From Amycolatopsis bartoniae (lineage in GTDB: Bacteria > Actinomycetota > Actinomycetes > Mycobacteriales > Pseudonocardiaceae): a stretch of DNA of 64,000 nucleotides. The notes below the pieces were generated by a model. It was given only the letters and a program-made list of their open reading frames with translations, had not been told where the DNA came from and did not search any database. Where the stretch lies: assembly GCF_014191255.1 (NCBI RefSeq), contig NZ_JACHWH010000002.1, forward strand, positions 620,001 through 684,000. The letters run 5' to 3'. Both the position numbers and the translations under genes were made by a program. Shown piece after piece: positions 1 through 64,000 of the stretch; the stretch's first letter is position 1; every line of letters begins with the position of its first letter.

Positions 1-548
1 TGCACGCTGACGATTTCCGCCACGTCCCTGGCCTGTTCCAGCTGCGCGACGTCGACCTCGGACAGTCCGATGTGCCGGATCTTGCCCTCGTCCTGCAGCT
101 GCTTCAGCTCCCCCACCTGGTCGGCGAGCGGCACCTCGGGGTCGACGCGGTGCAGCTGGTAGAGGTCGATCCGGTCCAGCCGCAACCTGCGGAGGCTCAT
201 TTCCACCTCCTGCCGCAGGTACGCGGGACGGCCGCACGGCACCCACTGGTCCGGTCCGGTGCGCAGGAACCCGCCCTTCGTGGCGATGACCAGATCGTCC
301 GGATACGGGTACAGGGCCTCGCGGATGAGCTCCTCGCTGACGTGCGGGCCGTAGGAGTCGGCCGTGTCGATGAGGTTGACGCCCAGCTCCACGGCCCGGT
401 GGAGCACCGCGATCGCGCCGTCGTGGTCGGCGGGCGGACCCCAGACGCCGGGGCCGGTGAGCTGCATCGCGCCGTAGCCGAGGCGGTGCACCGGCAGGTC
501 GCCGCCGAGCAGGAAGGTGCCGCCCGGAGCGGTCTCGATGTTCGTCAT
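1..548 (-). CDS. aldo/keto reductase, N-terminal part (runs off the window)
   Basis: NAD(P)H-dependent reductase of the aldo/keto reductase superfamily; substrate unknown. Read on the minus strand from an ATG, the protein begins [10 protein letters not shown] and shows the family's catalytic set in order: Asp and Tyr in DTADSYG, Lys in ATKGG, and His in QLHR. About 182 residues are present and the C-terminal third lies before base 1. It is divergent from metY with a 73-bp gap. The motif order makes the family assignment firm, but nothing here shows the physiological substrate. Confidence 0.9.
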
Positions 549-602
549 GGGACCGCGACTACCCACTTCCACGAGCCGGGAACCTTGGCCCGCAGGGGAA
601 AT

Positions 603-620
603 CCTGGGTAACGTCCCAGG
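603..620. promoter_or_regulatory. inverted repeat abutting the metY start codon
   Basis: CCTGGG and CCCAGG flank TAACGT in a perfect 6-bp inverted repeat that ends one base before the metY GTG. The purine-rich ribosome-binding candidate (AGGGGAA, about 594-600) lies on the other side of the repeat, so folding would bring it close to the start codon. It could be an operator or a translational switch; sequence alone cannot tell which. Confidence 0.3.
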
Positions 621-621
621 G

Positions 622-1911
622 GTGAGTGAGCGCAGCTGGGGTTTCCGCACCCGGGCACTGCACGCCGGCGGGACGCCCGACCCGGCGACCGGGGCCAGGG
701 CGGTGCCGATCTACCAGACCACGAGTTTCGTGTTCGAGGACGCCGCCGACGCGGCCAACCTGTTCGCCCTGCAGAAGTACGGCAACATCTACAGCCGCAT
801 CGGCAACCCGACGGTGGCGGCGTTCGAGGAGCGCCTGGCCAGCCTGGAGGGCGGCATCGGCGGGGTCGCCACCAGCAGCGGGCAGGCCGCGGAGTTCCTC
901 ACGTTCGCCGCGCTCGCCGAGGCGGGTGACCACATCGTGTCCGCCAGCGGCCTCTACGGCGGGACGGTCACCCAGCTGGACGGCACGTTGCGCCGGTTCG
1001 GGGTGGAGACGACGTTCGTCCCCGACGACGACCTGGACGCGTACGCGGCGGCGATCACCGACCGCACGAAGCTGGTCTACACCGAGATCATCGGCAACCC
1101 GGGCGGGGGCGTCGCGGACCTCGCGGGCCTGGCGGACCTCGCGCACGCACACGGCATCCCGCTCGTCGTGGACGCGACGCTCGCGACGCCGTACCTGTGC
1201 CGCCCCATCGAGCACGGCGCGGACATCGTGCTGCACTCGGCGACGAAGTTCCTCGGCGGGCACGGCACCACGCTCGGCGGCATCGTCGTCGAGTCCGGGA
1301 AGTTCGACTGGGGCAACGGGAAGTTCCCGCGGATGACGGAGGTCGTGCCCTCCTATGGCGGGCTGAAGTACTGGGAGAACTTCGGCGAGTACGCGTTCTG
1401 CACGCGGCTGCGTGCCGAGCAGCTGCGTGACATCGGCGCGGTGCTCTCGCCGCACTCGGCGTTCCTGCTGCTCCAGGGCGTCGAGACGCTGCCGCAGCGG
1501 ATGGACGCACACGTGCGCAACGCGCAGGCGGTGGCGGAGTTCCTCGCCGCCGACGACCGCGTGGCGTGGGTGAGCTACGCGGGTCTGCCCGGCCACCGGC
1601 ACCACGAGCGCGCGAAGAAGTACCTGCCGCTGGGGCCGGGCGCGGTGTTCTCGTTCGGTGTCAAGGGCGGCCGGGCGGCGGGCGAGAGGTTCGTCGAGTC
1701 GGTCGAGCTGCTCTCGCACCTGGCGAACGTCGGCGACGCGCGCACGCTGGTGATCCACCCGGCGTCGACCACGCACCAGCAGCTGTCCGACGAGCAGCTG
1801 CGGGCCGGTGGCGTGGGCCCGGACCTGATCCGGCTGTCGGTCGGGCTGGAGGACGTCGAGGACATCTGTTGGGACCTCGATCAGGCGCTGGCGGCGGCGG
1901 TGAAGGCATGA
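622..1911 (+). CDS. metY: O-acetylhomoserine sulfhydrylase (PLP enzyme)
   Basis: Forms homocysteine (or methionine from methanethiol) from O-acetylhomoserine in the direct sulfhydrylation branch of methionine synthesis; cytosolic. The 429-residue length matches MetY rather than the shorter MetB/MetC. The PLP lysine is about K209 in [12 protein letters not shown], and the N-terminal [21 protein letters not shown] segment is typical of the Cys/Met metabolism PLP family. GTG at 622 is chosen because similarity begins at [16 protein letters not shown]; the open frame continues upstream without a convincing start. Its stop overlaps the next gene by 4 bp (ATGA), so the two are translationally coupled. 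Confidence 0.9.
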
Positions 1912-2435
1912 GTTTGGAAACAAGTGTCCCGGCGGGCGCTGTGCGGGCGGATTCCGCGCTGTCCTGGACTCCGCCGACGGCGCGGGAGCGGCAGGCGATC
2001 CTGCGCCGCACGAAGTCGGTGACGATCGTGGGCGCGTCGGACAACCCCGCGCGGCCCAGTTTCTTCGTCGCCACGTACCTGCTGTCGTCGAGCCGCTATC
2101 GGGTGAACTTCGTCAACCCGCGGTTGAAGACGCTGCTGGGGCAGCCGGTGCACGCCTCGCTGGCGGACGTGCCGGACGTGGACCTGGTGAGCGTGTTCCG
2201 CAAGCACGACGACCTGCCGGACGTCACCGAAGAGGTGATCGAGGCCGGGGCGCGGACGCTGTGGCTGCAGCTGGGCCTGTGGCACGAGCCGGTCGCGGAG
2301 CGCGCCACCGGCGCGGGGCTCGACGTGGTGATGAACCGGTGCGTGAAGATCGAGCACGCGCGCTTCGCGGGTGGCTTACACCTGGCGGGTTTCAATACCG
2401 GTGTGATCGGTTCGCGCCGCCAGTCGGCACCGTGA
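1908..2435 (+). CDS. CoA-binding domain protein (YccU-like)
   Basis: A 175-residue single-domain Rossmann-type CoA-binding protein. The nucleotide-binding segment VTIVGASDNPARPSFFVATYL lies near residues 45-65, followed by VNFVNPRL and the characteristic WLQLGLW and MNRCVKIEHARF motifs. Such stand-alone proteins are thought to bind CoA or acyl-CoA, but no reaction is established. It overlaps metY by 4 bp, and actinobacteria often pair these two genes, which hints at a role near sulfur amino acid metabolism. That role is inference. Confidence 0.8.
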   Translation: MSLETSVPAGAVRADSALSWTPPTARERQAILRRTKSVTIVGASDNPARPSFFVATYLLSSSRYRVNFVNPRLKTLLGQPVHASLADVPDVDLVSVFRKHDDLPDVTEEVIEAGARTLWLQLGLWHEPVAERATGAGLDVVMNRCVKIEHARFAGGLHLAGFNTGVIGSRRQSAP

Positions 2436-2449
2436 GGGGAAGGAACGCC

Positions 2450-2476
2450 ATGCGGAAACGGTTGTTCTGGACATGA
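2450..2476 (+). CDS. possible 8-codon upstream ORF (MRKRLFWT)
   Basis: An ATG directly follows the strong purine-rich stretch GAGGGGAAGGAACGCC and encodes MRKRLFWT. Its TGA overlaps the ATG of the next gene (ATGA). The only good ribosome-binding site in this gap serves this mini-ORF, so it may feed ribosomes to the metallo-beta-lactamase-fold gene by coupling. It is too short for codon statistics. Confidence 0.3.
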   Translation: MRKRLFWT

Positions 2477-3252
2477 CCGGAGAGCTGCGGGTTACGTTCG
2501 TCGGCGGACCGACCGCGTTGCTGGAGATCGCGGACCGGAGGCTGCTCACCGACCCGACGTTCAGCCCGGCCGGGGAGTACGAAACCGGCCCGGGGCGCAC
2601 GCTGACCAAGACCGAGGGCCCGGCGGTGCCGCTGTCGGAGCTGGAGCCGGTCGACGCGGTGCTGCTGTCGCACGACCAGCACCCCGACAACCTGGACCCG
2701 GCGGGGCGTGAGCTCGTCGGCCGGATCCTGCTGACGCTGACCACCGTGAGCGGCGCGCGGCGCCTGGGCGGCACGGCGCAGGGCCTGCCGCCGTGGGCCG
2801 CGCTGGCGCTCGGGCAGCTGGAGGTCATCGCGGTGCCCGCCCAGCACGGCCCGGCCGGCGCCGAGGGCGTGACGGGCGAGGTGACGGGTTTCGTGCTGCG
2901 CGGGCGGGACGTGCCGTCGGTGTACGTGTCGGGCGACAACGCGTCGCTGGACCAGGTGCGGGCCATCGCGCGGCGGGTGGGACCGGTGGACGTGGCGTTG
3001 TTGTTCGCGGGGGCCGCGCGGACGTCGTTGTTCGACGGGGCGCCGCTGACGCTGACCAGCGAACTGGCGGCGGAGGCGACGCGAATCCTGAACGCGAAGA
3101 TCGTGATCCCGCTGCACACGCGCGGCTGGGGTCACTTCACGGAGGGCCCGGACGCGGTGCGCAAGGCGTTCGCGAACGCGGGCCTGAGCGAACGGCTGCG
3201 AGTACTGGAGCCCGGGGAGTCCATCACACTGATCTCCCGCCGCGGCGAGTGA
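2473..3252 (+). CDS. metallo-beta-lactamase-fold hydrolase
   Basis: A 259-residue protein of the MBL-fold superfamily (UPF0173/L-ascorbate-6-phosphate lactonase-like branch). The metal-binding loop appears as LLSHDQHPDN (H-x-x-H-x-D), with further metal-site histidines in PAQHGP and IPLHTRGWGHF. The N-terminus MTGELRVTFVGGPTALLEI fits the expected first beta strand, supporting the ATG at 2473. Substrate unknown. Its stop overlaps a short downstream frame by 4 bp. Confidence 0.8.
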   Translation: MTGELRVTFVGGPTALLEIADRRLLTDPTFSPAGEYETGPGRTLTKTEGPAVPLSELEPVDAVLLSHDQHPDNLDPAGRELVGRILLTLTTVSGARRLGGTAQGLPPWAALALGQLEVIAVPAQHGPAGAEGVTGEVTGFVLRGRDVPSVYVSGDNASLDQVRAIARRVGPVDVALLFAGAARTSLFDGAPLTLTSELAAEATRILNAKIVIPLHTRGWGHFTEGPDAVRKAFANAGLSERLRVLEPGESITLISRRGE

Positions 3253-3362
3253 CGCTGCTGCCCCTGGGCGAGGCCGCGATCAGGGCGCTTGCGGCAGGGG
3301 ATTTCGCGGCCTTCGGGCGGCCGGAGTGGCTCGCGGGTTGGGGCCGGGCGCGGGCGCGCTGA
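3249..3362 (+). pseudogene. short frame, possible remnant of a GNAT acetyltransferase N-terminus
   Basis: A GTG overlapping the preceding stop (GTGA) opens 37 codons: MTLLPLGEAAIRALAAGDFAAF and a basic tail. The first 22 residues resemble the start of many actinobacterial GNAT acetyltransferases, but no acetyltransferase core follows and the frame ends after 37 residues. It may be a decayed gene or an unrelated coupled peptide; the resemblance is weak. Confidence 0.25.
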
Positions 3363-3403
3363 CGGAGCTGCTCGACCGCGCGAGTTCGACGCCCGCTGAG
3401 GGC

Positions 3404-4048
3404 CTACTCCGCCCCTTCCAGGACGAAGCGGCTGCGGTTCCGCAGGAAGGTCACCACCTCCGCCGGGGCCTTGGCCGGGCTGCCGGCGTCGTACGGGGGT
3501 TGCGGGTCGTACTCGATGCCCAGTTGGATGGTTTGCGCCAGGAGGTCTCCGCCGAGGCGACCGGACACCGCGAGGGCCATGTCGATGCCCGAGGAAACAC
3601 CCGCCGCGGTGACGTACTTCTCGTCGAACACCACGCGCTCGCTCACCGGGGTCGCGCCCAGGCCCGTCAGTTGCTCCAGCGCCAGCCAGTGCGAGGTCGC
3701 GCGGCGGCCTCGCAGCAGGCCCGCCGCGCCGAGGATCAGCGAGCCCGTGCACACCGACGTCGTCCAGGTGGTCGTCTCGTCCACGGCACGCAGCCACTCG
3801 TGCACCGGACCGTCCGACATGAGCGCCGTCTGGCCCGGGCCGCCCGGTACGACGACGGTGTCCGGCTCAGGAACATCCACGAGCGTGGCGTCGACGACCA
3901 GCCCGAGGCTGCCCGTGTCGTTGCGCACCGGGCCTCTCCGCTCGCCCACGAAGACCACCTGCGTCTCCGGGATGCGGCTGAAGACCTCGTAGGGACCGAC
4001 GGCGTCGAGTGCCGTCAGCCGGTCATACAGCAGGATCGCGATCTGCAT
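3404..4048 (-). CDS. DJ-1/PfpI family protein
   Basis: A 214-residue stand-alone glutamine-amidotransferase-like (DJ-1/PfpI) protein. The nucleophile-elbow cysteine is in TSVCTGSLILGAAGLL near residue 100, and the IAILLYDRLTALDAVGPYEVF start is typical of the GlxA/isonitrile-hydratase-like branch. It overlaps the 3' end of the upstream GlxA-type regulator by 26 bp, so the pair is co-translated. Related proteins are isonitrile hydratases or chaperone/deglycase-like; I cannot choose between these. Confidence 0.8.
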   Translation of the reverse strand: MQIAILLYDRLTALDAVGPYEVFSRIPETQVVFVGERRGPVRNDTGSLGLVVDATLVDVPEPDTVVVPGGPGQTALMSDGPVHEWLRAVDETTTWTTSVCTGSLILGAAGLLRGRRATSHWLALEQLTGLGATPVSERVVFDEKYVTAAGVSSGIDMALAVSGRLGGDLLAQTIQLGIEYDPQPPYDAGSPAKAPAEVVTFLRNRSRFVLEGAE

Positions 4049-5036
4049 CTCTCTCCTTCCGGTGGCCGGGCTGGAACCGGCGGCGGTATTCGGCGGGGTT
4101 GACGCCGAGCGTGCGCAGGAAGGCCCGCCGCATCGCCTCGCTGGTGCCGAAACCGCACCGGTGGGCGATGGCGGCGATGCCGTCGGTGGTGTCCTCCAGG
4201 TGACGGCGGGCCGCCTCCAGCCGGACGCGGTCGACGTACCGGCCGGGCGGCATGCCGACCTCCGCGGTGAACGCCCGCGCGAAGTGCCGGGGCGACAGGC
4301 TCGCGCGGCGGGCCAGCGCCTCCACGGTCAGGTCCGCGGCCGGGTTGTCTGTGATCCACTGCTGGACCTCGTGCAGCGGCTCGCTCCGCGCCGTCTGCGT
4401 GGCGAGCTGCACGCTGAACTGCGCCTGGTTGCCGGGCCGCCGCAGGAACACGACGAGGTTGCGGGCGATGGCCAGCGCGATCTCGCGGCCCAGGTCCTCC
4501 TCGACCAGCGCGAGCGCGAGGTCGATGCCCGCGGTGACGCCCGCGGACGTGGCGACGTGCCCGTCCCGGATGAAGATCGGCTCCGCGTCGACGTCGATCT
4601 CCGGGAAGCGGCCGGCGAGGGTATCGCAGTACGCCCAGTGCGTGGTGGCGCGGCGGCCGGCGAGCAGCCCGGCCTCGGCGAGCAGGAACGCGCCCGTGCA
4701 GACCGAGACGACCTGCTCCGGGCGCCGCCCGTGCTCCCGCAGCCAGGCGACGACCTCCGCGTCCGGCGTCCGGGTGCCTTCACCTCCCGGCACGAGCAGG
4801 AGCTCCGGCACCGCAGCGGAGTTCAGGTCCTCGTCGGGCGTGACGAGCAGACCGCTGGACGTCCGGACCGGGTGGCCGCCCGCCGCCGCGGTGGTGACGG
4901 CGTACGCGGCCGGGCGACCGTCCCGGTGCCGGAAACGGTTGGCGTAGCTGAAGACTTCGAGCGGCCCCGTCAAGTCGAGGCTCTGCACGCCCTCGAAGAG
5001 GACGATGAGCACGGTCCGGGTCTCCATGCCACCCAT
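4023..5036 (-). CDS. GlxA-family transcriptional regulator (DJ-1-like domain + AraC HTH)
   Basis: A 337-residue two-domain regulator. Residues ~5-190 are a DJ-1/PfpI-like sensor with the cysteine elbow VVSVCTGAFLLAEAGLL. Residues ~220-320 are a double AraC-type HTH with LSPRHFARAFTAEVGMPPGRYV and IAHRCGFGTSEAMRRAF. It sits 55 bp downstream of alc on the same strand, so it may be read from the allantoin operon, and it overlaps the next DJ-1 gene. The ligand is unknown; family members respond to varied nitrogen compounds. Either ATG of MGGMETR could be the start. Confidence 0.85.
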   Translation of the reverse strand: MGGMETRTVLIVLFEGVQSLDLTGPLEVFSYANRFRHRDGRPAAYAVTTAAAGGHPVRTSSGLLVTPDEDLNSAAVPELLLVPGGEGTRTPDAEVVAWLREHGRRPEQVVSVCTGAFLLAEAGLLAGRRATTHWAYCDTLAGRFPEIDVDAEPIFIRDGHVATSAGVTAGIDLALALVEEDLGREIALAIARNLVVFLRRPGNQAQFSVQLATQTARSEPLHEVQQWITDNPAADLTVEALARRASLSPRHFARAFTAEVGMPPGRYVDRVRLEAARRHLEDTTDGIAAIAHRCGFGTSEAMRRAFLRTLGVNPAEYRRRFQPGHRKERDADRDPAV

Positions 5037-5040
5037 GCTC

Positions 5041-5072
5041 GTCCGGCAGCGGGGATGGCCACAATGCCGGAC
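5041..5072. promoter_or_regulatory. 8-bp inverted repeat between alc and the GlxA-type regulator
   Basis: GTCCGGCA and TGCCGGAC form a perfect inverted repeat around a 16-base loop, just upstream of the regulator's start and downstream of the alc stop. It could be an intercistronic hairpin or an autoregulatory operator. There is no T-run on either side to make a standard terminator. Confidence 0.35.
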
Positions 5073-5091
5073 AACCCACCTTTTCGGCCGC

Positions 5092-6090
5092 CTACCGCGC
5101 CTCCTCGAAGCGGGCCGTGAACGCCGCGCGGCCCTCGTCGGTCAGCGCGCCGTGCAGCCGGAGCCGGGCCATCCCGCCGTCCGGGTAGATGTCCAGGCGC
5201 AGGTGGGTCAGCTGACGTGGCTGCTCGACCGGGAACCGGTGCCGTGTGTCGGGCTGAAGACGCGTGCGGGGCAGCACCTCGAACCACGTCTCGCCGTCGA
5301 CGGAACCGCTGAGCGAAGCCCAGCCCGGCGCGTTGCCCTTGAAGTGGCTCGTGTCCAGCTCCGCGAGCCTCGGCAAGCCCGCCCCGGCCAGCGCGATCAC
5401 CACCCAGTCGTTGCCGTCGTCGCGACGGCGAGCCGTCTCCCAGCCCTCGCCCATCACCGCCGCGAAACCCGGCGAGATCAGGTTCGACGGCGACGAGTAG
5501 AACATGTTGCTCGCCGCCACGACGCGAGCGCCGTTCTCCAGCGCCGCCAGGTCCAGCGAGCCCAGGTCCAGCAACCGCGGGTCGGCCACCGGCGTGCCGT
5601 GCACCCGGAACCGCGCCACCCCGCCGTCCGGGTGGATCGTCAGCCGCACGTGCGTCCAGCGGCGCGAGGACGAGACCTGGAACGAGTTCTCACTGTCCCC
5701 CTTCAACGGGGACTTCTCCACCAGAGTCGTCCAGTCCAAAGCGGACAGTTCGTCGGGCGACGGGTAGCCGTCCACCGCCACTGCCTCGACGGACGCGAAC
5801 GGCGGATAGTTGCCTGTGAAGAACGCCGTGTCCACGACGACCCCCGAGACCACGCCGGGCAACCCGAGCCGGACGATTGCCTGGTCGGAGCCGGGCTCAC
5901 GGCGCCGCCGCGTCTCCCAGCCGTCGTAGATCTGCCCCTTGTGCCCGAAGCTCCAGGGCTGGAACTCCGGCCGCGACGGCTTGATCAGGTTCTCCCGCTC
6001 GGCGAACAACTCGTCGTTGGCCCATACCACCGAACCGCCGACCCGCCGCGACGCCAGGTCCGGCTCGTTCGTCCACTCTGGACTGTCCAC
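5092..6090 (-). CDS. alc: allantoicase
   Basis: Hydrolyses allantoate to (S)-ureidoglycolate and urea in the cytosol. The 332-residue protein has the duplicated jelly-roll architecture of the family: two repeats, each with an H(V/L)RL..PDGG motif (THVRLTIHPDGGVARFRVHG and THLRLDIYPDGGMARLRLHG), and the NLI motifs. The GTG start overlaps the allB stop by one base (TAGTG), so it is tightly coupled as the last enzyme of the hyi-garR-gcl-allB-alc operon. Confidence 0.95.
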   Translation of the reverse strand: MDSPEWTNEPDLASRRVGGSVVWANDELFAERENLIKPSRPEFQPWSFGHKGQIYDGWETRRRREPGSDQAIVRLGLPGVVSGVVVDTAFFTGNYPPFASVEAVAVDGYPSPDELSALDWTTLVEKSPLKGDSENSFQVSSSRRWTHVRLTIHPDGGVARFRVHGTPVADPRLLDLGSLDLAALENGARVVAASNMFYSSPSNLISPGFAAVMGEGWETARRRDDGNDWVVIALAGAGLPRLAELDTSHFKGNAPGWASLSGSVDGETWFEVLPRTRLQPDTRHRFPVEQPRQLTHLRLDIYPDGGMARLRLHGALTDEGRAAFTARFEEAR

Positions 6091-7409
6091 TACGCACTCC
6101 CTCGTACCAGCAACCGACCCTGCGGCTCACCCGTGACCTCGCGGCCCCGCAACCACGTCGACCGCACCACGCCCGTCAGCGACCGGCCGTGGTAGGCGCT
6201 CACCGGGTTGCGGTGGCGCAGGTTCGCCACGTCCACCACGAACTCCTCGTCCGGCGCGAACACGCAGAAATCCGCGTCCGCACCCGCCGCGATCCGGCCC
6301 TTGCGCGCCAGCCCGGCCTGCTCGGCGGGCCGCTCCGCCATCCAGCGCACCACGTCGGCGAGACCGAACCCGCGTTGCCGCGCCCCGGTCCACACCGCGG
6401 GCAACCCGACCTGCAGGCTCGCGATCCCGCCCCACGCCTCACCGAAGTCGCCGCTGTCGAACCGCTTCAGCTCCGGCGTGCACGGCGAGTGGTCGCTGAC
6501 GACCAGGTCTATCGTGCCGTCCGCGAGCCCCTGCCACAGCCGTTCCCGGTTGTCCGCCTCCCGGATCGGCGGGCAGCACTTGAACTGCGTGGCGCCGTCG
6601 GCGATCTCCTCGGCCGTGAACGTCAGGTAGTGCGGGCACGTCTCGACCGTCAGCCGGACCCCGTCCCGTCGCGCCTGCGCGATCATCGGTAACGCGTCCG
6701 AAGAGGACAGATGCAGGATGTGCACGCGGGCGCCGGTCCGGCGGGCCAGTTCGATGACCCGGGAGATCGCCACGTTCTCCGCCTCCCGCGGCCGGGAGCC
6801 GAGGAAACCGCCGTACCCCGGGCCGTGCGGCTGGGGGGCTTGCTCGATCGTCTCGGCGTCCTCGGCGTGCACGATCATCAGCGCGCCCAGGTCACGCAGG
6901 AGGCCGAGGTCCGCCTCCAGCTCGTCGTCGGACAGCGGCGGGAACTCGTCGACGCCCGAGTGCAGCAGGAAGCACTTGAACCCGAACACGCCCTCGACGT
7001 GCAGCGCCCGCAGCTCGCCCGCGTTGCCCGGGATCGCGCCGCCCCAGAAACCGACGTCGACGTGCACGCGCCCGGAAGCCGTCTTGCGCTTGATGTCCAG
7101 CGCCGCCACGTCGACCGTCGGCGGCAGGCTGTTGAGCGGCATGTCGACGATCGTCGTGATGCCGCCGGCCGCCGCCGCGCGGGTCGCCGTCTCGAAGCCC
7201 TCCCACTCGCTGCGGCCGGGGTCGTTGACGTGCACGTGGGTGTCGACCAGCCCGGGCAGCAGGACCTCGTCGTCGCCCAGCTCCACCACCCGCTCGCCGG
7301 TCAGCCCGCCGGCGGCCACCTCGACGATCCGCCCGTCCCGCACCCCGACCTCGCACGGCCCCTCCCCCGCGGCCGTCACCGCCCGCCGCGCCCGCACCAC
7401 CAGGTCCAT
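6090..7409 (-). CDS. allB: allantoinase
   Basis: Zinc amidohydrolase opening (S)-allantoin to allantoate. The 439-residue protein shows the cyclic amidohydrolase signature set: [11 protein letters not shown] (metal H-x-H), the carboxylated-lysine segment [22 protein letters not shown] and the catalytic aspartate in VVSDHSPC. The ATG is placed at [13 protein letters not shown]; its first base overlaps the gcl stop (TGATG). It is coupled on both sides within the glyoxylate/allantoin operon. Dihydropyrimidinase is a relative, but the match to AllB and the context are clear. Confidence 0.95.
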
Positions 7410-9091
7410 CAAACCTCCTCGAACTCCACCACGTTCGCCAGTGACGTCCCCATCGCAGCGTTTTCCGTGCGCTCGATCAAGACCTCCACCAGCACCGGGC
7501 GGCGCGTGCGCTCGGCCTCCTCGCGCGCCCACGCCAACGAGGGCCGGATGTCGGCGGGCTCGGTGACGCGCGTGCCCGTGCACCCGTAGGCGGACATGAG
7601 CCGCACGTTGTCCGCACCGTCGTACGCGATGTCCACCTGGTAGTCCATCCCGTAACCGCGTTCGGCCTGCCGGATCAGGCCCAGGTAGGAGTTGTTGAGC
7701 ATGACCAGCACGAACGGCACGTCGTACTGCGCGGCGACGGCCAGCTCTTCGACGAGGAACTGGAACGAGTAGTCCCCGACGATGCCGACGACCTCCGCCC
7801 CGGGCCGGGCCTTCTTCACGCCGATCGCGGCCGGGATCTCCCAGCCGAGCGGGCCGGCCTGCCCGCACACCTGGTAGTGCCGTGGCTTGTGCGCGCGCTG
7901 GAACTGGCCCGACCAGATCTGGTACAGCCCGATCGCGGTGACAAAGTACGTGTCCTCGCCGAACAGTTCGTTGATTTCGCGGAACACGCGGGGCGCCTTG
8001 ATCGGGACCGTGTCGAAGTCCTCGCGGCGCGGCAGGTCCTGGCGCAGCTGCCCGATCCGCTTCACCCACGGGCTCCGGTCGGGCACCGGCTCCCGGATCG
8101 AGTCCAGCAGCGCGCGCAGGAACTCGGCCACGTCGGACACGATGCCCAGGTCCGGGCCGAAGACGCGGCCCAGCTGCGTGGGCTCGATGTCGACGTGGAT
8201 GAACTTGCGGTCGCCGCGGTAGACGTCCAGCTCGCCGGTGTGCCGGTCGCCGAACCGCGCGCCCAGCGCGAGCACGAGGTCCGCCTCCAGGAACGCCGCG
8301 TTGGCCCAGCGCTGGGAGGTCTGGATGCCCGCCATGCCCGCGAACAGCTCGTGCTCCTCGGGGAAGCCGCCCTTGCCCATGAGCGTGACCTGCACCGGCA
8401 CGCCGAGCCGCTCGGCCACCTCCCGCAGCAGGTCCGCGGCCTCGCTCAGCACCACTCCCCCGCCCGCCAGTATCAGCGGGCGTTCCGCGGCGAGCAGCAG
8501 GTCCAGCGCCCGTTCGACGCGCGGGAGGTGCGGCGTCACGACCGGCACCGGCAGCGGGCAGTCGATGCCGGAGTCCCACTCGATCTCCTGCTTCTGCACG
8601 TCCAGCGGCAGGTCGACGAGCACCGGACCGGGGCGCCCGGACCGCGCGATGCGGAACGCCTCGCGGAAGATCCACGGCGCCTGCGCGGCCTCCTTGACCT
8701 GCACGGCCCACTTCGTGACGGGCTTGGCGATTTCCACGATGTCGACCGCCTGGAACGCCTCCTGGTGCAGCTTCGACGACACCGCCTGGCCGGTGATGCA
8801 CAGGATCGGGATCGAATCCGCCTGCGCGGTGTAGAGGCCGGTGATCATGTTGGTGCCCGCGGGCCCCGAGGTGCCGATCGCGACGCCGACGTTCCCGGTG
8901 GTGCGCGCCCAGCCGTCGGCCATGTGCGTGGCACCCTCCTCGTGCCGCACGACGAGGTGCTCGATGCCGCCGTGGGAGCGCATCGCCTGGTACAGCGGCA
9001 GGATCGCGGCGCCGGGACAGCCGAACACGGTGTCCACGCCCTCGCTCGCGAGGACTTCGACGACGGCCTGCATCACGGGCATTCTCGGCAT
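7409..9091 (-). CDS. gcl: glyoxylate carboligase (tartronate-semialdehyde synthase) with Glu51
   Basis: ThDP-dependent enzyme that joins two glyoxylates into tartronate semialdehyde and CO2. The 560-residue protein follows E. coli Gcl closely from [12 protein letters not shown] to the C-terminal [14 protein letters not shown], including [15 protein letters not shown], the ThDP/Mg segment [13 protein letters not shown] and the [11 protein letters not shown] motif. The odd feature is RHEEGA at residues 49-54: E. coli Gcl has Val at 51, and its lack of the canonical ThDP glutamate is a published hallmark. Here codon 51 is GAG. Context (hyi, garR, allB, alc) still supports the Gcl role. Confidence 0.9.
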
Positions 9092-9095
9092 CGCA

Positions 9096-9959
9096 CTACT
9101 CCCGTCCGGACAGCTGGTCGACGAGCTTCAGCAGGGCGCCGTGGTCGAGCCCGCCATGCCCCTGGGCCTTGAGCGACGCCATCAGCTGGGCGACCACCGC
9201 GCCCAGCGGGAGCACGACCCCGGCCTCGCGGGCGGCGGCCTGCACGATGCCGAGGTCCTTGTGGTGCAGCTCGACGCGGAAGCCCGGCGTGAACTCGCGC
9301 CGCACCATGGCCGCGGCCTTGCGGTCGAGGATGCGGTTTCCCGCGAGGCCACCGGAAAGGACCTCGATCGCGGCCCCGGTGTCCACGTCGTGTGCTTCCA
9401 GGAACACCAGCGACTCCGCGACCAGTTCGATGGTGCCCGCGACGATGAGCTGGTTGGCGGCCTTCACGGTCTGTCCCGCGCCCGCGGCGCCGACGTGCAC
9501 GACTGTGCTGCCCACGGCTTCGAGCACGGGACGCGCGGCGGCGAAGTCCTCCGCCGCGCCGCCGACCATGATCGACAGGCTGCCCTCGATCGCGCCCTGC
9601 TCGCCGCCGGACACCGGGGCGTCGACAGCCCTGGCGCGGCTCGCGATCTGACGCGAGACGTCCGGCCGGATGGTGCTGCAGTCGATCAGCAGCGTGCCCG
9701 GCTTCGCGTGCGCCAGCACGCCGTCCTCACCGAGGACGACGGCCTCGACATCGGGCGAGTCGGGCAGCATGGTGACCACCACGTCGGCGTCGCGCACGGC
9801 GTCGGCGACGCTGTCGGCGCCCCGTCCGCCCGCTTCGACGAGCCGTGCAATCTTGACCGAGCTGCGGTTGTAGCCCGTCACGTCGAACCCGGCCTTGACC
9901 AGGTTGGCCGCCATCGGGCCGCCCATGATGCCCAGGCCGATGAAGCCGATCTTCGTCAT
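9096..9959 (-). CDS. garR: 2-hydroxy-3-oxopropionate (tartronate semialdehyde) reductase
   Basis: Reduces tartronate semialdehyde made by Gcl to D-glycerate with NAD(P)H. The 287-residue protein belongs to the beta-hydroxyacid dehydrogenase family: Rossmann motif GFIGLGIMGGPMAANL at the start, the substrate motif DAPVSGGEQGA, and the catalytic lysine region GQTVKAANQL. It overlaps the hyi stop by 4 bp and ends 4 bp before the gcl start. Equivalent names are glxR or garR. Confidence 0.93.
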   Translation of the reverse strand: MTKIGFIGLGIMGGPMAANLVKAGFDVTGYNRSSVKIARLVEAGGRGADSVADAVRDADVVVTMLPDSPDVEAVVLGEDGVLAHAKPGTLLIDCSTIRPDVSRQIASRARAVDAPVSGGEQGAIEGSLSIMVGGAAEDFAAARPVLEAVGSTVVHVGAAGAGQTVKAANQLIVAGTIELVAESLVFLEAHDVDTGAAIEVLSGGLAGNRILDRKAAAMVRREFTPGFRVELHHKDLGIVQAAAREAGVVLPLGAVVAQLMASLKAQGHGGLDHGALLKLVDQLSGRE

Positions 9960-10741
9960 CGCTTGCCTCCCAGCCAGCCGAAGGAGTCCTCGGTGCGCCC
10001 GCTCGGGTGGTATTCCAGGCCCGCGTACCCGGTGTAGCCCGCGTCGGTGAGCTTGGCCAGGTAGCCCTCGATGTCGAGGTTCCCCGTGCCCGGCTCGTGG
10101 CGCCCGGGCACGTCGGCGAACTGGACGTGCCCGATGCGGTCGACGTGGTGCTCGATCACCGCGTCGAGGTCGTCGCCGTTGGTGCCCAGGTGGTAGAGGT
10201 CGAACAGGAGCAGGATGTCGTCCCGGCCCACCTTGTCCATCACCGCGAACGCGTCGGCGGCCGTCTTCAGCGGGTACCGGTCCGCGCCGGAGAGCGGTTC
10301 GAGCACGAGCCGCGCGCCGATCCGGGCCGCAGCACTCGCCGCGGTGTCCAGTGTGGACAGTGCGTGTTCGTCCTGCGCCGCCGGGTCCTGGCCCTCGACC
10401 CGGTTGCCGTAGAGCGCGTTGAAGGTCCGGCAGCCGAGCCGTTCGGCGATGCCGACCGCGATCTCCACGCTGTCGGCCAGCTCCCGCTCACGGCCGGGCC
10501 ACGACACCACACCCCGGTCCCCGGCGGGCATGTCCCCGGCGAAGAAGTTCAGGCTCACCAGGCTCACGCCCGCGTCGGCGACCGACCGCACGAACGCGTC
10601 GACCTCCCGGTCACCGGGGTTGGCGGTGTCGAACGGCCACCAGTACTCGACCGCGGTGAACCCGGCGACCCTGGCCGCGTCGGCGCGCTCCAGCAGGGGC
10701 AGCTCGGTGAACAGGAGGGAGAGGTTCGCGTCGTACCGCAT
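9956..10741 (-). CDS. hyi: hydroxypyruvate isomerase
   Basis: TIM-barrel isomerase interconverting hydroxypyruvate and tartronate semialdehyde. The 261-residue protein carries the Hyi pattern from MRYDANLSLLFTELPLLER through FNALYGNR, LVLEPLS, LLLFDLYHLG and GHVQFADVPGRHEPGTG to AGLEYHPSG. ATG at MRYDANL was chosen; the upstream open frame holds the operator region. It is the first gene of the five-gene allantoin/glyoxylate operon and is preceded by the AllR-type box pair. Confidence 0.93.
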   Translation of the reverse strand: MRYDANLSLLFTELPLLERADAARVAGFTAVEYWWPFDTANPGDREVDAFVRSVADAGVSLVSLNFFAGDMPAGDRGVVSWPGRERELADSVEIAVGIAERLGCRTFNALYGNRVEGQDPAAQDEHALSTLDTAASAAARIGARLVLEPLSGADRYPLKTAADAFAVMDKVGRDDILLLFDLYHLGTNGDDLDAVIEHHVDRIGHVQFADVPGRHEPGTGNLDIEGYLAKLTDAGYTGYAGLEYHPSGRTEDSFGWLGGKR

Positions 10742-10750
10742 AGCGCCTTC

Positions 10751-10786
10751 TTCCGTATTGCGGAAATTGAATTCCGTAGAACGAGA
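10751..10786. promoter_or_regulatory. candidate AllR operator pair before hyi
   Basis: A near-perfect palindrome TTCCGTATTGCGGAA (10751-10765) is followed exactly 21 bp later by a degraded copy TTCCGTAGAACGAGA (10772-10786). The same arrangement occurs between aceB and the IclR-type regulator at 26.8 kb. The 21-bp pitch places both copies on one face of the helix. The pair lies in the hyi promoter region and upstream of the divergent HTH gene. Confidence 0.65.
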
Positions 10787-10830
10787 ATAGCTCTGTGGTC
10801 GGGGCCCGGTCAACGGGATACGGTGCGAGC

Positions 10831-11295
10831 GTGGAGCTGAGAGCCGAGTTCACCACCGAGCCCTTCCGCGGCGAAGGCGAGCCGCCCGAGCACGCCGTCC
10901 GCGCCCGCGAAGCGGCCACCGAAGCCGGGCTGACCGTCGATTTCGGCCCCCTCGGCACCACCGCCTCCGGTGAGGCGGACGCCCTGCTCGGCGCACTGCC
11001 CGCGATCGCCCGTGCCGCGCTCGACGGCGGCGCCACCCGGCTCACGCTGCAACTGTCCACAGGTGACACCAAGCCCATCCCCGAACCCGCGCCGCAACTG
11101 GAACGGCTCATCCGCGAGGTCGAAGCCCAGCTCGGCGCCCCGCTCGCCGAACTCGACCGCGCCGGCAAGCAGCGTGCCGTGCGACTACTGGAAGAGCGGG
11201 GTGCTTTCGCGATGCGGAAAGCCGTGGTCACCATCGCCTCCGCTCTCGGGGTCACGCGGTTCACCGTCTACAACTACCTCAACCGCTCCCATTGA
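10831..11295 (+). CDS. putative regulator: YkoF/MTH1187-like domain fused to a DauR-type HTH
   Basis: A 154-residue protein. Residues ~1-80 resemble the small thiamine-binding-like (MTH1187/YkoF) fold: ELRAEFTTEPFRGEG and VDFGPLGTTASGEADALL. The C-terminus holds a HTH of the YheO/DauR type, ending AMRKAVVTIASALGVTRFTVYNYLNRSH in its last 28 residues. GTG at 10831 is preceded at the right distance by a TACGGT -10-like element (10819-10824), so the mRNA may be leaderless. Position between the allantoin and urate operons suggests it senses a purine-pathway ligand; this is inference. Confidence 0.65.
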   Translation: MELRAEFTTEPFRGEGEPPEHAVRAREAATEAGLTVDFGPLGTTASGEADALLGALPAIARAALDGGATRLTLQLSTGDTKPIPEPAPQLERLIREVEAQLGAPLAELDRAGKQRAVRLLEERGAFAMRKAVVTIASALGVTRFTVYNYLNRSH

Positions 11296-11320
11296 CTTCA
11301 ACAAATTGTTGACGGACTAT
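11292..11320 (+). promoter_or_regulatory. uraD promoter with operator in the spacer
   Basis: TTGACT (11292-11297) matches the -35 consensus well. A 17-bp spacer follows, then a weaker -10, GACTAT (11315-11320). The spacer contains the perfect inverted repeat TCAACAA-A-TTGTTGA (11298-11312), ideally placed for a repressor. Transcription from this -10 would begin at about 11327, the uraD GTG itself, implying a leaderless mRNA. Confidence 0.55.
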
Positions 11321-11326
11321 CAAGCC

Positions 11327-11794
11327 GTGGCTTCCGATCTGGCCGGGTTCAACTCCGCGCCGACCTCCCACCTCCGGCCGGTCCTCACGGCGTGCCTCGA
11401 CGTGCCGCGCTGGGTCGAAACCGTGCTCGCGGGGCGGCCGTATGCCGACCTCGCCGCGTTGCAGGCCCGCGCCGACCTCACCCTGGAAGCGGACGAGATC
11501 CGGCGCGCGATGGCCGCCCATCCCCGGATCGGCGAGCGGGCCACGGGTGCCTCGAAGACCGAGCAGTCCGGTGTGGACAGTGCGACGGCGGAGCGGTTCC
11601 GCGCCGCGAACGCCGAGTACGAGGCCCGCTTCGGGCACGTGTTCCTGGTGTGCGCGAGCGGCCGCAGCGGCGAGGAACTACTGGCCGACCTGCGTGAACG
11701 CCTCGGCAACGACCCGGCCACCGAACTCGCCGTCGCCGGCCGGGAGCTGGTCAAGATCGCCCAGCTGCGGCTGGAGAAAGCGGTGACCGCATGA
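11327..11794 (+). CDS. uraD: OHCU decarboxylase (2-oxo-4-hydroxy-4-carboxy-5-ureidoimidazoline decarboxylase)
   Basis: Converts OHCU to (S)-allantoin, the last step of urate oxidation. The 155-residue protein has the family hallmarks: LAGFNSAP near the N-terminus, the AAHPRIGERA active-site segment (catalytic His), and the FGHVFLVCASGRSGEELL region that binds the ureido group. GTG at 11327 is chosen because similarity begins at DLAGFNSAP; there is no Shine-Dalgarno, which fits a leaderless start. It overlaps uraH by 4 bp. Confidence 0.9.
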   Translation: MASDLAGFNSAPTSHLRPVLTACLDVPRWVETVLAGRPYADLAALQARADLTLEADEIRRAMAAHPRIGERATGASKTEQSGVDSATAERFRAANAEYEARFGHVFLVCASGRSGEELLADLRERLGNDPATELAVAGRELVKIAQLRLEKAVTA

Positions 11795-12105
11795 GTCTCG
11801 TGACCACTCACGTCCTCGACGCCGCCCGAGGCCGTCCGGCGGCAGGAATTCCCGTACGACTGGAGTCTCCGGCCGGGCTCGTCGCCGAGGCCCGGACCGA
11901 CGAAGACGGCCGCGTCCGCGACCTCGGCCCCGACGAGCTGGCGCCCGGCGTGTACCGGCTGGTCTTCGACACCGGCGACTACCTCGGCCAGGACGGCTTC
12001 TTCCCCGAGGTCACCGTGACGTTCCGCATCACCGACGGGCGGGCGCACCACCACGTGCCGATCCTGCTCAGCCCGTACGCCTACTCCACCTACCGAGGGA
12101 GCTGA
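11791..12105 (+). CDS. uraH: 5-hydroxyisourate hydrolase (transthyretin-like)
   Basis: Hydrolyses 5-hydroxyisourate to OHCU. The 104-residue protein has the three signature regions of the transthyretin-related family: an N-terminal THVLDAARGRPA (catalytic His), the central R in the LVFDTGDYLG region, and the diagnostic C-terminal YRGS. It is coupled by ATGA overlap to uraD and sits 2 bp before the uricase start. Confidence 0.96.
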   Translation: MSLVTTHVLDAARGRPAAGIPVRLESPAGLVAEARTDEDGRVRDLGPDELAPGVYRLVFDTGDYLGQDGFFPEVTVTFRITDGRAHHHVPILLSPYAYSTYRGS

Positions 12106-12107
12106 TC

Positions 12108-12992
12108 GTGGCCATCAACCTGGGTCCCAACCAGTACGGCAAGGCCGAAGTCCGCCTGGTGACGGTGGACCGCAGCAGCCCGGTGCACCGGATCAAGGAC
12201 CTCACCGTGTCCACGTCGCTGCGCGGTGACCTCGCCGCGACGCACCTGCACGGCGACAACACGGGCGTACTGGCCACCGACACGCAGAAGAACACGGTGT
12301 ACGCGTTCGCCAAGCAGAGCCCGGTCGGCGAGATCGAGGACTTCGCGCTGCGGCTGGGACGGCACTTCGTGCGCGGCAACATCACCGGCGCGCGGATCCT
12401 GGTCGAGGAACACGGCTGGGAACGGATCGTCGTCGACGGGAAGCCGCACGAGCACTCGTTCTCCCGCGCGGGCGACGAGAAACGCACCACGGCGGTGACG
12501 ATCGACGGCGACCGCGCGTGGGTGGTCTCGGGCCTCAAGGACCTCGTGGTGCTCAAGTCGACCGGCTCGGAGTTCCACGGCTTCCCGCGTGACGAGTACA
12601 CCACGCTGCCCGAGACCGACGACCGCATTCTCGCGACCGCCGTCACCGCCCGCTGGCGTTACCAGGGCACGGACCTCGACTGGAGCAAGAGCTTCGGCGA
12701 GATCCGCCGGATCATGCTGGAGAAGTTCGCCACGCTGCACAGCTATTCTCTGCAGCAGACCCTGTACGGGATGGGCGAGGCCGTGCTGCGGGAGCGGCCC
12801 GAGGTGGCCGAGATCCGGCTCTCCCTGCCCAACAAGCACCACTTCCTGGTCGACCTCACCCCGTTCGGCCTGACCAACGACAACGAGGTGTTCCACGCGG
12901 CGGACCGCCCGTACGGCCTCATCGAAGGTACTGTTCTCCGGGACGACGCCGAAGAAGCCGGACTCGCCTGGTACTCGCTTCCGGCCTTCTGA
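12108..12992 (+). CDS. uox: urate oxidase (uricase)
   Basis: Cofactor-free oxidation of urate to 5-hydroxyisourate. The 294-residue length matches the single-domain-pair T-fold uricases. Typical motifs are NQYGKAEVRLV (Lys of the proton relay), LATDTQKNTVYAFAK (catalytic Thr), the SGLKDLVVLKSTGSEFHGFPRDEYTTL block and the C-terminal LPNKHHFLVDLTPFGL with the active-site His/Asn region. GTG start. It is the third gene of the uraD-uraH-uox-permease operon. Confidence 0.96.
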   Translation: MAINLGPNQYGKAEVRLVTVDRSSPVHRIKDLTVSTSLRGDLAATHLHGDNTGVLATDTQKNTVYAFAKQSPVGEIEDFALRLGRHFVRGNITGARILVEEHGWERIVVDGKPHEHSFSRAGDEKRTTAVTIDGDRAWVVSGLKDLVVLKSTGSEFHGFPRDEYTTLPETDDRILATAVTARWRYQGTDLDWSKSFGEIRRIMLEKFATLHSYSLQQTLYGMGEAVLRERPEVAEIRLSLPNKHHFLVDLTPFGLTNDNEVFHAADRPYGLIEGTVLRDDAEEAGLAWYSLPAF

Positions 12993-13000
12993 GGAGCCGC

Positions 13001-14326
13001 ATGACCGCGACCGTGTCCGAAGTGGACGTTCATCCCGTCGACCGCAGGCCGCCGGCCGCGCAACTGGTCGTCGGCGGCGTCCAGCACGTGGCCGCCATGT
13101 ACGCCGGGGTGGTCGCCCCGCCGCTGATCATCGGCGCCGCCGTCGGGCTGTCGCCTGGCCAGCTCAGCCTCCTGATCAGTGCGAGCCTGTTCACCGCGGG
13201 GCTCGCGACGCTGCTGCAGACCCTCGGCGTGTGGCGGTTCGGCGCCCGGCTGCCGCTGGTCAACGGCGTGACGTTCGCCAACGTGGCGCCGGTGCTCGCG
13301 ATCGTGCAGCAGCACGGGCCGGCGAACGCGCTGGGCATCGTCTACGGCGCCACGCTCGTCGGGGCCGCGCTGATGGTGCTCGCCGCGCCGTTCTTCTCCC
13401 GCCTGACGCGGTTCTTCCCGCCACTGGTGACGGGCACGGTGATCACGCTGATCGGCGTCTCGCTGCTACCGGTCGCGATCGGCTGGATCTCCGCGCAGCA
13501 GGACAGCGTACAGCCGCGTGGCCTGCTGCTGGCGGGGATCACGCTGGTCGCGGTGCTCGCGTTCAACCGCTTCCTGACGGGGTTCCTGAGCCGGATCGCG
13601 TTGCTGCTCGGGCTGGTCGTGGGCACGCTCGTGGCCTGGCCGCTGGGCCAGGTCGACTCGTCGACCCTGCGGGACGCGCCCGCGTTCGGCGTCGCGAGCC
13701 CGTTCCACTTCGGCACCCCGGCGTTCGACGTCGCGGCGATCGTGTCGATGGCCATCGTGATGCTGGTGATCATGGCGGAGAGCACGGCGGACATGCTGGC
13801 GCTCGGCGAGGTCGTGGGCCGTCCCACGACGCAGCGCACGCTGGCCGACGGCCTGCGGGCGGACGGGCTGGCGACGGCAGTGAGCACGGTCTTCGGCGGG
13901 TTCGCGTGCACGGCGTTCGCGCAGAACATCGGGCTGGTGGCGCTGACGCGGATGGTGAGCCGGTACGTGGTCGCGGCCAGCGGGGCGGTGCTGGTGCTGC
14001 TCGGGCTGTTCCCCGTGGCGGGCGGGATCGTGGCGCTGGTGCCGCAGCCGGTGCTCGGCGGGGCCGGGCTCGTGTTGTTCGGCAGCGTCGCGGTCAGCGG
14101 CATCCGCACGCTCACGAGGGCTTCGTTCGACCGGCCCGCGAACGTCACGATCGCGGCCGCCGCGCTCGGAGTGGGCCTCATCCCGATCGCCGCGCCGCAC
14201 TTCTACGCGCACTTCCCGTCGGCGGTGCAGACGGTGCTGAACTCGGGAATCAGCGCGGGCTGTGTGATCGCGGTGGTGCTCAACCTCCTGTTCGGCGATC
14301 ACCGTAAGGCGCCCGAGGCGAAGTAG
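13001..14326 (+). CDS. NCS2 uracil-xanthine/urate permease
   Basis: A 441-residue inner-membrane symporter of the NCS2 (nucleobase:cation symporter-2) family with about 12-14 hydrophobic segments. The QHVAAMYAGVVAPPLIIGAA segment (TM1 motif), GLATLLQTLGVWRFGARLPLVNG and the motif region NIGLVALTRMVSRYVVAASG are typical of the xanthine/urate branch. It follows uox by 8 bp with a good Shine-Dalgarno (GAGGAG), so it is probably the purine importer of this operon. Its 3' end overlaps the convergent AzgA-type gene by 28 bp. Confidence 0.9.
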   Translation: MTATVSEVDVHPVDRRPPAAQLVVGGVQHVAAMYAGVVAPPLIIGAAVGLSPGQLSLLISASLFTAGLATLLQTLGVWRFGARLPLVNGVTFANVAPVLAIVQQHGPANALGIVYGATLVGAALMVLAAPFFSRLTRFFPPLVTGTVITLIGVSLLPVAIGWISAQQDSVQPRGLLLAGITLVAVLAFNRFLTGFLSRIALLLGLVVGTLVAWPLGQVDSSTLRDAPAFGVASPFHFGTPAFDVAAIVSMAIVMLVIMAESTADMLALGEVVGRPTTQRTLADGLRADGLATAVSTVFGGFACTAFAQNIGLVALTRMVSRYVVAASGAVLVLLGLFPVAGGIVALVPQPVLGGAGLVLFGSVAVSGIRTLTRASFDRPANVTIAAAALGVGLIPIAAPHFYAHFPSAVQTVLNSGISAGCVIAVVLNLLFGDHRKAPEAK

Positions 14327-15705
14327 ACCGCGAACACCGCCGCCAGCCCGCCGAGCAGCCAGCCGACCTCGCGGGACCGTCCCTTCGCCACCTTGATCAG
14401 CACGTACGCCACCAGCCCGGCGCCGATGCCGTTCGTGATCGAGTACGTGAACGGGATGACCGCCGCGACCAGGAACACCGGGATCGCGACGTCGACGTCC
14501 TGCCACGGGATCCGCCGCGCCTGGCCGACCATCAGGCCGCCGATCACGACGAGCGCGGGCGCGGCGGCCTGCGCGGGCACGATCGCCGCGAGCGGGGTCA
14601 GGAACAGGGTGAGCGTGAACAGCCCGCCGGTGACCACGCTCGCCAGCCCGGTCCGCGCGCCTTCGCCCACACCCGCGGCGGATTCGAGGAACACCGTGTT
14701 CGGCGCCGCCCCGGTCAGGCCGCCCGCCAGCGCGCCGAAGCCGTCGACCAGCAGGATCCGGCCCATGCCCTCGACCCGGCCGTCCCGCACGAGCCCGGCC
14801 TCCTCCGACACGCTGGTGATCGTGCCCATCGCGTCGAAGAACCCCGACAGCACCAGCGTGAACAGGAACACGCTCGCCGTCACCGGTCCCGCCGAGGCGA
14901 AGCCGCCGAACAGGTCGACGTGCCCGAGCAGGCCGAAATCCGGGGTGGCGACGACGTTTCCCGGCACCTTCGGCTCCACCAGCCCCCAGCCGCCCGGATG
15001 CCAGAGCGCGTCGACGGCGATCGCGAGCACGGTCGCCGTGCCGATGCCGATCAGCACCGCGCCGGGCGTGCCGCGGGTGACGAGCACGATCATCAGCAGC
15101 AGCCCGATGCAGAACACCGCAACCGGCCAGCCGGCCAGGTGCCCGTCGACGCCCATCCGCACGGGCACGGTCGAGTTCGCGGAGTCCGGCGTTCGCGTCA
15201 CGAACCCCGCGCTGACCAGGCCGACGAGTGCGAGGTAGAGCCCGATCCCGACCGTGATCGCGGTCTTGAGCGCCGCCGGGATCGCGGCCAGAATCCGCTC
15301 GCGCACGCCGGACACGGCCAGCGCCACGATGCACACGCCTTCGAGCACGACGAGCCCGAACGCCTGCGCCCACGTCATCTCCGGCGCGAGCTGGAACGCG
15401 ACGACGCCGTTGATGCCGAGCCCCGCCGCGAGCGCGAGCGGCGCGCGGCCGAACAGTCCCATGAGGACGGTCGTGACCCCGGCGGCGAGCGCGGTCGCGG
15501 TGGTGACTTCGGCGGTGCCGAGCCGCGCGCCGGTGACGTCCGCGGAAGCCCCGAGGATCAGCGGGTTGAGCAGCACGATGTAGCACATGGCGACGAACGT
15601 CGTGACCCCGCCGCGCACCTCCCGCCCGACGCTGCTGCCACGACGGGAGATCGCGAAGAAACTGTCGAGTGTGGACGTACCGGTGCGGCTGCGGAGCTGG
15701 ATCAT
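14299..15705 (-). CDS. NCS2 permease of the AzgA-like hypoxanthine/guanine/adenine branch
   Basis: A 468-residue membrane transporter. The N-terminus FFAISRRGSSVGREVRGG continues into TFVAMCYIVLLNPLIL, and LGINGVVAFQL and FFDAMGTITSVSEEAGL are marks of the AzgA-like group, distinct from the xanthine permease on the opposite strand. Substrates are expected to be adenine, guanine and hypoxanthine, which feed the downstream xanthine dehydrogenase. AAGGAGG precedes the ATG. It lies downstream of the xdh operon on the same strand, separated by a strong hairpin. Confidence 0.88.
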   Translation of the reverse strand: MIQLRSRTGTSTLDSFFAISRRGSSVGREVRGGVTTFVAMCYIVLLNPLILGASADVTGARLGTAEVTTATALAAGVTTVLMGLFGRAPLALAAGLGINGVVAFQLAPEMTWAQAFGLVVLEGVCIVALAVSGVRERILAAIPAALKTAITVGIGLYLALVGLVSAGFVTRTPDSANSTVPVRMGVDGHLAGWPVAVFCIGLLLMIVLVTRGTPGAVLIGIGTATVLAIAVDALWHPGGWGLVEPKVPGNVVATPDFGLLGHVDLFGGFASAGPVTASVFLFTLVLSGFFDAMGTITSVSEEAGLVRDGRVEGMGRILLVDGFGALAGGLTGAAPNTVFLESAAGVGEGARTGLASVVTGGLFTLTLFLTPLAAIVPAQAAAPALVVIGGLMVGQARRIPWQDVDVAIPVFLVAAVIPFTYSITNGIGAGLVAYVLIKVAKGRSREVGWLLGGLAAVFAVYFASGALR

Positions 15706-15725
15706 GCTCGCCTCCTTGCGGGCGC

Positions 15726-15764
15726 GCTGAACCAGGCCCTCCCCACGGAAGGGCCTGGTTCAGC
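15726..15764 (-). terminator. strong 15-bp hairpin between the xdh operon and the AzgA-type permease gene
   Basis: GCTGAACCAGGCCCT pairs perfectly with AGGGCCTGGTTCAGC around a 9-base loop. It begins 9 bp beyond the xdh molybdenum-subunit stop. No T-run follows on the minus strand and the permease Shine-Dalgarno lies about 20 bp further. It may therefore be a partial terminator, an mRNA stabiliser or a full intrinsic terminator of the U-tract-poor kind common in actinobacteria. Confidence 0.7.
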
Positions 15765-15772
15765 GGAAACGG

Positions 15773-18034
15773 CTAGACGATGTGCTCGGGCCGGACGGGA
15801 ACGCGGTTCAGCGCCTTCCCGGTGGCGGCCCGGATCGCCGCGACGATCGCCGGGGTGGACGAGATCGTCGGGGGTTCGCCCACCCCGCGCAGTCCGTACG
15901 GCGCGTGCGGGTCGGCCAGTTCGAGCACGTCGACGGACATCGGCGGCATGTCGAGCACGGTCGGGATCAGGTAGTCGGTGAACGACGGGTTCCGGATCTT
16001 CCCGTCACGCGTCTGGATCTCCTCCATCACGGCGAGCCCGAGCCCCTGCGCGGAGCCGCCGTGGATCTGGCCGAGCACCGCCTGCGGGTTGAGCGCCTTG
16101 CCGACGTCCTGGGCGCAGTCGAGCGCGACCACCTTGACCAGGCCCAGCTCCACGTCCACGTCCACCACCGCCCGGTGCGCCGCGAAACCGTACTGCACGT
16201 GGGCGTTCCCGGCGCCGGTCTCCGGGTCGAGCGTCTCGGTGGGCCGGTGCCGCCACTCCACGGTCTCGTCGATGGTCGTGTCGCCGAGCACGTCCACCAG
16301 GTCCGCGAGCACACCGTCCTGAGTGGACACCAGCTTGCCGCCGACCAGACTCAGGTTCGCGGACGGGTGCTCGACCCGCGCGAACAACGCCTGCCGCACG
16401 GCCAGGCACGCGGCACGCACCGCGCCTCCGGTGACGTAGGTCTGGCGGGACGCCGAGGTCGAGCCCGCGCTGCCGATCGACGTGTCCATCGGCAGGATCG
16501 TCACCTGCTCGACGCCCAGTTCCGTGCGCGCGATCTGCTGGAGCACGGTGACCAGCCCCTGCCCGACCTCGCACGCGGCGGTCTGCACCGTCGCGGCCGC
16601 CTCACCGCCCACGACCTCCAGGCGCACCCGGGCGGTGGAGTAGTCGTCGAAGCCCTCGGAGAAGCAGATGTTCTTGAGCCCGACCGCATAACCGACCCCG
16701 CGCACGACGCCTTCGCCGTGCGTCGTGTTCGACACCCCGCCGGGCAGGGTCCGCAGGTCCCGCTCCCCCGCGGGCTCGGACGGCAACGGCTTCGCGGCCA
16801 GCCGCCGCAGCAGCTCCACCACGGGCGCGGCGGAGTCCACCACCTGCCCCGTGGGCAGCACCGAGCCCTCGTGCATCGCGTTGCGGACGCGCACCTCGAC
16901 GGGATCCAGGCCGCACGCCTCGGCGAGTTTGTCCATTTGCGACTCGTACGCGAACGCCGCCTGCACCGCGCCGAAACCGCGCATGGCACCGCACGGCGGG
17001 TTGTTCGTGTACGTGCCCCAGCAGTCGATCTGCACGTTGTCGACCTCGTACGGGCCGACGCCGAGCGTCGCGGCGTTCCCGACCACGGCGGGCGTCGAGG
17101 ACGCGTACGCACCGCCGTCGAGGAAGATCCGCGCCTTGACGTAGACGAGCCTGCCGTCGCGGTCGGCGCCGTGCTCGTAGTGCAGCGTCGCCGGATGCCG
17201 GTGGACGTGCCCGTAGAACGACTCCTCGCGGTTGTAGACCATCTTGATCGGCTTGCCCGTGTGCAGCGCGAGCAGGCACGCGTGGACCTGCATCGACAGG
17301 TCCTCGCGGCCGCCGAACGCGCCGCCGACCCCGGCGAGCGTCAGCCGCACCTTCTCCTCGGGCAGCCCGAGCGCCGCGACGACCTGCCGCTGGTCGACGT
17401 GCAGCCACTGGGTGGCCACGTACAGGTCGATCCCGCCGTCCTCGGCCGGCACCGCGAGCCCCGACTCGGGCCCGAGGAACGCCTGGTCCTGCATCCCGAC
17501 CTCGTACGTCCCGGTGACCACGACCTCGGCCCGCGCGTCCGGGTTCCCGTGCCGGATCGGCACGTAGCGCACGACGTTCCCGCCCGGGTGCAGCTCCGGC
17601 GCCTCACCGGAAACCGCTTTCTCGGCGTCGGTGACGGGTTCGAGCACCTCGTAGGAGACCTTGATCCGCTTCATCGCCCGGCGGGCGGTCTCCGGGTGGT
17701 CGGCCGCGACGAGCGCGACCGGTTCGCCCTGGTACCGCACGACGTCGACGGCCAGCACGGGCTGGTCGGGGTGGTCGAGGCCGTACCGGTTCACGCCGGG
17801 CACGTCCTCGTGCGTCAACACGGCCTGGACTCCCGGCACCGCAAGGGCTTCGGTGAGGTCGATGCCGGTGATCCGCGCGTACGGGTGCGGGCTGCGCAGC
17901 GTCGCGCCCCACAGCATGTCCTCGTGCCACAGGTCCGAGGAGTAGGCGAACTCGCCCCGCACCTTGACGATGCCGTCCGGGCGGCGCGGGCTGCTGCCGA
18001 TCCCGCTCGCGGTGGTCTGTTCGGTGGTCGTCAT
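15773..18034 (-). CDS. pucD: xanthine dehydrogenase, molybdopterin-binding subunit
   Basis: Catalytic subunit of three-subunit xanthine dehydrogenase (xanthine to urate). The 753-residue length equals PucD of Bacillus. Visible motifs are GVGGAFGGRED and REESFYGHVHRHPATL, the molybdopterin loop GAMRGFGAVQAAFAYE, the EVGQGLVTVLQQ segment, and the catalytic glutamate in RGVGEPPTISSTPAI near the C-terminus. The ATG overlaps the preceding deaminase stop by 4 bp. It is the last gene of the FAD-2Fe2S-deaminase-Mo operon. Related aldehyde oxidases cannot be excluded by motifs alone, but the purine context is decisive. Confidence 0.9.
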   Translation of the reverse strand: MTTTEQTTASGIGSSPRRPDGIVKVRGEFAYSSDLWHEDMLWGATLRSPHPYARITGIDLTEALAVPGVQAVLTHEDVPGVNRYGLDHPDQPVLAVDVVRYQGEPVALVAADHPETARRAMKRIKVSYEVLEPVTDAEKAVSGEAPELHPGGNVVRYVPIRHGNPDARAEVVVTGTYEVGMQDQAFLGPESGLAVPAEDGGIDLYVATQWLHVDQRQVVAALGLPEEKVRLTLAGVGGAFGGREDLSMQVHACLLALHTGKPIKMVYNREESFYGHVHRHPATLHYEHGADRDGRLVYVKARIFLDGGAYASSTPAVVGNAATLGVGPYEVDNVQIDCWGTYTNNPPCGAMRGFGAVQAAFAYESQMDKLAEACGLDPVEVRVRNAMHEGSVLPTGQVVDSAAPVVELLRRLAAKPLPSEPAGERDLRTLPGGVSNTTHGEGVVRGVGYAVGLKNICFSEGFDDYSTARVRLEVVGGEAAATVQTAACEVGQGLVTVLQQIARTELGVEQVTILPMDTSIGSAGSTSASRQTYVTGGAVRAACLAVRQALFARVEHPSANLSLVGGKLVSTQDGVLADLVDVLGDTTIDETVEWRHRPTETLDPETGAGNAHVQYGFAAHRAVVDVDVELGLVKVVALDCAQDVGKALNPQAVLGQIHGGSAQGLGLAVMEEIQTRDGKIRNPSFTDYLIPTVLDMPPMSVDVLELADPHAPYGLRGVGEPPTISSTPAIVAAIRAATGKALNRVPVRPEHIV

Positions 18035-19362
18035 CGCAACCTCCTGGCGGCCGCGGTCAGTTCCGCGGCCAGCGTGGTCTCGTCGGCGGTGCGCAGGTGC
18101 CCGTCGGCCACGACGGTCCGCCCGCCGACCATCAGCAGCTTCACCGGCGGGGTCGCGCCGAGCACCAGCGCCGCGACCGGATCCTCGATGCCCGCGTAGA
18201 GCAGGCCGCTGAGGTCCCACACCGCCAGGTCGGCGAGCTTGCCGGGTTCGAGCGAGCCGATCTCCTCCTCGCGCCCGAGGCAGCGCGCGCCGCCGATCGT
18301 GCCCAGGCGCAGCGCGTCCCGGACGGTCAGCGCGGTCGGGCCGCCGCGCTGGCGGGCCTGCAGCAACGCCTGGTGCAGCTCCTCGCCGAGCCCGCCCGAC
18401 TCGTTGGACGCCGCGCCGTCGACGCCGAGCCCGACGGGCGCGCCGGCGTCGAGCAGGTCCCGCACCGGCGCGATGCCGGTGCCGAGGCGTCCGTTGGAGG
18501 TCGGGCAGTGCGCCGAACCGGTGCGAGTCGCGCCGAACCGGCGGACCGCGGTCGGCGCGAGGTGCACGGTGTGCGCCAGCCAGACGTCCCCGCCGAGCCA
18601 GCCCAGCTTGTCGGCGTACTCGGCCGGGGTGCAGCCGTTCTCCGCCTGGCACTGGGCTTCCTCGTCGAGGGTCTCGGCGAGGTGCGTGTGCAGCCGGACT
18701 CCCTTGCGGCGCGCCAGTTCCGCCGCGCCGAGCATCAGCTTTTCGCTCACCGAGAACGGCGAGCACGGTCCGACGGCGACGCGGACGCGCGCGTCCGGCG
18801 ACCGGTCGTGGTACCGGTCGATGGCCTCCTCCGTGCCGCGCAGGGCTTCCTCGGTGTCCTCGACGAGGTTGTCCGGCGGCAGGCCGCCCTGCGAAACGCC
18901 GCGGTCCATCGAGCCCCGCACGAGGTGCGCCCGCACGCCGACCCGGTGCGTCGCCTCGACCAGCGCCTGCACCTGGTCGCCGCCCTCGCGCGGGAAGACG
19001 TAGTGGTGGTCGGCGACGGTCGTGCAGCCGGTCAGGGCCAGCCGGGCGAGCCCCGCGCTCGCGGCGGCGTGGGTGATGCGCGCGTCGAGGCGCCCCCACA
19101 CCGGGTACAGCTCGACGAGCCACTGGAACAGCGTCGAGTCGGCGGCGAGACCGCGAGTGACCCACTGGTACAGGTGGTGGTGGGTGTTCACCAGGCCCGG
19201 CGTGACCAGGCAGCCGGTGGCGTCGATCGTCACGTCGCCCTCGGCGGGCCCCTCGCCGACGGCGACGATCCGCTCGTCCTCCACGACGACGTGCCCGCTG
19301 CGGTACTCGGTGCCCTCGGCGTCGACGGTCGCGATCGCGGCGCCCCGCAGGACGGTCCTCAT
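18031..19362 (-). CDS. 8-oxoguanine deaminase (amidohydrolase)
   Basis: Zinc amidohydrolase predicted to turn 8-oxoguanine into urate and ammonia. The 443-residue protein has the HxH metal motif in LVNTHHHLYQWVTRGLA, which together with the following LFQWLVELYPVWGRL is typical of bacterial 8-oxoguanine deaminases. Other metal ligands are LHTHLAET and HTVHL, with the aspartate in GLGVDGAASNE. It is embedded between the 2Fe-2S and molybdenum subunit genes with 4-bp overlaps on both sides. Guanine deaminase is the main alternative. Confidence 0.85.
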   Translation of the reverse strand: MRTVLRGAAIATVDAEGTEYRSGHVVVEDERIVAVGEGPAEGDVTIDATGCLVTPGLVNTHHHLYQWVTRGLAADSTLFQWLVELYPVWGRLDARITHAAASAGLARLALTGCTTVADHHYVFPREGGDQVQALVEATHRVGVRAHLVRGSMDRGVSQGGLPPDNLVEDTEEALRGTEEAIDRYHDRSPDARVRVAVGPCSPFSVSEKLMLGAAELARRKGVRLHTHLAETLDEEAQCQAENGCTPAEYADKLGWLGGDVWLAHTVHLAPTAVRRFGATRTGSAHCPTSNGRLGTGIAPVRDLLDAGAPVGLGVDGAASNESGGLGEELHQALLQARQRGGPTALTVRDALRLGTIGGARCLGREEEIGSLEPGKLADLAVWDLSGLLYAGIEDPVAALVLGATPPVKLLMVGGRTVVADGHLRTADETTLAAELTAAARRLR

Positions 19363-19817
19363 CGGCTCGCCGCCAGCCGCACCGCGTCGAGGATCTTCTC
19401 GTACCCCGTGCAGCGGCACAGGTTTCCGGCCAGCGCCTCGCGGATCTCCTCGTCGCTCGGGTCCGGTACGCGCTGGATCAGGTCGTGTGCCGCGACGACG
19501 AGCCCCGGCGTGCAGAAACCGCACTGCACCGCGCCCGCGTCCACAAAGGACTGCTGCACGGGGTCGAGCTGCTCGCCGTCGGCGAGGCCCTCCACCGTGC
19601 GCACCTCACGCCCCTCCGCCTGCCCCGCCGCGACCAGGCACGAGCACACCGGCATCCCGTCCAGGTACACCGTGCACGATCCGCATTCGCCCTGCTCACA
19701 GGCGTTCTTCGAGCCCGGCAGGCCGAGCCGCTCGCGCAGGACGTAGAGCAGGCTCTCGCCCTCCCACACGTCGTCGGCCTGTTTGGCCTCGCCGTTGACG
19801 GTCACGTTCACGCGCAT
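19359..19817 (-). CDS. pucE: xanthine dehydrogenase, 2Fe-2S subunit
   Basis: Electron-transfer subunit with two [2Fe-2S] clusters. The 152-residue protein shows the plant-type ferredoxin motif KNACEQGECGSCTVYLDG with a fourth Cys in CSCLVAAG, then the second cluster CGFCTPGLV...CRCTGYEKI. Length and order match XdhC/PucE/CoxS proteins. It overlaps the FAD subunit gene by 10 bp and the deaminase start by 4 bp, so all four proteins are made together. Confidence 0.93.
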   Translation of the reverse strand: MRVNVTVNGEAKQADDVWEGESLLYVLRERLGLPGSKNACEQGECGSCTVYLDGMPVCSCLVAAGQAEGREVRTVEGLADGEQLDPVQQSFVDAGAVQCGFCTPGLVVAAHDLIQRVPDPSDEEIREALAGNLCRCTGYEKILDAVRLAASR

Positions 19818-20665
19818 GCCCGGTTCCCTTCGACAGTCTCCTGCCACGCCCAGCCCAGCGTGCGGCGGGCCAGGACGGACAGGGCGTGCTTGCGGTAGGC
19901 GGCAGTGCCGCGGACGTCGTCGATGGGCTGGGCCGCCGCGGCGACGAGCTCGCCGAACCGGCGCTTGAGCGAGTCCGGCAGCAGCCCGCTCTCGGGCAGC
20001 TCGGCGGCCAGGAACTCCTCGGCCTCGGGCACCCGGCGCGGAGTCGGGGCGGCGGAACCGATGGCGGCCCGCACCTGCCTGCCCTCGATGGCGACGGCGA
20101 ACGAGCACACCGCGATGACCATGGCGTTGCGCGTGCCGACCTTGGCGAACTGCTGCGCGCCCGCCCGGACGGGCAGGTGCACGGCGGTGATCAGCTCGTC
20201 CTCGGCGAGGGCGTTGCGCTTCACGCCGAGGTAGAACTCCTCGGCGGGGATCAGGCGCGTGCCACGGACGGAGGCGGCCTCGACGCGCGCGCCGGTGACC
20301 AGCAGGACGGGGTGCGTGTCCCCGGCGGGCGAGGCGGCGCCCAGGTTGCCGCCGACGGTGCCGCGGTTGCGGATCTGCGGCGAGCCGACCGTCCTGGCGG
20401 CCATCGCGAGCCCGGGCAGCTGTGTCCCCAGCTCGGCGATGACCCGGGTGTAGGGCACGGCGGCACCGAGCCGGACTGTCCGGTCCACAGCGGACCAGTT
20501 CGCCAGCTCGGAGACGCGGGTCAGGTCCAGCAGTGCGGCCGGGCGGCGGGCGTCGAAGTTGAGCTCGACCATCACGTCGGTGCCGCCGGCGAGCGGCACG
20601 GCATCGGGCCGCTCGGCCTTGAGTGCGAGCGCCTCGGCGAGGGTCCGCGGTCGGAGGAAGTCCAC
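19808..20665 (-). CDS. pucC: xanthine dehydrogenase, FAD-binding subunit
   Basis: Passes electrons from the iron-sulfur clusters to NAD+. The protein has the VAO-type FAD site: LAGGTDVMVELNF (first FAD loop) and the second loop PQIRNRGTVGGNLGAASPAGD. GTG at 20665 (MDFLRPRTLAEAL) is chosen because homologs start in this segment, giving 285 residues; a TTG 36 bp further upstream is possible. It is the first gene of the xdh operon. Confidence 0.9.
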   Translation of the reverse strand: MDFLRPRTLAEALALKAERPDAVPLAGGTDVMVELNFDARRPAALLDLTRVSELANWSAVDRTVRLGAAVPYTRVIAELGTQLPGLAMAARTVGSPQIRNRGTVGGNLGAASPAGDTHPVLLVTGARVEAASVRGTRLIPAEEFYLGVKRNALAEDELITAVHLPVRAGAQQFAKVGTRNAMVIAVCSFAVAIEGRQVRAAIGSAAPTPRRVPEAEEFLAAELPESGLLPDSLKRRFGELVAAAAQPIDDVRGTAAYRKHALSVLARRTLGWAWQETVEGNRACA

Positions 20666-20707
20666 CCGACGAGTACACCGCTGTGAGCCCGGCCACGGCA
20701 ACGGCGC

Positions 20708-20755
20708 GGAAGTATGAACCGAAGCCCTGGTCAGGGGTGACCGTTCGTACTTTCC
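20708..20755. promoter_or_regulatory. nested inverted repeats upstream of the xdh operon
   Basis: GGAAGTATGAAC (20708-20719) is an imperfect inverted repeat of GTTCGTACTTTCC (20743-20755), and the interval contains CCCTG-GT-CAGGG. The pair lies 43-90 bp upstream of the first xdh start and just past the SRPBCC gene stop. It is a candidate operator for PucR or another purine regulator, or a terminator of the upstream gene. Confidence 0.4.
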
Positions 20756-20777
20756 TCCAAGGCGGATGACGCGGGTG

Positions 20778-21368
20778 TTACCGCACCTGGGCGTAGGCCG
20801 CCGCGGTGCGCTCCGCCGCGGCGGCCGCCTGCTCCGGGTCCTCGCCCGCCGCCTCGTGCGCGGCCGCCCACGCCTCGCTGCTGGCGACGAAGTACTCCCG
20901 TGCCTCGTCGGACTCGGTCCAGCCCGCCGGGTTGCTCAGCCCGGCGACGTGCAGCCCCAGCCCCAGCAGCGTCAGGTCCCAGCCCACGCCCACCGCGCCG
21001 GGCCCGAACTGGTCCCACTGCGCCTCGTCGTCGAGCCCCGAGTGCTCCACTTCGAGGAACGTGCCGCCCTTGACTCCCCGCAGCCGCACCTCCACCACCG
21101 ACGGCGGCGCCTGCCCGTACTCCCAGCTCACCCGCAGCAGCTCCGGGCGGCGGCAGCTCAGGACCTCGCCGCTCGCGTTGCCCTCCAGCTGGTAGCGTCC
21201 GCCCAGTTCGAGGTCCCCGCTGACCGGCAGGAACCACTGGCCCAGCCGTTCGGGGTCGGTGAGCGCGCCCCACAGGTCCTCGATCTCCGCCACGAAGCCG
21301 CGCCGCAGCACCACCGACCGGTCCCCCACCTTCCGGCTGACGGCGTTGATCTGCTCGGCGACGTCCAT
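20778..21368 (-). CDS. SRPBCC (AHSA1-like) domain protein
   Basis: A 196-residue protein with a START-like/AHSA1 fold. RSVVLRRGFVAEIEDLWGALTDPERLGQWFLP is the typical first helix-grip motif, then LELGGRYQLEGNASGEVL, SWEYG, VEVRL and the C-terminal helix GVGWDLTLLGLGLHV. The last ~40 residues are Ala/Glu-rich. It is divergent from pucR, and on the same strand upstream of the xdh operon. Substrate or partner unknown; AHSA1 proteins often bind hydrophobic ligands. Confidence 0.8.
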   Translation of the reverse strand: MDVAEQINAVSRKVGDRSVVLRRGFVAEIEDLWGALTDPERLGQWFLPVSGDLELGGRYQLEGNASGEVLSCRRPELLRVSWEYGQAPPSVVEVRLRGVKGGTFLEVEHSGLDDEAQWDQFGPGAVGVGWDLTLLGLGLHVAGLSNPAGWTESDEAREYFVASSEAWAAAHEAAGEDPEQAAAAAERTAAAYAQVR

Positions 21369-21444
21369 CCCCTGCTCCTTCCGCTTCTCCCCACGCTCAC
21401 TTTCCCCGCCGCCGCGGCGGCGCGCAATCTAGGATCGGCCGGTC

Positions 21445-22881
21445 ATGACCTTGGTGAGGACCCTGCTGGAGATCCCGGAGCTGCGGCTGCGGCTGCGGAC
21501 GGGCTCCGCGCTGCTCGGGCGGGAGATCAGCCGCATCTACGTCACCGAGCTGCCCGATCCCAGCCGGTACGTGTCCGCGGGCGAGGTGGTGCTCACGGGC
21601 CTGCTGTGGTGGCGGCAGCCGGGTGACGCCGAGCCCTTCGTCGCCGCCCTGGCGCGGGCCGGGGTCGCGGCGCTGGCGGCCTCGGGCGCGGACACCGAGG
21701 GCATTCCCGACGACGTCGTGCGCGCGTGCGCCCAGCACCGGATCCCGCTGCTCGAAGTGCCGTCGGACCTGTCGTTCGCGGTGGTCACCGAGCGTGTCGT
21801 GCTCGCACTCGCCGCCGACCGGGGGCGCGAGCCGAGCGGCGCGCGCAAACGTTTGCTGACCACCGCGGAGGCGTCCCTGCCGGTGCTGCTGCACCAGGGC
21901 GCACGGGAGCTGGGCGCGCCGTGCTGGGTGCTGTCGGCCACCGGGCGAGTCGTCGCCGGTACCGCTCCGGACGCGCCGTCGGCCGAGTGGCTCAACCCTG
22001 AGCGGGAGCGCACTGTCCACGAGCGGTACACGTTGCTGCCCGTGCGCGGCCGGTTCCGGCTGCCGTGGATCCTCGCGGTGGGCTCGCCCGAGACCGGCGA
22101 CCTGGCCGACGAGCTGGCGGGGCTGGTCGGCCTCGCCCGTGCCCGCGCCGAGCAGGTCCGCCGGACCGCCGACCGTGCGGCCGAGCCGCTGTTCACCGCG
22201 CTCGGCGGCGGTTCCGGTGACCTCGCGGCCGCCTTCGCCGCCACCGGCCGCGCGGAGTCGGTGCGGGTGGTCCTGGTGCGCACGCCGGACGACCTGGCGG
22301 CCGAACTGCTGGCGGAGCTCGTCGCGGACCTGTCCGCCTCGACGGGTTTCCTCGGCGAGGACGCGTGCGCCGTGGTGGACGCGGACGAGCGCTGGCCCTC
22401 CGACTGGGCCACCATGGCTCGCCACGGATTGTCCATTGTGGATCACCTTGTCGGCCTGCCGCGGGTGTCCGTGGGGATCGGCGGTCCGGCCACTGTGGAC
22501 GGACTACGTGGCGCGGCGCAGGAGGCCCGGCAGGCGGCGGAGGTCGCATCCCGCCGCCCCGACCCGCTCGGCGTGGTGGCGGGCGAGGACATCGCCGTGC
22601 ACCGGCTGCTGGTGGCAGGCGCCCCGGACGAGCTGCGCCGCTCGGTGCGGGCCCGCGTGCTCGGCGACCTGCTGGCCTACGACGCGGCGCAGGGCACGGA
22701 CCTCGTGCGGACCGTGCGGGTGTTCCTGGAGTGCTCCAGCTCCCCGACCGCCGCCGCGAAGGCCCTGCACGTGCACGTCAACACGCTGCGTTACCGCATC
22801 GCCCGCGCGTCCGAACTGCTCGGCCTGGACCTCAACGACTTCCCCACGCAGGTGGACGTCTACCTGGCGCTACAGGCGTGA
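21445..22881 (+). CDS. pucR: PucR-family transcriptional regulator
   Basis: A 478-residue regulator with the PucR layout: an N-terminal purine-catabolism regulator domain (~1-125, LVRTLLEIPELRLRL and SRYVSAGEVVLTGLLWW), a middle GGDEF-like segment, and a C-terminal HTH with SPTAAAKALHVHVNTLRYRIARA. In Bacillus, PucR activates the puc purine genes. Its place beside the xdh operon suggests it controls xanthine dehydrogenase here; direct evidence is lacking. Start ATG at MTLVRTLL. Confidence 0.9.
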   Translation: MTLVRTLLEIPELRLRLRTGSALLGREISRIYVTELPDPSRYVSAGEVVLTGLLWWRQPGDAEPFVAALARAGVAALAASGADTEGIPDDVVRACAQHRIPLLEVPSDLSFAVVTERVVLALAADRGREPSGARKRLLTTAEASLPVLLHQGARELGAPCWVLSATGRVVAGTAPDAPSAEWLNPERERTVHERYTLLPVRGRFRLPWILAVGSPETGDLADELAGLVGLARARAEQVRRTADRAAEPLFTALGGGSGDLAAAFAATGRAESVRVVLVRTPDDLAAELLAELVADLSASTGFLGEDACAVVDADERWPSDWATMARHGLSIVDHLVGLPRVSVGIGGPATVDGLRGAAQEARQAAEVASRRPDPLGVVAGEDIAVHRLLVAGAPDELRRSVRARVLGDLLAYDAAQGTDLVRTVRVFLECSSSPTAAAKALHVHVNTLRYRIARASELLGLDLNDFPTQVDVYLALQA

Positions 22882-22902
22882 AAACGGTGCTAACTTCGAG
22901 CT

Positions 22903-24030
22903 GTGGATCCGAGTGACGACGGCGACGTACGAAGACACCGGCGCGCCAGGAACCGGTACCTGGGTGCGTGTCTGCTCTGCCTGGGCGCCCTGTGCGTGCT
23001 CGTCGGAGGGGTGATCACCGGGGTACTCGATGGCAGCCTCTCGTCGTCCGACAGGGACTTCTTCGCCGGCAGCGTCGTGTTGTTCGTGCTCTTCGCGGTG
23101 CCCGCCGTGTTCCTCGGCAGACAGGCCCGCTACTGGCACCGGCAGGCACGCGCGCGGAGCCGGACGGTCGCGACGGCCTGGGCCGCCGGCCGGCCGGTAC
23201 TGGAGCCGGCGAGGTGGCTGCCCTCCGGTCCCGGGGATCCCACTGCGCTTCCGCAGTCGAAGCGCATCGCACTGGTGGCCCTGCGCAACACCGGGATCAC
23301 CGGGCTCTTCCTCTTGGTGCTGCTCTTCGGCTGGTTCTCGACCGAACGGGTCACGCGCGACTCGCAGAACCTGCTCGACCACGGAACGAGGGTCACCGCC
23401 ACGGTGATCGGCGAGTATTCGCAGTCCAAGGGCGACGGGGCGATCTACGTGCTCTACCCGGCGGGCGGCACGCTTCGCACAGCGAAAATCCGGCTCGACG
23501 AGCACCCGTTCGAGGTGGGCGACACGGTCACGGTCATCTACGACCCCGCCGACCCCGGCCGGGTCCGTACCGCCGAGGCCGAGAACCTCAGCGACTTCCA
23601 GCTGTGGCTTGGCTTCGTGCCGCTACTGGCCGGGCTGACCGGCACCCTAATCGCGGGGGCGGCCACGGTGGGCTGGTTCCGGCGGTACTGCGCGGTGCGG
23701 CGCACCGGCTGGCATCCCGCCTCGGTCGTGGTCGACGAGATCGGGCGGATCTTCGTGACCTACGCCGACCGCAGCCACGTCGAGCTGGGCGGAGTGCTGT
23801 CGGTCCGGCGGCCGTCCCGCTTCGCGGGCGACGAGCAGCGGCGGGGGTGGGTGGGCGGTGAGGACCGGCCGATGGTGGTGCTGTTCGCCCGTGAGGGCAA
23901 GCGCCCGTATGCGGTTCCGGTGCGGGCGGAAGACCGGCTGCGCCCGCCTTCCCGTCCACGCCGCCGCTCCGGCCGCCGGGGGCGCGCCGGCAGACCGGGC
24001 GCCGAGCCTCACGCCGCCCGTCGCGCGTAA
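22903..24030 (+). CDS. DUF3592-type membrane protein
   Basis: A 375-residue membrane protein with about four hydrophobic segments: YLGACLLCLGALCVLVGGVI, VVLFVLFAVPAVFL, GITGLFLLVLLFGWF and WLGFVPLLAGLTGTLIAGA. Between the third and fourth sits an extracytoplasmic beta-rich DUF3592-like domain (GTRVTATVIGEYSQSKG to VGDTVTVIYDPADPGRVR). The C-terminus is very basic (Arg/Pro-rich). GTG start 21 bp after pucR. Its 3' end overlaps the convergent DUF6986 gene by 22 bp. Function unknown. Confidence 0.75.
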   Translation: MDPSDDGDVRRHRRARNRYLGACLLCLGALCVLVGGVITGVLDGSLSSSDRDFFAGSVVLFVLFAVPAVFLGRQARYWHRQARARSRTVATAWAAGRPVLEPARWLPSGPGDPTALPQSKRIALVALRNTGITGLFLLVLLFGWFSTERVTRDSQNLLDHGTRVTATVIGEYSQSKGDGAIYVLYPAGGTLRTAKIRLDEHPFEVGDTVTVIYDPADPGRVRTAEAENLSDFQLWLGFVPLLAGLTGTLIAGAATVGWFRRYCAVRRTGWHPASVVVDEIGRIFVTYADRSHVELGGVLSVRRPSRFAGDEQRRGWVGGEDRPMVVLFAREGKRPYAVPVRAEDRLRPPSRPRRRSGRRGRAGRPGAEPHAARRA

Positions 24031-25202
24031 GCCTCCAGCCGCGGCCGAGGCAGCGGCAGCTCCACCTCGTCCAGCGCTCCGCAGTCGAGGCCGCGGCAGA
24101 GGAACGTCGCCAGTGCCTGGGCCGTCGCGGGTTCGTCCAGCACGCCACTGTCCACTTGCGACGCGTAGTCCCGCAGGCGCGCCGCCGCTGCGGGAAAGCC
24201 CTCGCGGAAGAACGCGTACGTCGCGGCGAAGCGGGTCGGCAGCTGGTGCGGGTGCAGGTCCCAGCCCTGGTAGAAACCGCGCTCCAGTGACCGCCGCACG
24301 AGGCGGAGGTGCTCGCGCCAGCCCTCGATCACCGACTCCCCCACCGGCAGCCGGTTGGTGGAGCCGTCCGAGAGGCGCACCCCCGTTCCCGCGGCGCTGA
24401 CCTGCATGAACGCCTTCGCGAAGTCCGCCGCGGGGTGCTCCATGCTCTGGTACGCCGCCGCGATGCCCAGCCCCGCGCTGTAGTCGTACGTGCCGTAGTG
24501 CAGCCCGCTGCACCGTCCGTCGGCGGCCTGGATGATCCGCGGTACGGCCACCGCGCCGGAAGCATCCACAATGGACTGCGAGGTCTCGATCTGTACCTCG
24601 AACCGCAGCGAACGCTCGGCCAGCCCGTACGCCTTCTCCAGCGCGCCGAGGACCTCCGCCGCCACCGCGACCTGCTCGACCGCCGTCACCTTCGGCAGCG
24701 TCACCACGAACCCCGGCGGCAGGTCACCGCCGTCCAGCAGGGCACCGAGGAACAGGTCCAGCGTGCGGATCCCCCGCCGCCGGGTCGCCCGCTCGAAGCT
24801 CTTGAACCGGATACCGACAAAGGGGGGTGCCTCACCAGCAGCGAGAACACGCCCGCACGACACAGCCGCCGCGTCCTCGGCCTCGTCACCGGGGTTGCCG
24901 TAGCCGTCCTCGAAGTCGATCCGCAGGTCCTCGATCGGCTCCGCCGCGAGCTTGCGCTCCACCCGCGACCCGATTTCCGGGGCCAAGCCCAGCTCGGGGC
25001 CGCGTTCGGCGAAGATCGCCCGCGCCCGCGCGCCCCAGTCGTCCAGCAGGCCGGGCCCGTACCGGTGCGCCGGCACGTACACCGTGTGCACCGGCTGACG
25101 GCCGGCCGGCTCCCCCGGGTACAGCGCCGCGACGCGAGCGTCCACTTCGGACAACCGCGCGTCCGCCGCCGCGTACACCCCGTCGGGGAGCCGGCCCGCC
25201 AC
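24009..25202 (-). CDS. DUF6986 protein, HpcH/HpaI aldolase/citrate-lyase-like
   Basis: A 397-residue TIM-barrel protein related to the HpcH/HpaI and CitE C-C lyases. LRIDFEDGYGNPGDEAEDAA and FEVQIETSQSIVD supply the acidic metal-binding positions, with GLHYGTYDYSAGLGIAAAYQ and GWDLHPHQLPTR further on. The GTG start is one base after the aceB stop, so it is coupled to malate synthase. The actinobacterial pairing with aceB and AllR suggests a role with glyoxylate or a glyoxylate-derived acid; the actual reaction is unknown. Confidence 0.8.
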   Translation of the reverse strand: MAGRLPDGVYAAADARLSEVDARVAALYPGEPAGRQPVHTVYVPAHRYGPGLLDDWGARARAIFAERGPELGLAPEIGSRVERKLAAEPIEDLRIDFEDGYGNPGDEAEDAAAVSCGRVLAAGEAPPFVGIRFKSFERATRRRGIRTLDLFLGALLDGGDLPPGFVVTLPKVTAVEQVAVAAEVLGALEKAYGLAERSLRFEVQIETSQSIVDASGAVAVPRIIQAADGRCSGLHYGTYDYSAGLGIAAAYQSMEHPAADFAKAFMQVSAAGTGVRLSDGSTNRLPVGESVIEGWREHLRLVRRSLERGFYQGWDLHPHQLPTRFAATYAFFREGFPAAAARLRDYASQVDSGVLDEPATAQALATFLCRGLDCGALDEVELPLPRPRLEAYARRAA

Positions 25203-25203
25203 G

Positions 25204-26778
25204 TCAGGAAATCCGCTCGTAGGCCGACAGCGTCAGGAAGTCGACGTACTGCTCCGCGAGCGCGACCTCCTCGAACAGCTCCACCGCCGGGGTGAGCAGC
25301 TCGGCGGGCACCTGGCCGTCCAGCTCCTTGCGCACGTCGTCGAGCACCCCGCGCACCAGCTCGCGCGTGACCTTCTCGCCGTTGTCGAGCGTGATGCCGT
25401 TCTGCACCCACTGCCACACCTGCGAGCGGGAGATCTCGGCGGTCGCGGCGTCCTCCATCAGGTTGTGGATGCCCGCCGCGCCGTTGCCGCCCAGCCACGA
25501 GGCGATGTAGCGCACCCCCACGTCGACCGCGCCGCGCAGCCCGGCCTCGGTGGCCGAGCCCTCGGTGGCGGCGACGTTCAACAGGTCGTCGGCCGTGACG
25601 TGCACGTCCTCGCGCTTGCGGTCGAGCTGGTTCGGCTTGTCGCCGAGGACCTTGTCGAACTCCTCGCGGCACAGGTCGACCATGCCCGGGTGCGCGACCC
25701 ACGAACCGTCGAAGCCGTCGTTGGCCTCGCGGGCCTTGTCGGCGTGGACCTTCTTGGAGGCGTTCTCGTTGACCTCCGGGTCCTTGCTCGGGATGAACGC
25801 GGCCATGCCGCCGATCGCGAACGCACCGCGCTTGTGGCACGTGCGCACCAGCAGCTCGGTGTAGGCGCGCATGAACGGCGCGGTCATGGTGACGCTGTTG
25901 CGGTCCGGCAGCACGAACTTCTCGCCCGCGTCACGGAAGTACTTGATGATGCTGAACAGGTAGTCCCAGCGGCCGGCGTTGAGACCCGAGGCGTGCTCAC
26001 GCAGCTCGTAGAGGATCTCCTCCATCTCGAACGCGGCCGGAATGGTCTCGATCAGCACGGTGGCGCGGATGGTGCCGTGCTCGATGCCCAGCTCCTTCTC
26101 CGCGTAGGTGAACACGTCGTTCCACAGCCTCGCTTCGAGGTGGCTCTCCATCTTCGGCAGGTAGAAGTACGGGCCCTTGTCGTTCGCCAGCAGCGCGCGC
26201 ACGTTGTGGAAGAAGTAGAGCCCGAAGTCGACCAGCGCGCCGACGCCCTTGCGGCCGCCGAAGGTCAGGTTCCGCTCGTCGAGGTGCCACCCGCGCGGGC
26301 GAACCACGATGGTGGCCAGCGGAGCGTCCTTCCTCAGCTCGTAGTGCTTGCCATTGCTGTCGAGCGTGATGTCGCCCCGGATCGCGTCACGCAGGTTGAC
26401 CTGGCCACCGATGACGTTGCGCCAGTGCGGGGTGTTGGCGTCCTCGAAGTCGGCCAGCCACACCTTCGCACCGGAGTTCAGCGCGTTGATGGTCATCTTG
26501 CGGTCGGTGGGGCCGGTGATCTCCACGCGCCGGTCCTGCAGCGCGGGCGGCGCGACGGCGACCTGCCAGTCGCCCTCGCGGATCTCCTTGGTCTCCGGCA
26601 GGAAGTCCAGCCGTCCGGTCCGCTTCGCCTCCTCGCGGCGCTGCACGCGGGCGGCGAGCAGCTCGTCGCGCCGGGCGGCGAAGTTGTCGTGCAAGCCGGC
26701 CAGGAACTCCAGCGCCTCCGGCGTCAGGATCTCGTCGCCTCGCTCGACGGACCCGCCGAGCACCTGGGCTTCAGACAT
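25204..26778 (-). CDS. aceB: malate synthase A
   Basis: Condenses glyoxylate with acetyl-CoA to malate. The 524-residue length fits isoform A. Hallmarks are WLADFEDANTPHWRNV, the catalytic arginine block VVRPRGWHLDERN, LPKMESHLEARLWN, ATVLIETIPAAFEMEEILYELREH, GRWDYLFSIIKYF, and the C-terminal HNLMEDAATAEISRSQVWQW with the catalytic Asp. ATG at MSEAQVLGG has GGAG 11 bp upstream. It gives allantoin-derived glyoxylate a route into the TCA cycle and is divergent from the AllR gene. Confidence 0.95.
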   Translation of the reverse strand: MSEAQVLGGSVERGDEILTPEALEFLAGLHDNFAARRDELLAARVQRREEAKRTGRLDFLPETKEIREGDWQVAVAPPALQDRRVEITGPTDRKMTINALNSGAKVWLADFEDANTPHWRNVIGGQVNLRDAIRGDITLDSNGKHYELRKDAPLATIVVRPRGWHLDERNLTFGGRKGVGALVDFGLYFFHNVRALLANDKGPYFYLPKMESHLEARLWNDVFTYAEKELGIEHGTIRATVLIETIPAAFEMEEILYELREHASGLNAGRWDYLFSIIKYFRDAGEKFVLPDRNSVTMTAPFMRAYTELLVRTCHKRGAFAIGGMAAFIPSKDPEVNENASKKVHADKAREANDGFDGSWVAHPGMVDLCREEFDKVLGDKPNQLDRKREDVHVTADDLLNVAATEGSATEAGLRGAVDVGVRYIASWLGGNGAAGIHNLMEDAATAEISRSQVWQWVQNGITLDNGEKVTRELVRGVLDDVRKELDGQVPAELLTPAVELFEEVALAEQYVDFLTLSAYERIS

Positions 26779-26809
26779 GCGGCAACACTCCAAAAGACAG
26801 ACGTACGGT

Positions 26810-26845
26810 TTCTACATCTCGGACTATAGTTTCTGCATAGCGGAA
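26810..26845. promoter_or_regulatory. candidate AllR operator pair between aceB and allR
   Basis: TTCTGCATAGCGGAA (26831-26845) and TTCTACATCTCGGAC (26810-26824) lie exactly 21 bp apart in the 87-bp divergent gap. Both match the box pair before hyi (consensus TTCYGYATWGCGGAA), including the pitch. The position suits simultaneous control of aceB-DUF6986 and autoregulation of the IclR-type gene. Confidence 0.65.
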
Positions 26846-26865
26846 GCTCAACGTGAGGAGAGCGG

Positions 26866-27642
26866 GTGGCCGAGGAGAAGACGGGCCGGGACGGCGGCGT
26901 CCAGTCGCTGCGCCGCGCCTTCGAGCTGCTGGAACGGCTGGCGGACACGGGCGGCGAGGCCAGCCTGTCCGAGCTGGCGGCGACGTCGGGCCTGCCGATG
27001 CCGACCATCCACCGGCTGATCCGCACCCTCGTGGCGCTGGGGTACGTGCGGCAGAACACCAACCGCCGGTACGCGCTGGGGGCCCGGCTCATCCGGTTGG
27101 GTGAGAACGCGAGTATGCAGTTCGGCACGTGGGCGCGGCCGCTGCTCGCGGAGCTGGTGGACGAGGTCGGCGAGACGGCGAACCTGGCGGTGCTGGAGCG
27201 CGACGAGGTGGTGTACGTGGCGCAGGTGCCGTCGAAGCACTCGATGCGGATGTTCACCGAGGTCGGGCGCCGGGTGCTGCCGCACGGCACGGGCGTCGGC
27301 AAGGCGATCCTGTCGCAGCTGCCGCCGGACGACGTGCGGGCGCTGCTGGACCGGACGGGGATGCCGTCGTACACCGAGCACACTGTGACCGACCCCGAGG
27401 AGCTGCTGCGCCACCTCGCCACGATCGCCCGTCAGGGTTACGCCGTGGACGAAAGCGAGCAGGAACTGGGCGTCCGCTGCGTGGCGGCGCCGCTCACGGG
27501 CACCCCGGCACCCGCCGCGGTGTCGGTGTCGGGCCCGGAGGGCCGCCTGACGAAGGAGGCGGTGTCCCGCATCGCCCCGGCGGTCCAGCGCGTGGCGGAG
27601 ACCCTGTCGGCGCACCTGTCGAGCGAGGACCTGAGCGCCTAG
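26866..27642 (+). CDS. allR: IclR-family regulator of allantoin/glyoxylate genes
   Basis: A 258-residue IclR-type repressor: N-terminal winged HTH (QSLRRAFELLERLADTGGEASLSELAATSGLPMPTIHRLIRTL in residues ~14-56), then the effector domain with SMRMFTEVGRRVLPHGTGVGKAILS and the C-terminal ELGVRCVAAPLTG. In Streptomyces coelicolor the IclR-type AllR represses the allantoin pathway genes including malate synthase, and the neighbourhood here is the same. GTG has a good upstream GAGGAG. Its stop shares the palindrome CTAG with the convergent next gene. Confidence 0.85.
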   Translation: MAEEKTGRDGGVQSLRRAFELLERLADTGGEASLSELAATSGLPMPTIHRLIRTLVALGYVRQNTNRRYALGARLIRLGENASMQFGTWARPLLAELVDEVGETANLAVLERDEVVYVAQVPSKHSMRMFTEVGRRVLPHGTGVGKAILSQLPPDDVRALLDRTGMPSYTEHTVTDPEELLRHLATIARQGYAVDESEQELGVRCVAAPLTGTPAPAAVSVSGPEGRLTKEAVSRIAPAVQRVAETLSAHLSSEDLSA

Positions 27643-28418
27643 CTTTCGCGCCGGCTCACGGTGAGCAGGAGCGGGGTGCCGACTCCCCGCCGAGCGCTCA
27701 GGTCGGCGAGGAAACCGCCCAGCCAGCCGATCGCGTCGAGCGACCATTCGGCGAGCGTGCCGCCGAACGTCACGCGGTGCCCGGGCCGCCAGAGGTGGTC
27801 GGGCAGGGGTGGCGCCGGCGGCGGCCCTGGGTCCACCGAGGGCTCGCACACGAACACGTCCTGGTCCAGCCGGTCCATCTCCTCGCGCAACCGCGCGGGC
27901 GACTGCCTCCCGTCGAGGGTCACCAGTACGGGTGTACCGGACCGGGGACCACCGTCATCGAACCAGGCGGCGGTGCGCAGCGACGGCATCCGGGCGGCTT
28001 CGGGCCGGGCCGCGGTGTCCAGCGCCTGCACGGGCAACAGCACCTGCACCGTCCACAGCCGCAGGTCGCCGAGGCGCGCCAGCACGTCGCCGGCGCAGCG
28101 GAGGAACGGCTGCACGGGCAGCGGCCGGTCGCCGGGAACCGGCTCGACGCCCACCTGGAACCACGCGACCAGCGACGAGCCGGGAACGGCGAGCGGGTGC
28201 TCCCGCCCGGCGTCGTTCATACCCCACAGGCCCGCCACCCCGTCGTCGAGCCACCCCATGGCCAGCGCCCTGTCGTGGAACCGGATGTAGACGTCGCGGT
28301 CCGGGTCCGGGTTGTTCCCCGGGTGGGGCAGCAGCTGCCCGTACAGCGCGGCGAACAGGGTGCCCCCGGCCCGGCGGAAACCGCCCACCCGGCCGGGGCG
28401 GGCTTCTTCCCGGCTCAT
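27639..28418 (-). CDS. hypothetical protein coupled to ftsY
   Basis: I do not recognise this 259-residue protein. Its ATG immediately follows the ftsY TGA, so it is likely co-translated with ftsY. It has no signal peptide or membrane segment; there are conserved-looking blocks RRAGGTLFAALYGQLLPHPG, AGLWGMNDAGREHPLAVPGS and LWTVQVLLPVQ, and a Pro-rich stretch PGPPPAPPLPDHLW. Codon use resembles its neighbours. It ends in a CTAG shared with the allR stop. Confidence 0.7.
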   Translation of the reverse strand: MSREEARPGRVGGFRRAGGTLFAALYGQLLPHPGNNPDPDRDVYIRFHDRALAMGWLDDGVAGLWGMNDAGREHPLAVPGSSLVAWFQVGVEPVPGDRPLPVQPFLRCAGDVLARLGDLRLWTVQVLLPVQALDTAARPEAARMPSLRTAAWFDDGGPRSGTPVLVTLDGRQSPARLREEMDRLDQDVFVCEPSVDPGPPPAPPLPDHLWRPGHRVTFGGTLAEWSLDAIGWLGGFLADLSARRGVGTPLLLTVSRRES

Positions 28419-29705
28419 TCAGCCCAGCAGCGCGTCCACGAACGCCTCCGGTTCGAAGGGCGCCAGGTCGTCCGGGCCTTCGCCCAGGCCGACCAGCTTC
28501 ACCGGGACCCCGAGCTCCCGCTGGACCTGGAACACGATGCCACCCTTGGCGGTGCCATCCAGTTTGGTCAGCACGATGCCGGTGACGTCGATGACCTCCC
28601 GGAACACGCGCGCCTGCGCGAGACCGTTCTGCCCCGTCGTGGCGTCGAGGACCAGCAGCACCTCGTCCACCTTGGCCTGCTTCTCGACCACCCGCTTGAC
28701 CTTGCCCAGCTCGTCCATCAGGCCGGTCTTGGTGTGCAGCCGCCCGGCGGTGTCGATCAGCACGGCGTCCACGCCGGCCTCCACGCCCCGCTTGACCGCG
28801 TCGAACGCGACCGCTGCCGGGTCCGCGCCCTCCTTGCCCCGCACGACCTCCGCGCCCACGCGCTCGGCCCACGTCTGCAGCTGGTCGGCCGCCGCCGCGC
28901 GGAACGTGTCCGCCGCGCCCAGCACGACCTGGCTCTCCTGCGCCACGAGCACGCGCGCGAGCTTGCCCGTCGTGGTGGTCTTGCCGGTGCCGTTCACACC
29001 CGCGACCAGCACCACCGCGGGCTGCTTCTGCCCGTCCACCGTGTGCGGCAGCGCCCGCACCGCCCGCGGCGCCTCCGTCCGCAGCGCGTCGGTCAGCACC
29101 TCGCGCAGCAGCGTCCGCGCCTCCTCCGGCGTCCGGACACCGCGCGTCGAGATCTCCGACCGCAGCCGGTCCACGATCTCCGTCGTCGTCGCCGCGCCCA
29201 GGTCCGCGACCAGCAGCGTGTCCTCGACGTCCTGCCACGAGTCCTCGTCCAGGTCACCCGCCCCGAGCAGGCCCAGCAGGCTCTGCCCGAACATCGACCG
29301 CGACTTCGACAGCCGCCCGCGCAGCCGCTCCATCCGCCCGGCCGCCGGCGCGATCTCCTCCCGCGCGACCGGCTCCTCAGGAGCCTCGGGCGGCAGCTTG
29401 ACGTCCACAATGCCGCGCCGCGGCGCGTCACGCGGCACCGACGCGTCATCGCCGACTCCCGGCTGCCCGTCGACCTCGGTCCGCTCGCCCGCGGGGTGCG
29501 GTGGTGCTTCCTCGCCACCGGGCGCCAGCGCTATCCCGCCGCCCGCCTGGTAGCTCCCGCCTCTCGGCTTCGTCTCCCGCTCGACGCGCTCGGACTCGCG
29601 CAGGTTGATCCGCCGCCTGCGCGCCACGGTCAGGCCGGTGACCAGCGCGATCGCCAGCAGTACGACGACTACCAGGATGATCCAGAACCAGAGGTTGCTC
29701 GACAC
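28419..29705 (-). CDS. ftsY: signal recognition particle receptor
   Basis: SRP receptor GTPase that docks ribosome-SRP complexes at the membrane. The 428-residue protein starts with a transmembrane anchor (LWFWIILVVVVLLAIALVTG), followed by an acidic/Pro-rich linker and the N-G domains: G1 GVNGTGKTTTTGKLA, DTFRAAAADQL, G3 DTAGRLHTK, G4 TKLDGTAKGG and the closing GLGEGPDDLAPFEPEAFVDALLG. In actinobacteria it normally follows smc closely; here about 6 kb of other genes lie between them. Confidence 0.97.
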   Translation of the reverse strand: MSSNLWFWIILVVVVLLAIALVTGLTVARRRRINLRESERVERETKPRGGSYQAGGGIALAPGGEEAPPHPAGERTEVDGQPGVGDDASVPRDAPRRGIVDVKLPPEAPEEPVAREEIAPAAGRMERLRGRLSKSRSMFGQSLLGLLGAGDLDEDSWQDVEDTLLVADLGAATTTEIVDRLRSEISTRGVRTPEEARTLLREVLTDALRTEAPRAVRALPHTVDGQKQPAVVLVAGVNGTGKTTTTGKLARVLVAQESQVVLGAADTFRAAAADQLQTWAERVGAEVVRGKEGADPAAVAFDAVKRGVEAGVDAVLIDTAGRLHTKTGLMDELGKVKRVVEKQAKVDEVLLVLDATTGQNGLAQARVFREVIDVTGIVLTKLDGTAKGGIVFQVQRELGVPVKLVGLGEGPDDLAPFEPEAFVDALLG

Positions 29706-29844
29706 GTCGTCATCCTCGCATCCATCCGGGCAGCGGGGGGAACGACCTGGGTTTCCCCACGTCTCATCTACCGGAAACTCGGTTCGGACAAGAATTCACG
29801 ACGTGTCTTGCGAACAGGAAAGTAAAGGACTAGACCACTCCACC
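29706..29844. other. divergent intergenic region ftsY/anmK
   Basis: 139 bp between divergent genes. It must carry the ftsY promoter and the anmK promoter. Apart from the DasR-like box near the anmK start I see no strong repeat or hairpin. Confidence 0.5.
29824..29839. promoter_or_regulatory. candidate DasR-responsive element (dre) before anmK
   Basis: AAAGGACTAGACCACT matches 13 of 16 positions of the published dre consensus ACTGGTCTAGACCACT, with an intact right half CTAGACCACT. It ends 5 bp before the anmK ATG, covering the ribosome-binding region or the transcription start. DasR is the GntR-type amino-sugar repressor of streptomycetes and relatives. Confidence 0.6.
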
Positions 29845-31017
29845 ATGGGAGAGCGCGTGGCCGGCCTGCTGTCCGGCACCTCGGTCGACGGGATCGACGT
29901 GGCGGTCGCCGACCTGCGCCTGAACGGCGAGGAGGTCGTGCTGACCCCGGCCGGCTTCCTCGAAGTCCCCTACCCCGCCGGGCTGCGCGAGGACCTGCTC
30001 GCCGCCCTGCCGCCCGCCAGGACCACCGCCGAGCAGCTCACCAAGCTGGACACCCGCGTCGGGCAGGCGTTCGCCGAGGCCGTGCAGCAGGGGCTCGACC
30101 GGTTCGGCCCGGCGGACCTCGTCGCGTCCCTCGGCCAGACCGTCTTCCACTGGGTCGAGGACGGCCGCGCCCGCGGCACGCTCCAGCTCGGCCGGCCCGC
30201 GTGGATCGCCGAACGCACCGGACTGCCCGTGGTCGCGGACCTGCGGGCCCGTGATGTCGCGGCCGGCGGTCACGGCGCCCCGCTCGCCAGCACTCTCGAC
30301 CGGCTGTGGCTGCGTGAGCTGGCCGAATCCACCGGGCGACCGGCAGTGGCGCTCAACATCGGCGGCATCGCCAACGTCACCGTCGTCCAGCCGGACGGCG
30401 AAGCCATCGCCTACGACACCGGCCCGGGCAACGCGCTGCTCGACCTCGCCGCGTTGCGCACGACGGGCCGCCCACGCGACGAGAACGGCGAACTCGCCTC
30501 GAAGGGCCGCGTCGACGAAGACCTCCTGCGCCGTCTGCTCGCCGAGCCGTACTACGCCGCCGCGCCCCCGAAGTCCACCGGCAAGGAGCTGTTCCACTCC
30601 GCCTACCTCGACGACGTCCTCGCCACGACGGCGCCCGAGGATCTACTCGCGACCCTCACCGAGCTGACCGCCCACACGATCGCCGCTGCCTGCCGCGACG
30701 CCGGAACAGTCGTCGCCTCCGGCGGCGGCGTCGAGAACCCGGCGCTCATGCGCGCCCTGTCGGCCAAACTGCGCGCCCGCCTCCTCACCAGCGACGACCT
30801 GGGCCTGCCCCGCGCCGCGAAGGAGGCGTACCTGACGGCGCTGCTCGGCTGGCTGACGTGGCACGGCCTGCCCGCGAACGTGCCGAGCGCCACCGGCGCC
30901 CGCGGCCTCCGCCTGCTCGGCAGCATCACGCCTGGTGCCGCACCTCTGACCCTGCCCCCACCACACCCCGTGGCCGTCACCCGTCTGCGGGTAGCGACCG
31001 GCGGGCCCGAAGAGTAG
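29845..31017 (+). CDS. anmK: anhydro-N-acetylmuramic acid kinase
   Basis: Phosphorylates and opens 1,6-anhydro-MurNAc from cell-wall turnover to MurNAc-6-phosphate. The 390-residue protein shows GLLSGTSVDGIDVAV at the N-terminus, VASLGQTVFHW, the GGHGAPLAS catalytic block, ALNIGGIANVTV, YDTGPGNALLD and ASGGGVENPALM, all typical of the family. ATG chosen at MGERVAGLLSG. A sodium symporter follows after 9 bp. No MurQ etherase is visible here. A DasR-like box sits at its start. Confidence 0.95.
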   Translation: MGERVAGLLSGTSVDGIDVAVADLRLNGEEVVLTPAGFLEVPYPAGLREDLLAALPPARTTAEQLTKLDTRVGQAFAEAVQQGLDRFGPADLVASLGQTVFHWVEDGRARGTLQLGRPAWIAERTGLPVVADLRARDVAAGGHGAPLASTLDRLWLRELAESTGRPAVALNIGGIANVTVVQPDGEAIAYDTGPGNALLDLAALRTTGRPRDENGELASKGRVDEDLLRRLLAEPYYAAAPPKSTGKELFHSAYLDDVLATTAPEDLLATLTELTAHTIAAACRDAGTVVASGGGVENPALMRALSAKLRARLLTSDDLGLPRAAKEAYLTALLGWLTWHGLPANVPSATGARGLRLLGSITPGAAPLTLPPPHPVAVTRLRVATGGPEE

Positions 31018-31026
31018 GAGAGACGA

Positions 31027-32565
31027 ATGCATCCCGTGGACCTGGCGATCATCGTCGTGTACCTGGCCGCGATGCCGGCCGTGGGCGTGCTGGTGGGGCG
31101 GCGGCAGCGCTCGGCCGCGGACTACTTCATCGGCGAGCGCAGCCTGCCGTGGTGGGCGGTGTGCTTCTCGATCGTGGCCACGGAGACCTCGACGCTGACG
31201 GTGATCAGCACGCCGGGACTGATCTGGGCGGCGTCGGGCAGCTACAACGGGCTGACGTACCTGCAGCTGCCGTTCGGCTACATCATCGGCCGCACGCTCG
31301 TGTCGTTCGTGCTGCTGCCGCGGTACTTCAAGGGCAGGCAGTCGACGGCGTACCAGTACCTCGGCGAGCGGTTCGGCTCGGTGATGCAGGGGGTCTCGTC
31401 GATCGCGTTCATCGTCACGCGGCTGCTGGCCGAGGGCGTGCGGCTGTTCGCGGGCGCCATCCCGATCCAGGTGATCCTCACCCACTACGGGCTGCACACG
31501 CAGTACTGGCAGATCGTGGTGGTGCTCACCGCGCTCACCGTGATCTACGCGCTGGTCGGCGGGATCAAGGCCGTGGTGTGGGTCGACGTCATCCAGCTGA
31601 CCGTCTACGTAGGCGCGGCGGTCGTCGCGGCGATCGTGCTGGCCACGAAGCTGCCGTCCGGCTGGGCCTCCCGCGCCTCCGACGCCGGGATCTTCCGCGT
31701 GTTCGACTTCAACTTCGACGGGCTGCACCTGCTGACGAGCCAGTACGCGTTCCTCACCGCCGTGGTCGGCGGCGCGATCTTCACGATGGCCTCGCACGGC
31801 ACCGACCAGCTGATCGTGCAGCGGTTCCTGGCGTGTCGCAGCATCGCCGACGGCCGCAAGGCGCTGATCGGCAGCGGGATCGCCGTGACCATCCAGTTCG
31901 CGCTGTTCCTGCTGATCGGCGCGATGCTGTGGGCGCACAACGGGTTCCGCAACCTCAAGGAGCTGGGCGTCAAGAGCAGCGACGACATCTTCACGAACTT
32001 CATCACCAGCGAGCTGCCGGTCGGCGTGGCGGGCCTGCTGATCGCCGCGATCCTGGCGTCCACGATGGGCGCGCTCGCCTCCGCGCTGAACGCACTGTCG
32101 AACTCCACCGTGGCCGACCTGTACGAGCGCTTCACCAAGCGCAAGCCGGAGGACTCGAAGCTGCTGCGGCACGGTCGCATCTGGACACTCGTGTGGGCCG
32201 TGGTGTTCGCGGTGTTCGGCTCGCTGTTCTCCAGCCGCAACAACCCGGTGATCGAGCAGGGCCTGTCGATCACGGGTTACACCTACGGCGCGATGCTGGG
32301 CGCGTTCTTCCTCGGGCTGATGATCAAACGCGCGCGGCAGCTGGACGCGGTGATCGCGTTCGTCGTGACCGTCGCGGTGATGGCCGTGGTGGTGCTGGCG
32401 GTGAAGATCCCGCCGGCGCCGGGCGCGAAGCCCGTGGTGCTCGCGTTCCCGTGGTACACGCTGCTCGGGGTGCTGATCACGCTGCTGGTCGGCGGGCTGC
32501 TCTCGCTGCGGCACCGGTCACCGGCGCCCTCGGCGAAGCCGGAGGTCAGCAGCCCGGCCGCGTGA
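31027..32565 (+). CDS. sodium:solute symporter (SSS family)
   Basis: A 512-residue inner-membrane symporter with about 13 hydrophobic segments. SSS marks include RSAADYFIGERSLPWWAVCFSIVATETSTLT (TM2 region), LLPRYFKGRQSTAYQYLGERFG and GGIKAVVWVDVIQL, and the conserved STMGALASALNALSNSTVADLYE block. Coupling to anmK suggests import of an amino sugar or muropeptide fragment; relatives include sialic-acid and sugar transporters. Substrate is inference. It ends in TGATCA, whose halves are the stops of this gene and its convergent neighbour. Confidence 0.88.
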   Translation: MHPVDLAIIVVYLAAMPAVGVLVGRRQRSAADYFIGERSLPWWAVCFSIVATETSTLTVISTPGLIWAASGSYNGLTYLQLPFGYIIGRTLVSFVLLPRYFKGRQSTAYQYLGERFGSVMQGVSSIAFIVTRLLAEGVRLFAGAIPIQVILTHYGLHTQYWQIVVVLTALTVIYALVGGIKAVVWVDVIQLTVYVGAAVVAAIVLATKLPSGWASRASDAGIFRVFDFNFDGLHLLTSQYAFLTAVVGGAIFTMASHGTDQLIVQRFLACRSIADGRKALIGSGIAVTIQFALFLLIGAMLWAHNGFRNLKELGVKSSDDIFTNFITSELPVGVAGLLIAAILASTMGALASALNALSNSTVADLYERFTKRKPEDSKLLRHGRIWTLVWAVVFAVFGSLFSSRNNPVIEQGLSITGYTYGAMLGAFFLGLMIKRARQLDAVIAFVVTVAVMAVVVLAVKIPPAPGAKPVVLAFPWYTLLGVLITLLVGGLLSLRHRSPAPSAKPEVSSPAA

Positions 32566-32706
32566 TCAGCGCGCGTCGGAGCGCTGCGGCACCTCGAACG
32601 GCGCGTTGAGGTCCTCGCCCTGGTTCGGGATCTTGGGGTAGGTGACCGGCTCGTCGGCGTCGGGGTGGCTGAACAGGGACTGAGCGGTGGTACGGGGTGT
32701 AGTCAT
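32566..32706 (-). CDS. 46-residue peptide of unknown function
   Basis: A small gene with a near-perfect Shine-Dalgarno (AAGGAAG) 5 bp before ATG and almost exclusively G/C third positions, so it is very likely translated. The peptide starts MTTPRTTAQSLFSHPDADEP and continues VTYPKIPNQGEDLNAPFEVP, ending in a charged tail; no Cys, signal peptide or membrane segment. I do not recognise it. The leader upstream is rich in short hairpins. It is convergent with the symporter, with stops abutting. Confidence 0.65.
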   Translation of the reverse strand: MTTPRTTAQSLFSHPDADEPVTYPKIPNQGEDLNAPFEVPQRSDAR

Positions 32707-32867
32707 GTACTTCCTTCGTGCGATGAGAGAAACCGGGGCGAGGCCCGGGAGAGAGAGGGGCACCCGCTGGTAAGAAGCGGCGAGCCGCGGCGGTCGGAAC
32801 GACCGCCTGACCCCAGCCTACGCGCTTCCGGCGCCGATGGGGGGACGTACTCCTAAGGTGGGTTGTC
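32707..32867. other. 161-bp gap with short hairpins between the peptide gene and the DUF6292 gene
   Basis: The gap holds GGCGGTCG-GAA-CGACCGCC (32789-32807) and, next to it on the minus strand, CCGCT...AGCGG. These would form stem-loops in the leader of the 46-residue peptide mRNA. No T-run follows. It may be an RNA leader or simply GC-rich promoter DNA for two divergent genes. Confidence 0.35.
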
Positions 32868-33290
32868 ATGGACCGCCAAACCGACGCCACCCACTCCCTC
32901 GGGCAGGGGCTCGCCGGGTACCTCCGTGCCATCGCCACCGCGCTCGACCTCCCCGAGCAGGGCACCAGCTTCGAGATCAGCGACACCGCCACCGCCTACA
33001 TCGCGCTGCGGCGCGGGGCGCGGCGGCCGGGCGAGGACCTCATGCTGGTGTGGAGCGAGAGCAGCGGGTGGGCGCTGGCCGTGGAGACCGATCCCCGCGA
33101 GACGCCCGAGGTGCTCGCGCACCTGGGTGGCGACGACGCGGTACCGGCGCCGGAACGAGTGGCCCGGTTCGTCCGCGACGTGCTCGCGGACCGGTGGGAC
33201 ACCAGGGCCCGGCCGGTGTTCGCCGTGTCCGGTAACCGGCCGGCCCTGGCGGAGAGCCTGGCGCCCTACGTCAGTCCGCCGCAGGCGTGA
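32868..33290 (+). CDS. DUF6292 family protein
   Basis: A 140-residue soluble protein of the actinobacterial DUF6292 type: GLAGYLRAIATALDLPEQG, ATAYIALRRGARRPGEDLMLVWSE, GWALAVETDPRETPEVLAHLGG and PERVARFVRDVL. Function unknown; such genes often lie near regulatory loci in Pseudonocardiaceae. The ATG is 8 bp after the purine-rich AAGGTGGG. Its 3' end overlaps the convergent glycosidase gene by 20 bp. Confidence 0.7.
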   Translation: MDRQTDATHSLGQGLAGYLRAIATALDLPEQGTSFEISDTATAYIALRRGARRPGEDLMLVWSESSGWALAVETDPRETPEVLAHLGGDDAVPAPERVARFVRDVLADRWDTRARPVFAVSGNRPALAESLAPYVSPPQA

Positions 33291-35781
33291 GGGTCTGCGA
33301 GAACACCGAGTACCGGGCGCCGGACCAGGCGGGCGCGCCCGCCACCGGTTCCAGCCGCACCTGCACCGAGGAGTGGCCCGCGGTCGCCCACGTCGGCAGG
33401 TCGAAGGAGTCCTCCAGCCAGCGCGAGTAGCCGTTGCCGAGCGGCTGGTACCACTCCCCCACCGGTTTGCCGTCCACGAACACCGCCGCCCGCTGGAAGG
33501 CGTTGGCCTGGTCGGAGATCCGCCGCAGCCGCACGCCCTGGTTGTCCTGCGCGACGCGGGCGGTGAAGGTGACCGGCGCCGTGGTCGCCGTGACCGTGCC
33601 GGTGACCGGGGTCCGGTCGGCCTTGCCCTCGAACGTCGAGGTCAGCGTGGTCATCGTCTCGCCGGGCGCGGTGTAGCCGTGCGCGGCGCGGGAGGCGGCG
33701 TCGGCCACGTCCACCACGTCCGACGGCGTCAGCGACGGGTCGGCCTGGCCGTACCAGTAGGCCGTCGAGCTGTACTCGGCGGGCATCTGCGACCGGTTGC
33801 CGTGCTCGATGTCGAACTCCACGCCGTTGCCGAACGGCACCGCGTCGGCCATCAGCAGGCGGTACGCGTTGAGGCACACGTACTGGCAGCCGTCGGTCCC
33901 GTTCTCGTGGCTCACCAGCCCCGCCTGCGGCATCGCGTACGGCACGCCCTCGACGAAACCGTCCCGCGCGTCCTGGAAGTACCAGCCGGACTCGTAGAAG
34001 TCCTCCGAACCCGTGCCGTACTCCAGCGGGCTCTGCGAACCGTCCGGGTACACGCGCTCGTCGCCTTCGAGGAAGTTCATCTGGTGCACCGGGCCGGGCG
34101 GGATGTGCCCGCGCATGGTGGTGGTGATGCCGTAGAACAGGCCGCGCCCCTGGGTGTTCAGGAACGTCCAGTCCTGCCCCGGCACGGTGTTCCCGCGGTC
34201 CTGGGTCGCGTGGAAGTACCCGAGGTCGCCACGAGCCAGACCGTCCACAACGGACCCGTCGCGCGCCCACGTCACCGCGAGGCTCCCCGCCGTGACGGGC
34301 ACCTGCGAGGTGTTCACCAACTCGACTACCGCCCGCTGCCGGTACGGCATCGGCCACCACGACGTGAACGCGCCGTTGTCGGTGGTGTCGATCGAGTGCA
34401 GGAGCGTGCGCGAGGCATACTTGCCGAGACCGGAGCCGAAGAACTCGCCGACCGGAGCGTCCACAGTGGTCTGGCCGTCGAAGCTGATCCGCAGCCGCAG
34501 CCCGTCGAGGACCGCGTCGGAGGCCGCGACCCGCCCGGCGTCGGAGGCGTACCGGAACTGCTGCAGCCCGGCCCACGTCTGGCCCGTGATCCGGTAGCCG
34601 TGCACGGCCTCGTCACTGGGGTGGTTCGGGCCGAGGTCCATGATGTCGGTGCGCACCCACTGGCCGCCGACCAGGCTGTGGATCTCGTACCGGAACTCGT
34701 TGACGTCCAGGTCCGAGGACTCGAACTCGTTCGCCAGCTGCAGCGACGAGCGGTGCGCGGTGAGCGCCGCGGGCAGCTCGATCGTCTGCTCGGCCCAGGT
34801 GCCGGGCTGCGACGCGCCGTTGCTCCACTCCCCCGCCGGCGTCCCGTTCACGCTCAGGGTGGCCCGCTGGTTGCCGATCCCCGCGTCGTAGCGGCGGGTG
34901 ACGCGCACGCCCTGGTTCAGCGGGGAAATGGCCGCGGTGAAAGCGCTTTCCCCGTTGGCGAAGGCGCGGCCGTCGTCGTAGACCGCGGGCGCGGCGACCA
35001 CCTGCGGCAGCCGCAGCGAGAGTTCGTCGAGCTGCCCGGGGCCGCTCACCGGCACGGTCATCGCGGCGCCCGGGGCGAGCGTGACGCCCGCCTGCTCGGT
35101 GCGGCTGCCCGGCGCGGCGGGCTTCGGGTCGCGCACGCCGTAACCCCGCAGGCGCTGGATCACGTCGAGCGCCTTGTCGTTCGGGTCGAACGTGCGCACG
35201 CCCGTCGCGTCGGCGAACTGGCGGTACGCCACGTGGTAGAAGTGCGGGTTGTTCTCCGTGGTGATCCGCATCGAGTGCGTGTACGGCATCGGCACCTTGA
35301 TCACCGCGCCGCCCATCGTGTCCGCCGAGTTCCCGACCAGCGGCCACACGAACGGCGCGCCCGTCGCCCCGTCCACGATGTCCTGCACCGAACCGTGCAG
35401 CACCGTGCGGCCGTCCAGCTCCACCTTGATCTGCCCGATCGGCGCGACGGAGTCCGACAGGTAGGTGAACCAGATCGACGACACCTCCCCCGCCGTGTGC
35501 GATTCGGCGATCACGCAGCCGTCGTCGTCGTGGCGGAGGCAGGAATAGGTGCCGTTGAACCCGTCGTCGTTGTCGCCGGTCCGGTCGAAACTCGAAAACT
35601 GTTTCATCTGTTCGCCCGGCCGCAGCTGGGCCAGCGCGGAGAGCGAGCGGTAGGTGTCCCAGCCGACCGGCCCCTTGGGCGGGCCGAACGGCACGGTGGC
35701 CGAAGCATGCCAGGGAACGAGCAGGGCGAAGGCGAGGACGACAGCGGTGACCAGGCTTTTTCTGTGCACGACAGTGGGCAC
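33271..35781 (-). CDS. secreted GH172 (DUF2961) glycosidase with duplicated beta-sandwich module
   Basis: An 836-residue precursor. GTG at 35781 is chosen because AGGAG lies 8 bp upstream; a basic start and hydrophobic stretch SLVTAVVLAFALLVPWHASA form a signal peptide. The mature part begins GPVGWDTYRSLSALAQLRPGEQ and carries the diagnostic YGTGSEDFYESGWYF motif (around residue 590) of DUF2961, now GH172, whose members act on alpha-fructofuranosyl or alpha-D-arabinofuranosyl links. A module with NQGVRxxRxxD...GxWxxP occurs twice, in the middle and at the C-terminus. A cell-wall arabinan is a plausible substrate. Confidence 0.85.
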   Translation of the reverse strand: MPTVVHRKSLVTAVVLAFALLVPWHASATVPFGPPKGPVGWDTYRSLSALAQLRPGEQMKQFSSFDRTGDNDDGFNGTYSCLRHDDDGCVIAESHTAGEVSSIWFTYLSDSVAPIGQIKVELDGRTVLHGSVQDIVDGATGAPFVWPLVGNSADTMGGAVIKVPMPYTHSMRITTENNPHFYHVAYRQFADATGVRTFDPNDKALDVIQRLRGYGVRDPKPAAPGSRTEQAGVTLAPGAAMTVPVSGPGQLDELSLRLPQVVAAPAVYDDGRAFANGESAFTAAISPLNQGVRVTRRYDAGIGNQRATLSVNGTPAGEWSNGASQPGTWAEQTIELPAALTAHRSSLQLANEFESSDLDVNEFRYEIHSLVGGQWVRTDIMDLGPNHPSDEAVHGYRITGQTWAGLQQFRYASDAGRVAASDAVLDGLRLRISFDGQTTVDAPVGEFFGSGLGKYASRTLLHSIDTTDNGAFTSWWPMPYRQRAVVELVNTSQVPVTAGSLAVTWARDGSVVDGLARGDLGYFHATQDRGNTVPGQDWTFLNTQGRGLFYGITTTMRGHIPPGPVHQMNFLEGDERVYPDGSQSPLEYGTGSEDFYESGWYFQDARDGFVEGVPYAMPQAGLVSHENGTDGCQYVCLNAYRLLMADAVPFGNGVEFDIEHGNRSQMPAEYSSTAYWYGQADPSLTPSDVVDVADAASRAAHGYTAPGETMTTLTSTFEGKADRTPVTGTVTATTAPVTFTARVAQDNQGVRLRRISDQANAFQRAAVFVDGKPVGEWYQPLGNGYSRWLEDSFDLPTWATAGHSSVQVRLEPVAGAPAWSGARYSVFSQTLTPAAD

Positions 35782-35900
35782 GGCGGGGACTCCTGCGGGG
35801 CGGGGATGAGACGAGAAATCGATTACCGAGGTTAAGCCAGCGTTAACTTCGCCGTCTAGCGCCACCCGGGTGGTATGGACCAGCACGCAGCGTGATTACC

Positions 35901-35918
35901 CGTGAAAAACTTTTCACG
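35901..35918. promoter_or_regulatory. 18-bp palindrome upstream of the GH172 gene
   Basis: CGTGAAAA and TTTTCACG are perfect inverted arms around AC. It lies about 120 bp upstream of the glycosidase start and 15 bp beyond the smc stop. The A/T-rich arms stand out from the surroundings. A sugar-type repressor operator or a short smc terminator are both possible. Confidence 0.4.
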
Positions 35919-35932
35919 CGGTATCGATCGGG

Positions 35933-38900
35933 CTAATTCGCCGAAACGGCTTCGACTTTTTCCTCCCGCAGCCGCTGCGAAATCACCTTCGTGATTCCGT
36001 CGCCCTGCATGCTCACGCCGTACAGCGCGTCCGCGATTTCCATCGTCGGCTTCTGGTGCGTGATGATGATCAGCTGCGACGAGTCGCGCAGCTGCTCCAG
36101 CAGGCCGATCAGCCGCCGCATGTTGGTGTCGTCCAGCGCGGCCTCGACCTCGTCCATCACGTAGAACGGCGAGGGGCGGGCGCGGAAGATCGCGACCAGC
36201 ATGCCCACCGCCACCAGCGACTTCTCGCCACCGGACAGCAGCGACAGCCGCTTGACCTTCTTGCCCGGCGGGCGCGCCTCGACGTCCACGCCCGTGGCGA
36301 GCATGTCGTCCGGCTCTGTCAGCACCATGCGGCCTTCTCCGCCGGGGAACAGCACGGAGAACACGGTCTCGAATTCGCGGGCGACGTCCCAGTAGGCGGA
36401 CGTGAAGACCTCCAGGATCTTGTCGTCCACCTCCTTGATGACCGTCAGCAGGTCCTTTCGCGTCGCCTTGAGGTCTTCGAGCTGCGTGGAAAGGAACTTG
36501 TAGCGCTCCTCCAGCGCGGCGAACTCCTCCAGCGCCAGCGGGTTGACCTTGCCCAGCATGGACAGGTCCTTCTCCGCGCGCTTCGCCCGCCGCTCCTGCG
36601 TCGCCCGGTCGTACGGGATCGGCGGCGGCGCCGTCACCGACTCGCCGCGCTCGCGCGCCTCCTCGTACTCGGCCATCTCCCCGGCGCTCGGCGGCACCGG
36701 CACATCCGGCCCGTACTCGGAAACCAGGTCCTCCAGGCCGATGCCGAAGTCCTCGCCGATCTTGCTCTCCAGCTGCTCCAGCCGAAGCCGCTGCTCCGCC
36801 CGCAGCACCTCGTCGCGGTGCACGGCGTCGGTCAGCTTCTCCAGCTCGCCGGTCAGCTCGCGGACGCGGCTGCGAACCTGGGCCAGCGCGGTCTCCCGGC
36901 CCTGCCGGGCCGCCTGCACCTCGTCGCGCTCGGCCGCCGCCCGCTGCACCGACTGCTCGATGCGCTCCAGCGCCAGCTCACCGGCGTCGACGACCGCCGA
37001 CGCGATCGCGGCACCCTTCGCCCGCGACGCCCGTGCGCGCTCGGCGCGCTCCCGCGCCTGCTGCTCCGCGTACGCGGCACGGCGCAGCGACTCCGCGCGG
37101 CCCGCGATACCCCGCGCCCGCTCCTCGGCCGTGCGCAGCGCGAGCCGCGCCTCGACCTCCTCCTGCCGGACGAGGGCCAGCTGCTCGGCCATCTCGTCGC
37201 GCTCGCTGGTGTCCGGGTCCTCGTCCACCGCTTCCTCGGCGACGGCGGAGAGCCGTTCCTCCAGCTCGGCGAGCTTCTCGACCGCTTCCTGCCTGCTGTT
37301 CTCGACCTTCGCCCGCTGCTGGTGCAGGCGCGTCACCTCGGCCTCGGCCGAACGCGCGGCCTGCTGCAGCCGGTTGAGCCGCTCCGACGAACGCGCCTTG
37401 CGGACCTTCGCCTCGCCCAGCGCGTCCTTGGCCTGCCCGACCTCCTCGCGGCGGGCCTGCTGCTCGGCGCGGGCGCCCTCCAGCTCGGCGGCGGTGCGCT
37501 CCAGCAGCCGTTCCGCCGCGAGCAGCCTGTCCTGCGCCTCGTCGACCGCGGCCTGCACCTCGATGACGCTCTCGCTGCGCGAGGAACCGCCGACCGCCCA
37601 GTGCGAGCCGAAGACGTCGCCCTCGGTGGTCACCGTGCTGACGTCCGGGTGCACGGCCACCACCCGGCGCGCACTGTCCAGATCGGACACCACCGCGACG
37701 CGCTCCAGCGCGCGTTCCACCGCCGGGCGCAACGCCTCCGGCGCCGTGACGACCTCACGCGCCCAGCGCGCACCGTCCGGAAGCGACGGCCACGACGTGG
37801 TGTCCACTGTGTACTGCTGGCCGCCGAGCAGCACGCCCGCACGGCCGGAGTCGTTGTCCTTCAGGTACTTCAGCGCGGCCAGTGCGTCTTCCCCGCCCTG
37901 CACGGCGACCGCGTCGGCGACCGGGCCGAGCGCCGCGGCGAGCGCGACCTCGTAACCGGGCTCGACGGTCAGCAGCGCGGCGACCGACCCGAGCAGACCG
38001 GGCAGCTGGTCGGCCGCGCCCAGCAGCGCACCCGCGCCGTCCTTGCGGCGCAGCCCCATCGACAGCGCGTCGACGCGCGCCTTCTCCGAAGCGATCTCGC
38101 GCTCGGTGGCACGCTCGGCCTTGACCAGCTCTTCGACGCGGGCCTTGGCTGCGTTGTTCGCCTCCACCGCGCGGTCGTGGCGGGCCTGCAGCTCCGCGTC
38201 GTCGGACTCCTCGACACCGCCCTCGGCCTTGGCCTCCTCCAGCTCCTCCACGGCGATCTCGGCGCGCGCGGCGGCCTCGTCGATCGCGGTGGTGAGGCGG
38301 TCGATCTCGTCGGCGGTGGCGCCGTTCTTGCTGCGCAGCGCCTCGACCTGACCGGTGAGCTTCGCCAGCCCCTCGCGGCGGTCGGCGATCGCCCGCACCG
38401 CCGCCATGTGCGCGCGCTCGGCGGCCTGCACGGCGTGCTCCAGCTGCTCGCGGCGCTGCACGGCCTCCGAGAGGATCGAGCGCGCCTGCGCGACGGCTTC
38501 GTTCAGCTCCTCCTCGCGCATCGCGACCTGCTCGGCCTCGGCGAGCAGCTCCTCGGGGTCGCGGCCGCTCTGGTGCGTCTCGACGTCGGCCGACAGGTGC
38601 CGCTGCTTCTCGACGGCCAGCCGGACGGTGCCGCGCAGGCGCTCGGCGAGCGCCGACAGCTTGTACCAGGTGTCCTGCGTCTGGTTCAGCCGCGGCGCGT
38701 CCTCCGCCAGCAACGCTTCGAGCTGGTTCTCCTCGGCGCTGACCATCTCCAGCGCCTGCTCGACCTCGGCGCGGCGGGCGCGGGCGGTGGCCTCGTCCGC
38801 CTCTTCCCTGGCGATGGCCTCGCGCTGGGTCACCAGGTCGTCGGCGAGCAGGCGCAGGCGCGCGTCCCGCAGCTCGGCCTGCACCGTCTGGGCCTTGCGG

Positions 38901-39535
38901 GCGATCTCGGCCTGCTTGCCCAGCGGCTTGAGCTGGCGGCGCAGCTCCGCGGTCAGGTCACCGAGGCGGTCGAGGTTGCCCTGCATCGCGGTGAGCTTGC
39001 GCAGCGCCTTTTCCTTGCGCTTGCGGTGCTTGAGCACGCCCGCGGCCTCTTCGATGAACGCGCGGCGCTCCTCGGGCTTCGACTCCAGGATCTGCGACAG
39101 CTGGCCCTGGCCGACGATGACGTGCATCTCGCGGCCGATACCGGAGTCCGACAGCAGTTCCTGGATGTCCAGCAGGCGGCACGAGCTGCCGTTGATCTCG
39201 TACTCGCTCGCCCCGTCGCGGAACATGCGGCGCGTGATGGAGACCTCGGAGTACTCGATCGGCAGCGCGCCGTCGGCGTTGTCGATGGTCAGCGTCACCT
39301 CGGCGCGGCCGAGCGGGGCGCGGCCCGCGGTGCCGGCGAAGATGACGTCCTCCATCTTGCCGCCACGCAGGTCCTTCGCCCCCTGCGTGCCCATGACCCA
39401 GCGCAACGCGTCGAGCACGTTGGACTTGCCCGAGCCGTTCGGCCCGACGACGCACGTGATGCCGGGTTCGAACCGCAGGGTGGTCGCCGAGGCGAAGGAC
39501 TTGAAGCCCTTCAGCGTCAGACTCTTCAGATGCAC
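35933..39535 (-). CDS. smc: chromosome segregation protein SMC
   Basis: Structural-maintenance ATPase that organises the nucleoid with ScpA/B. The 1200-residue protein has Walker A GPNGSGKSN (residues 31-39), long coiled coils (~170-500 and ~660-1000, rich in Glu/Arg/Ala heptads), a central hinge around LPGLLGSVAALLTVEPGYEVALAAALG, and the C-terminal ABC signature LLSGGEKSLVAVG plus Walker B PFYVMDEVEAALDD. GTG start (MHLKSLTLKGFKSF). Upstream lies acylphosphatase, as in other actinobacteria; ftsY is displaced. Confidence 0.98.
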   Translation of the reverse strand: MHLKSLTLKGFKSFASATTLRFEPGITCVVGPNGSGKSNVLDALRWVMGTQGAKDLRGGKMEDVIFAGTAGRAPLGRAEVTLTIDNADGALPIEYSEVSITRRMFRDGASEYEINGSSCRLLDIQELLSDSGIGREMHVIVGQGQLSQILESKPEERRAFIEEAAGVLKHRKRKEKALRKLTAMQGNLDRLGDLTAELRRQLKPLGKQAEIARKAQTVQAELRDARLRLLADDLVTQREAIAREEADEATARARRAEVEQALEMVSAEENQLEALLAEDAPRLNQTQDTWYKLSALAERLRGTVRLAVEKQRHLSADVETHQSGRDPEELLAEAEQVAMREEELNEAVAQARSILSEAVQRREQLEHAVQAAERAHMAAVRAIADRREGLAKLTGQVEALRSKNGATADEIDRLTTAIDEAAARAEIAVEELEEAKAEGGVEESDDAELQARHDRAVEANNAAKARVEELVKAERATEREIASEKARVDALSMGLRRKDGAGALLGAADQLPGLLGSVAALLTVEPGYEVALAAALGPVADAVAVQGGEDALAALKYLKDNDSGRAGVLLGGQQYTVDTTSWPSLPDGARWAREVVTAPEALRPAVERALERVAVVSDLDSARRVVAVHPDVSTVTTEGDVFGSHWAVGGSSRSESVIEVQAAVDEAQDRLLAAERLLERTAAELEGARAEQQARREEVGQAKDALGEAKVRKARSSERLNRLQQAARSAEAEVTRLHQQRAKVENSRQEAVEKLAELEERLSAVAEEAVDEDPDTSERDEMAEQLALVRQEEVEARLALRTAEERARGIAGRAESLRRAAYAEQQARERAERARASRAKGAAIASAVVDAGELALERIEQSVQRAAAERDEVQAARQGRETALAQVRSRVRELTGELEKLTDAVHRDEVLRAEQRLRLEQLESKIGEDFGIGLEDLVSEYGPDVPVPPSAGEMAEYEEARERGESVTAPPPIPYDRATQERRAKRAEKDLSMLGKVNPLALEEFAALEERYKFLSTQLEDLKATRKDLLTVIKEVDDKILEVFTSAYWDVAREFETVFSVLFPGGEGRMVLTEPDDMLATGVDVEARPPGKKVKRLSLLSGGEKSLVAVGMLVAIFRARPSPFYVMDEVEAALDDTNMRRLIGLLEQLRDSSQLIIITHQKPTMEIADALYGVSMQGDGITKVISQRLREEKVEAVSAN

Positions 39536-39668
39536 GTGGCGGGGACCCCTCCGGTGCTGCGAACCTCTGCCGGTCGGTTGAGTCTACCGAGGCCGGGTTC
39601 GCGACTGCGGGAGGCGCGGCCGGGGCCCGGCGTGGCGCTTCCCAGTGGTCACACCAGCCCCGTTGGCC

Positions 39669-39956
39669 TCACTTCTCGACAAACCCGGCCAGCCCGCCCT
39701 GCGGCGGCGACCAGTGCTCGATCACCTGATCCACACTTCCGGGTGAGGACGGCGACCGGAGCAGCGAGAGGAGCTGCTGACAGTGTTCTTCTGCACCCTC
39801 CGCGATCACCTCCACCCGCCCGTCCGGCAGGTTCCGCGCGCTGCCGACCAGCTCCAGCTCCAGCGCGCGGCACCGGGTCCACCAGCGGAAACCGACACCC
39901 TGCACCCGGCCGCTCACCCACGCGGTGAGGCGCGCCACGTCCTTTTCCCCGCTCAT
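39669..39956 (-). CDS. acyP: acylphosphatase
   Basis: Hydrolyses acyl phosphates. The 95-residue protein carries the family signature [15 protein letters not shown] (catalytic Arg) and the catalytic Asn in [17 protein letters not shown], with the usual length. ATG at [11 protein letters not shown] is preferred; another in-frame ATG lies 9 bp upstream. Position between mutM-side genes and smc is the common actinobacterial order. Confidence 0.9.
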
Positions 39957-40118
39957 GACCCCCATGGTGCCCCATAAACTTGGTTGCGGAGGGTGAACGG
40001 TGCGCACCGAGCCGCTCGCACACCGTTAACCAACGGTGCTAACCTCCCCGTCGGGTCCACCGCCTGGGCTACTCCGCCCGGGCAACAACAGGCGAAAATC
40101 CTCAGCAAGGAGCCACCC

Positions 40119-40787
40119 ATGGCCCATTCCGGGTCACGATCGAGTCAGCGCGCCGAAGTCGCGCCGCCCCGCGACTCCTCGTCCCGCTCGAAGCGGAACG
40201 GGTACGTGCTGCTGGCGGTCAGCGGTGTCGTCCTCGCGACGGCGTTCGGTGGCCTCGCCCAGCTGTCCTCGTCCTCGACGAACACCGCGAGCGGTGACTT
40301 TCCGGGCGGGAACGCCAACTCGGCGTCCGGGCCGCAGCTGATCCCGGGCAACCCCGTGCCGGGCACCACCACGGTGAACGGCACGGCCCAGCCCGACCCG
40401 GCGACGTCCCCGACGGCGGTCGTCAGCGTCGGGCCGGACGGGAAGCCGGTGGTGACGATCCTGCCGGCGCCGGGGTCCGGTCAGAAGCCGGTCGTGCTGG
40501 CGCCGGGGACGCCGATTCCAGCGGGGACGTACATTCCGCCGGGGACGCAGATCCCGCCGTCGAACCCGGTGACGCCTTCGGATCCCGGGAAGGACGACCC
40601 GCCGCCGACGTCCTCGCATTCCAAGCCGCCGTCATCCACGCCGCCGTCGAGTTCGCAGTCGACGCCGCCCAGTTCGGAGTCGTCCACGCCGCCTGACTCG
40701 ACGCCGCCGTCCAGTGAATCGAGCACTCCGCCGAGTTCTTCGACCGGGGATTCCGGTGGGGCGTCTACTACGCCTAGTGGGCAGTGA
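40119..40787 (+). CDS. membrane-anchored Ser/Pro-rich extracellular protein
   Basis: A 222-residue protein: short basic cytoplasmic start, one transmembrane segment (NGYVLLAVSGVVLATAFGGLA, residues ~27-47), then a Gly/Pro/Thr domain with a PVVxxxPGTPIPAGTYIPPGTQIPP repeat-like stretch, and a C-terminal low-complexity tail of TPPSS units. AAGGAG precedes the ATG. Topology is inside-out (type II), tail outside, as in wall-spanning actinobacterial proteins. No enzymatic domain. Function unknown. Confidence 0.75.
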   Translation: MAHSGSRSSQRAEVAPPRDSSSRSKRNGYVLLAVSGVVLATAFGGLAQLSSSSTNTASGDFPGGNANSASGPQLIPGNPVPGTTTVNGTAQPDPATSPTAVVSVGPDGKPVVTILPAPGSGQKPVVLAPGTPIPAGTYIPPGTQIPPSNPVTPSDPGKDDPPPTSSHSKPPSSTPPSSSQSTPPSSESSTPPDSTPPSSESSTPPSSSTGDSGGASTTPSGQ

Positions 40788-40813
40788 CGCGCTTCGCGGG
40801 TGAAGACCGCCTT

Positions 40814-41500
40814 TCAGCCTTCGAATCGGTAGCCCATGCCTGGTTCTGTCAGCAGGTGTTTGGGTCTTGAGGGTTGTTGTTCCAGCTTTCTTCTGAGTTG
40901 TGCCAGGTACACCCTCAGGTAGTGGGTCTCGTTCTCGTACGTCGGCCCCCAGACGTCTCTCAACAACTGCTTCTGCGAGACCAGTCTGCCTCTGTTTCTG
41001 ATCAGCAGTTCCAGTACGCCCCACTCCGTTTTGGTCAGGTGCACTTCCTGGCCGTCGCGTTCCACCTTCTTCGCCGCCAGGTCCACTGTGAACGCTTCGG
41101 TCTTCACTACCGCTTCGACATCGTCCGAAGTGGACACCGTGGAACGTCTCACGGCGGCCCGTAGGCGTGCCAGTAGTTCGTCCATGCCGAAGGGCTTCGT
41201 CACGTAGTCGTCCGCGCCCGCGTCCAGGGCGTGCACCTTGTCCGGGGAGTCGCTCCTGGCCGACAGCACGATGATCGGGACCGTCGTCCAGCCCCTCAGC
41301 CCGGCGATGACCTCATTACCGTCCATGTCCGGCAGGCCCAGGTCCAGGATCACCACGTCCGGCCTGGTTTCCGCCACCGCACGCAGCGCCGCGGCTCCGT
41401 CGTGGGCGGTGATCACCTTGTAGCCCCGCGCGGCCAGGTTGATGCGCAACGCCCGCACGATCTGCGGCTCGTCGTCGACCACCAGCACCGTCGCCGTCAC
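40814..41500 (-). CDS. kdpE: KDP operon response regulator
   Basis: OmpR-type activator of kdp genes. The 228-residue protein has acidic DDE at 9-11, phospho-acceptor D53 in ILDLGLPDMDG, TKPFG with the conserved Lys, and a winged-helix DNA-binding domain with HLTKTEWGVLELLIRNRGRLVSQKQLL. The GTG start overlaps the kdpD stop by 4 bp (GTGA), giving tight coupling. It probably acts at the direct repeats upstream of kdpF. Confidence 0.95.
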   Translation of the reverse strand: MTATVLVVDDEPQIVRALRINLAARGYKVITAHDGAAALRAVAETRPDVVILDLGLPDMDGNEVIAGLRGWTTVPIIVLSARSDSPDKVHALDAGADDYVTKPFGMDELLARLRAAVRRSTVSTSDDVEAVVKTEAFTVDLAAKKVERDGQEVHLTKTEWGVLELLIRNRGRLVSQKQLLRDVWGPTYENETHYLRVYLAQLRRKLEQQPSRPKHLLTEPGMGYRFEG

Positions 41501-44019
41501 CGCTCCCCCTCCCGCGCCGCCCGCAGCGAGATGACCACTGTCAAACCGCCGCCGGGCGTGTCCTCCGCCCTGATCGTGCCGCCCATGGCCTCCGTGAAAC
41601 CCTTCGCCACCGACAGACCCAAGCCTATGCCCGGCGTGCTGTCCCGGTCCCCCAACCGCTGGAACGGCGCGAAAGCCGAGTCCGCGGCCCGCTTCTTCAG
41701 GCCGCGCCCGTGGTCGATCACCCGCAGCTCCACGTACTCCGCGTGCGTGCTCCCCCGCACCGCCACCGGCTCCGCACCACGACCGTGCCGCAGCGCGTTG
41801 TCCACCACGTTCGCCACGACCCTTTCCAACAGGCCCGGATCCGCCAGCACGGCGGGCAGGTGCTCGTCCACCGCGACCACCACCGGCTCCGAGTGTTCCA
41901 CAGTGGACAGTGCGTGCGCGACGACCTCGTCGTAGCCGACCGGGCGCAGCTGGGGACGCACCGCACCGGTCGCGAGCCGGGACGAGTCCAGCAGGTTGTC
42001 CACCAAGCCCGCCAGCCGGTCGGTCGACTCCTCCGCCGTCGCCAGCAGCTCCCCGGTGTCCTCCTGCGACAGCTCGATGTCCTGCGCCCGCAGGCTGCCG
42101 ATGGCCGCCTTGATCGAGGTCAGCGGCGTGCGCAGGTCGTGCCCCAGCGCCGACAACAGGGCCGTCCGCAGCTCCGTCGCCTCCGCCTTGCGCTCCGCCT
42201 CCGCCGTCGCCGCCGCCAACCGTTGCTGCCGCAACGCGAGCAGCGCCTGCCCGGCCGCCGCCTCCAGCACGCGCCGGTCCGCCGCGGGCAAGGCCCTGCC
42301 CCGCAACGTCAGGTGCACGTCCGCCGTCACGGGAATGTCCACATCGGCCTCGTCGGGTTCCTCGCACGGGTTCGGCCCGCACTCCTCCACCCGGTGCCAC
42401 ACCCCGTCCCGCTTCTCGACCAGGCTCACCGCCTCCAGGCCGAAGTTTTCACGCACCTTCTCCAGCAACCGCGGCAGGGGCGCGGTGCTCGTCAGCACCG
42501 TCCGCGCGTACGACGCGAGCAGCGAAGCCTCGGTCCTGGCCTGCGTCGCCTGGGACGCGCGGCGTGCGGCGGCGTCGACGACGAGCGCGACCAGCACGCC
42601 GACCACGACCATCGCGACCAGCGTGGTGACATTGCTCTGCGCGTGCACGGTCAGCGTGTAGAAGGGCTCGGTGAAGAAGAAGTTGAGCAGCCCGGCCGAA
42701 AGCAGCGCGGCGACGAGCGCGGGCCCGAGCCCGCCGACCAGCGCGACCACGACCGTGGCCAGGAAGTAGTCCACGACGTCCGTCGAGAAGTCCAGCTGTC
42801 CGCGCAGCAGCACACCGATCACGGTGGCGAGCGCCGGTACGAGCACCGACAGCACCCATCCGACCCCGCGCCGCGACGGTTTGAGCGGGCTGCGCCGCTC
42901 CAGCCACGACCGCAACCGGCCGCCGGCCTCGGGGTGGGTGACCATGTGCACGTCGATGGCGCCGGAGTGCCGCACCACGGTCGAGCCCTTGCCCTCGTCG
43001 AACAGCCGCGCCACCCGCGACCGCCGGGACGTGCCCAGCACGAGCTGCGTCGCGTTGACCCCGCGGGCGAAGTCGAGCAGCGCCGTCGGCACGTCGTCGC
43101 CGACCACGGTGTGGAACGTGGCACCCACCTCGTCCGCCAGCTTCCGGTACTTCCCCAGGTCCAGCGGCACGAGCGGGGACAACCCGTCCGCGTGCTGGAC
43201 GTGCACCACCAGCAGCTCCGCGCCCGCCCGCGCAGCGATCCGGCTGCCGCGCCGGATCAGCGTCTCGCTCTCCGGCCCCGCCGTGATCGCGACGACGACC
43301 CGCTCACGCGTCTCCCACGTTTCGGTGATCCGCTGCTCGGCGCGGTACCGCTGCAGCGCCACGTCCACCTGGTCTGCCACCCACAGCAGCGCCAGCTCGC
43401 GCAGCGCGGTCAGGTTGCCGGGCCGGAAGTAGTTGCCCAGCGCGGCGTCGATCCGCTCCGCGGGGTAGATGTTGCCGTGCGCCAGGCGGCGGCGCAGCGC
43501 CTCGGGCGTGAGGTCGACCAGCTCGACCTGCTCGGCTCGGCGCACCACCTCGTCGGGCACCGTCTCCTGCTGCGGCACCCCGGTGATCTTCTCGACGACG
43601 TCGTTGAGGCTCTGCAGGTGCTGCACGTTGACGGTGGACAGCACGTCGATGCCCGCGGCGAGCAGCTCCTCGACGTCCTGCCAGCGCTTCTCGTTGCGCG
43701 AACCGGGGATGTTGGTGTGCGCGAGTTCGTCCACAATGGCCACTTCGGGCCTGCGGGCGAGGACCGCGTCGACATCCAGCTCGGTGAACTCGCGCCCACG
43801 GTGCACGCCGGTGCGCCGCGGCACGACCTCGATGCCGTCGAGGAGCGCGGCGGTCTTGGCGCGGCCGTGCGTCTCGACGAGCCCGGCCACGACGTCGGTG
43901 CCGCGCTCCAGCCGCCGCCGCGCCTCGCCCAGCATCGCGAAGGTCTTGCCGACGCCGGGCGCCGCCCCGAGGTAGATCCGCAGCTCTCCCCGGGGCGGCC
44001 GATCCTGCTGTCCGTCCAC
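41497..44019 (-). CDS. kdpD: KDP sensor histidine kinase
   Basis: Senses potassium limitation and turgor and phosphorylates KdpE. The 840-residue protein has the KdpD N-terminal domain with Walker A GAAPGVGKT (18-26) and VDELAHTNIPGSRNEKRWQDVEELL, then a UspA-like region (VVVAITAGPESETLIRR...VLGTSRRSRVARLF), four transmembrane segments (~395-490), a GAF-like segment, HisKA with ALGHDLRTPLTSIKA and an HATPase domain (ANVVDNALRHG, GIGLGLSVAKGF). It is four bases downstream of kdpC. Confidence 0.96.
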   Translation of the reverse strand: MDGQQDRPPRGELRIYLGAAPGVGKTFAMLGEARRRLERGTDVVAGLVETHGRAKTAALLDGIEVVPRRTGVHRGREFTELDVDAVLARRPEVAIVDELAHTNIPGSRNEKRWQDVEELLAAGIDVLSTVNVQHLQSLNDVVEKITGVPQQETVPDEVVRRAEQVELVDLTPEALRRRLAHGNIYPAERIDAALGNYFRPGNLTALRELALLWVADQVDVALQRYRAEQRITETWETRERVVVAITAGPESETLIRRGSRIAARAGAELLVVHVQHADGLSPLVPLDLGKYRKLADEVGATFHTVVGDDVPTALLDFARGVNATQLVLGTSRRSRVARLFDEGKGSTVVRHSGAIDVHMVTHPEAGGRLRSWLERRSPLKPSRRGVGWVLSVLVPALATVIGVLLRGQLDFSTDVVDYFLATVVVALVGGLGPALVAALLSAGLLNFFFTEPFYTLTVHAQSNVTTLVAMVVVGVLVALVVDAAARRASQATQARTEASLLASYARTVLTSTAPLPRLLEKVRENFGLEAVSLVEKRDGVWHRVEECGPNPCEEPDEADVDIPVTADVHLTLRGRALPAADRRVLEAAAGQALLALRQQRLAAATAEAERKAEATELRTALLSALGHDLRTPLTSIKAAIGSLRAQDIELSQEDTGELLATAEESTDRLAGLVDNLLDSSRLATGAVRPQLRPVGYDEVVAHALSTVEHSEPVVVAVDEHLPAVLADPGLLERVVANVVDNALRHGRGAEPVAVRGSTHAEYVELRVIDHGRGLKKRAADSAFAPFQRLGDRDSTPGIGLGLSVAKGFTEAMGGTIRAEDTPGGGLTVVISLRAAREGER

Positions 44020-44023
44020 GGTT

Positions 44024-44608
44024 TCAGTGTGCCTCCGCCGCGGCGACCGCGAGGTTCAGCGCCAGCACGTTCACCCCGGGGATCCCGATGCCGTCCCCGC
44101 TCGTGTGCTGCTGGACGAGCTCCCGCACCTGCGCCTCCGGCAGTCCGGTCATCCGCGCCACCCTCGGCGCCTGCAGGTCCGCGTACGCGACGCTGATGTC
44201 CGGATCGACGCCGGAAGCCGAAGCCGTGACGGCGTCCGCGGGAACGGCGTCCGGCGAGACGCCCTCGCGCTGGGCGATGGCCGCCTTGCGTTCCTGGACC
44301 TGCTGCACCAGTTTGTCGCTGAACCCGCCGAGGTTGGACCCGCCCGACGTGGACGGGTCGCCCGTCGCCGACGCACGCGTGTGGAAGTACGGGTCGCGCG
44401 CGGGGTCCGCCGGCTTCGGGTCGATCCCGATGAGCGACGAGCCCACGGCCTGCCCGTCGACGGTGACCACCGAGCCTTCGGCGTGCGCCTCCAGCCCCGG
44501 CAGCCGCGAAACCGCCCACACACCGAGGGGGTAGACCACCCCCAGCAGCACCGTGAACACCAGCAGCACGCGCAGTCCCGCGCCCGCCTGCTTGAACCAT
44601 GCCTTCAT
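44024..44608 (-). CDS. kdpC: potassium-transporting ATPase subunit C
   Basis: Inner-membrane accessory subunit of KdpFABC. The 194-residue protein has one N-terminal transmembrane segment (LRVLLVFTVLLGVVYPLGVW), then GSSLIGIDPKPADPARDPYFHTR and the typical TASASGVDPDISVAYADLQAPRVA and HTSGDGIGIPGVNVLALN blocks. ATG at MKAWFKQ chosen; a GTG 6 bp upstream that overlaps the kdpB stop (TAGTG) is equally possible. Confidence 0.95.
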   Translation of the reverse strand: MKAWFKQAGAGLRVLLVFTVLLGVVYPLGVWAVSRLPGLEAHAEGSVVTVDGQAVGSSLIGIDPKPADPARDPYFHTRASATGDPSTSGGSNLGGFSDKLVQQVQERKAAIAQREGVSPDAVPADAVTASASGVDPDISVAYADLQAPRVARMTGLPEAQVRELVQQHTSGDGIGIPGVNVLALNLAVAAAEAH

Positions 44609-44613
44609 GAGCA

Positions 44614-46665
44614 CTACCCGATTCCAGGGATGAAGCGGACCACCAGGTCCACGAGCCAGATGCCGAGGAACGGCGTCACGATGCCGCCGACGCCGTAGAC
44701 CAGCAGGTTCCGCCGCAGCAGCGAGGACGCGCTCGACGGCTTGTACCGCACGCCACGCAGGGCCAGCGGGATGAGCAGCACGATGATCAGCGCGTTGAAC
44801 ACCACCGCGGACAGGATCGCCGACTGCGGCGAGTGCAGGTGCAGGATGTTCAGCCCGCCCAGCTGCGGGTAGATCGCCACGAACATCGCGGGCAGGATCG
44901 CGAAGTACTTCGCGAGGTCGTTCGCGATGGAGAACGTCGTCAGCGCACCACGGGTGATCAGCAGCTGCTTGCCGATCTCGACGATCTCGATCAGCTTCGT
45001 CGGGTCGGAGTCGAGGTCGACCATGTTGCCGGCCTCCTTGGCCGCCATGGTGCCGGTGTTCATCGCGACCCCGACGTCGGACGCGGCCAGCGCGGGCGCG
45101 TCGTTCGTGCCGTCGCCGGTCATCGCGACGAGCCGCCCGCCCTCCTGTTCCTGGTGGATCAGCGCCATCTTGTCCTCGGGCTTGGCCTCGGCGAGGTAGT
45201 CGTCGACGCCGGCGTCCTCGGCGATGGCACGCGCGGTGAGCGGGTTGTCGCCGGTGATCATCACCGTCCGGATGCCCATCGTGCGCAGCTCGGCGAACCG
45301 CTCGCGCATCCCGGGCTTCACGACGTCCGACAGCCGGATGACCCCGCGTACGAACGCGTGGCCAGCGGTCAATTCGGCCACCACGAGCGGTGTGCCGCCC
45401 TGCTGACTGATTTCGTCGACAATCCGGTTCGTCTCGTCGGGGAACTCACCGCCGTGCCCGCGCACCCATTCGCGCACGGCGCTCGCCGCGCCCTTGCGCA
45501 CCTGCCGCGAGCCGAGGTCGATACCGCTCATCCGGGTCTGCGCGGTGAACGGCACGAACTCGCCACCCGGGTCCGCGGTCGCGGGCCCGGTCAGCTCGAC
45601 GATGCTGCGGCCCTCCGGCGTGCCGTCGGCGAGGCTGGCGAGCCGCGCGGCCGCCACGAGTTGTTCGGCACTCGCGCCGCCGACCGGGATCAGCTCAGTG
45701 GCCTTGCGGTTGCCGAAGGTGATCGTGCCGGTCTTGTCCAGCAGCAGCGTCGAGACATCGCCCGCGGCCTCGACCGCGCGGCCCGAGGTGGCGAGCACGT
45801 TGCGCTGCACCAGCCGGTCCATGCCCGCGATGCCGATGGCCGACAGCAGCGCACCGATCGTCGTCGGGATCAGGCAGACCAGCAACGCCGTCAGCACGAC
45901 GACCGACTGACGACTGCCCGAGTAGGCCGCCATCGGCTGCAACGCGACGACTGCCAACAAGAAGATGATCGTCAAAGTGGAAAGTAGGATTGTCAACGCG
46001 ACTTCATTCGGCGTCTTCTGCCGGGACGCGCCCTCCACGAGCGCGATCATCCGGTCCACGAAGGTCTCGCCGGGCTTGGTCGTGATCTTCACGACGATCC
46101 GGTCGGACAACACGGTGGTGCCGCCGGTGACGGCCGACCGGTCGCCGCCGGACTCGCGGATCACCGGCGCCGACTCGCCCGTGATGGCCGACTCGTCGAC
46201 CGTCGCGATGCCCTCGATTACGTCGCCGTCGCCCGGGATCACCTCGTTCGCCTCGACGACCACGAGGTCGCCGATCTTCAGGTCGACGCCCGGCACCCGC
46301 TCCTCGGCACCGTCCGTGAGGCGACGGGCGACCGTCTCCTTCTTGGTGCGCCGCAAGGACTCCGCCTGCGCCTTGCCTCGCCCCTCGGCGACGGCCTCGG
46401 CGAGGTTGGCGAACACGACGGTGAACCAGAGCCAGACCGCGACGAGGATCGTGAACACGCTGGGGTCGAGGACCGCGAACACCGTGGTGAGCGCCGAACC
46501 GACCCAGACCACGAACATGACGGGGTTGTGCAGCTGGTGCCGTGGGTCGAGCTTGCGCAATGCTTCGGGCAATGACACCAGCAGCTGCCGCGGGCTGAAC
46601 ACGCCCGCGCCGACGCGTACCTCGGATTCCCTTGTGGGAGCGGGCTTTTCCTGTGTGACGGTCAT
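44614..46665 (-). CDS. kdpB: potassium-transporting P-type ATPase subunit B
   Basis: Catalytic P-type ATPase subunit. The 683-residue protein contains the TGES motif ([20 protein letters not shown]), the phosphorylation site [16 protein letters not shown] (Asp at about 308), the [11 protein letters not shown] and [25 protein letters not shown] hinge motifs and about seven membrane segments. The ATG overlaps the kdpA stop by 4 bp. Confidence 0.98.
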
Positions 46666-48323
46666 GCCATGGCCTCCGCGATGGGACCGAGAGCGAGCGC
46701 CGGAACGAACGTCAGCGCCGCGACGAGCAGGATCGTGCCGGCCAGCATCGAACCGAACAGCGGTCCCGTGGTGGGCAGGGTGCCCGCGGTCTCGGGCACC
46801 TTCCGTTGTGCGGCGAGGGATCCGGCGAGGCAGAGCGTCGCGAGGATCGGCACGAACCGGCCGACGAGCATCGCGACCGACAGCGACGACTGGAACCAGC
46901 CGTCGGTGACGGTGATCCCGGCGAACGCGCTGCCGTTGTTGTTGGCGGTCGAGGTGTAGGCGTAGAGCACTTCGGACAGTCCGTGCGAGCCGCTGTTGGC
47001 CATCGCGGCCGTGGTCCCGGGCAGCAGCAGCGCGACGCCCGAACCGAGCAGCATCACCGTCGGCATCGCGAGCATCGAGATCGCGGCCGCGGTGACCTCC
47101 CGCCTGCCCAGTTTCTTGCCGAGGTACTCCGGCGTGCGCCCGACCATCAGTCCGGCCAGGAACATCGCGATGATCGCCATCACCAGGATCCCGTAGAGCC
47201 CGGTGCCGACACCGCCCGGCGAAACCTCGCTGAACAGCATGTGCAGCAACGGCATTCCGCCGCCGAGCCCGCTGAAGCTGTCGTGCATCGAGTTGACCGC
47301 GCCGGTCGAGGTGCCGGTGGTGCTGGTGGCGAACAGCGACGAGCCGCTGATGCCGAACCGCTGTTCCTTGCCCTCCAGGTTGGCCCCCGCGAGCAGTGCC
47401 GCCGGACCGTTCGGATGCGCCTCGGCCCACCAGGTCACCGCGAGCACGAACGTCCACAACAGACCCATCACCGACAGCAGGACGTAACCCTGCCTGCGGT
47501 TCCCGACGAGCTTGCCGAACGTGCGGGTGAGCGACACCGGGATCACCAGCAGCAGGAAGACCTCGACGAGATCACTCCAGACGTTCGGGTTCTCGAACGG
47601 GTGCGCGGAGTTGGCGTTGAAGATGCCGCCGCCGTTGGTGCCGAGCTCCTTGATCGCCTCCTGGCTCGCGGCCGGGGCGATCGCGATGGTGCTCTGCGAA
47701 CCGTCCGGATTGGTCACCGCGATGCCGGAGTGCAGGCTCTGCACCACTCCGAGCGCGATGAGCACGATCGCGAACACGAACGAGATCGGCAGCAGGACCC
47801 GCACGGTGCCGCGCGTGAGATCCACCCAGAAGTTGCCGAGCCGGTCGGTGCGCGAGCGCAGGAAGCCGCGGATCAACGCGACCGCGACGGCGAGCCCGAC
47901 CGCGGCGGACAGGAAGTTCTGCACCGTCAGGCCGGCCATCTGCACGACGTGGCCCATCGTCGTCTCGGGCACGTAGGACTGCCAGTTCGTGTTGGTCACG
48001 AAGCTGACGGCCGTGTTGAAGGCGACGCCCGGGCTCACCGCGCCCCGCCCGAAGTTCAGGGGCAGGAACGCCTGGAGGCGCTGCAGCAGGTACAGGAAGA
48101 CCACGGACACGAGCGAGAACGCGAGCACGCCCAGCGCGTACGTGGGCCAGCGCTGCTCGGCGTCCGGGTCCACGCGGAAGAGCCGGTACAGGCCGCGCTC
48201 GACCCTGAGGTGCTTGTCCGTGGTCAGGACACGTGCCAGGTAGTCGCCGAGAGGTTTGTAGACAATCGCCAAGGCGACAAGGAGAATGCCGACTTGCAGA
48301 AAGCCGGACAAGAGATCGTTCAC
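46662..48323 (-). CDS. kdpA: potassium-transporting ATPase subunit A
   Basis: Potassium-selective channel-like subunit of the Kdp pump. The 553-residue protein has about ten membrane segments and the four selectivity-filter-like loops, including [19 protein letters not shown] and [20 protein letters not shown]. The GTG start overlaps the kdpF stop by one base (TAGTG). Confidence 0.97.
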
Positions 48324-48424
48324 TAGAACTTCTCCGGCTTGATCAGTGCCACGAACAGGTACACGACCAGCCCCAGCGCCAGTACGGCGCCGACGATGTC
48401 GGCCGCCAGGCCGGATCCCGTCAC
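48323..48424 (-). CDS. kdpF: potassium-transporting ATPase subunit F
   Basis: A 33-residue single-span lipid-like stabiliser of the Kdp complex, with ADIVGAVLALGLVVYLFVAL as the membrane helix and the typical LIKPEKF end. GTG start gives MTGSGLAAD; it overlaps the upstream 27-residue peptide's stop by 4 bp (GTGA), so all five proteins are coupled. Confidence 0.88.
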   Translation of the reverse strand: MTGSGLAADIVGAVLALGLVVYLFVALIKPEKF

Positions 48425-48504
48425 AGCTTCTCCAACCCGCGCAGTGTGAGTGCGAGCGCCGCGAAGACGGCGATCAGCAAAACGGCGTACAGCAGGTCCG
48501 CCAT
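48421..48504 (-). CDS. 27-residue single-span membrane peptide heading the kdp operon
   Basis: ATG with an upstream AGAGAGG opens MADLLYAVLLIAVFAALALT and a short basic/acidic end RGLEKL. It is one hydrophobic helix with a tail reminiscent of, but distinct from, KdpF. Because it precedes kdpF with a GTGA overlap, it is probably made with the pump. I recall similar mini-proteins near kdp in other actinobacteria but no assigned role. It may be a second KdpF-like subunit. Confidence 0.65.
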   Translation of the reverse strand: MADLLYAVLLIAVFAALALTLRGLEKL

Positions 48505-48575
48505 CCCGCACCTCTCTTCGTGGGTCACCTCGTCCGGTGACCGCCCGCGACCACTGTGCGGCCCGCGCCGGGCGC

Positions 48576-48634
48576 CTTGACCTGCCCTGACGACCTCTTG
48601 ACGGCGCACGGCACGGCGTTTACGCCTTCTTGAC
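48576..48634. promoter_or_regulatory. candidate KdpE direct repeats upstream of kdp
   Basis: CTTGAC at 48576, CTGAC at 48587, CTTGAC at 48597 and CTTGAC at 48629 (GTCAAG on the kdp strand). The first three have an 11/10-bp period and the last is 32 bp further on, so all lie near one helix face. Phased direct repeats of this kind are typical of OmpR/PhoB-class regulators, to which KdpE belongs. Confidence 0.5.
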
Positions 48635-48714
48635 GCCTGGTGAGGCTGAGCACACTCCCCGTAATCCGGTCGGACACAGCGGGCGATTCGGGCAGACACG
48701 GATCGCGCACGTGT

Positions 48715-48730
48715 GTTACCACTGTGTTAC
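48715..48730. promoter_or_regulatory. candidate GlnR box before asnB
   Basis: GTTAC-n6-GTTAC (48715-48719 and 48726-48730) fits the spacing of the actinobacterial GlnR site (GTnAC-n6-GaAAC type, 11-bp period). The downstream half deviates (GTTAC for GAAAC). It lies about 40 bp before the asnB ATG, near where a promoter would be. Confidence 0.45.
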
Positions 48731-48771
48731 GCATAGTTGTGCTAGCTAAGCTTTCGGGAGGCAGGAACTTC

Positions 48772-50610
48772 ATGTGCGGAATCACCGGCTGGGTGGCGTT
48801 CGACGCGGACCTCACCCAGCGCCGCGAGACGCTCGACGCGATGACGGAGACGATGTCCTGCCGCGGCCCCGACGACGAGGGCACGTGGGTCGCGCCGCAC
48901 GCCGCGCTGGGCCACCGCCGGCTCGCGATCATCGACCTGCCCGGCGGGCGCCAGCCCATGTCGGTGCACACGCCGAACGGCGAGGTCGCCATGGTCTACA
49001 GCGGTGAGGCGTACAACTTCACCGAGCTGCGCGCGGAGCTGGCCGGGCTGGGGCACGAGTTCATCACCGACAGCGACACCGAGGTCGTGCTGCACGGCTA
49101 CCTGCAGTGGGGCGAGGCCGTCGCCGACCACCTCAACGGCATGTACGCCTTCGCGATCTGGGACGCCCGTGACGAGAAGCTCGTCATGATCCGCGACCGG
49201 ATGGGGATCAAGCCGTTCTACTACTACCCCACCCGCGACGGCGTGCTGTTCGGCTCGGAGCCGAAGGCGATCCTGGCGAACCCGTCGGCACGCAAGGTCG
49301 TCGACGCCGACGGGCTGCGCGAGCTGTTCGCCTTCACCAAGACGCCGGGCTGGTCGCTGTGGAAGGGCATGTACGAGGTCGAGCCGGGCACGATCGTGCG
49401 CGTCGACCGCGGTGGCGTGCACACGCACACGTACTGGAAGCTCGACGCCGTCGAGCACACCGACGACCAGGAGACCACGGTCGCGCGGGTGCGCGAGCTG
49501 ATGACGGACATCGTGCACCGGCAGCTCGTCGCCGACGTGCCCCGTTGCGTGCTGCTGTCCGGTGGCCTGGACTCCAGCGCCATCACCGGGTTGGCGGCCG
49601 CGCGCCTGGCCGAGGACGGCGAGCAGTTGCGCACGTTCTCGGTCGACTTCTTCGGGCAGGAGGAGAACTTCCAGCCCGACGAGATGCGTGACACGCCGGA
49701 CTCGCCGTTCATCCGGGACGTCGCGAAGCTGGTCGGATCGGCGCACAAGGACGTCATGCTCGACCCGGGCGCGCTGACCGATCCCGAGGTGCGGCGCGCC
49801 GTGATCACCGCGCGGGACATCCCGGCGGGTCTCGGTGACATGGACGCCTCGCTGTACCTGCTGTTCAAGGCCATCCGGTCGGAGTCGACGGTGGCGCTGT
49901 CCGGTGAGTCCGCGGACGAGGTGTTCGGCGGGTACCGGTGGTTCCACGACGAGGAGGTGCGCAAGGCGGACACCTTCCCGTGGCTCGCGTTCCGCACCGG
50001 GATGCTCGACAACAGCGACGTGCTCCGCCCGGAGGTGAGCAAGCTGCTGGACGTCCCGTCGTACATCGCCGACCAGTACCGCACCGCGGTCGCACAGGTC
50101 GACCAGCTCGACGGGGCGAGTGAGTTCGAGCAGCGCATGCGCACGTTCTGCCACCTGCACCTGACCCGCATGGTGCGCTCGCTGCTCGACCGCAAGGACC
50201 GCGCGTCGATGGCCGTCGGACTGGAAGTGCGTGTGCCGTTCTGCGACCACCGGCTCGTCGAGTACGTCTACAACACGCCGTGGTCGCTGAAGACGTTCGA
50301 CGGCAGGGAGAAGAGCCTCCTGCGCCACGCGACGAAGCACGTGCTGCCGCAGTCCGTCGTGGACAGGGTGAAGAGCCCGTATCCGTCCACACAGGACCCC
50401 GGCTACGTGGCGGCGCTGCAGCAGCAGGTGAAGGAGGTGCTGGCGACGCCCGACAGCCCGGTGTTCTCCCTGGTCGACCGCAACTGGCTGACCGAGGTCG
50501 TGGACACCGACCCGCAGTCCGTGAAGGGCGGGGCGCGACACGGGCTGAACCAGACGCTCGACCTGCACCACTGGTTCGACATCTACCAGCCCGAGCTACA
50601 GCTGGACTGA
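48772..50610 (+). CDS. asnB: glutamine-hydrolysing asparagine synthetase
   Basis: Makes asparagine from aspartate, glutamine and ATP. The 612-residue protein begins MCGITGWVAF, so Cys2 is the glutaminase nucleophile, and continues with RGPDDEG and RLAIIDLPGGRQPM. The synthetase domain has the PPi-loop SGGLDSSAI and the ESADEVFGGYRWF and RMVRSLLDRKDRASMAVGLEVRVPF blocks. GGGAGGCAGGAA precedes ATG. It stands alone, so it is probably housekeeping rather than part of a peptide cluster. Confidence 0.95.
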   Translation: MCGITGWVAFDADLTQRRETLDAMTETMSCRGPDDEGTWVAPHAALGHRRLAIIDLPGGRQPMSVHTPNGEVAMVYSGEAYNFTELRAELAGLGHEFITDSDTEVVLHGYLQWGEAVADHLNGMYAFAIWDARDEKLVMIRDRMGIKPFYYYPTRDGVLFGSEPKAILANPSARKVVDADGLRELFAFTKTPGWSLWKGMYEVEPGTIVRVDRGGVHTHTYWKLDAVEHTDDQETTVARVRELMTDIVHRQLVADVPRCVLLSGGLDSSAITGLAAARLAEDGEQLRTFSVDFFGQEENFQPDEMRDTPDSPFIRDVAKLVGSAHKDVMLDPGALTDPEVRRAVITARDIPAGLGDMDASLYLLFKAIRSESTVALSGESADEVFGGYRWFHDEEVRKADTFPWLAFRTGMLDNSDVLRPEVSKLLDVPSYIADQYRTAVAQVDQLDGASEFEQRMRTFCHLHLTRMVRSLLDRKDRASMAVGLEVRVPFCDHRLVEYVYNTPWSLKTFDGREKSLLRHATKHVLPQSVVDRVKSPYPSTQDPGYVAALQQQVKEVLATPDSPVFSLVDRNWLTEVVDTDPQSVKGGARHGLNQTLDLHHWFDIYQPELQLD

Positions 50611-50697
50611 GTGGCCGAAGCCACACCTGAAAATCAGCTGTGAAAATCCGGCATAAGGCACAACGGGGGCGGGGTAACCGTTGACGAGGGTAGAGAG

Positions 50698-51228
50698 GTG
50701 AGTGAGATGACCCAAGCTTTCACGCAGACCGCGTTCAGCAACGCCCCCGCGAACCCCCAGCTGCCCACTCTGCCCACCGGCTGGCCGATCGGGTCGTACT
50801 CCTCGTACGAGGAGGCCCAGCGGGCCGTCGACCACCTTGCCGACAACGACTTCCCGGTCACGGACGTCACGATCGTCGGCGTCGAGCCGATGCTCGTCGA
50901 GCGCGTCGCCGGCAAGCTCAGCTGGGGCCGGGTGCTCGGCAGCGCCGCGGGGTCCGGTGCCTGGTTCGGTCTGTTCGTGGGACTGCTGCTGAGCATGTTC
51001 GGCACCGGCGCCGGGTTGCTGCCGATCGTGATCGGACTCGTGGCCGGCGTGGCGTTCAGCATGGTGTTCGCCGCGGTGAGCTACGGGGCGAGCCGGGGCA
51101 AGCGGGACTTCGTCTCGCACAGTCAGCTCGTCGCCCGGCGGTACGACGTGCTCAGCCAGCCGCGCAACGCCGAACGCGGCCGTGAGCTGCTGGCGCACCT
51201 CGCCGCGCGGGTGGGTCTGAACAGCTGA
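50698..51228 (+). CDS. general stress protein 17M-like membrane protein
   Basis: A 176-residue protein: an N-terminal stress-17M-like domain (PIGSYSSYEEAQRAVDHLADN and VTDVTIVG) followed by two transmembrane segments (SGAWFGLFVGLLLSMFGTG and IVIGLVAGVAFSMVFAA) and a short basic tail. GTG at 50698 has GAGGG 7 bp upstream; an in-frame ATG 9 bp later is an alternative. A GGGTAA element (50672-50677) could be an alternative-sigma -10, only weakly supported. A hairpin follows the stop. Confidence 0.8.
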   Translation: MSEMTQAFTQTAFSNAPANPQLPTLPTGWPIGSYSSYEEAQRAVDHLADNDFPVTDVTIVGVEPMLVERVAGKLSWGRVLGSAAGSGAWFGLFVGLLLSMFGTGAGLLPIVIGLVAGVAFSMVFAAVSYGASRGKRDFVSHSQLVARRYDVLSQPRNAERGRELLAHLAARVGLNS

Positions 51229-51239
51229 GTTTCACTCGT

Positions 51240-51276
51240 CCGAGGGCCTCGCATCCTGGCGGTGCGGGGCCCTCGG
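51240..51276 (+). terminator. rho-independent-type hairpin after the stress protein gene
   Basis: CCGAGGGCCTCGCA pairs with TGCGGGGCCCTCGG (14 pairs, one of them G-U) around a 9-base loop, followed by TCTGTTCG. It starts 12 bp after the stop and is well placed to end that transcript before the next gene. Confidence 0.8.
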
Positions 51277-51326
51277 TCTGTTCGCGAGGAGGATTGGCTT
51301 TCGCGCCGCGTGGGTACTGGGAACAC

Positions 51327-51515
51327 ATGAGCGAAAACCCGGAGAAGGATCCCCAGGACTGGACGACGGGCGAGGAGCCGATGACAGGCCCGCAGCGGTC
51401 CTACCTGCACACGCTCGCGCAGGAGGCGCAGGTGGAGGTGCCGGAGAACCTGTCGAAGGCGGACGCCTCGCGGATGATCGACGAGTTGCAGCAGAAAACC
51501 GGGCGGGGAGCTTAG
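51327..51515 (+). CDS. DUF3072 family small protein
   Basis: A 62-residue soluble protein of the DUF3072 type: DPQDWTTGEEPMTGPQRSYL, HTLAQEAQVEVPENLSKADA, and SRMIDELQQKTGRG at the end. Function unknown; small acidic-then-basic helical layout. The ATG at MSENPEKD is used, although the ribosome-binding site is poor. It converges on mutM across the structured repeat. Confidence 0.8.
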   Translation: MSENPEKDPQDWTTGEEPMTGPQRSYLHTLAQEAQVEVPENLSKADASRMIDELQQKTGRGA

Positions 51516-51613
51516 GGGCTGCACGCGTGAGCCGTGGTCGGTTTGGGTGCGGACTTGACCGGGCGCTGGGCGCCCTCGTTCCGCCCGGCCACCCCCGCCC
51601 CTTTCCCCTGATC
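51516..51613. other. 98-bp spacer between DUF3072 gene and the repeat element
   Basis: G/C-rich DNA with a C-rich run near its end. I see no gene, hairpin or recognisable site in it. Together with the adjacent repeat it fills the convergent gap to mutM. Confidence 0.4.
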
Positions 51614-51781
51614 GTTTAACGGTTGGCTTGCCGCCTCAAGGGCGCCTTCGGCGTCGCTTCGCGATCGCTGCGCGACCCTTGACCCGGCAAGCCAACCGCT
51701 AATGCAGCTGGGGATCGGGGACGGGGGAGGTCCGGGCGTGTGCCGGGCCGCCTTTGCTGCCGGGTACCGTTTTGGTTGTGG
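51614..51781 (-). repeat. structured dispersed repeat, copy 1 (3' of mutM)
   Basis: On the mutM strand it starts right after the stop and runs about 168 bp: an unpaired part with ACCTCCCCCGTCCCCGAT, then ATTAGCGG, long arms CGGTTGGCTTGCCG/CGGCAAGCCAACCG and TCAAGGG/CCCTTGA, an inner variable hairpin TCGC-GCA-GCGA, GCGAAGCGACGCCGAAGGCG, and a closing CCGTTAAAC. A second copy lies after the monooxygenase gene at 61.4 kb. Both fill convergent gaps. It could be a bidirectional terminator, a REP-like element or an RNA. Confidence 0.8.
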
Positions 51782-52648
51782 TCAGGCCTTCGGCTGCCGT
51801 GGTTTCGGCTGGCATCTGGGGCAGTAGTACGAGGACCTGTTCATGAACGGTTCCCGTTTGATCGGGGTACCGCAGCGGCGGCAGGGGCGGTCTTCCTGGC
51901 CGTAGACGTTCAGGGACCTCTCGAAGTAGCCCGACTGGCCGTTGACGTTCACGTACAGCGCGTCGAACGAAGTGCCGCCCGCTTGGAGGGCCTCGCCCAT
52001 CACCTCCGTGGCCGCTTCCAGCAGCAGGGTGCCCTGTGCGTTGGTGAGCTTCTCCGTGGGGCGGGACCAGTGCAGGCGGGCGCGCCACAGTGCCTCGTCG
52101 GCGTAGATGTTGCCCACTCCGGAGACCAGGGTCTGGTCCAGCAGTGCCCGCTTGACCTCCGTGCGGCGGGAACGCAACGCCCGCACCGCCTGCTTCGGGT
52201 CGAACGCCGGGTCCATCGGGTCCCGCGCGATGTGTGCGATGGTCGCCGGGAGCAGCTCCGTGCCGGTGTCCACCAGGTCGGCGAGCGCGAGACCGCCGAA
52301 GGTGCGCTGGTCCACGAAACGCAGTTCCGGTCCCCCGTCGGCGAACCGGACCCGCACGCGCAGGTGCTTCTCGTCCGGGGCGCCCTCCGGCTGGACGAGC
52401 ATCTGCCCGCTCATCCCGAGGTGCGCGAGGATCGCCTCCTTGTCCGACAGCTCCAGCCAGAGGTACTTCCCCCGCCGCCGCACGGCGACGACCGTCGCAC
52501 CCGCCAGGCGGCCCGTGAAGTCCTCCGGCCCCAGCTCGTGCCGCCTGATCGCACGGGAGTGCAGGACCTCGACGTGCGCTATGACGCGCCCCGCCACATG
52601 CGCCTGCAACCCGGCGCGGACCACCTCTACCTCGGGAAGTTCCGGCAC
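51782..52648 (-). CDS. mutM: formamidopyrimidine-DNA glycosylase
   Basis: Bifunctional glycosylase/AP lyase removing 8-oxoguanine from DNA. The 288-residue protein starts [14 protein letters not shown] (Pro2 Schiff-base nucleophile, Glu3), has the K57-type [11 protein letters not shown] segment, [18 protein letters not shown] (helix-two-turn-helix) and a C-terminal zinc finger CRRCG...YYCPRCQ. In actinobacteria it usually directly follows rnc; here three unrelated genes lie between. Confidence 0.97.
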
Positions 52649-52700
52649 TCCCCCAGGTTACTGTCCGCGCTACGCTGTTCCGGACGAGGAGGTGGACGCG

Positions 52701-53273
52701 ATGAGCCTTGCCGCCGAACGCCTTGCCGGGTGGCCGGAACTGCTGCGCATGTGGCAGACACTCGACCTGCCCCACGGCTGGCGAGCCGAAATCACCGAGG
52801 GGGGCATCGCGGTAACACCATCACCGGACCACGACCACAAGGCGATAGCTCATCTCGTGCACAAGGCACTGATCAAGGGGATCCCCGACGAGTGGGCGGT
52901 GTACCAGACCCACGGCCTCCGGATCGCGGGCGCGCACAAGGTCTTCATCCCCGACCTGGTCGTCGCTCCCGAGGACGCGCCGGTCGAGGCGGACGACCGG
53001 CTCCTCCTCTCCACTCACGCGCTGCTGGTCGTGGAGATCACTTCGGCGAGCAACCCGCTCCCCGACCGCACGACGAAGAAGGACGCCTACGCCTCCGGCG
53101 GTGTCGGCATCTACGTGCTCATCGACCGTTGGCACGAGCCGAAGGCGCGGGTCACCGTCTTCTCCGATCCCGTCGACGGGGCCTACCAGCGCAGCACCAC
53201 AACGCCGTTCGGTGAGACCGTCGACCTTCCGGAGCCCATCGGGCTCGCGCTGGACACCGGGCGCTTCGGCTAG
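52701..53273 (+). CDS. Uma2-family (DUF820) putative endonuclease
   Basis: A 190-residue PD-(D/E)xK-like protein. The core is seen as GWRAEITEGGIAVTPSP (first acidic residue), VFIPDLVVAPED, LLVVEITSASNP and RTTKKDAYASGGVGIYVLID, the standard Uma2 order. AGGAGG lies 7 bp before the ATG. Such genes are numerous in actinobacteria; their biological role is unclear. It is inserted between mutM and rnc with the next two genes. Confidence 0.85.
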   Translation: MSLAAERLAGWPELLRMWQTLDLPHGWRAEITEGGIAVTPSPDHDHKAIAHLVHKALIKGIPDEWAVYQTHGLRIAGAHKVFIPDLVVAPEDAPVEADDRLLLSTHALLVVEITSASNPLPDRTTKKDAYASGGVGIYVLIDRWHEPKARVTVFSDPVDGAYQRSTTTPFGETVDLPEPIGLALDTGRFG

Positions 53274-53293
53274 TCCTGCTGGGGCCTCCGGGC

Positions 53294-54220
53294 TCAGACG
53301 GTGAGGACGAGCTTCCCCTGGAGGTGACCGGCGTCGAGCAGCCTGTGTGCGTCGGCGACCCGCTCGAACGGGAAGGTCTCCTGCACGTGCACCCGCAGCC
53401 TGCCCTGCTCGACGAGGTCGACCAGACCTCGCAGTGCGACCGGGTCCGGGTCGACCCCGATGCCGCTGAAGCGCAGGCCCGCCGCCTCGAACTTGGCGAT
53501 CAGGTCCGTGTCCTCGTCCGCCACCGCGGTCACCAGGTGGCCCCCTGGGCGGAGCACCCCGAGCGACCGCTCGGCGGTGTCCCCGCCGACGGTGTCGAGC
53601 ACGACGTCGACGTCGCGGACCACCTCGGCGAAGTCGGTCGTCGCGTAGTCGATCACTTCGTCGGCGCCGAACCGCTCGACGAACTCCCGCTTGCTCCCGC
53701 CGGCCGTGGTGGTCACGTGTGCGCCGAGGGCTTTCGCGATCTGGATCGCGACGTGGCCGACCCCGCCGCCACCGCCGTGGACCAGGACACGGTCGCCCGC
53801 GGTCACGCCGCCGAGGTCGACGAGGCCCTGCCACGCCGTCAGCCCGACCACCGGCAACGCCGCGGCTTCGACGTGCGGGAGCGACACCGGCTTGCGTACC
53901 AGGTGCAACGCCGGCGCGGCCACGAACTCGGCGTACGCGTTGGCGGCCCTGGGAAACCACGGCATTCCGAACACCTCGTCGCCGGGCCTGAACCGCCACG
54001 TCCGCGCCGCTTCGACCACTCCGCTGACGTCCCAGCCGAGGACGAACGGCGGCTGGCCGATCAGCGGGAACTCACCGGCGCGCAGCCGCGCCTCCAGCGG
54101 GTTCAGCCCGATCGCCTCGACGCGAACGAGGACCTCGGTCGGCAGGGGGCGAGGCTCGGGCGCGTCCACGATGGTGAGCACCTCGGGACCGCCGAGCACC
54201 TGCTGGGTGATGACTCGCAT
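53294..54220 (-). CDS. zinc-less alcohol dehydrogenase / quinone oxidoreductase (MDR)
   Basis: A 308-residue medium-chain reductase of the NADPH:quinone oxidoreductase branch: N-terminal VLVRVEAIGLNPLEARLRAG, GWDVSGVVE, then the Rossmann motif VLVHGGGGGVGHVAIQIAKALGAHV. The zinc ligands of true alcohol dehydrogenases are absent. It is divergent from the HxlR-type gene, which probably controls it in response to quinones or aldehydes. Confidence 0.88.
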   Translation of the reverse strand: MRVITQQVLGGPEVLTIVDAPEPRPLPTEVLVRVEAIGLNPLEARLRAGEFPLIGQPPFVLGWDVSGVVEAARTWRFRPGDEVFGMPWFPRAANAYAEFVAAPALHLVRKPVSLPHVEAAALPVVGLTAWQGLVDLGGVTAGDRVLVHGGGGGVGHVAIQIAKALGAHVTTTAGGSKREFVERFGADEVIDYATTDFAEVVRDVDVVLDTVGGDTAERSLGVLRPGGHLVTAVADEDTDLIAKFEAAGLRFSGIGVDPDPVALRGLVDLVEQGRLRVHVQETFPFERVADAHRLLDAGHLQGKLVLTV

Positions 54221-54256
54221 GACTCTCCTAGCTCTGGGGGAACAAACCCCACGCTA

Positions 54257-54284
54257 GGTTTCCGATGGGAACCGGCAGGTACCT
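54257..54284. promoter_or_regulatory. candidate HxlR operators in the divergent gap
   Basis: GGTTTCC-GAT-GGGAACC (54257-54273, one mismatch) and the palindrome AGGTACCT (54277-54284) lie in the 72-bp gap, 36-8 bp before the HxlR ATG. GGTAC-like motifs are common in sites of HxlR-class regulators, so repression of both genes from here is plausible. Confidence 0.4.
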
Positions 54285-54292
54285 TTGGCGCC

Positions 54293-54673
54293 ATGAGCGG
54301 TTTCGGTCCCGGTGAGTTCTTCCTCGCCGACTGCCCGGCACGGCTGGCGGTCGAGCTGATCGCCGACAAGTGGACGGTGGTCGTGCTCGCCGGACTCAGC
54401 AAGGGCCCGGTGCGCCACGGCGAACTGGTCGAGCTGATCGGCGGCATCTCCCGCAAGGTGCTCACCCAGACGCTCCGCCGGCTGGAGGCACACGGACTTG
54501 TCCGCCGCCACGCGTACGCCGAGGTGCCGCCCCGCGTCGAGTACGAGCTCACCCCGCTCGGGGCGACGCTGACCGATCCGATCCACACACTGACCGAGTG
54601 GGCGAAGGCGAACGGCGACGCTGTCCTCGCCGCGCTCGACGCCAATTCCGAGCCACTCGCCCAGCACGGCTGA
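54293..54673 (+). CDS. HxlR-family transcriptional regulator
   Basis: A 126-residue winged-HTH protein: DCPARLAVELIADKWTVVVLAGL contains the near-N-terminal Cys that many family members use for redox or electrophile sensing, then GPVRHGELVELIGGISRKVLTQTLRRLE, the recognition helix, and VPPRVEYELTPLG, the wing. ATG at MSGFGPGE. The open frame upstream continues but has no coding support. It probably regulates the adjacent divergent oxidoreductase. Confidence 0.9.
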   Translation: MSGFGPGEFFLADCPARLAVELIADKWTVVVLAGLSKGPVRHGELVELIGGISRKVLTQTLRRLEAHGLVRRHAYAEVPPRVEYELTPLGATLTDPIHTLTEWAKANGDAVLAALDANSEPLAQHG

Positions 54674-54682
54674 GCCCGCGCG

Positions 54683-55420
54683 CTAGTCCTGCTGGGGCTT
54701 GAGCTCTTCGTTCAGCGCGCGCCACGCGGTTTCGGCGGCCTTCTGCTCCGCTTCCTTCTTCGTGGTGCCCTCGCCGTGGCCGAGGTCGCGGCCGGCGATC
54801 AGCACCGTGGCGCTGAACTCCTTGCGGTGGTCCGGGCCGGTGTCCTCCACCTTGTACTCCGGCACACCCAGCCCCGCCGACGCGGTCAGCTCCTGCAGGC
54901 TCGTCTTCCAGTCCAGCCCGGCCCCACGCAGCGGCGCCTCCGCCAGCAGCGGGTCGAACAGGCGGTGGACCAGGGTGCGCCCCGCGTCGATCCCGTGCGC
55001 CAGGTACACCGCACCGATGATCGCTTCGAGGCCGTCCGCCAGGATGCTCGCCTTGTCCCTGCCGCCGGTGAGCTCCTCGCCCTTGCCCAGCAGCAGGTGC
55101 GCGCCCAGCCCGCCCTCGCCGAGGCCGCGCGCGACCCCCGCCAGTGCGTGCATGTTCACCACGCTGGCCCGCAGCTTCGCGAGCTGCCCCTCGGGCAGGT
55201 CGGGGTGCGTGCGGTACAGGTGGTCGGTGACGACGAGCCCGAGCACGGCGTCACCCAGGAACTCCAACCGCTCGTTGGGCGGCAGCCCACCGTTCTCGTA
55301 GGCGTAAGAACGGTGGGTCAGCGCAAGATGAAGCAGCTCGGCGTCGAGGTCGACGCCGAGCGCTTCGAGCAGTGATGCTGGGTCGGCAGCCGGTCCTCCC
55401 GGCTTCGACTTACCCCCCAT
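54683..55420 (-). CDS. rnc: ribonuclease III
   Basis: Double-stranded RNA endonuclease for rRNA and mRNA processing. The 245-residue protein has the signature [30 protein letters not shown] and a C-terminal dsRBD ([38 protein letters not shown]). ATG at MGGKSKPGG. It lies 11 bp downstream of rpmF. Confidence 0.97.
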
Positions 55421-55431
55421 CAGCGTCAGCC

Positions 55432-55614
55432 TCAGGCGGGCTCGACGACCTGCCGACCGTCGTACTGGCCGCAGGTCGGGCAGGCCACGTGCTGCGGCTT
55501 CGGCTGCCGGCAGGCGCGGTTCTGGCAGGGCACCAGCTGCACCGGGGCCGCTTTCCACGACGACCGGCGGGTGCGCGTGTTGGCTCGCGACATCTTCCGC
55601 TTCGGGACGGCCAC
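55432..55614 (-). CDS. rpmF: 50S ribosomal protein L32
   Basis: A 60-residue ribosomal protein: [20 protein letters not shown] is the invariant start, and [20 protein letters not shown] retains four cysteines (Cys-containing, zinc-binding C+ form). It sits in the conserved DUF177-rpmF-rnc order. Confidence 0.98.
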
Positions 55615-55686
55615 GACTACATCTCCTCGTTCAAGGTTCGCTCGCTGACGCGAGCCTGCTTTCCACTGCCCACGAGCTGGTGCTCG

Positions 55687-56274
55687 TCAAGCTTCCTGGT
55701 CGGGGCCACCCGCCGGAGAATCACCAAGACGCTCGACCAGCGCGGCCCACCGAGGGTCTATCGTCTCATGCCCGTGTCCGGGCTCGAGATCGGCCCACTT
55801 CCTGCCGCACTCCTGGCACAGCCCCGGGCAGTCCTCGCTGCACAGCGGCACCTGCGGCAGGGCCAGCACGAGCGCGTCCCGCACGATCGGTTCAAGGTCG
55901 AGCCGGTCGTCGACCAGCCTGCTGACCTCGTCCTCGTCGGTGGTGACGTCGGTGGTGGACCCTGGGTAGGCGAACAGCTCGGTGAGCTCGATCTCGACCT
56001 CGTCCTCGATGGGGTCGAGGCAGCGCGAGCACTCGCCGGTGGTCCGCGCCGTGGCGGTGCCGGTGACCAGCACACCCTCCACGACGGACTCCAGCAGCAG
56101 GTCGAGGTCGATCTCGGAACCCTCCGGCACGACGATGACGTCGGGCACGCCCAGCACGGTGCTCACCGGGACGGTCCGCCGGAGGGTACGGCTCAGCCCG
56201 GCACGGCGCCCCAGCTCCCGGGTGTCGACCACCCAGGGGTTGCGCGTGTCGAGGAAAGTCTTGTCGTCAGACAT
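55687..56274 (-). CDS. DUF177 (YceD) family protein
   Basis: A 195-residue conserved protein found next to rpmF in most bacteria and implicated in 23S rRNA accumulation in E. coli and plants. It shows GTATARTTGECSRCLDPIEDEVEIELTELF (CxxC-type motif) and LCSEDCPGLCQECG near the C-terminus with four Cys. It lies 72 bp upstream of rpmF. Confidence 0.92.
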   Translation of the reverse strand: MSDDKTFLDTRNPWVVDTRELGRRAGLSRTLRRTVPVSTVLGVPDVIVVPEGSEIDLDLLLESVVEGVLVTGTATARTTGECSRCLDPIEDEVEIELTELFAYPGSTTDVTTDEDEVSRLVDDRLDLEPIVRDALVLALPQVPLCSEDCPGLCQECGRKWADLEPGHGHETIDPRWAALVERLGDSPAGGPDQEA

Positions 56275-56328
56275 GTGAGTGCACTCGGATCATCGGTGAG
56301 GTGGGCAACCCCACCAGGGTACCGGCCC

Positions 56329-57048
56329 TCAGGGCTGGAAGTCGTACAGCGGGGTGCGTGAGCTCATGCCCGGCGGCGTCCGCAGGTGGTTGCGGCCCGA
56401 GTCGACCGTGCGCAGGGTGGTGGACAGCAGCTCGGAGAACTCGGCGAGCTTGCCGTCCACATACGCGTCGCAGTCCGCGCGCTGGCGGTCGGCCTCGGCG
56501 TGCGCCTCGTCCACGATGCGGGCGGACTCGGCGTGTGCGGCCTGCACGACCTCGGTTTGCGAGACCAGCCGTGCCTGCTCGTGGCGGCCGTCCTCGATCG
56601 CGCGCTCGTAACCGGCGCGCCCGGCCTCGATCATCCGCTCCGACTCGGCGCGCGAGCGCTCCACGAGGTTCTGGTACTCGGCCTGGCCCGCGGCGATCAT
56701 GCGCTCGGCCTCGGCGTGTGCGTCGGCCATGATCTGCTCGGCACGCGCCCTGGCGTCCTCCAGCATCCGCTGGGCCTCTTCGGTGGCCTCGGTCAGCGTG
56801 GTGTCGGCCTCGGCGCGGGCGCCGTTGACCATGGCGTCGGACTCGGCGCGGGCCTTGTCGATCAGCTCGTCCCGCTTGTCGAGCACGTCCTGCGCGTCGT
56901 CGACCTCCTGCGGGAGGGCGTCGCGCACGTCGTCGAGGAGCTCCAGCACGTCCCCGCGCGGCACCACGCAGCTCGACGTCATCGGCACCCCGCGTGCCTC
57001 TTCCACGATCGTGACGAGCTCGTCGAGAGCCTCGAACACCCGGTACAC
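56329..57048 (-). CDS. sepIVA: SepIVA-like DivIVA-domain cell-division protein
   Basis: A 239-residue coiled-coil protein. The start VYRVFEALDELVTIVEEARGVPMTSSCVVPR closely resembles mycobacterial SepIVA (Rv2927c), which is needed for septation. The rest is a long Ala/Glu/Arg coiled coil rich in AEADR and ARAEAERMI heptads, ending RTPPGMSSRTPLYDFQP. GTG start is chosen at this conserved N-terminus. It lies between coaD and DUF177 as in mycobacteria. Confidence 0.9.
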   Translation of the reverse strand: MYRVFEALDELVTIVEEARGVPMTSSCVVPRGDVLELLDDVRDALPQEVDDAQDVLDKRDELIDKARAESDAMVNGARAEADTTLTEATEEAQRMLEDARARAEQIMADAHAEAERMIAAGQAEYQNLVERSRAESERMIEAGRAGYERAIEDGRHEQARLVSQTEVVQAAHAESARIVDEAHAEADRQRADCDAYVDGKLAEFSELLSTTLRTVDSGRNHLRTPPGMSSRTPLYDFQP

Positions 57049-57134
57049 GGCAACTCCTTGGCTGGCCCTTCGCGCTGGCTCGTTCCAGTTTGCCGGGTCG
57101 GGACGGAAAGGCCGGGGAGGTTGGGCCCCGCGTG

Positions 57135-57617
57135 TCAAGAGCGTTCGGCCAGCTTCGCCGTCAGCCGCTCGAACACCACGCCCGGCACGAGGTTCTTCAC
57201 GTCCCCGCCGTACGTCGCGACCTCCTTGACCAGCGAGCTGGACACGAAGCCGTACCGCGGGTTGTTCGACATCAGCAGGGTCTCGACACCGGACAGCTCA
57301 CGGTTCATCTGCGCCATCTGCAGCTCGTAGTCGAAGTCGCTGACCGAGCGCAGGCCCTTGGCGATCGCGGCGATGCCGTGCTGCCTGCAGTAGTCCACGA
57401 GCAGGCCGTGCCACGAGTCCACGCGCACGTTGGGCAGTGCGTCGGTGATCTCGGTGATCATCGCGAGCCGTTCGTCGATCGAGAACAGGCCCTTCTTGTT
57501 CTTGTTGATCATCACGGCCACCACGACCTCGTCGAAGAGCTTGCTAGCCCGTTCGATGACGTCCAGATGCCCGTTCGTCACGGGGTCGTAGGAACCGGGG
57601 CAGACCGCACGCACCAT
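57135..57617 (-). CDS. coaD: phosphopantetheine adenylyltransferase
   Basis: Penultimate step of coenzyme A synthesis. The 160-residue protein shows CPGSYDPVTNGHLDVI (HxGH-type motif with H17), NKNKKGLFSIDERLAMI, AKGLRSVSDFDYELQMAQMN and the SSSLVKEVATYGGDV end. Its neighbour upstream is rsmD (21 bp), the usual order. Confidence 0.97.
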   Translation of the reverse strand: MVRAVCPGSYDPVTNGHLDVIERASKLFDEVVVAVMINKNKKGLFSIDERLAMITEITDALPNVRVDSWHGLLVDYCRQHGIAAIAKGLRSVSDFDYELQMAQMNRELSGVETLLMSNNPRYGFVSSSLVKEVATYGGDVKNLVPGVVFERLTAKLAERS

Positions 57618-57638
57618 GGCGCGGACGTTACCCGGTGA

Positions 57639-58211
57639 TCACGGCTCGTGGCGCGGCGAAGTGACGTACTCCGCCCAGTACAGCGCCGTGTCGCCGTGCC
57701 GCATCGCCCGGACCGGCGCGAATCCCGCGGGCCAGTCCGGTTCGCCGTCGCGCTGCGCCCGCTCGACGACCACCAAACCGTCTTCGGCGAGCCAGCCGCC
57801 CGCCGCGAGCGCGGTCAACATCACAGCGAGCCGGGCCGCGTCGACCGCGTACGGCGGATCGGCCAGCACCAGGTCGAACGGCTTCTCGGCGGGCTGGGCC
57901 AGCACGGCCTCCACCTGCCCGGCCCGCACCACGCCGCCCAGCGCGAGTTCCGCCACATTCCCCCGCAGCACCTGCACCGCCCGCCGGTCGGACTCGACGA
58001 ACACCGCGTCGGCGGCGCCGCGCGAGAGCGCCTCCAGCCCCAGCGCACCGGATCCGGCGTAGAGGTCCAGCACCCGCGCGCCGTCGAGCTCACCGGCCGC
58101 CTGCAGCGCGTTGAACAGGGATTCCCGGACCCGTTCCGAGGTCGGCCGCGTGCCCTGGGGCGGCACCTTGAGCCGCCTGCCTCCCGCCCGTCCGGCGACG
58201 ATCCTGGTCAC
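57639..58211 (-). CDS. rsmD: 16S rRNA (guanine966-N2)-methyltransferase
   Basis: Methylates G966 of 16S rRNA with SAM. The 190-residue protein has TRIVAGRAGGRRLKVPP and RPTSERVRESLFNAL at the N-terminus, the SAM loop VLDLYAGSGALGLEALSRGA and the catalytic DPPY tetrad in LVLADPPYAVD. GTG start at (M)TRIVAGR. A much longer frame continues upstream but is antisense to the helicase and is not coding. Confidence 0.95.
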   Translation of the reverse strand: MTRIVAGRAGGRRLKVPPQGTRPTSERVRESLFNALQAAGELDGARVLDLYAGSGALGLEALSRGAADAVFVESDRRAVQVLRGNVAELALGGVVRAGQVEAVLAQPAEKPFDLVLADPPYAVDAARLAVMLTALAAGGWLAEDGLVVVERAQRDGEPDWPAGFAPVRAMRHGDTALYWAEYVTSPRHEP

Positions 58212-58319
58212 CGGCCCATCTTCGCAGCCGTGATTTTGTCGCCGGGACTTGGTGAAGGGTTCGGGCGGCACGCGTAGAGTCGTTCTTCCTGTTGCGGGAG
58301 TGAGTCGTAGGAGCGCTGC

Positions 58320-60443
58320 GTGTCGGAACCTCGGGTCAGACGGGCCGAGATCGCCATCGAGCAAGAGCACGTCGATCGCGTTTACCGCCGACTCGCCGAG
58401 CTGCGGGCCCAGGCGGAGGCCATGCGCGCCAAGGGCTACGAGATCGGGCACGGCGCGCAGCGCGAGGCGGTGTTCGAGCAGGCGTCGATGCTGTTCGAGC
58501 GGGACATGATGGTGTTCCACGCCAACCAGACCCTGCAGACGCTCGACGCCGAGTACGAGGGTCTCGTGTTCGGCCGGCTGGACCAGACCAGCCGCGAGAA
58601 GATCTACGTCGGCCGCCTGGGCATCCGCGACGCCGAGTTCGACAACCTCGTCACCGACTGGCGCGCGCCCGCCGCTGCCGCGTTCTACCAGGCCACCGCC
58701 GAGGAGCCGATGGACGTGGTGCGCCGCCGCGTCATCCGCTGCTCCGGGCAGAACGTGCTGGACGTGGACGACGACGTGCTGATCCCGGACGCCGTGCCCG
58801 AGGACATGCAGGTGGTGGGCGAGGGCGCGCTGATGGCCGCCCTGGGGCGGTCGCGCGGGGAGAAGATGCGCGACATCGTCGCCACGATCCAGCGCGAGCA
58901 GGACGAGGTCATCCGCGCGCCGTGGCGTGGCGTCACCGAGATCACCGGCGGGCCGGGCACCGGCAAGACGGCCGTCGCGCTGCACCGCGCCGCGTACCTG
59001 CTGTACCGCCACCGCCGCCAGCTGGGTGGTGCGGGCGTGTTCGTGCTGGGTCCGTCCGGTGTGTTCACCAACTACATCTCGCGCGTGCTGCCGTCGATGG
59101 GCGAGACGAACGTGGAGCTGCGGGCGCTGGGCGAGGTGCTCGACGGCGTGGTCGCGACGCGCCAGGACTCCGCGCCGCTCGCGGCGATCAAGGGTTCGCT
59201 GCGGATGCGCAAGGTGCTGACGAGGGCGATGCGGGACACGCCGCCGGACGTGCCGGACGAGCTGCGGATCGTCTACCGCGGCGAGGTGCTCCGGTTGCGG
59301 GGCAAGGAGCTGGAGAAGGTGCGCCGCAAGGTGCACGGCCACGGCGGGCCGCCGAACCGGTCCCGCGTGCGGGCGGCGGAGACGCTGCTGGAGGCGCTGG
59401 CGGACAAGGCCGAGGAGAACGCGAAGGCCGACGGACGCAGCGTCGAACGGGCGGAGCTGATCACCGAGCTGGGTGAGCGGATCGACTTCCACCGGTTCCT
59501 CGTCGTGTGGTGGCCGGTGCTGTACCCGGGCGAGATCCTGCGCTGGCTGGGCGATCCGGCGCGGCTCACGCGGGCGGGCAAGGGCGTGCTCAGCCGCGAC
59601 GAGGTCGACCTGCTGGCGGCGTCGTTCGCCGACCGCGAGCGGGAGTGGTCGGTCGCGGACGTGGCGTTGCTGGACGAGCTGCGGGTACTGGTGGGCCAGC
59701 CGCCGAAGCGGCGCCGCCGGGTGCAGTCGGTGGAGCTGGACGCGGCGCCGGCCGCGCGCGGCAGCGAGGGTCAGGGCCCGCACCGGCCCGAGCACTACGA
59801 CGAGTACTCGCACATCGTGGTGGACGAGTCGCAGGACCTGTCGCCCATGCAGTGGCGGATGATCGGGCGGCGCGGGAAGTACGCGAGCTGGACGGTCGTC
59901 GGCGACCCGGTGCAGAGCTCGTGGCCCGATCCGGAGGAGGCCGCGCAGGCACGGGACCAGGCGTTCGGCCTGCGTACCGCGCGGCGCCGGTACACGCTGC
60001 GGACGAACTACCGGAACTCGAAGGAGATCTTCGACCTGGCCGCGAAGGTCGTGGCCGGGCACGCCGAGGCGGGTGAGCTGCCGGAGGCGGTGCGCACGAC
60101 GGGCCTGGAGCCGGACGTGCGGATCGTCGAGCAGGCGGGTGTCGAGAGTGCGACGGAGGCCGCGGCGAAGGAGCTGCTGGACGCGGTCGAGGGCACGGTC
60201 GGTGTCATCTGCGCGATGGACCGGGTGCCGCAGGTGCGAGGCTGGTTGCAGGGGCAGGCGGACGAGCGGTTGAAGGTCGTCGGCAGTCTGGACTCGAAGG
60301 GACTGGAGTACGACGCGGTGGTGCTCGTGGAGCCCACGGAGCTGATCACGGAGTCGACCACGGGACGGCGGGTGCTGTACGTCGCGCTCACCCGTGCCAC
60401 GCAGCAGCTGACGGTGGTGGCCACCGACCGGGAATGGCTGTGA
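58320..60443 (+). CDS. HelD-like superfamily 1 helicase (RNA polymerase-associated)
   Basis: A 707-residue UvrD/Rep-type ATPase. The N-terminal arm is a coiled coil (~8-60, [21 protein letters not shown]). Walker A is [12 protein letters not shown] (~209-220), Walker [20 protein letters not shown], then TNYRNSKEI and the motif VI region [13 protein letters not shown]. This layout matches HelD of actinobacteria, which removes stalled RNA polymerase and can give rifamycin tolerance. GTG start with AGGAG upstream. It overlaps the next gene by 10 bp. Confidence 0.88.
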
Positions 60444-61402
60444 CGCTGTCAGTGCTGGACCTGGCACCGATCCCGGACGGTGGTGACGCTGGCACGGCGT
60501 TGCGGAACAGCCTGGATCTGGCCCGGCGGGTCGAGCAGCTGGGGTACCACCGGTACTGGGTGGCGGAGCACCACAACATGCCGGGCGTGGCCAGCGCCGC
60601 GACGGCCGTACTGGTGGCGCACCTCGCGCAGGTGACGACCGGCCTGCGGGTGGGTTCGGGCGGGATCATGCTGCCGAACCACGCGCCGCTCGTGGTGGCC
60701 GAGCAGTTCGGCACGCTGGAGGCCCTGCATCCCGGCCGGATCGATCTGGGGATAGGCCGAGCGCCAGGCACGGACGGCACAACGGCCGCGGCGCTGCGGG
60801 GCGCGCGGAACGTGGCGGACTTCCCGCAGCAGCTGGCTGAGCTGCTGACGTACTTCGAGCCGGACGAGACGCGCACGGTGCACGCCATCCCCGCGATCGG
60901 CCACAAACCCCCGGTGTGGCTGCTGGGTTCGAGCGGCTTCAGCGCGAAGCTGGCGGGAGAGCTGGGACTGCCGTTCGCGTTCGCCCACCACATCAGCGCG
61001 AGGAACACCCTGCCAGCGGTGCGGGTGTACCGGGAGTCGTTCCGCCCGTCCGAGGCGCTGCGGGAGCCGTACCTGATGCTGAGCGTGGCCGTGGTCTGCG
61101 CGGAAACGCAGGAGCGAGCCGACTGGCTGGCGGGCCCGGCGGAGCTCCGTTTCCTGAGCAGACACCACGGCCACCCGATCAAGCTCCCGACCCCGGAGAC
61201 CGCAGCGTCCTACGACTACACCGATGAGGATCGGCAAGTGCTGCAGCGAAAGTTCGGCAGCCACCTGATCGGCACCCCGGAAACGGTGCACAAAGGCCTG
61301 AACGCCCTGGCCCAGGACACGGGCGCGAACGAACTGATGCTCACCACAATGACGCACAACCACAAAGACCGAGTGCGCTCGTACGAACTACTGGCCACAT
61401 AA
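60434..61402 (+). CDS. LLM-class flavin-dependent oxidoreductase
   Basis: A 322-residue bacterial-luciferase-like monooxygenase: [65 protein letters not shown] and [12 protein letters not shown] are diagnostic of the MsnO8/YhbW-like subgroup. Substrate unknown. It overlaps helD by 10 bp and is followed at once by the second copy of the structured repeat. Confidence 0.9.
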
Positions 61403-61572
61403 ACAAAACCGGACACCCGGCAACGAAACCCAGCCCGGCACCCGCCCAGACCTCCCCCGTCCCCGATACAAAGCCGTCATTAGCGGTCGACGCGCCGTGT
61501 CAAGGGTGAGGCGAAGCCTCATCGCGAAGCGACGCCGAAGGCGCCCTTGACGCGGCGTGCCGACCGTTAAAC
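61403..61572 (+). repeat. structured dispersed repeat, copy 2 (3' of the monooxygenase gene)
   Basis: Homologous along its length to copy 1 when both are read in the sense of the preceding gene. Shared blocks are ACCTCCCCCGTCCCCGAT, CATTAGCGGT, TCAAGGGT, ATCGCGAAGCGACGCCGAAG, GCGCCCTTGA and ACCGTTAAAC. The inner hairpin differs in sequence but not in pairing (GAGGC-GAA-GCCTC here). The outer arms GGTCGACGCGCCG and CGGCGTGCCGACC differ from copy 1 yet still pair. It starts directly after the stop. Confidence 0.8.
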
Positions 61573-61604
61573 ACTCAAAAATCGGGGCGCCCACGCAACC
61601 ACAG

Positions 61605-61642
61605 TTCACGCGCGCAGCGCGGCTTCACGCGCGCAGCGCGGC
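61605..61642. repeat. perfect 19-bp tandem duplication
   Basis: TTCACGCGCGCAGCGCGGC occurs twice head to tail (61605-61623, 61624-61642), ending 6 bp before the cfa stop codon on the opposite strand. Each unit contains CGCGC-GCA-GCGCG, a small hairpin. Confidence 0.85.
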
Positions 61643-61648
61643 TCCTGC

Positions 61649-62947
61649 TCAGGACAACAACGCCTTCCGCGTCCTCGGCATCCCCGACTTTCCGTCCTGT
61701 TCCTTCACCGCCAGTACCTGGTTCACGCCGATCGAGCCCCTCTCGAAGGTCAGCGCCGACGCGGCCATGTACAGGCGCCACACCCGGGCGCGGCCCTCGC
61801 TGGTCAGCCGTACCGCGTCGGACCAGCGCGCCTCCAGGTTCGCGACCCATGCGCGCAGGGTCAGGGCGTAGTGCTCGCGCAGCGCCTCGACGTCGCGGAT
61901 CTCGAAGCCCGCCTCCTCGATGGCGCTCACCATGACGCTCACCGGCTCCAGCTCGCCGTCCGGGAAGACGTAGCGGTTGATGAACGACGTCTTGTCGTTC
62001 GTGTGGCCCGGCACGCCCGCCTTGCGGGAGATGGCGTGGTTGAGCAGCCTGCCCTGCGGCTTGAGCAGGTCGTACAGCGTCTTCGCGTACGTCGGCAGCA
62101 TCGACTGGCCCACGTGCTCCGCCATGCCGATGCTGGAGATCGCGTCGAACGGGCCGTCGTGCACGTCCCGGTAGTCCTGGACCCGGATCTCCACCAGGTC
62201 CGACAGGCCCTCCTCCGCCACGCGCTTGCGGGCGAAGTCGGCCTGCGCCTGCGACAGCGTGATACCGACCGCGTGGGCGCCGTACTCCCGCGCGGCGTGG
62301 ATGACGAACGTGCCCCAGCCGCAGCCGACGTCGAGGACCCGCATGCCCTGGTGCAGCCCGAGCTTGCGGGCCACGAGGTCGACCTTCGCCGTCTGGGCGT
62401 CTTCCAGCGTCTTCGCGTTGTCGTCCCAGACCGCGCACGAGTAGGTCATCGACGGGCCCAGCACGAGCGCGTAGAAGTCGTTGCCGACGTCGTAGTGGTG
62501 GCTGATCGCCTCCGCGTCACGGCGCTTCGAGTGCAGCCGCCCGGCCAGCCTGATCTCCTCGGCCGGGGGCTTGGGCGGCAGGCCGAACGCCCGCAGCCGC
62601 AGCCCGGTCTTGATGACGTCGCGCTTGACCGCGCCGTCCACGGCCAGCGTGCCGGACTGCGCGCCGACGACGCGTTCGAGGTGGGAAAGGCTTTCGAAGA
62701 AATCGGACTCGACGTCGAGATCCCCCGACACGAAACACCGGGCGATACCGAGCTCGTTCGGCGCCCACAGCAGCCTGCGCAACGCCCGGCGGCGCCTCAG
62801 CACCAGCCGCACCGGAGCGTCCGGCGGACCGGCCTCGCTCCCGTCCCAGCAGCGGATACGGAGCGGGATTGCGCTGCCCAGCACCGCACGGATCAGACCG
62901 TAGACGGATTCAGCGGCAGCGTTGCGCGAGGTGACCACGTACCTCAT
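61649..62947 (-). CDS. cfa: cyclopropane-fatty-acyl-phospholipid synthase family methyltransferase
   Basis: SAM-dependent methyltransferase that adds methylene groups to unsaturated lipid acyl chains at the membrane. The 432-residue protein has the CFA layout: N-terminal lipid-binding part (VRLVLRRRRALRRLLWAPNELGIARCFVSGDLDVE), AISHHYDVGNDFYALVLGPSMTYSCAVW, SAM motif VLDVGCGWGTFVIHAA, and SSIGMAEHVGQ with the general base. It converges on the repeat element. Confidence 0.93.
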   Translation of the reverse strand: MRYVVTSRNAAAESVYGLIRAVLGSAIPLRIRCWDGSEAGPPDAPVRLVLRRRRALRRLLWAPNELGIARCFVSGDLDVESDFFESLSHLERVVGAQSGTLAVDGAVKRDVIKTGLRLRAFGLPPKPPAEEIRLAGRLHSKRRDAEAISHHYDVGNDFYALVLGPSMTYSCAVWDDNAKTLEDAQTAKVDLVARKLGLHQGMRVLDVGCGWGTFVIHAAREYGAHAVGITLSQAQADFARKRVAEEGLSDLVEIRVQDYRDVHDGPFDAISSIGMAEHVGQSMLPTYAKTLYDLLKPQGRLLNHAISRKAGVPGHTNDKTSFINRYVFPDGELEPVSVMVSAIEEAGFEIRDVEALREHYALTLRAWVANLEARWSDAVRLTSEGRARVWRLYMAASALTFERGSIGVNQVLAVKEQDGKSGMPRTRKALLS

Positions 62948-63014
62948 TCAAGCACTTACCGGGACTTCACGCCCATACCCGCGAGGCTGATTCGCCCGAA
63001 CTGCCGGAATCGGA

Positions 63015-63059
63015 GGCCGTGTACTTTCCCACAGGAAATCCGCGGGAAAGTACACGGCC
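63015..63059 (-). terminator. terminator hairpin of pyc
   Basis: GGCCGTGTACTTTCCC and GGGAAAGTACACGGCC form a perfect 16-bp stem with a 13-base loop, beginning 6 bp after the pyc stop on the minus strand. No T-run follows, but stem length and position make termination the likely role. Confidence 0.8.
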
Positions 63060-63065
63060 GTTCTG

Positions 63066-64000
63066 CTACTCCAGCACCAGGAGGAGGTCGCCGCCCTCGA
63101 CCTGCTGGACCGAGTTGATGGCGAGCCTGCCCACCTTGCCGCCCGTCGCGGCGGTGATCGACGCCTCCATCTTCATCGCCTCGATCGTGGCCACCGTGGC
63201 GCCCGCGGCCACCTCGTCACCCTCCCGCACGGACAGCGTGACGACCCCGGCGAACGGCGCGGCGACGTGCTTCGGGTTGCCCTTGTCGGCCTTCTCCGCC
63301 GCCGGCAGGTCCGACGCCACCGAGCGGTCGCGCACCTGGATCGGCCGCAGCTGTCCGTTGAGGCTGGACATCACCGTGCGCATGCCGCGCTCGTCGGCCT
63401 CGCCGATGGCCTCCAGCTCGATGAGCAGCCGTACGCCCGGTTCGAGGTCCACCTGGTACTCCTCCCCCGGGCGCAGCCCGTAGAAGAAGTCCTTGCTCGG
63501 CAGCACGCTCGTGTCGCCGTACGCCTCGCGGTGCGCCTCGAACTCCTTCGTCGGCGCCGGGAACAGCAGCCGGTTGAGCGTCCGGCGCCGGTCGTTCGCC
63601 AGCCCTTCGCGGTCCTCGGCGGACAGCTCGGTCTCCGGCTTCGGCTCGGCGCGGCCTTCGAGCGCCTTGGTGCGGAACGGCTCCGGCCAGCCGCCGGGCG
63701 GGTCGCCCAGCTCGCCGCGCAGGAAGCCGATCACCGAGTCCGGAATGTCGTACTTGTTCGGCTCCGCCTCGAACTTCTCCGGCGACACCCCGGCGCCGAC
63801 GAGGTGCAGCGCGAGGTCACCGACCACCTTGGACGAAGGCGTGACCTTCACCAGGTGGCCGAGGATCCGGTCGGCGGCTGCGTACATCGCCTCGATGTCC
63901 TCGAACCGGTCGCCGAGGCCGAGCGCGCGGGCCTGCGTGCGCAGGTTGGACAGCTGCCCGCCGGGGATCTCGTGGTCGTACACGCGGCCGGTCGGCGAGG
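63066..64000 (-). CDS. pyc: pyruvate carboxylase, C-terminal part (starts beyond the window)
   Basis: Biotin enzyme converting pyruvate to oxaloacetate. The visible 311 residues cover the end of the carboxyltransferase domain (YDHEIPGGQLSNLRTQARALGLGDRFEDI), the conserved carboxylase domain (PSSKVVGDLALHLVG) and the biotinyl domain with the biotin lysine in EAMKMEA and VEGGDLLLVLE at the end. The frame is open to base 64000 with no start, so the N-terminal two thirds lie outside. Confidence 0.96.
   Translation of the reverse strand, partial: SPTGRVYDHEIPGGQLSNLRTQARALGLGDRFEDIEAMYAAADRILGHLVKVTPSSKVVGDLALHLVGAGVSPEKFEAEPNKYDIPDSVIGFLRGELGDPPGGWPEPFRTKALEGRAEPKPETELSAEDREGLANDRRRTLNRLLFPAPTKEFEAHREAYGDTSVLPSKDFFYGLRPGEEYQVDLEPGVRLLIELEAIGEADERGMRTVMSSLNGQLRPIQVRDRSVASDLPAAEKADKGNPKHVAAPFAGVVTLSVREGDEVAAGATVATIEAMKMEASITAATGGKVGRLAINSVQQVEGGDLLLVLE

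Follow-up and report, generated by a model that had tools for sequence, protein, structure and literature searches.

REP, BIME and REPIN sequences, which go together with TnpA-REP (RAYT), are high-copy intergenic palindromes near gene ends with scattered solo copies, and in these respects the repeat described here is like them. REPs are 20-40 bp long (PMC3733652); the cloverleaf core of the present repeat differs in measuring ~95-100 nt and carrying three hairpins. REPs are targets of IS110-type elements (PMC2817692, PMC3116915, PMC1525189), as the cloverleaf is. REP13E12 has been described as a repetitive element (PMC10589994), and mycobacterial DUF222 repeat regions are said in a recent paper to lack a defined biological function (PMC13061034).

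The cloverleaf repeat in the window and beyond

The window, the whole 64,000-nucleotide stretch that was analysed, contains two copies of the element. A sequence-only reading had placed them in the gaps behind two genes, which it named mutM and an LLM monooxygenase gene; both copies are found at those coordinates and on those strands, and they align over their length. Copy 1 lies on the minus strand. Its C-rich outer arm (51710-51781), defined by alignment of the copies of the genome, begins at the stop codon of the minus-strand gene next to it, whose call ends at 51782. The cloverleaf core follows (51614-51709), with an outer stem, a TCAAGGG/CCCTTGA stem and three hairpins; it matches the covariance model over its full length with 111.2 bits and folds at -60.1 kcal/mol (z -7.74). 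Past TTAAAC, a G-rich outer arm with the GGGCGCCCAGCGCCC hairpin extends over 51540-51613, its outer limit being approximate and taken from the aligned right sides of subfamily 2. Copy 2 is on the plus strand. Its C-rich arm (61403-61472, from the alignment) begins at the stop codon of a plus-strand gene called at 60440-61402, and its core (61473-61572) also gives a full-length model match, with 103.5 bits and a fold of -64.5 kcal/mol (z -8.66). In its second outer arm (61573-61606), ATCGGGG pairs back to CCCCGAT; here the approximate outer limit comes from the right sides of subfamily 1. For neither core was the fold energy reached by any of 200 shuffles.

The inner hairpins were confirmed as TCGC-GCA-GCGA in copy 1 and GAGGC-GAA-GCCTC in copy 2. 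The element had also been taken to end at CCGTTAAAC, and this does not hold: in a wider alignment a further arm extends past it, for ~35 nt in copy 2 and ~75 nt in copy 1. The pattern GTCAAGGG-N20..50-CCCTTGA occurs in the window only at these two places (0.01 expected from shuffles), giving three matches as copy 2 is matched on both strands. The earlier impression that no named family fits agrees with Rfam, of which no family scores above its gathering cut-off in the window; on two loci, only miRNA models came up, far below their cut-off. Membership in a known RNA family was rejected on this ground.

Two copies proved too low a count. By blastn, 49 matches reduce to 40 places once seven inverted self-matches and two pieces beside listed copies are removed, so that the genome holds at least 40 copies, a lower bound with 40 of 91 first-look candidates scored. 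The covariance model search that the sequence-only reading had proposed recovers 35 of these 40 places and one weak extra place. Across 61 genomes, the window's included, 30 contain a match. In the common architecture, three small hairpins are closed by a ~20-bp stem, and longer pairing arms surround this core; subfamilies are species-specific. Some orthologous gaps lack the element or keep the arms and no core. Other loci, one of them marked by a metallophosphoesterase neighbour, are inherited vertically, with pairing kept at two of them, and not all copies are therefore recent insertions.

Six copies of the genome are interrupted by IS110-type genes. Five of these insertions share a single site within the hairpin 3 loop, one base shorter at locus L032, and the sixth involves another element at another place in the repeat. 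IS110 was rejected as the driver, as its elements interrupt the repeat. A survey of neighbouring genes, covering the 14 largest clusters of flanking proteins, gave no other candidate driver in Amycolatopsis: conserved loci and common families aside, only IS110 genes recur beside the copies of this genome. The Y1 (HUH) transposase family PF01797 had no match in six genomes, the window's among them (controls match in 5/14), and RAYT/REP membership was rejected on the basis of these six.

Outside chromosomes, the cloverleaf is present on 23 actinobacterial plasmid records, in convergent, divergent and co-directional contexts; one copy precedes an ssb gene, another a gene of the ArdC family. In the ten annotated plasmid records inspected, no DUF222 gene is annotated nearby. 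Phage records gave no match. The motif is present in one IMG/VR contig.

Pairing, strand asymmetry and gene context

The compensatory changes read from two copies are borne out by the family. The test used alignment A4, which draws on 93 chosen sources and had been fitted to the model. Its pair cells hold pairing bases in 96.5% of cases, and compensatory change is seen at 20 of the 32 pairs; the best of 200 shuffles comes to 79.3%, and pairing with slid partners does not exceed 42%. Since many of the copies are matched on either strand, a single row was retained for each locus, apart from three loci where a second place was admitted; this left 96 of the 141 rows, or 91 unique sequences. A first, unfitted alignment already had compensatory change in 12 of 32 pairs. 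The sequences of hairpins 2 and 3 are conserved across genera.

The hairpin-2/3 motif selected 84 rows, 79 of them unique, and left 57 aside; in the selected rows we counted 140 G·T pairs against 9 A·C. This excess points to a single strand as the one that folds, as judged from the aligned sequences. Such a strand-specific signal, which bears on the suggested 3' UTR-derived RNA, fits RNA and single-stranded DNA equally.

All 34 uninterrupted copies of the genome fall between genes called with our own script, the six IS110-interrupted copies being left out of this count. Gap orientation, which had been put forward as a check, favours convergent gaps: they hold 23 of the 34 copies and make up 9 of the 58 gaps in the window. 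In four other genomes, 12/19, 11/12, 6/11 and 2/4 of the fetched copies, contig-edge loci aside, lie in convergent gaps. Of the three guesses first offered, a new actinobacterial REP-like element is the closest and is partly supported. The structured repeat with compensatory changes, its preference for convergent gaps and the lack of an Rfam match stand; the partner found elsewhere is DUF222/HNH and not a Y1 transposase.

DUF222-HNH genes beside the cloverleaf

In other actinobacteria, the cloverleaf adjoins DUF222 genes with HNH nuclease motifs (the '13E12' family). Genome G024, of a genus in the same family as the window's genome, has 30 cloverleafs, and 24 of them have a DUF222 gene no farther than 1.5 kb away; in the Herbihabitans genome G026 this is true of 22 of 24. 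The adjacency expected by chance is ~2.3-2.6% per cloverleaf in these two genomes. Among 114 cloverleaf places found by pattern, 33 adjoin DUF222 and 80 gave no DUF222 with an Actinomadura query, which misses distant members. All 79 DUF222-adjacent cloverleafs follow the orientation of inverted terminal repeats, with up to five Herbihabitans places counted twice, some pattern-found places there being the same as, or near copies of, those of G026. Where a cloverleaf lies upstream, it and the DUF222 gene are always on opposite strands; downstream inverted copies also occur.

The elements are best delimited in G024. One DUF222 class has a cloverleaf at 13 of 14 fetched loci, and two cloverleafs at ten. 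These ten form blocks of ~1.63 kb with a cloverleaf at both ends and unrelated flanks, and the block ends fall within a few tens of nucleotides of the same places. At the junctions of ten G024 loci we found no consistent direct repeat, exact boundary or target-site duplication. Herbihabitans elements have the palindrome at the 5' end only; it spans ~140 nt and is common to two DUF222 classes at ~91% identity. Some actinobacteria are rich in DUF222-HNH proteins, with 45 matches listed for each of G024 and G026; a cloverleaf accompanies 14 and 22 of these listed matches, respectively. Other G024 classes have it at none of six loci. A fold-energy scan for other end palindromes at cloverleaf-less DUF222 genes did not discriminate, and the predicted structure of a DUF222 protein is a poor model (mean pLDDT 43).

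Within Amycolatopsis, DUF222 occurs in 5 of 19 genomes. The window's genome has no match to PF02720 (DUF222), and neither have G006, G007 and G008, which hold many copies of the element. In G004, G012 and G016, there are 8, 34 and 15 DUF222 matches and 0, 1 and 2 cloverleaf model matches. In another Amycolatopsis genome, G009, an Amycolatopsis-type palindrome stands just upstream of a DUF222-HNH gene.

Interpretation and relation to known systems

On balance, we lean towards the element being a mobile palindromic repeat, whose cloverleaf, when folded, would serve as the structure recognised at the ends of small DUF222-HNH ('13E12 family') mobile elements. The size of the family, the covariation, the strand asymmetry, the constant arrangement at DUF222 genes, the unrelated flanks of the G024 blocks and the empty orthologous gaps speak for it. 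Against it stand the lack of DUF222 in this genome and in three copy-rich relatives, the Amycolatopsis genomes with many DUF222 matches and few or no cloverleafs, the many DUF222 loci, pattern-found places and plasmid records where only one of the two is seen, the 5'-only palindromes of Herbihabitans, the vertically inherited loci and the junctions that gave no insertion footprint. The fuller form, in Herbihabitans, Actinomadura, Labedaea and G024, would be a nuclease gene bounded, on one side or on both, by cloverleafs in inverted orientation. The copies in the window would then be solo and REP-like, related to such ends, and some may have found a second use in blocking transcription. The Amycolatopsis copies would be non-autonomous, REP- or MITE-like, and would owe their spread to a partner that has since been lost or that acted in trans. 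In such a mechanism one strand would become single or extrude and fold into the stem with three hairpins; the DUF222-HNH nuclease may bind and cut the folded strand, and repair or strand transfer could copy the element into gaps behind stop codons. There it would be tolerated and sometimes kept, possibly as a barrier between convergent genes.

The same location invites another explanation, in which the element is primarily a bidirectional terminator or 3' UTR structure between convergent genes, selected and passively duplicated, with a secondary link to DUF222. The convergent bias in this genome and four others, the very stable hairpins and the pairing kept at two vertically inherited loci are consistent with it, as are five element-less orthologous gaps that, by eye, hold a simple inverted repeat. 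A separate hairpin-plus-T terminator between stop codon and element precedes just one of 28 copies behind a plus-strand gene. Under a loose criterion (5 T in 8 nt), a T-rich stretch follows the stem on the minus strand in 10 of 34 copies, which speaks for this explanation. We still judge it unlikely: on the plus strand the count is 0 of 34, and at one locus, in this genome and (by eye) three relatives, a canonical terminator already precedes the element. Moreover, the sequence conservation, including that of hairpins 2 and 3 across genera, far exceeds the needs of a terminator, the orientation at DUF222 genes is fixed, and REPs favour convergent gaps too. Bidirectional termination may be a secondary role.

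Strand-specific pairing would also suit a single-strand priming site or promoter (like sso/ssi or Frpo) carried by plasmids, integrative and DUF222 elements and scattered in chromosomes. The plasmid copies, those upstream of ssb and ArdC-family genes included, speak for it, together with the constant strand of upstream copies at DUF222 genes and a NUDIX gene and a further gene family common to several pattern-found loci, which we take to be integrative-element genes. Given the downstream inverted copies, the mixed plasmid contexts and the high copy number in chromosomal convergent gaps, we hold it to be improbable. We give equally little credence to a MITE or other passenger of an ordinary transposase or RAYT system; the many copies with their pairing arms, the subfamilies particular to a species and the orthologous gaps that are empty speak for it, but the six genomes lack a Y1 transposase, the one class covered by that search, and the IS110-type genes found in six copies have inserted themselves into the repeat.

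The DUF222-linked reading is our preferred one, and it suggests a kind of mobile DNA that we did not find described: in a literature search covering few subscription journals, no report of palindromes at DUF222 genes or REP13E12 ends came up. A bolder form of it, to which we give somewhat less than even chances, is that a new class of bacterial mobile elements, with strand-specific cloverleaf ends, has DUF222-HNH genes as its catalytic component and solo cloverleafs as its non-autonomous members; this class would be REP-like, the HUH transposase being replaced by an HNH nuclease. If true, it would place a second type of enzyme behind high-copy palindromic repeats in bacteria. The defined DNA structure at the ends of some DUF222 genes is a testable substrate and suggests self-mobilisation, and an actinobacterial palindrome serves as a target for IS110-type elements.

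The IS110-family elements, with their RNA-chosen targets, are guests in the cloverleaf repeat and not part of it. MITEs are likewise short, non-coding and repeated, with pairing arms; the cloverleaf differs from them in its internal covarying fold, and searches for Y1 and DUF222 found no parent in the window's genome. REP13E12 or 13E12 repeats belong to the same Pfam family, DUF222, as the cloverleaf-linked genes; they differ in being absent from the window's genome. In the RAYT arrangement, a nuclease/transposase gene beside inverted palindromes resembles the fuller form of the cloverleaf element. The partners differ: a Y1 transposase for RAYT, and DUF222/HNH for the cloverleaf.

Anatomy and folding of the element

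The element lies in two convergent gaps of the window, on the minus strand at about 51540-51781 (behind the gene read as mutM) and on the plus strand at about 61403-61606 (behind that read as an LLM monooxygenase). The sequence-only reading had noticed a structured element in both gaps, and this observation holds; the end that it placed at TTAAAC was set too short, as the outer arms run on past the core. In both copies the core, a cloverleaf of about 95-100 nt, has three small hairpins closed by two stems, the outer one and a conserved TCAAGGG/CCCTTGA stem. The sequence of hairpin 1 varies, but its pairing is kept in the forms seen (GAGGC-GAA-GCCTC, CGC-GCA-GCG, GGC-GAA-GCC and GAGC-TT-GCTC); hairpin 2 (TCGC-GNA-GCGA) and hairpin 3 (CGCC-GNA-GGCG) are nearly invariant. 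C-rich and G-rich outer arms, of two subfamilies, flank the core on either side.

The covariation first proposed from these two copies is borne out in a larger set, 96 sequences (91 unique) kept from 141 aligned matches, one per locus plus a few second places. Among the unique sequences, 20 of the 32 pairs show compensatory changes and 96.5% of pair cells hold standard pairs, against at most 79.3% in 200 column shuffles and at most 42% with slid partners, in an alignment that was fitted to the model and is thus biased in favour of pairing. The first MAFFT alignment, of 32 A. bartoniae copies, already contained compensatory change at 12 of 32 pairs. Across 24 stem pairs of 79 unique sequences, G·T cells outnumber A·C cells 140 to 9 (28 to 1 in A. 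bartoniae), with orientation fixed by the hairpin-2/3 motif alone and cells that are non-independent, the copies being related. Since selection on the duplex only would predict the two about equal, the folding form seems to be one defined strand, either RNA or single-stranded DNA. Judged by these substitutions, selection acts on the folded structure of one strand.

Copies, spread and genomic position

Further copies abound. Blastn gives 49 matches in the A. bartoniae genome, at no fewer than 40 places; a covariance model, R1, recovers 35 of these 40 and one weak extra place, the five that it misses being interrupted copies. Relatives carry the element too: R1 matches in 30 of 61 genomes, A. 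bartoniae counted. The distribution is uneven, with 7 of 18 congeners lacking a match at E <= 0.001; in two of these seven (G003 and G011) one orthologous gap nevertheless contains a variant, simple-loop or truncated, so R1 undercounts. A strict pattern scan, one genome per species, found at least 106 stretches; among the matches listed, 79 of 80 are actinobacterial and one is titled Acidobacteria MAG.

At four loci of other Amycolatopsis genomes (L091, L156, L162, L167) a simple loop replaces the three hairpins, e.g. TCAAGG..TTTCCCG..CCTTGA. Cloverleaf-like matches, all with query coverage below 80%, occur on 23 actinobacterial plasmid records; the 11 contexts inspected (L396-L406) are mixed, one match lying 5' of ssb and one 5' of an ArdC-family gene. 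The hairpin-2/3 pattern also occurs on one IMG/VR contig of 35.8 kb (L275).

By gene calls from our own codon-usage script, the 34 uninterrupted A. bartoniae copies lie in 23 convergent, five ++, five -- and one -+ gaps, against a window baseline of 9 convergent gaps in 58. Among fetched copies elsewhere, edges excluded, convergent placement is found for 12/19 in Amycolatopsis sp. GM8 (G007), 11/12 in A. sacchari (G008), 6/11 in A. arida (G027) and 2/4 in genome G015; the comparison figure for loci found by motif scan of other genomes is 108 convergent gaps in 562. Many convergent gaps (e.g. L009, L012 and L023 in A. bartoniae; also L161, L165, L166, L167) contain, to the element's right, a second, distinct repeat, AAAGATCAA(A)AG..., whose arms are GAGTTGGGTGGTCATCCCGTCGCC / GGCGACGGGATGACCACCCAACTC; it is found without the element too. 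Four motifs of this repeat, searched in the window, had no match.

Orthologous gaps record both presence and absence. At that of copy 1, the stop codons abut in genome G006 (TGATCA), and A. sacchari has the outer arms with the cloverleaf missing; at that of copy 2, the projected gap in G011 measures about 11 nt; further ones contain variants whose loop is simple or whose stem is shortened. At two loci the copies are mutually closest across species, one gap being common to two species and the other, a metallophosphoesterase gap (named by eye), to four; at two other loci each species' copy is nearest to that species' own other copies. This mixed kinship reflects old vertical retention together with repeated insertion or gene conversion.

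Secondarily, the element may act as a barrier between convergent genes. None of 34 copies has a T-rich stretch 3' of the stem on the plus strand, which speaks against a terminator; on the minus strand a lenient criterion (5 T in 8 nt) finds one in 10 of 34. Of the 28 copies that follow a plus-strand gene, just one is preceded by a separate hairpin-plus-T terminator, and five element-free orthologous gaps contain a simple inverted repeat (by eye).

Association with DUF222-HNH genes

The first clue to an associated gene came from the motif scan, in inverted cloverleaf pairs of Actinomadura, mostly about 2.3 kb apart, around a common gene encoding Pfam DUF222 followed by HNH-like motifs; a relative in one Amycolatopsis (G009) scores for Pfam HNH as well, and has an Amycolatopsis-type palindrome 5' of the gene. 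In clustering of flanking proteins the DUF222 family ranks first, with 20 loci, and a second DUF222 cluster has 6. In G024, a genome of another genus in the taxonomic family of A. bartoniae, 24 of 30 cloverleafs have DUF222 no more than 1.5 kb away, as do 22 of 24 in Herbihabitans rhizosphaerae (G026); chance proximity in these two genomes is about 2.3-2.6% per cloverleaf. For pattern-found places the count is 33 of 114 (80 without a tblastn match, one far). The orientation is the same in 79 of 79 cases, at most five Herbihabitans places being entered twice: an upstream cloverleaf is on the strand opposite to the DUF222 gene, a downstream one on the same strand.

For one DUF222 class of G024, a cloverleaf is present at 13 of 14 fetched loci, 10 of which carry two. 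Their homologous block of about 1.63 kb has boundaries within a few tens of nucleotides of the same places, with unrelated flanks beyond, and each end is a palindrome of about 190 nt whose anatomy matches the window element. In Herbihabitans, a 5' palindrome is common to two DUF222 classes. At three of three loci of another G024 class (L364, L365, L366) the strongest fold lies at about -111 to -118 relative to the gene, by a scan that did not discriminate. Ten cloverleaf loci (L189, L202, L209, L216, L221, L262, L264, L267, L179, L079) have in common a NUDIX gene, a second gene family or both, and presumably resemble actinomycete integrative elements.

The link is class-specific, as many DUF222 genes lack a cloverleaf and some cloverleaf-rich genomes lack DUF222. 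Among the DUF222 matches listed, 14 of 45 in G024 and 22 of 45 in Herbihabitans have a cloverleaf, and other G024 classes have none at 6 loci; G004, G012 and G016 possess DUF222 genes with 0, 1 and 2 cloverleafs, respectively. Searches of G006, G007 and G008 found no DUF222, yet many cloverleafs, and that of the A. bartoniae genome gave zero matches; we infer that its copies descended from, or were mobilised by, a DUF222 element.

A REP-like reading and its IS110 guests

IS110-type genes interrupt 6 of the 40 A. bartoniae copies. In five (L028, L029, L030, L032, L034) the guest occupies the identical spot in the hairpin-3 loop, one base shorter in L032; L040 contains a different IS110-type element at another place in the repeat. 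Pfam was run on the L030 and L040 proteins, and the other guests were assigned by clustering with these two.

Our searches of the open-access literature gave no description of a REP-like palindrome with a DUF222-HNH element. The best reading is a REP-like mobile palindrome with a DUF222-HNH element as its probable autonomous form, by a mechanism that is inferred. In published accounts, REPs are reported as IS targets and IS110 targets as RNA-guided.
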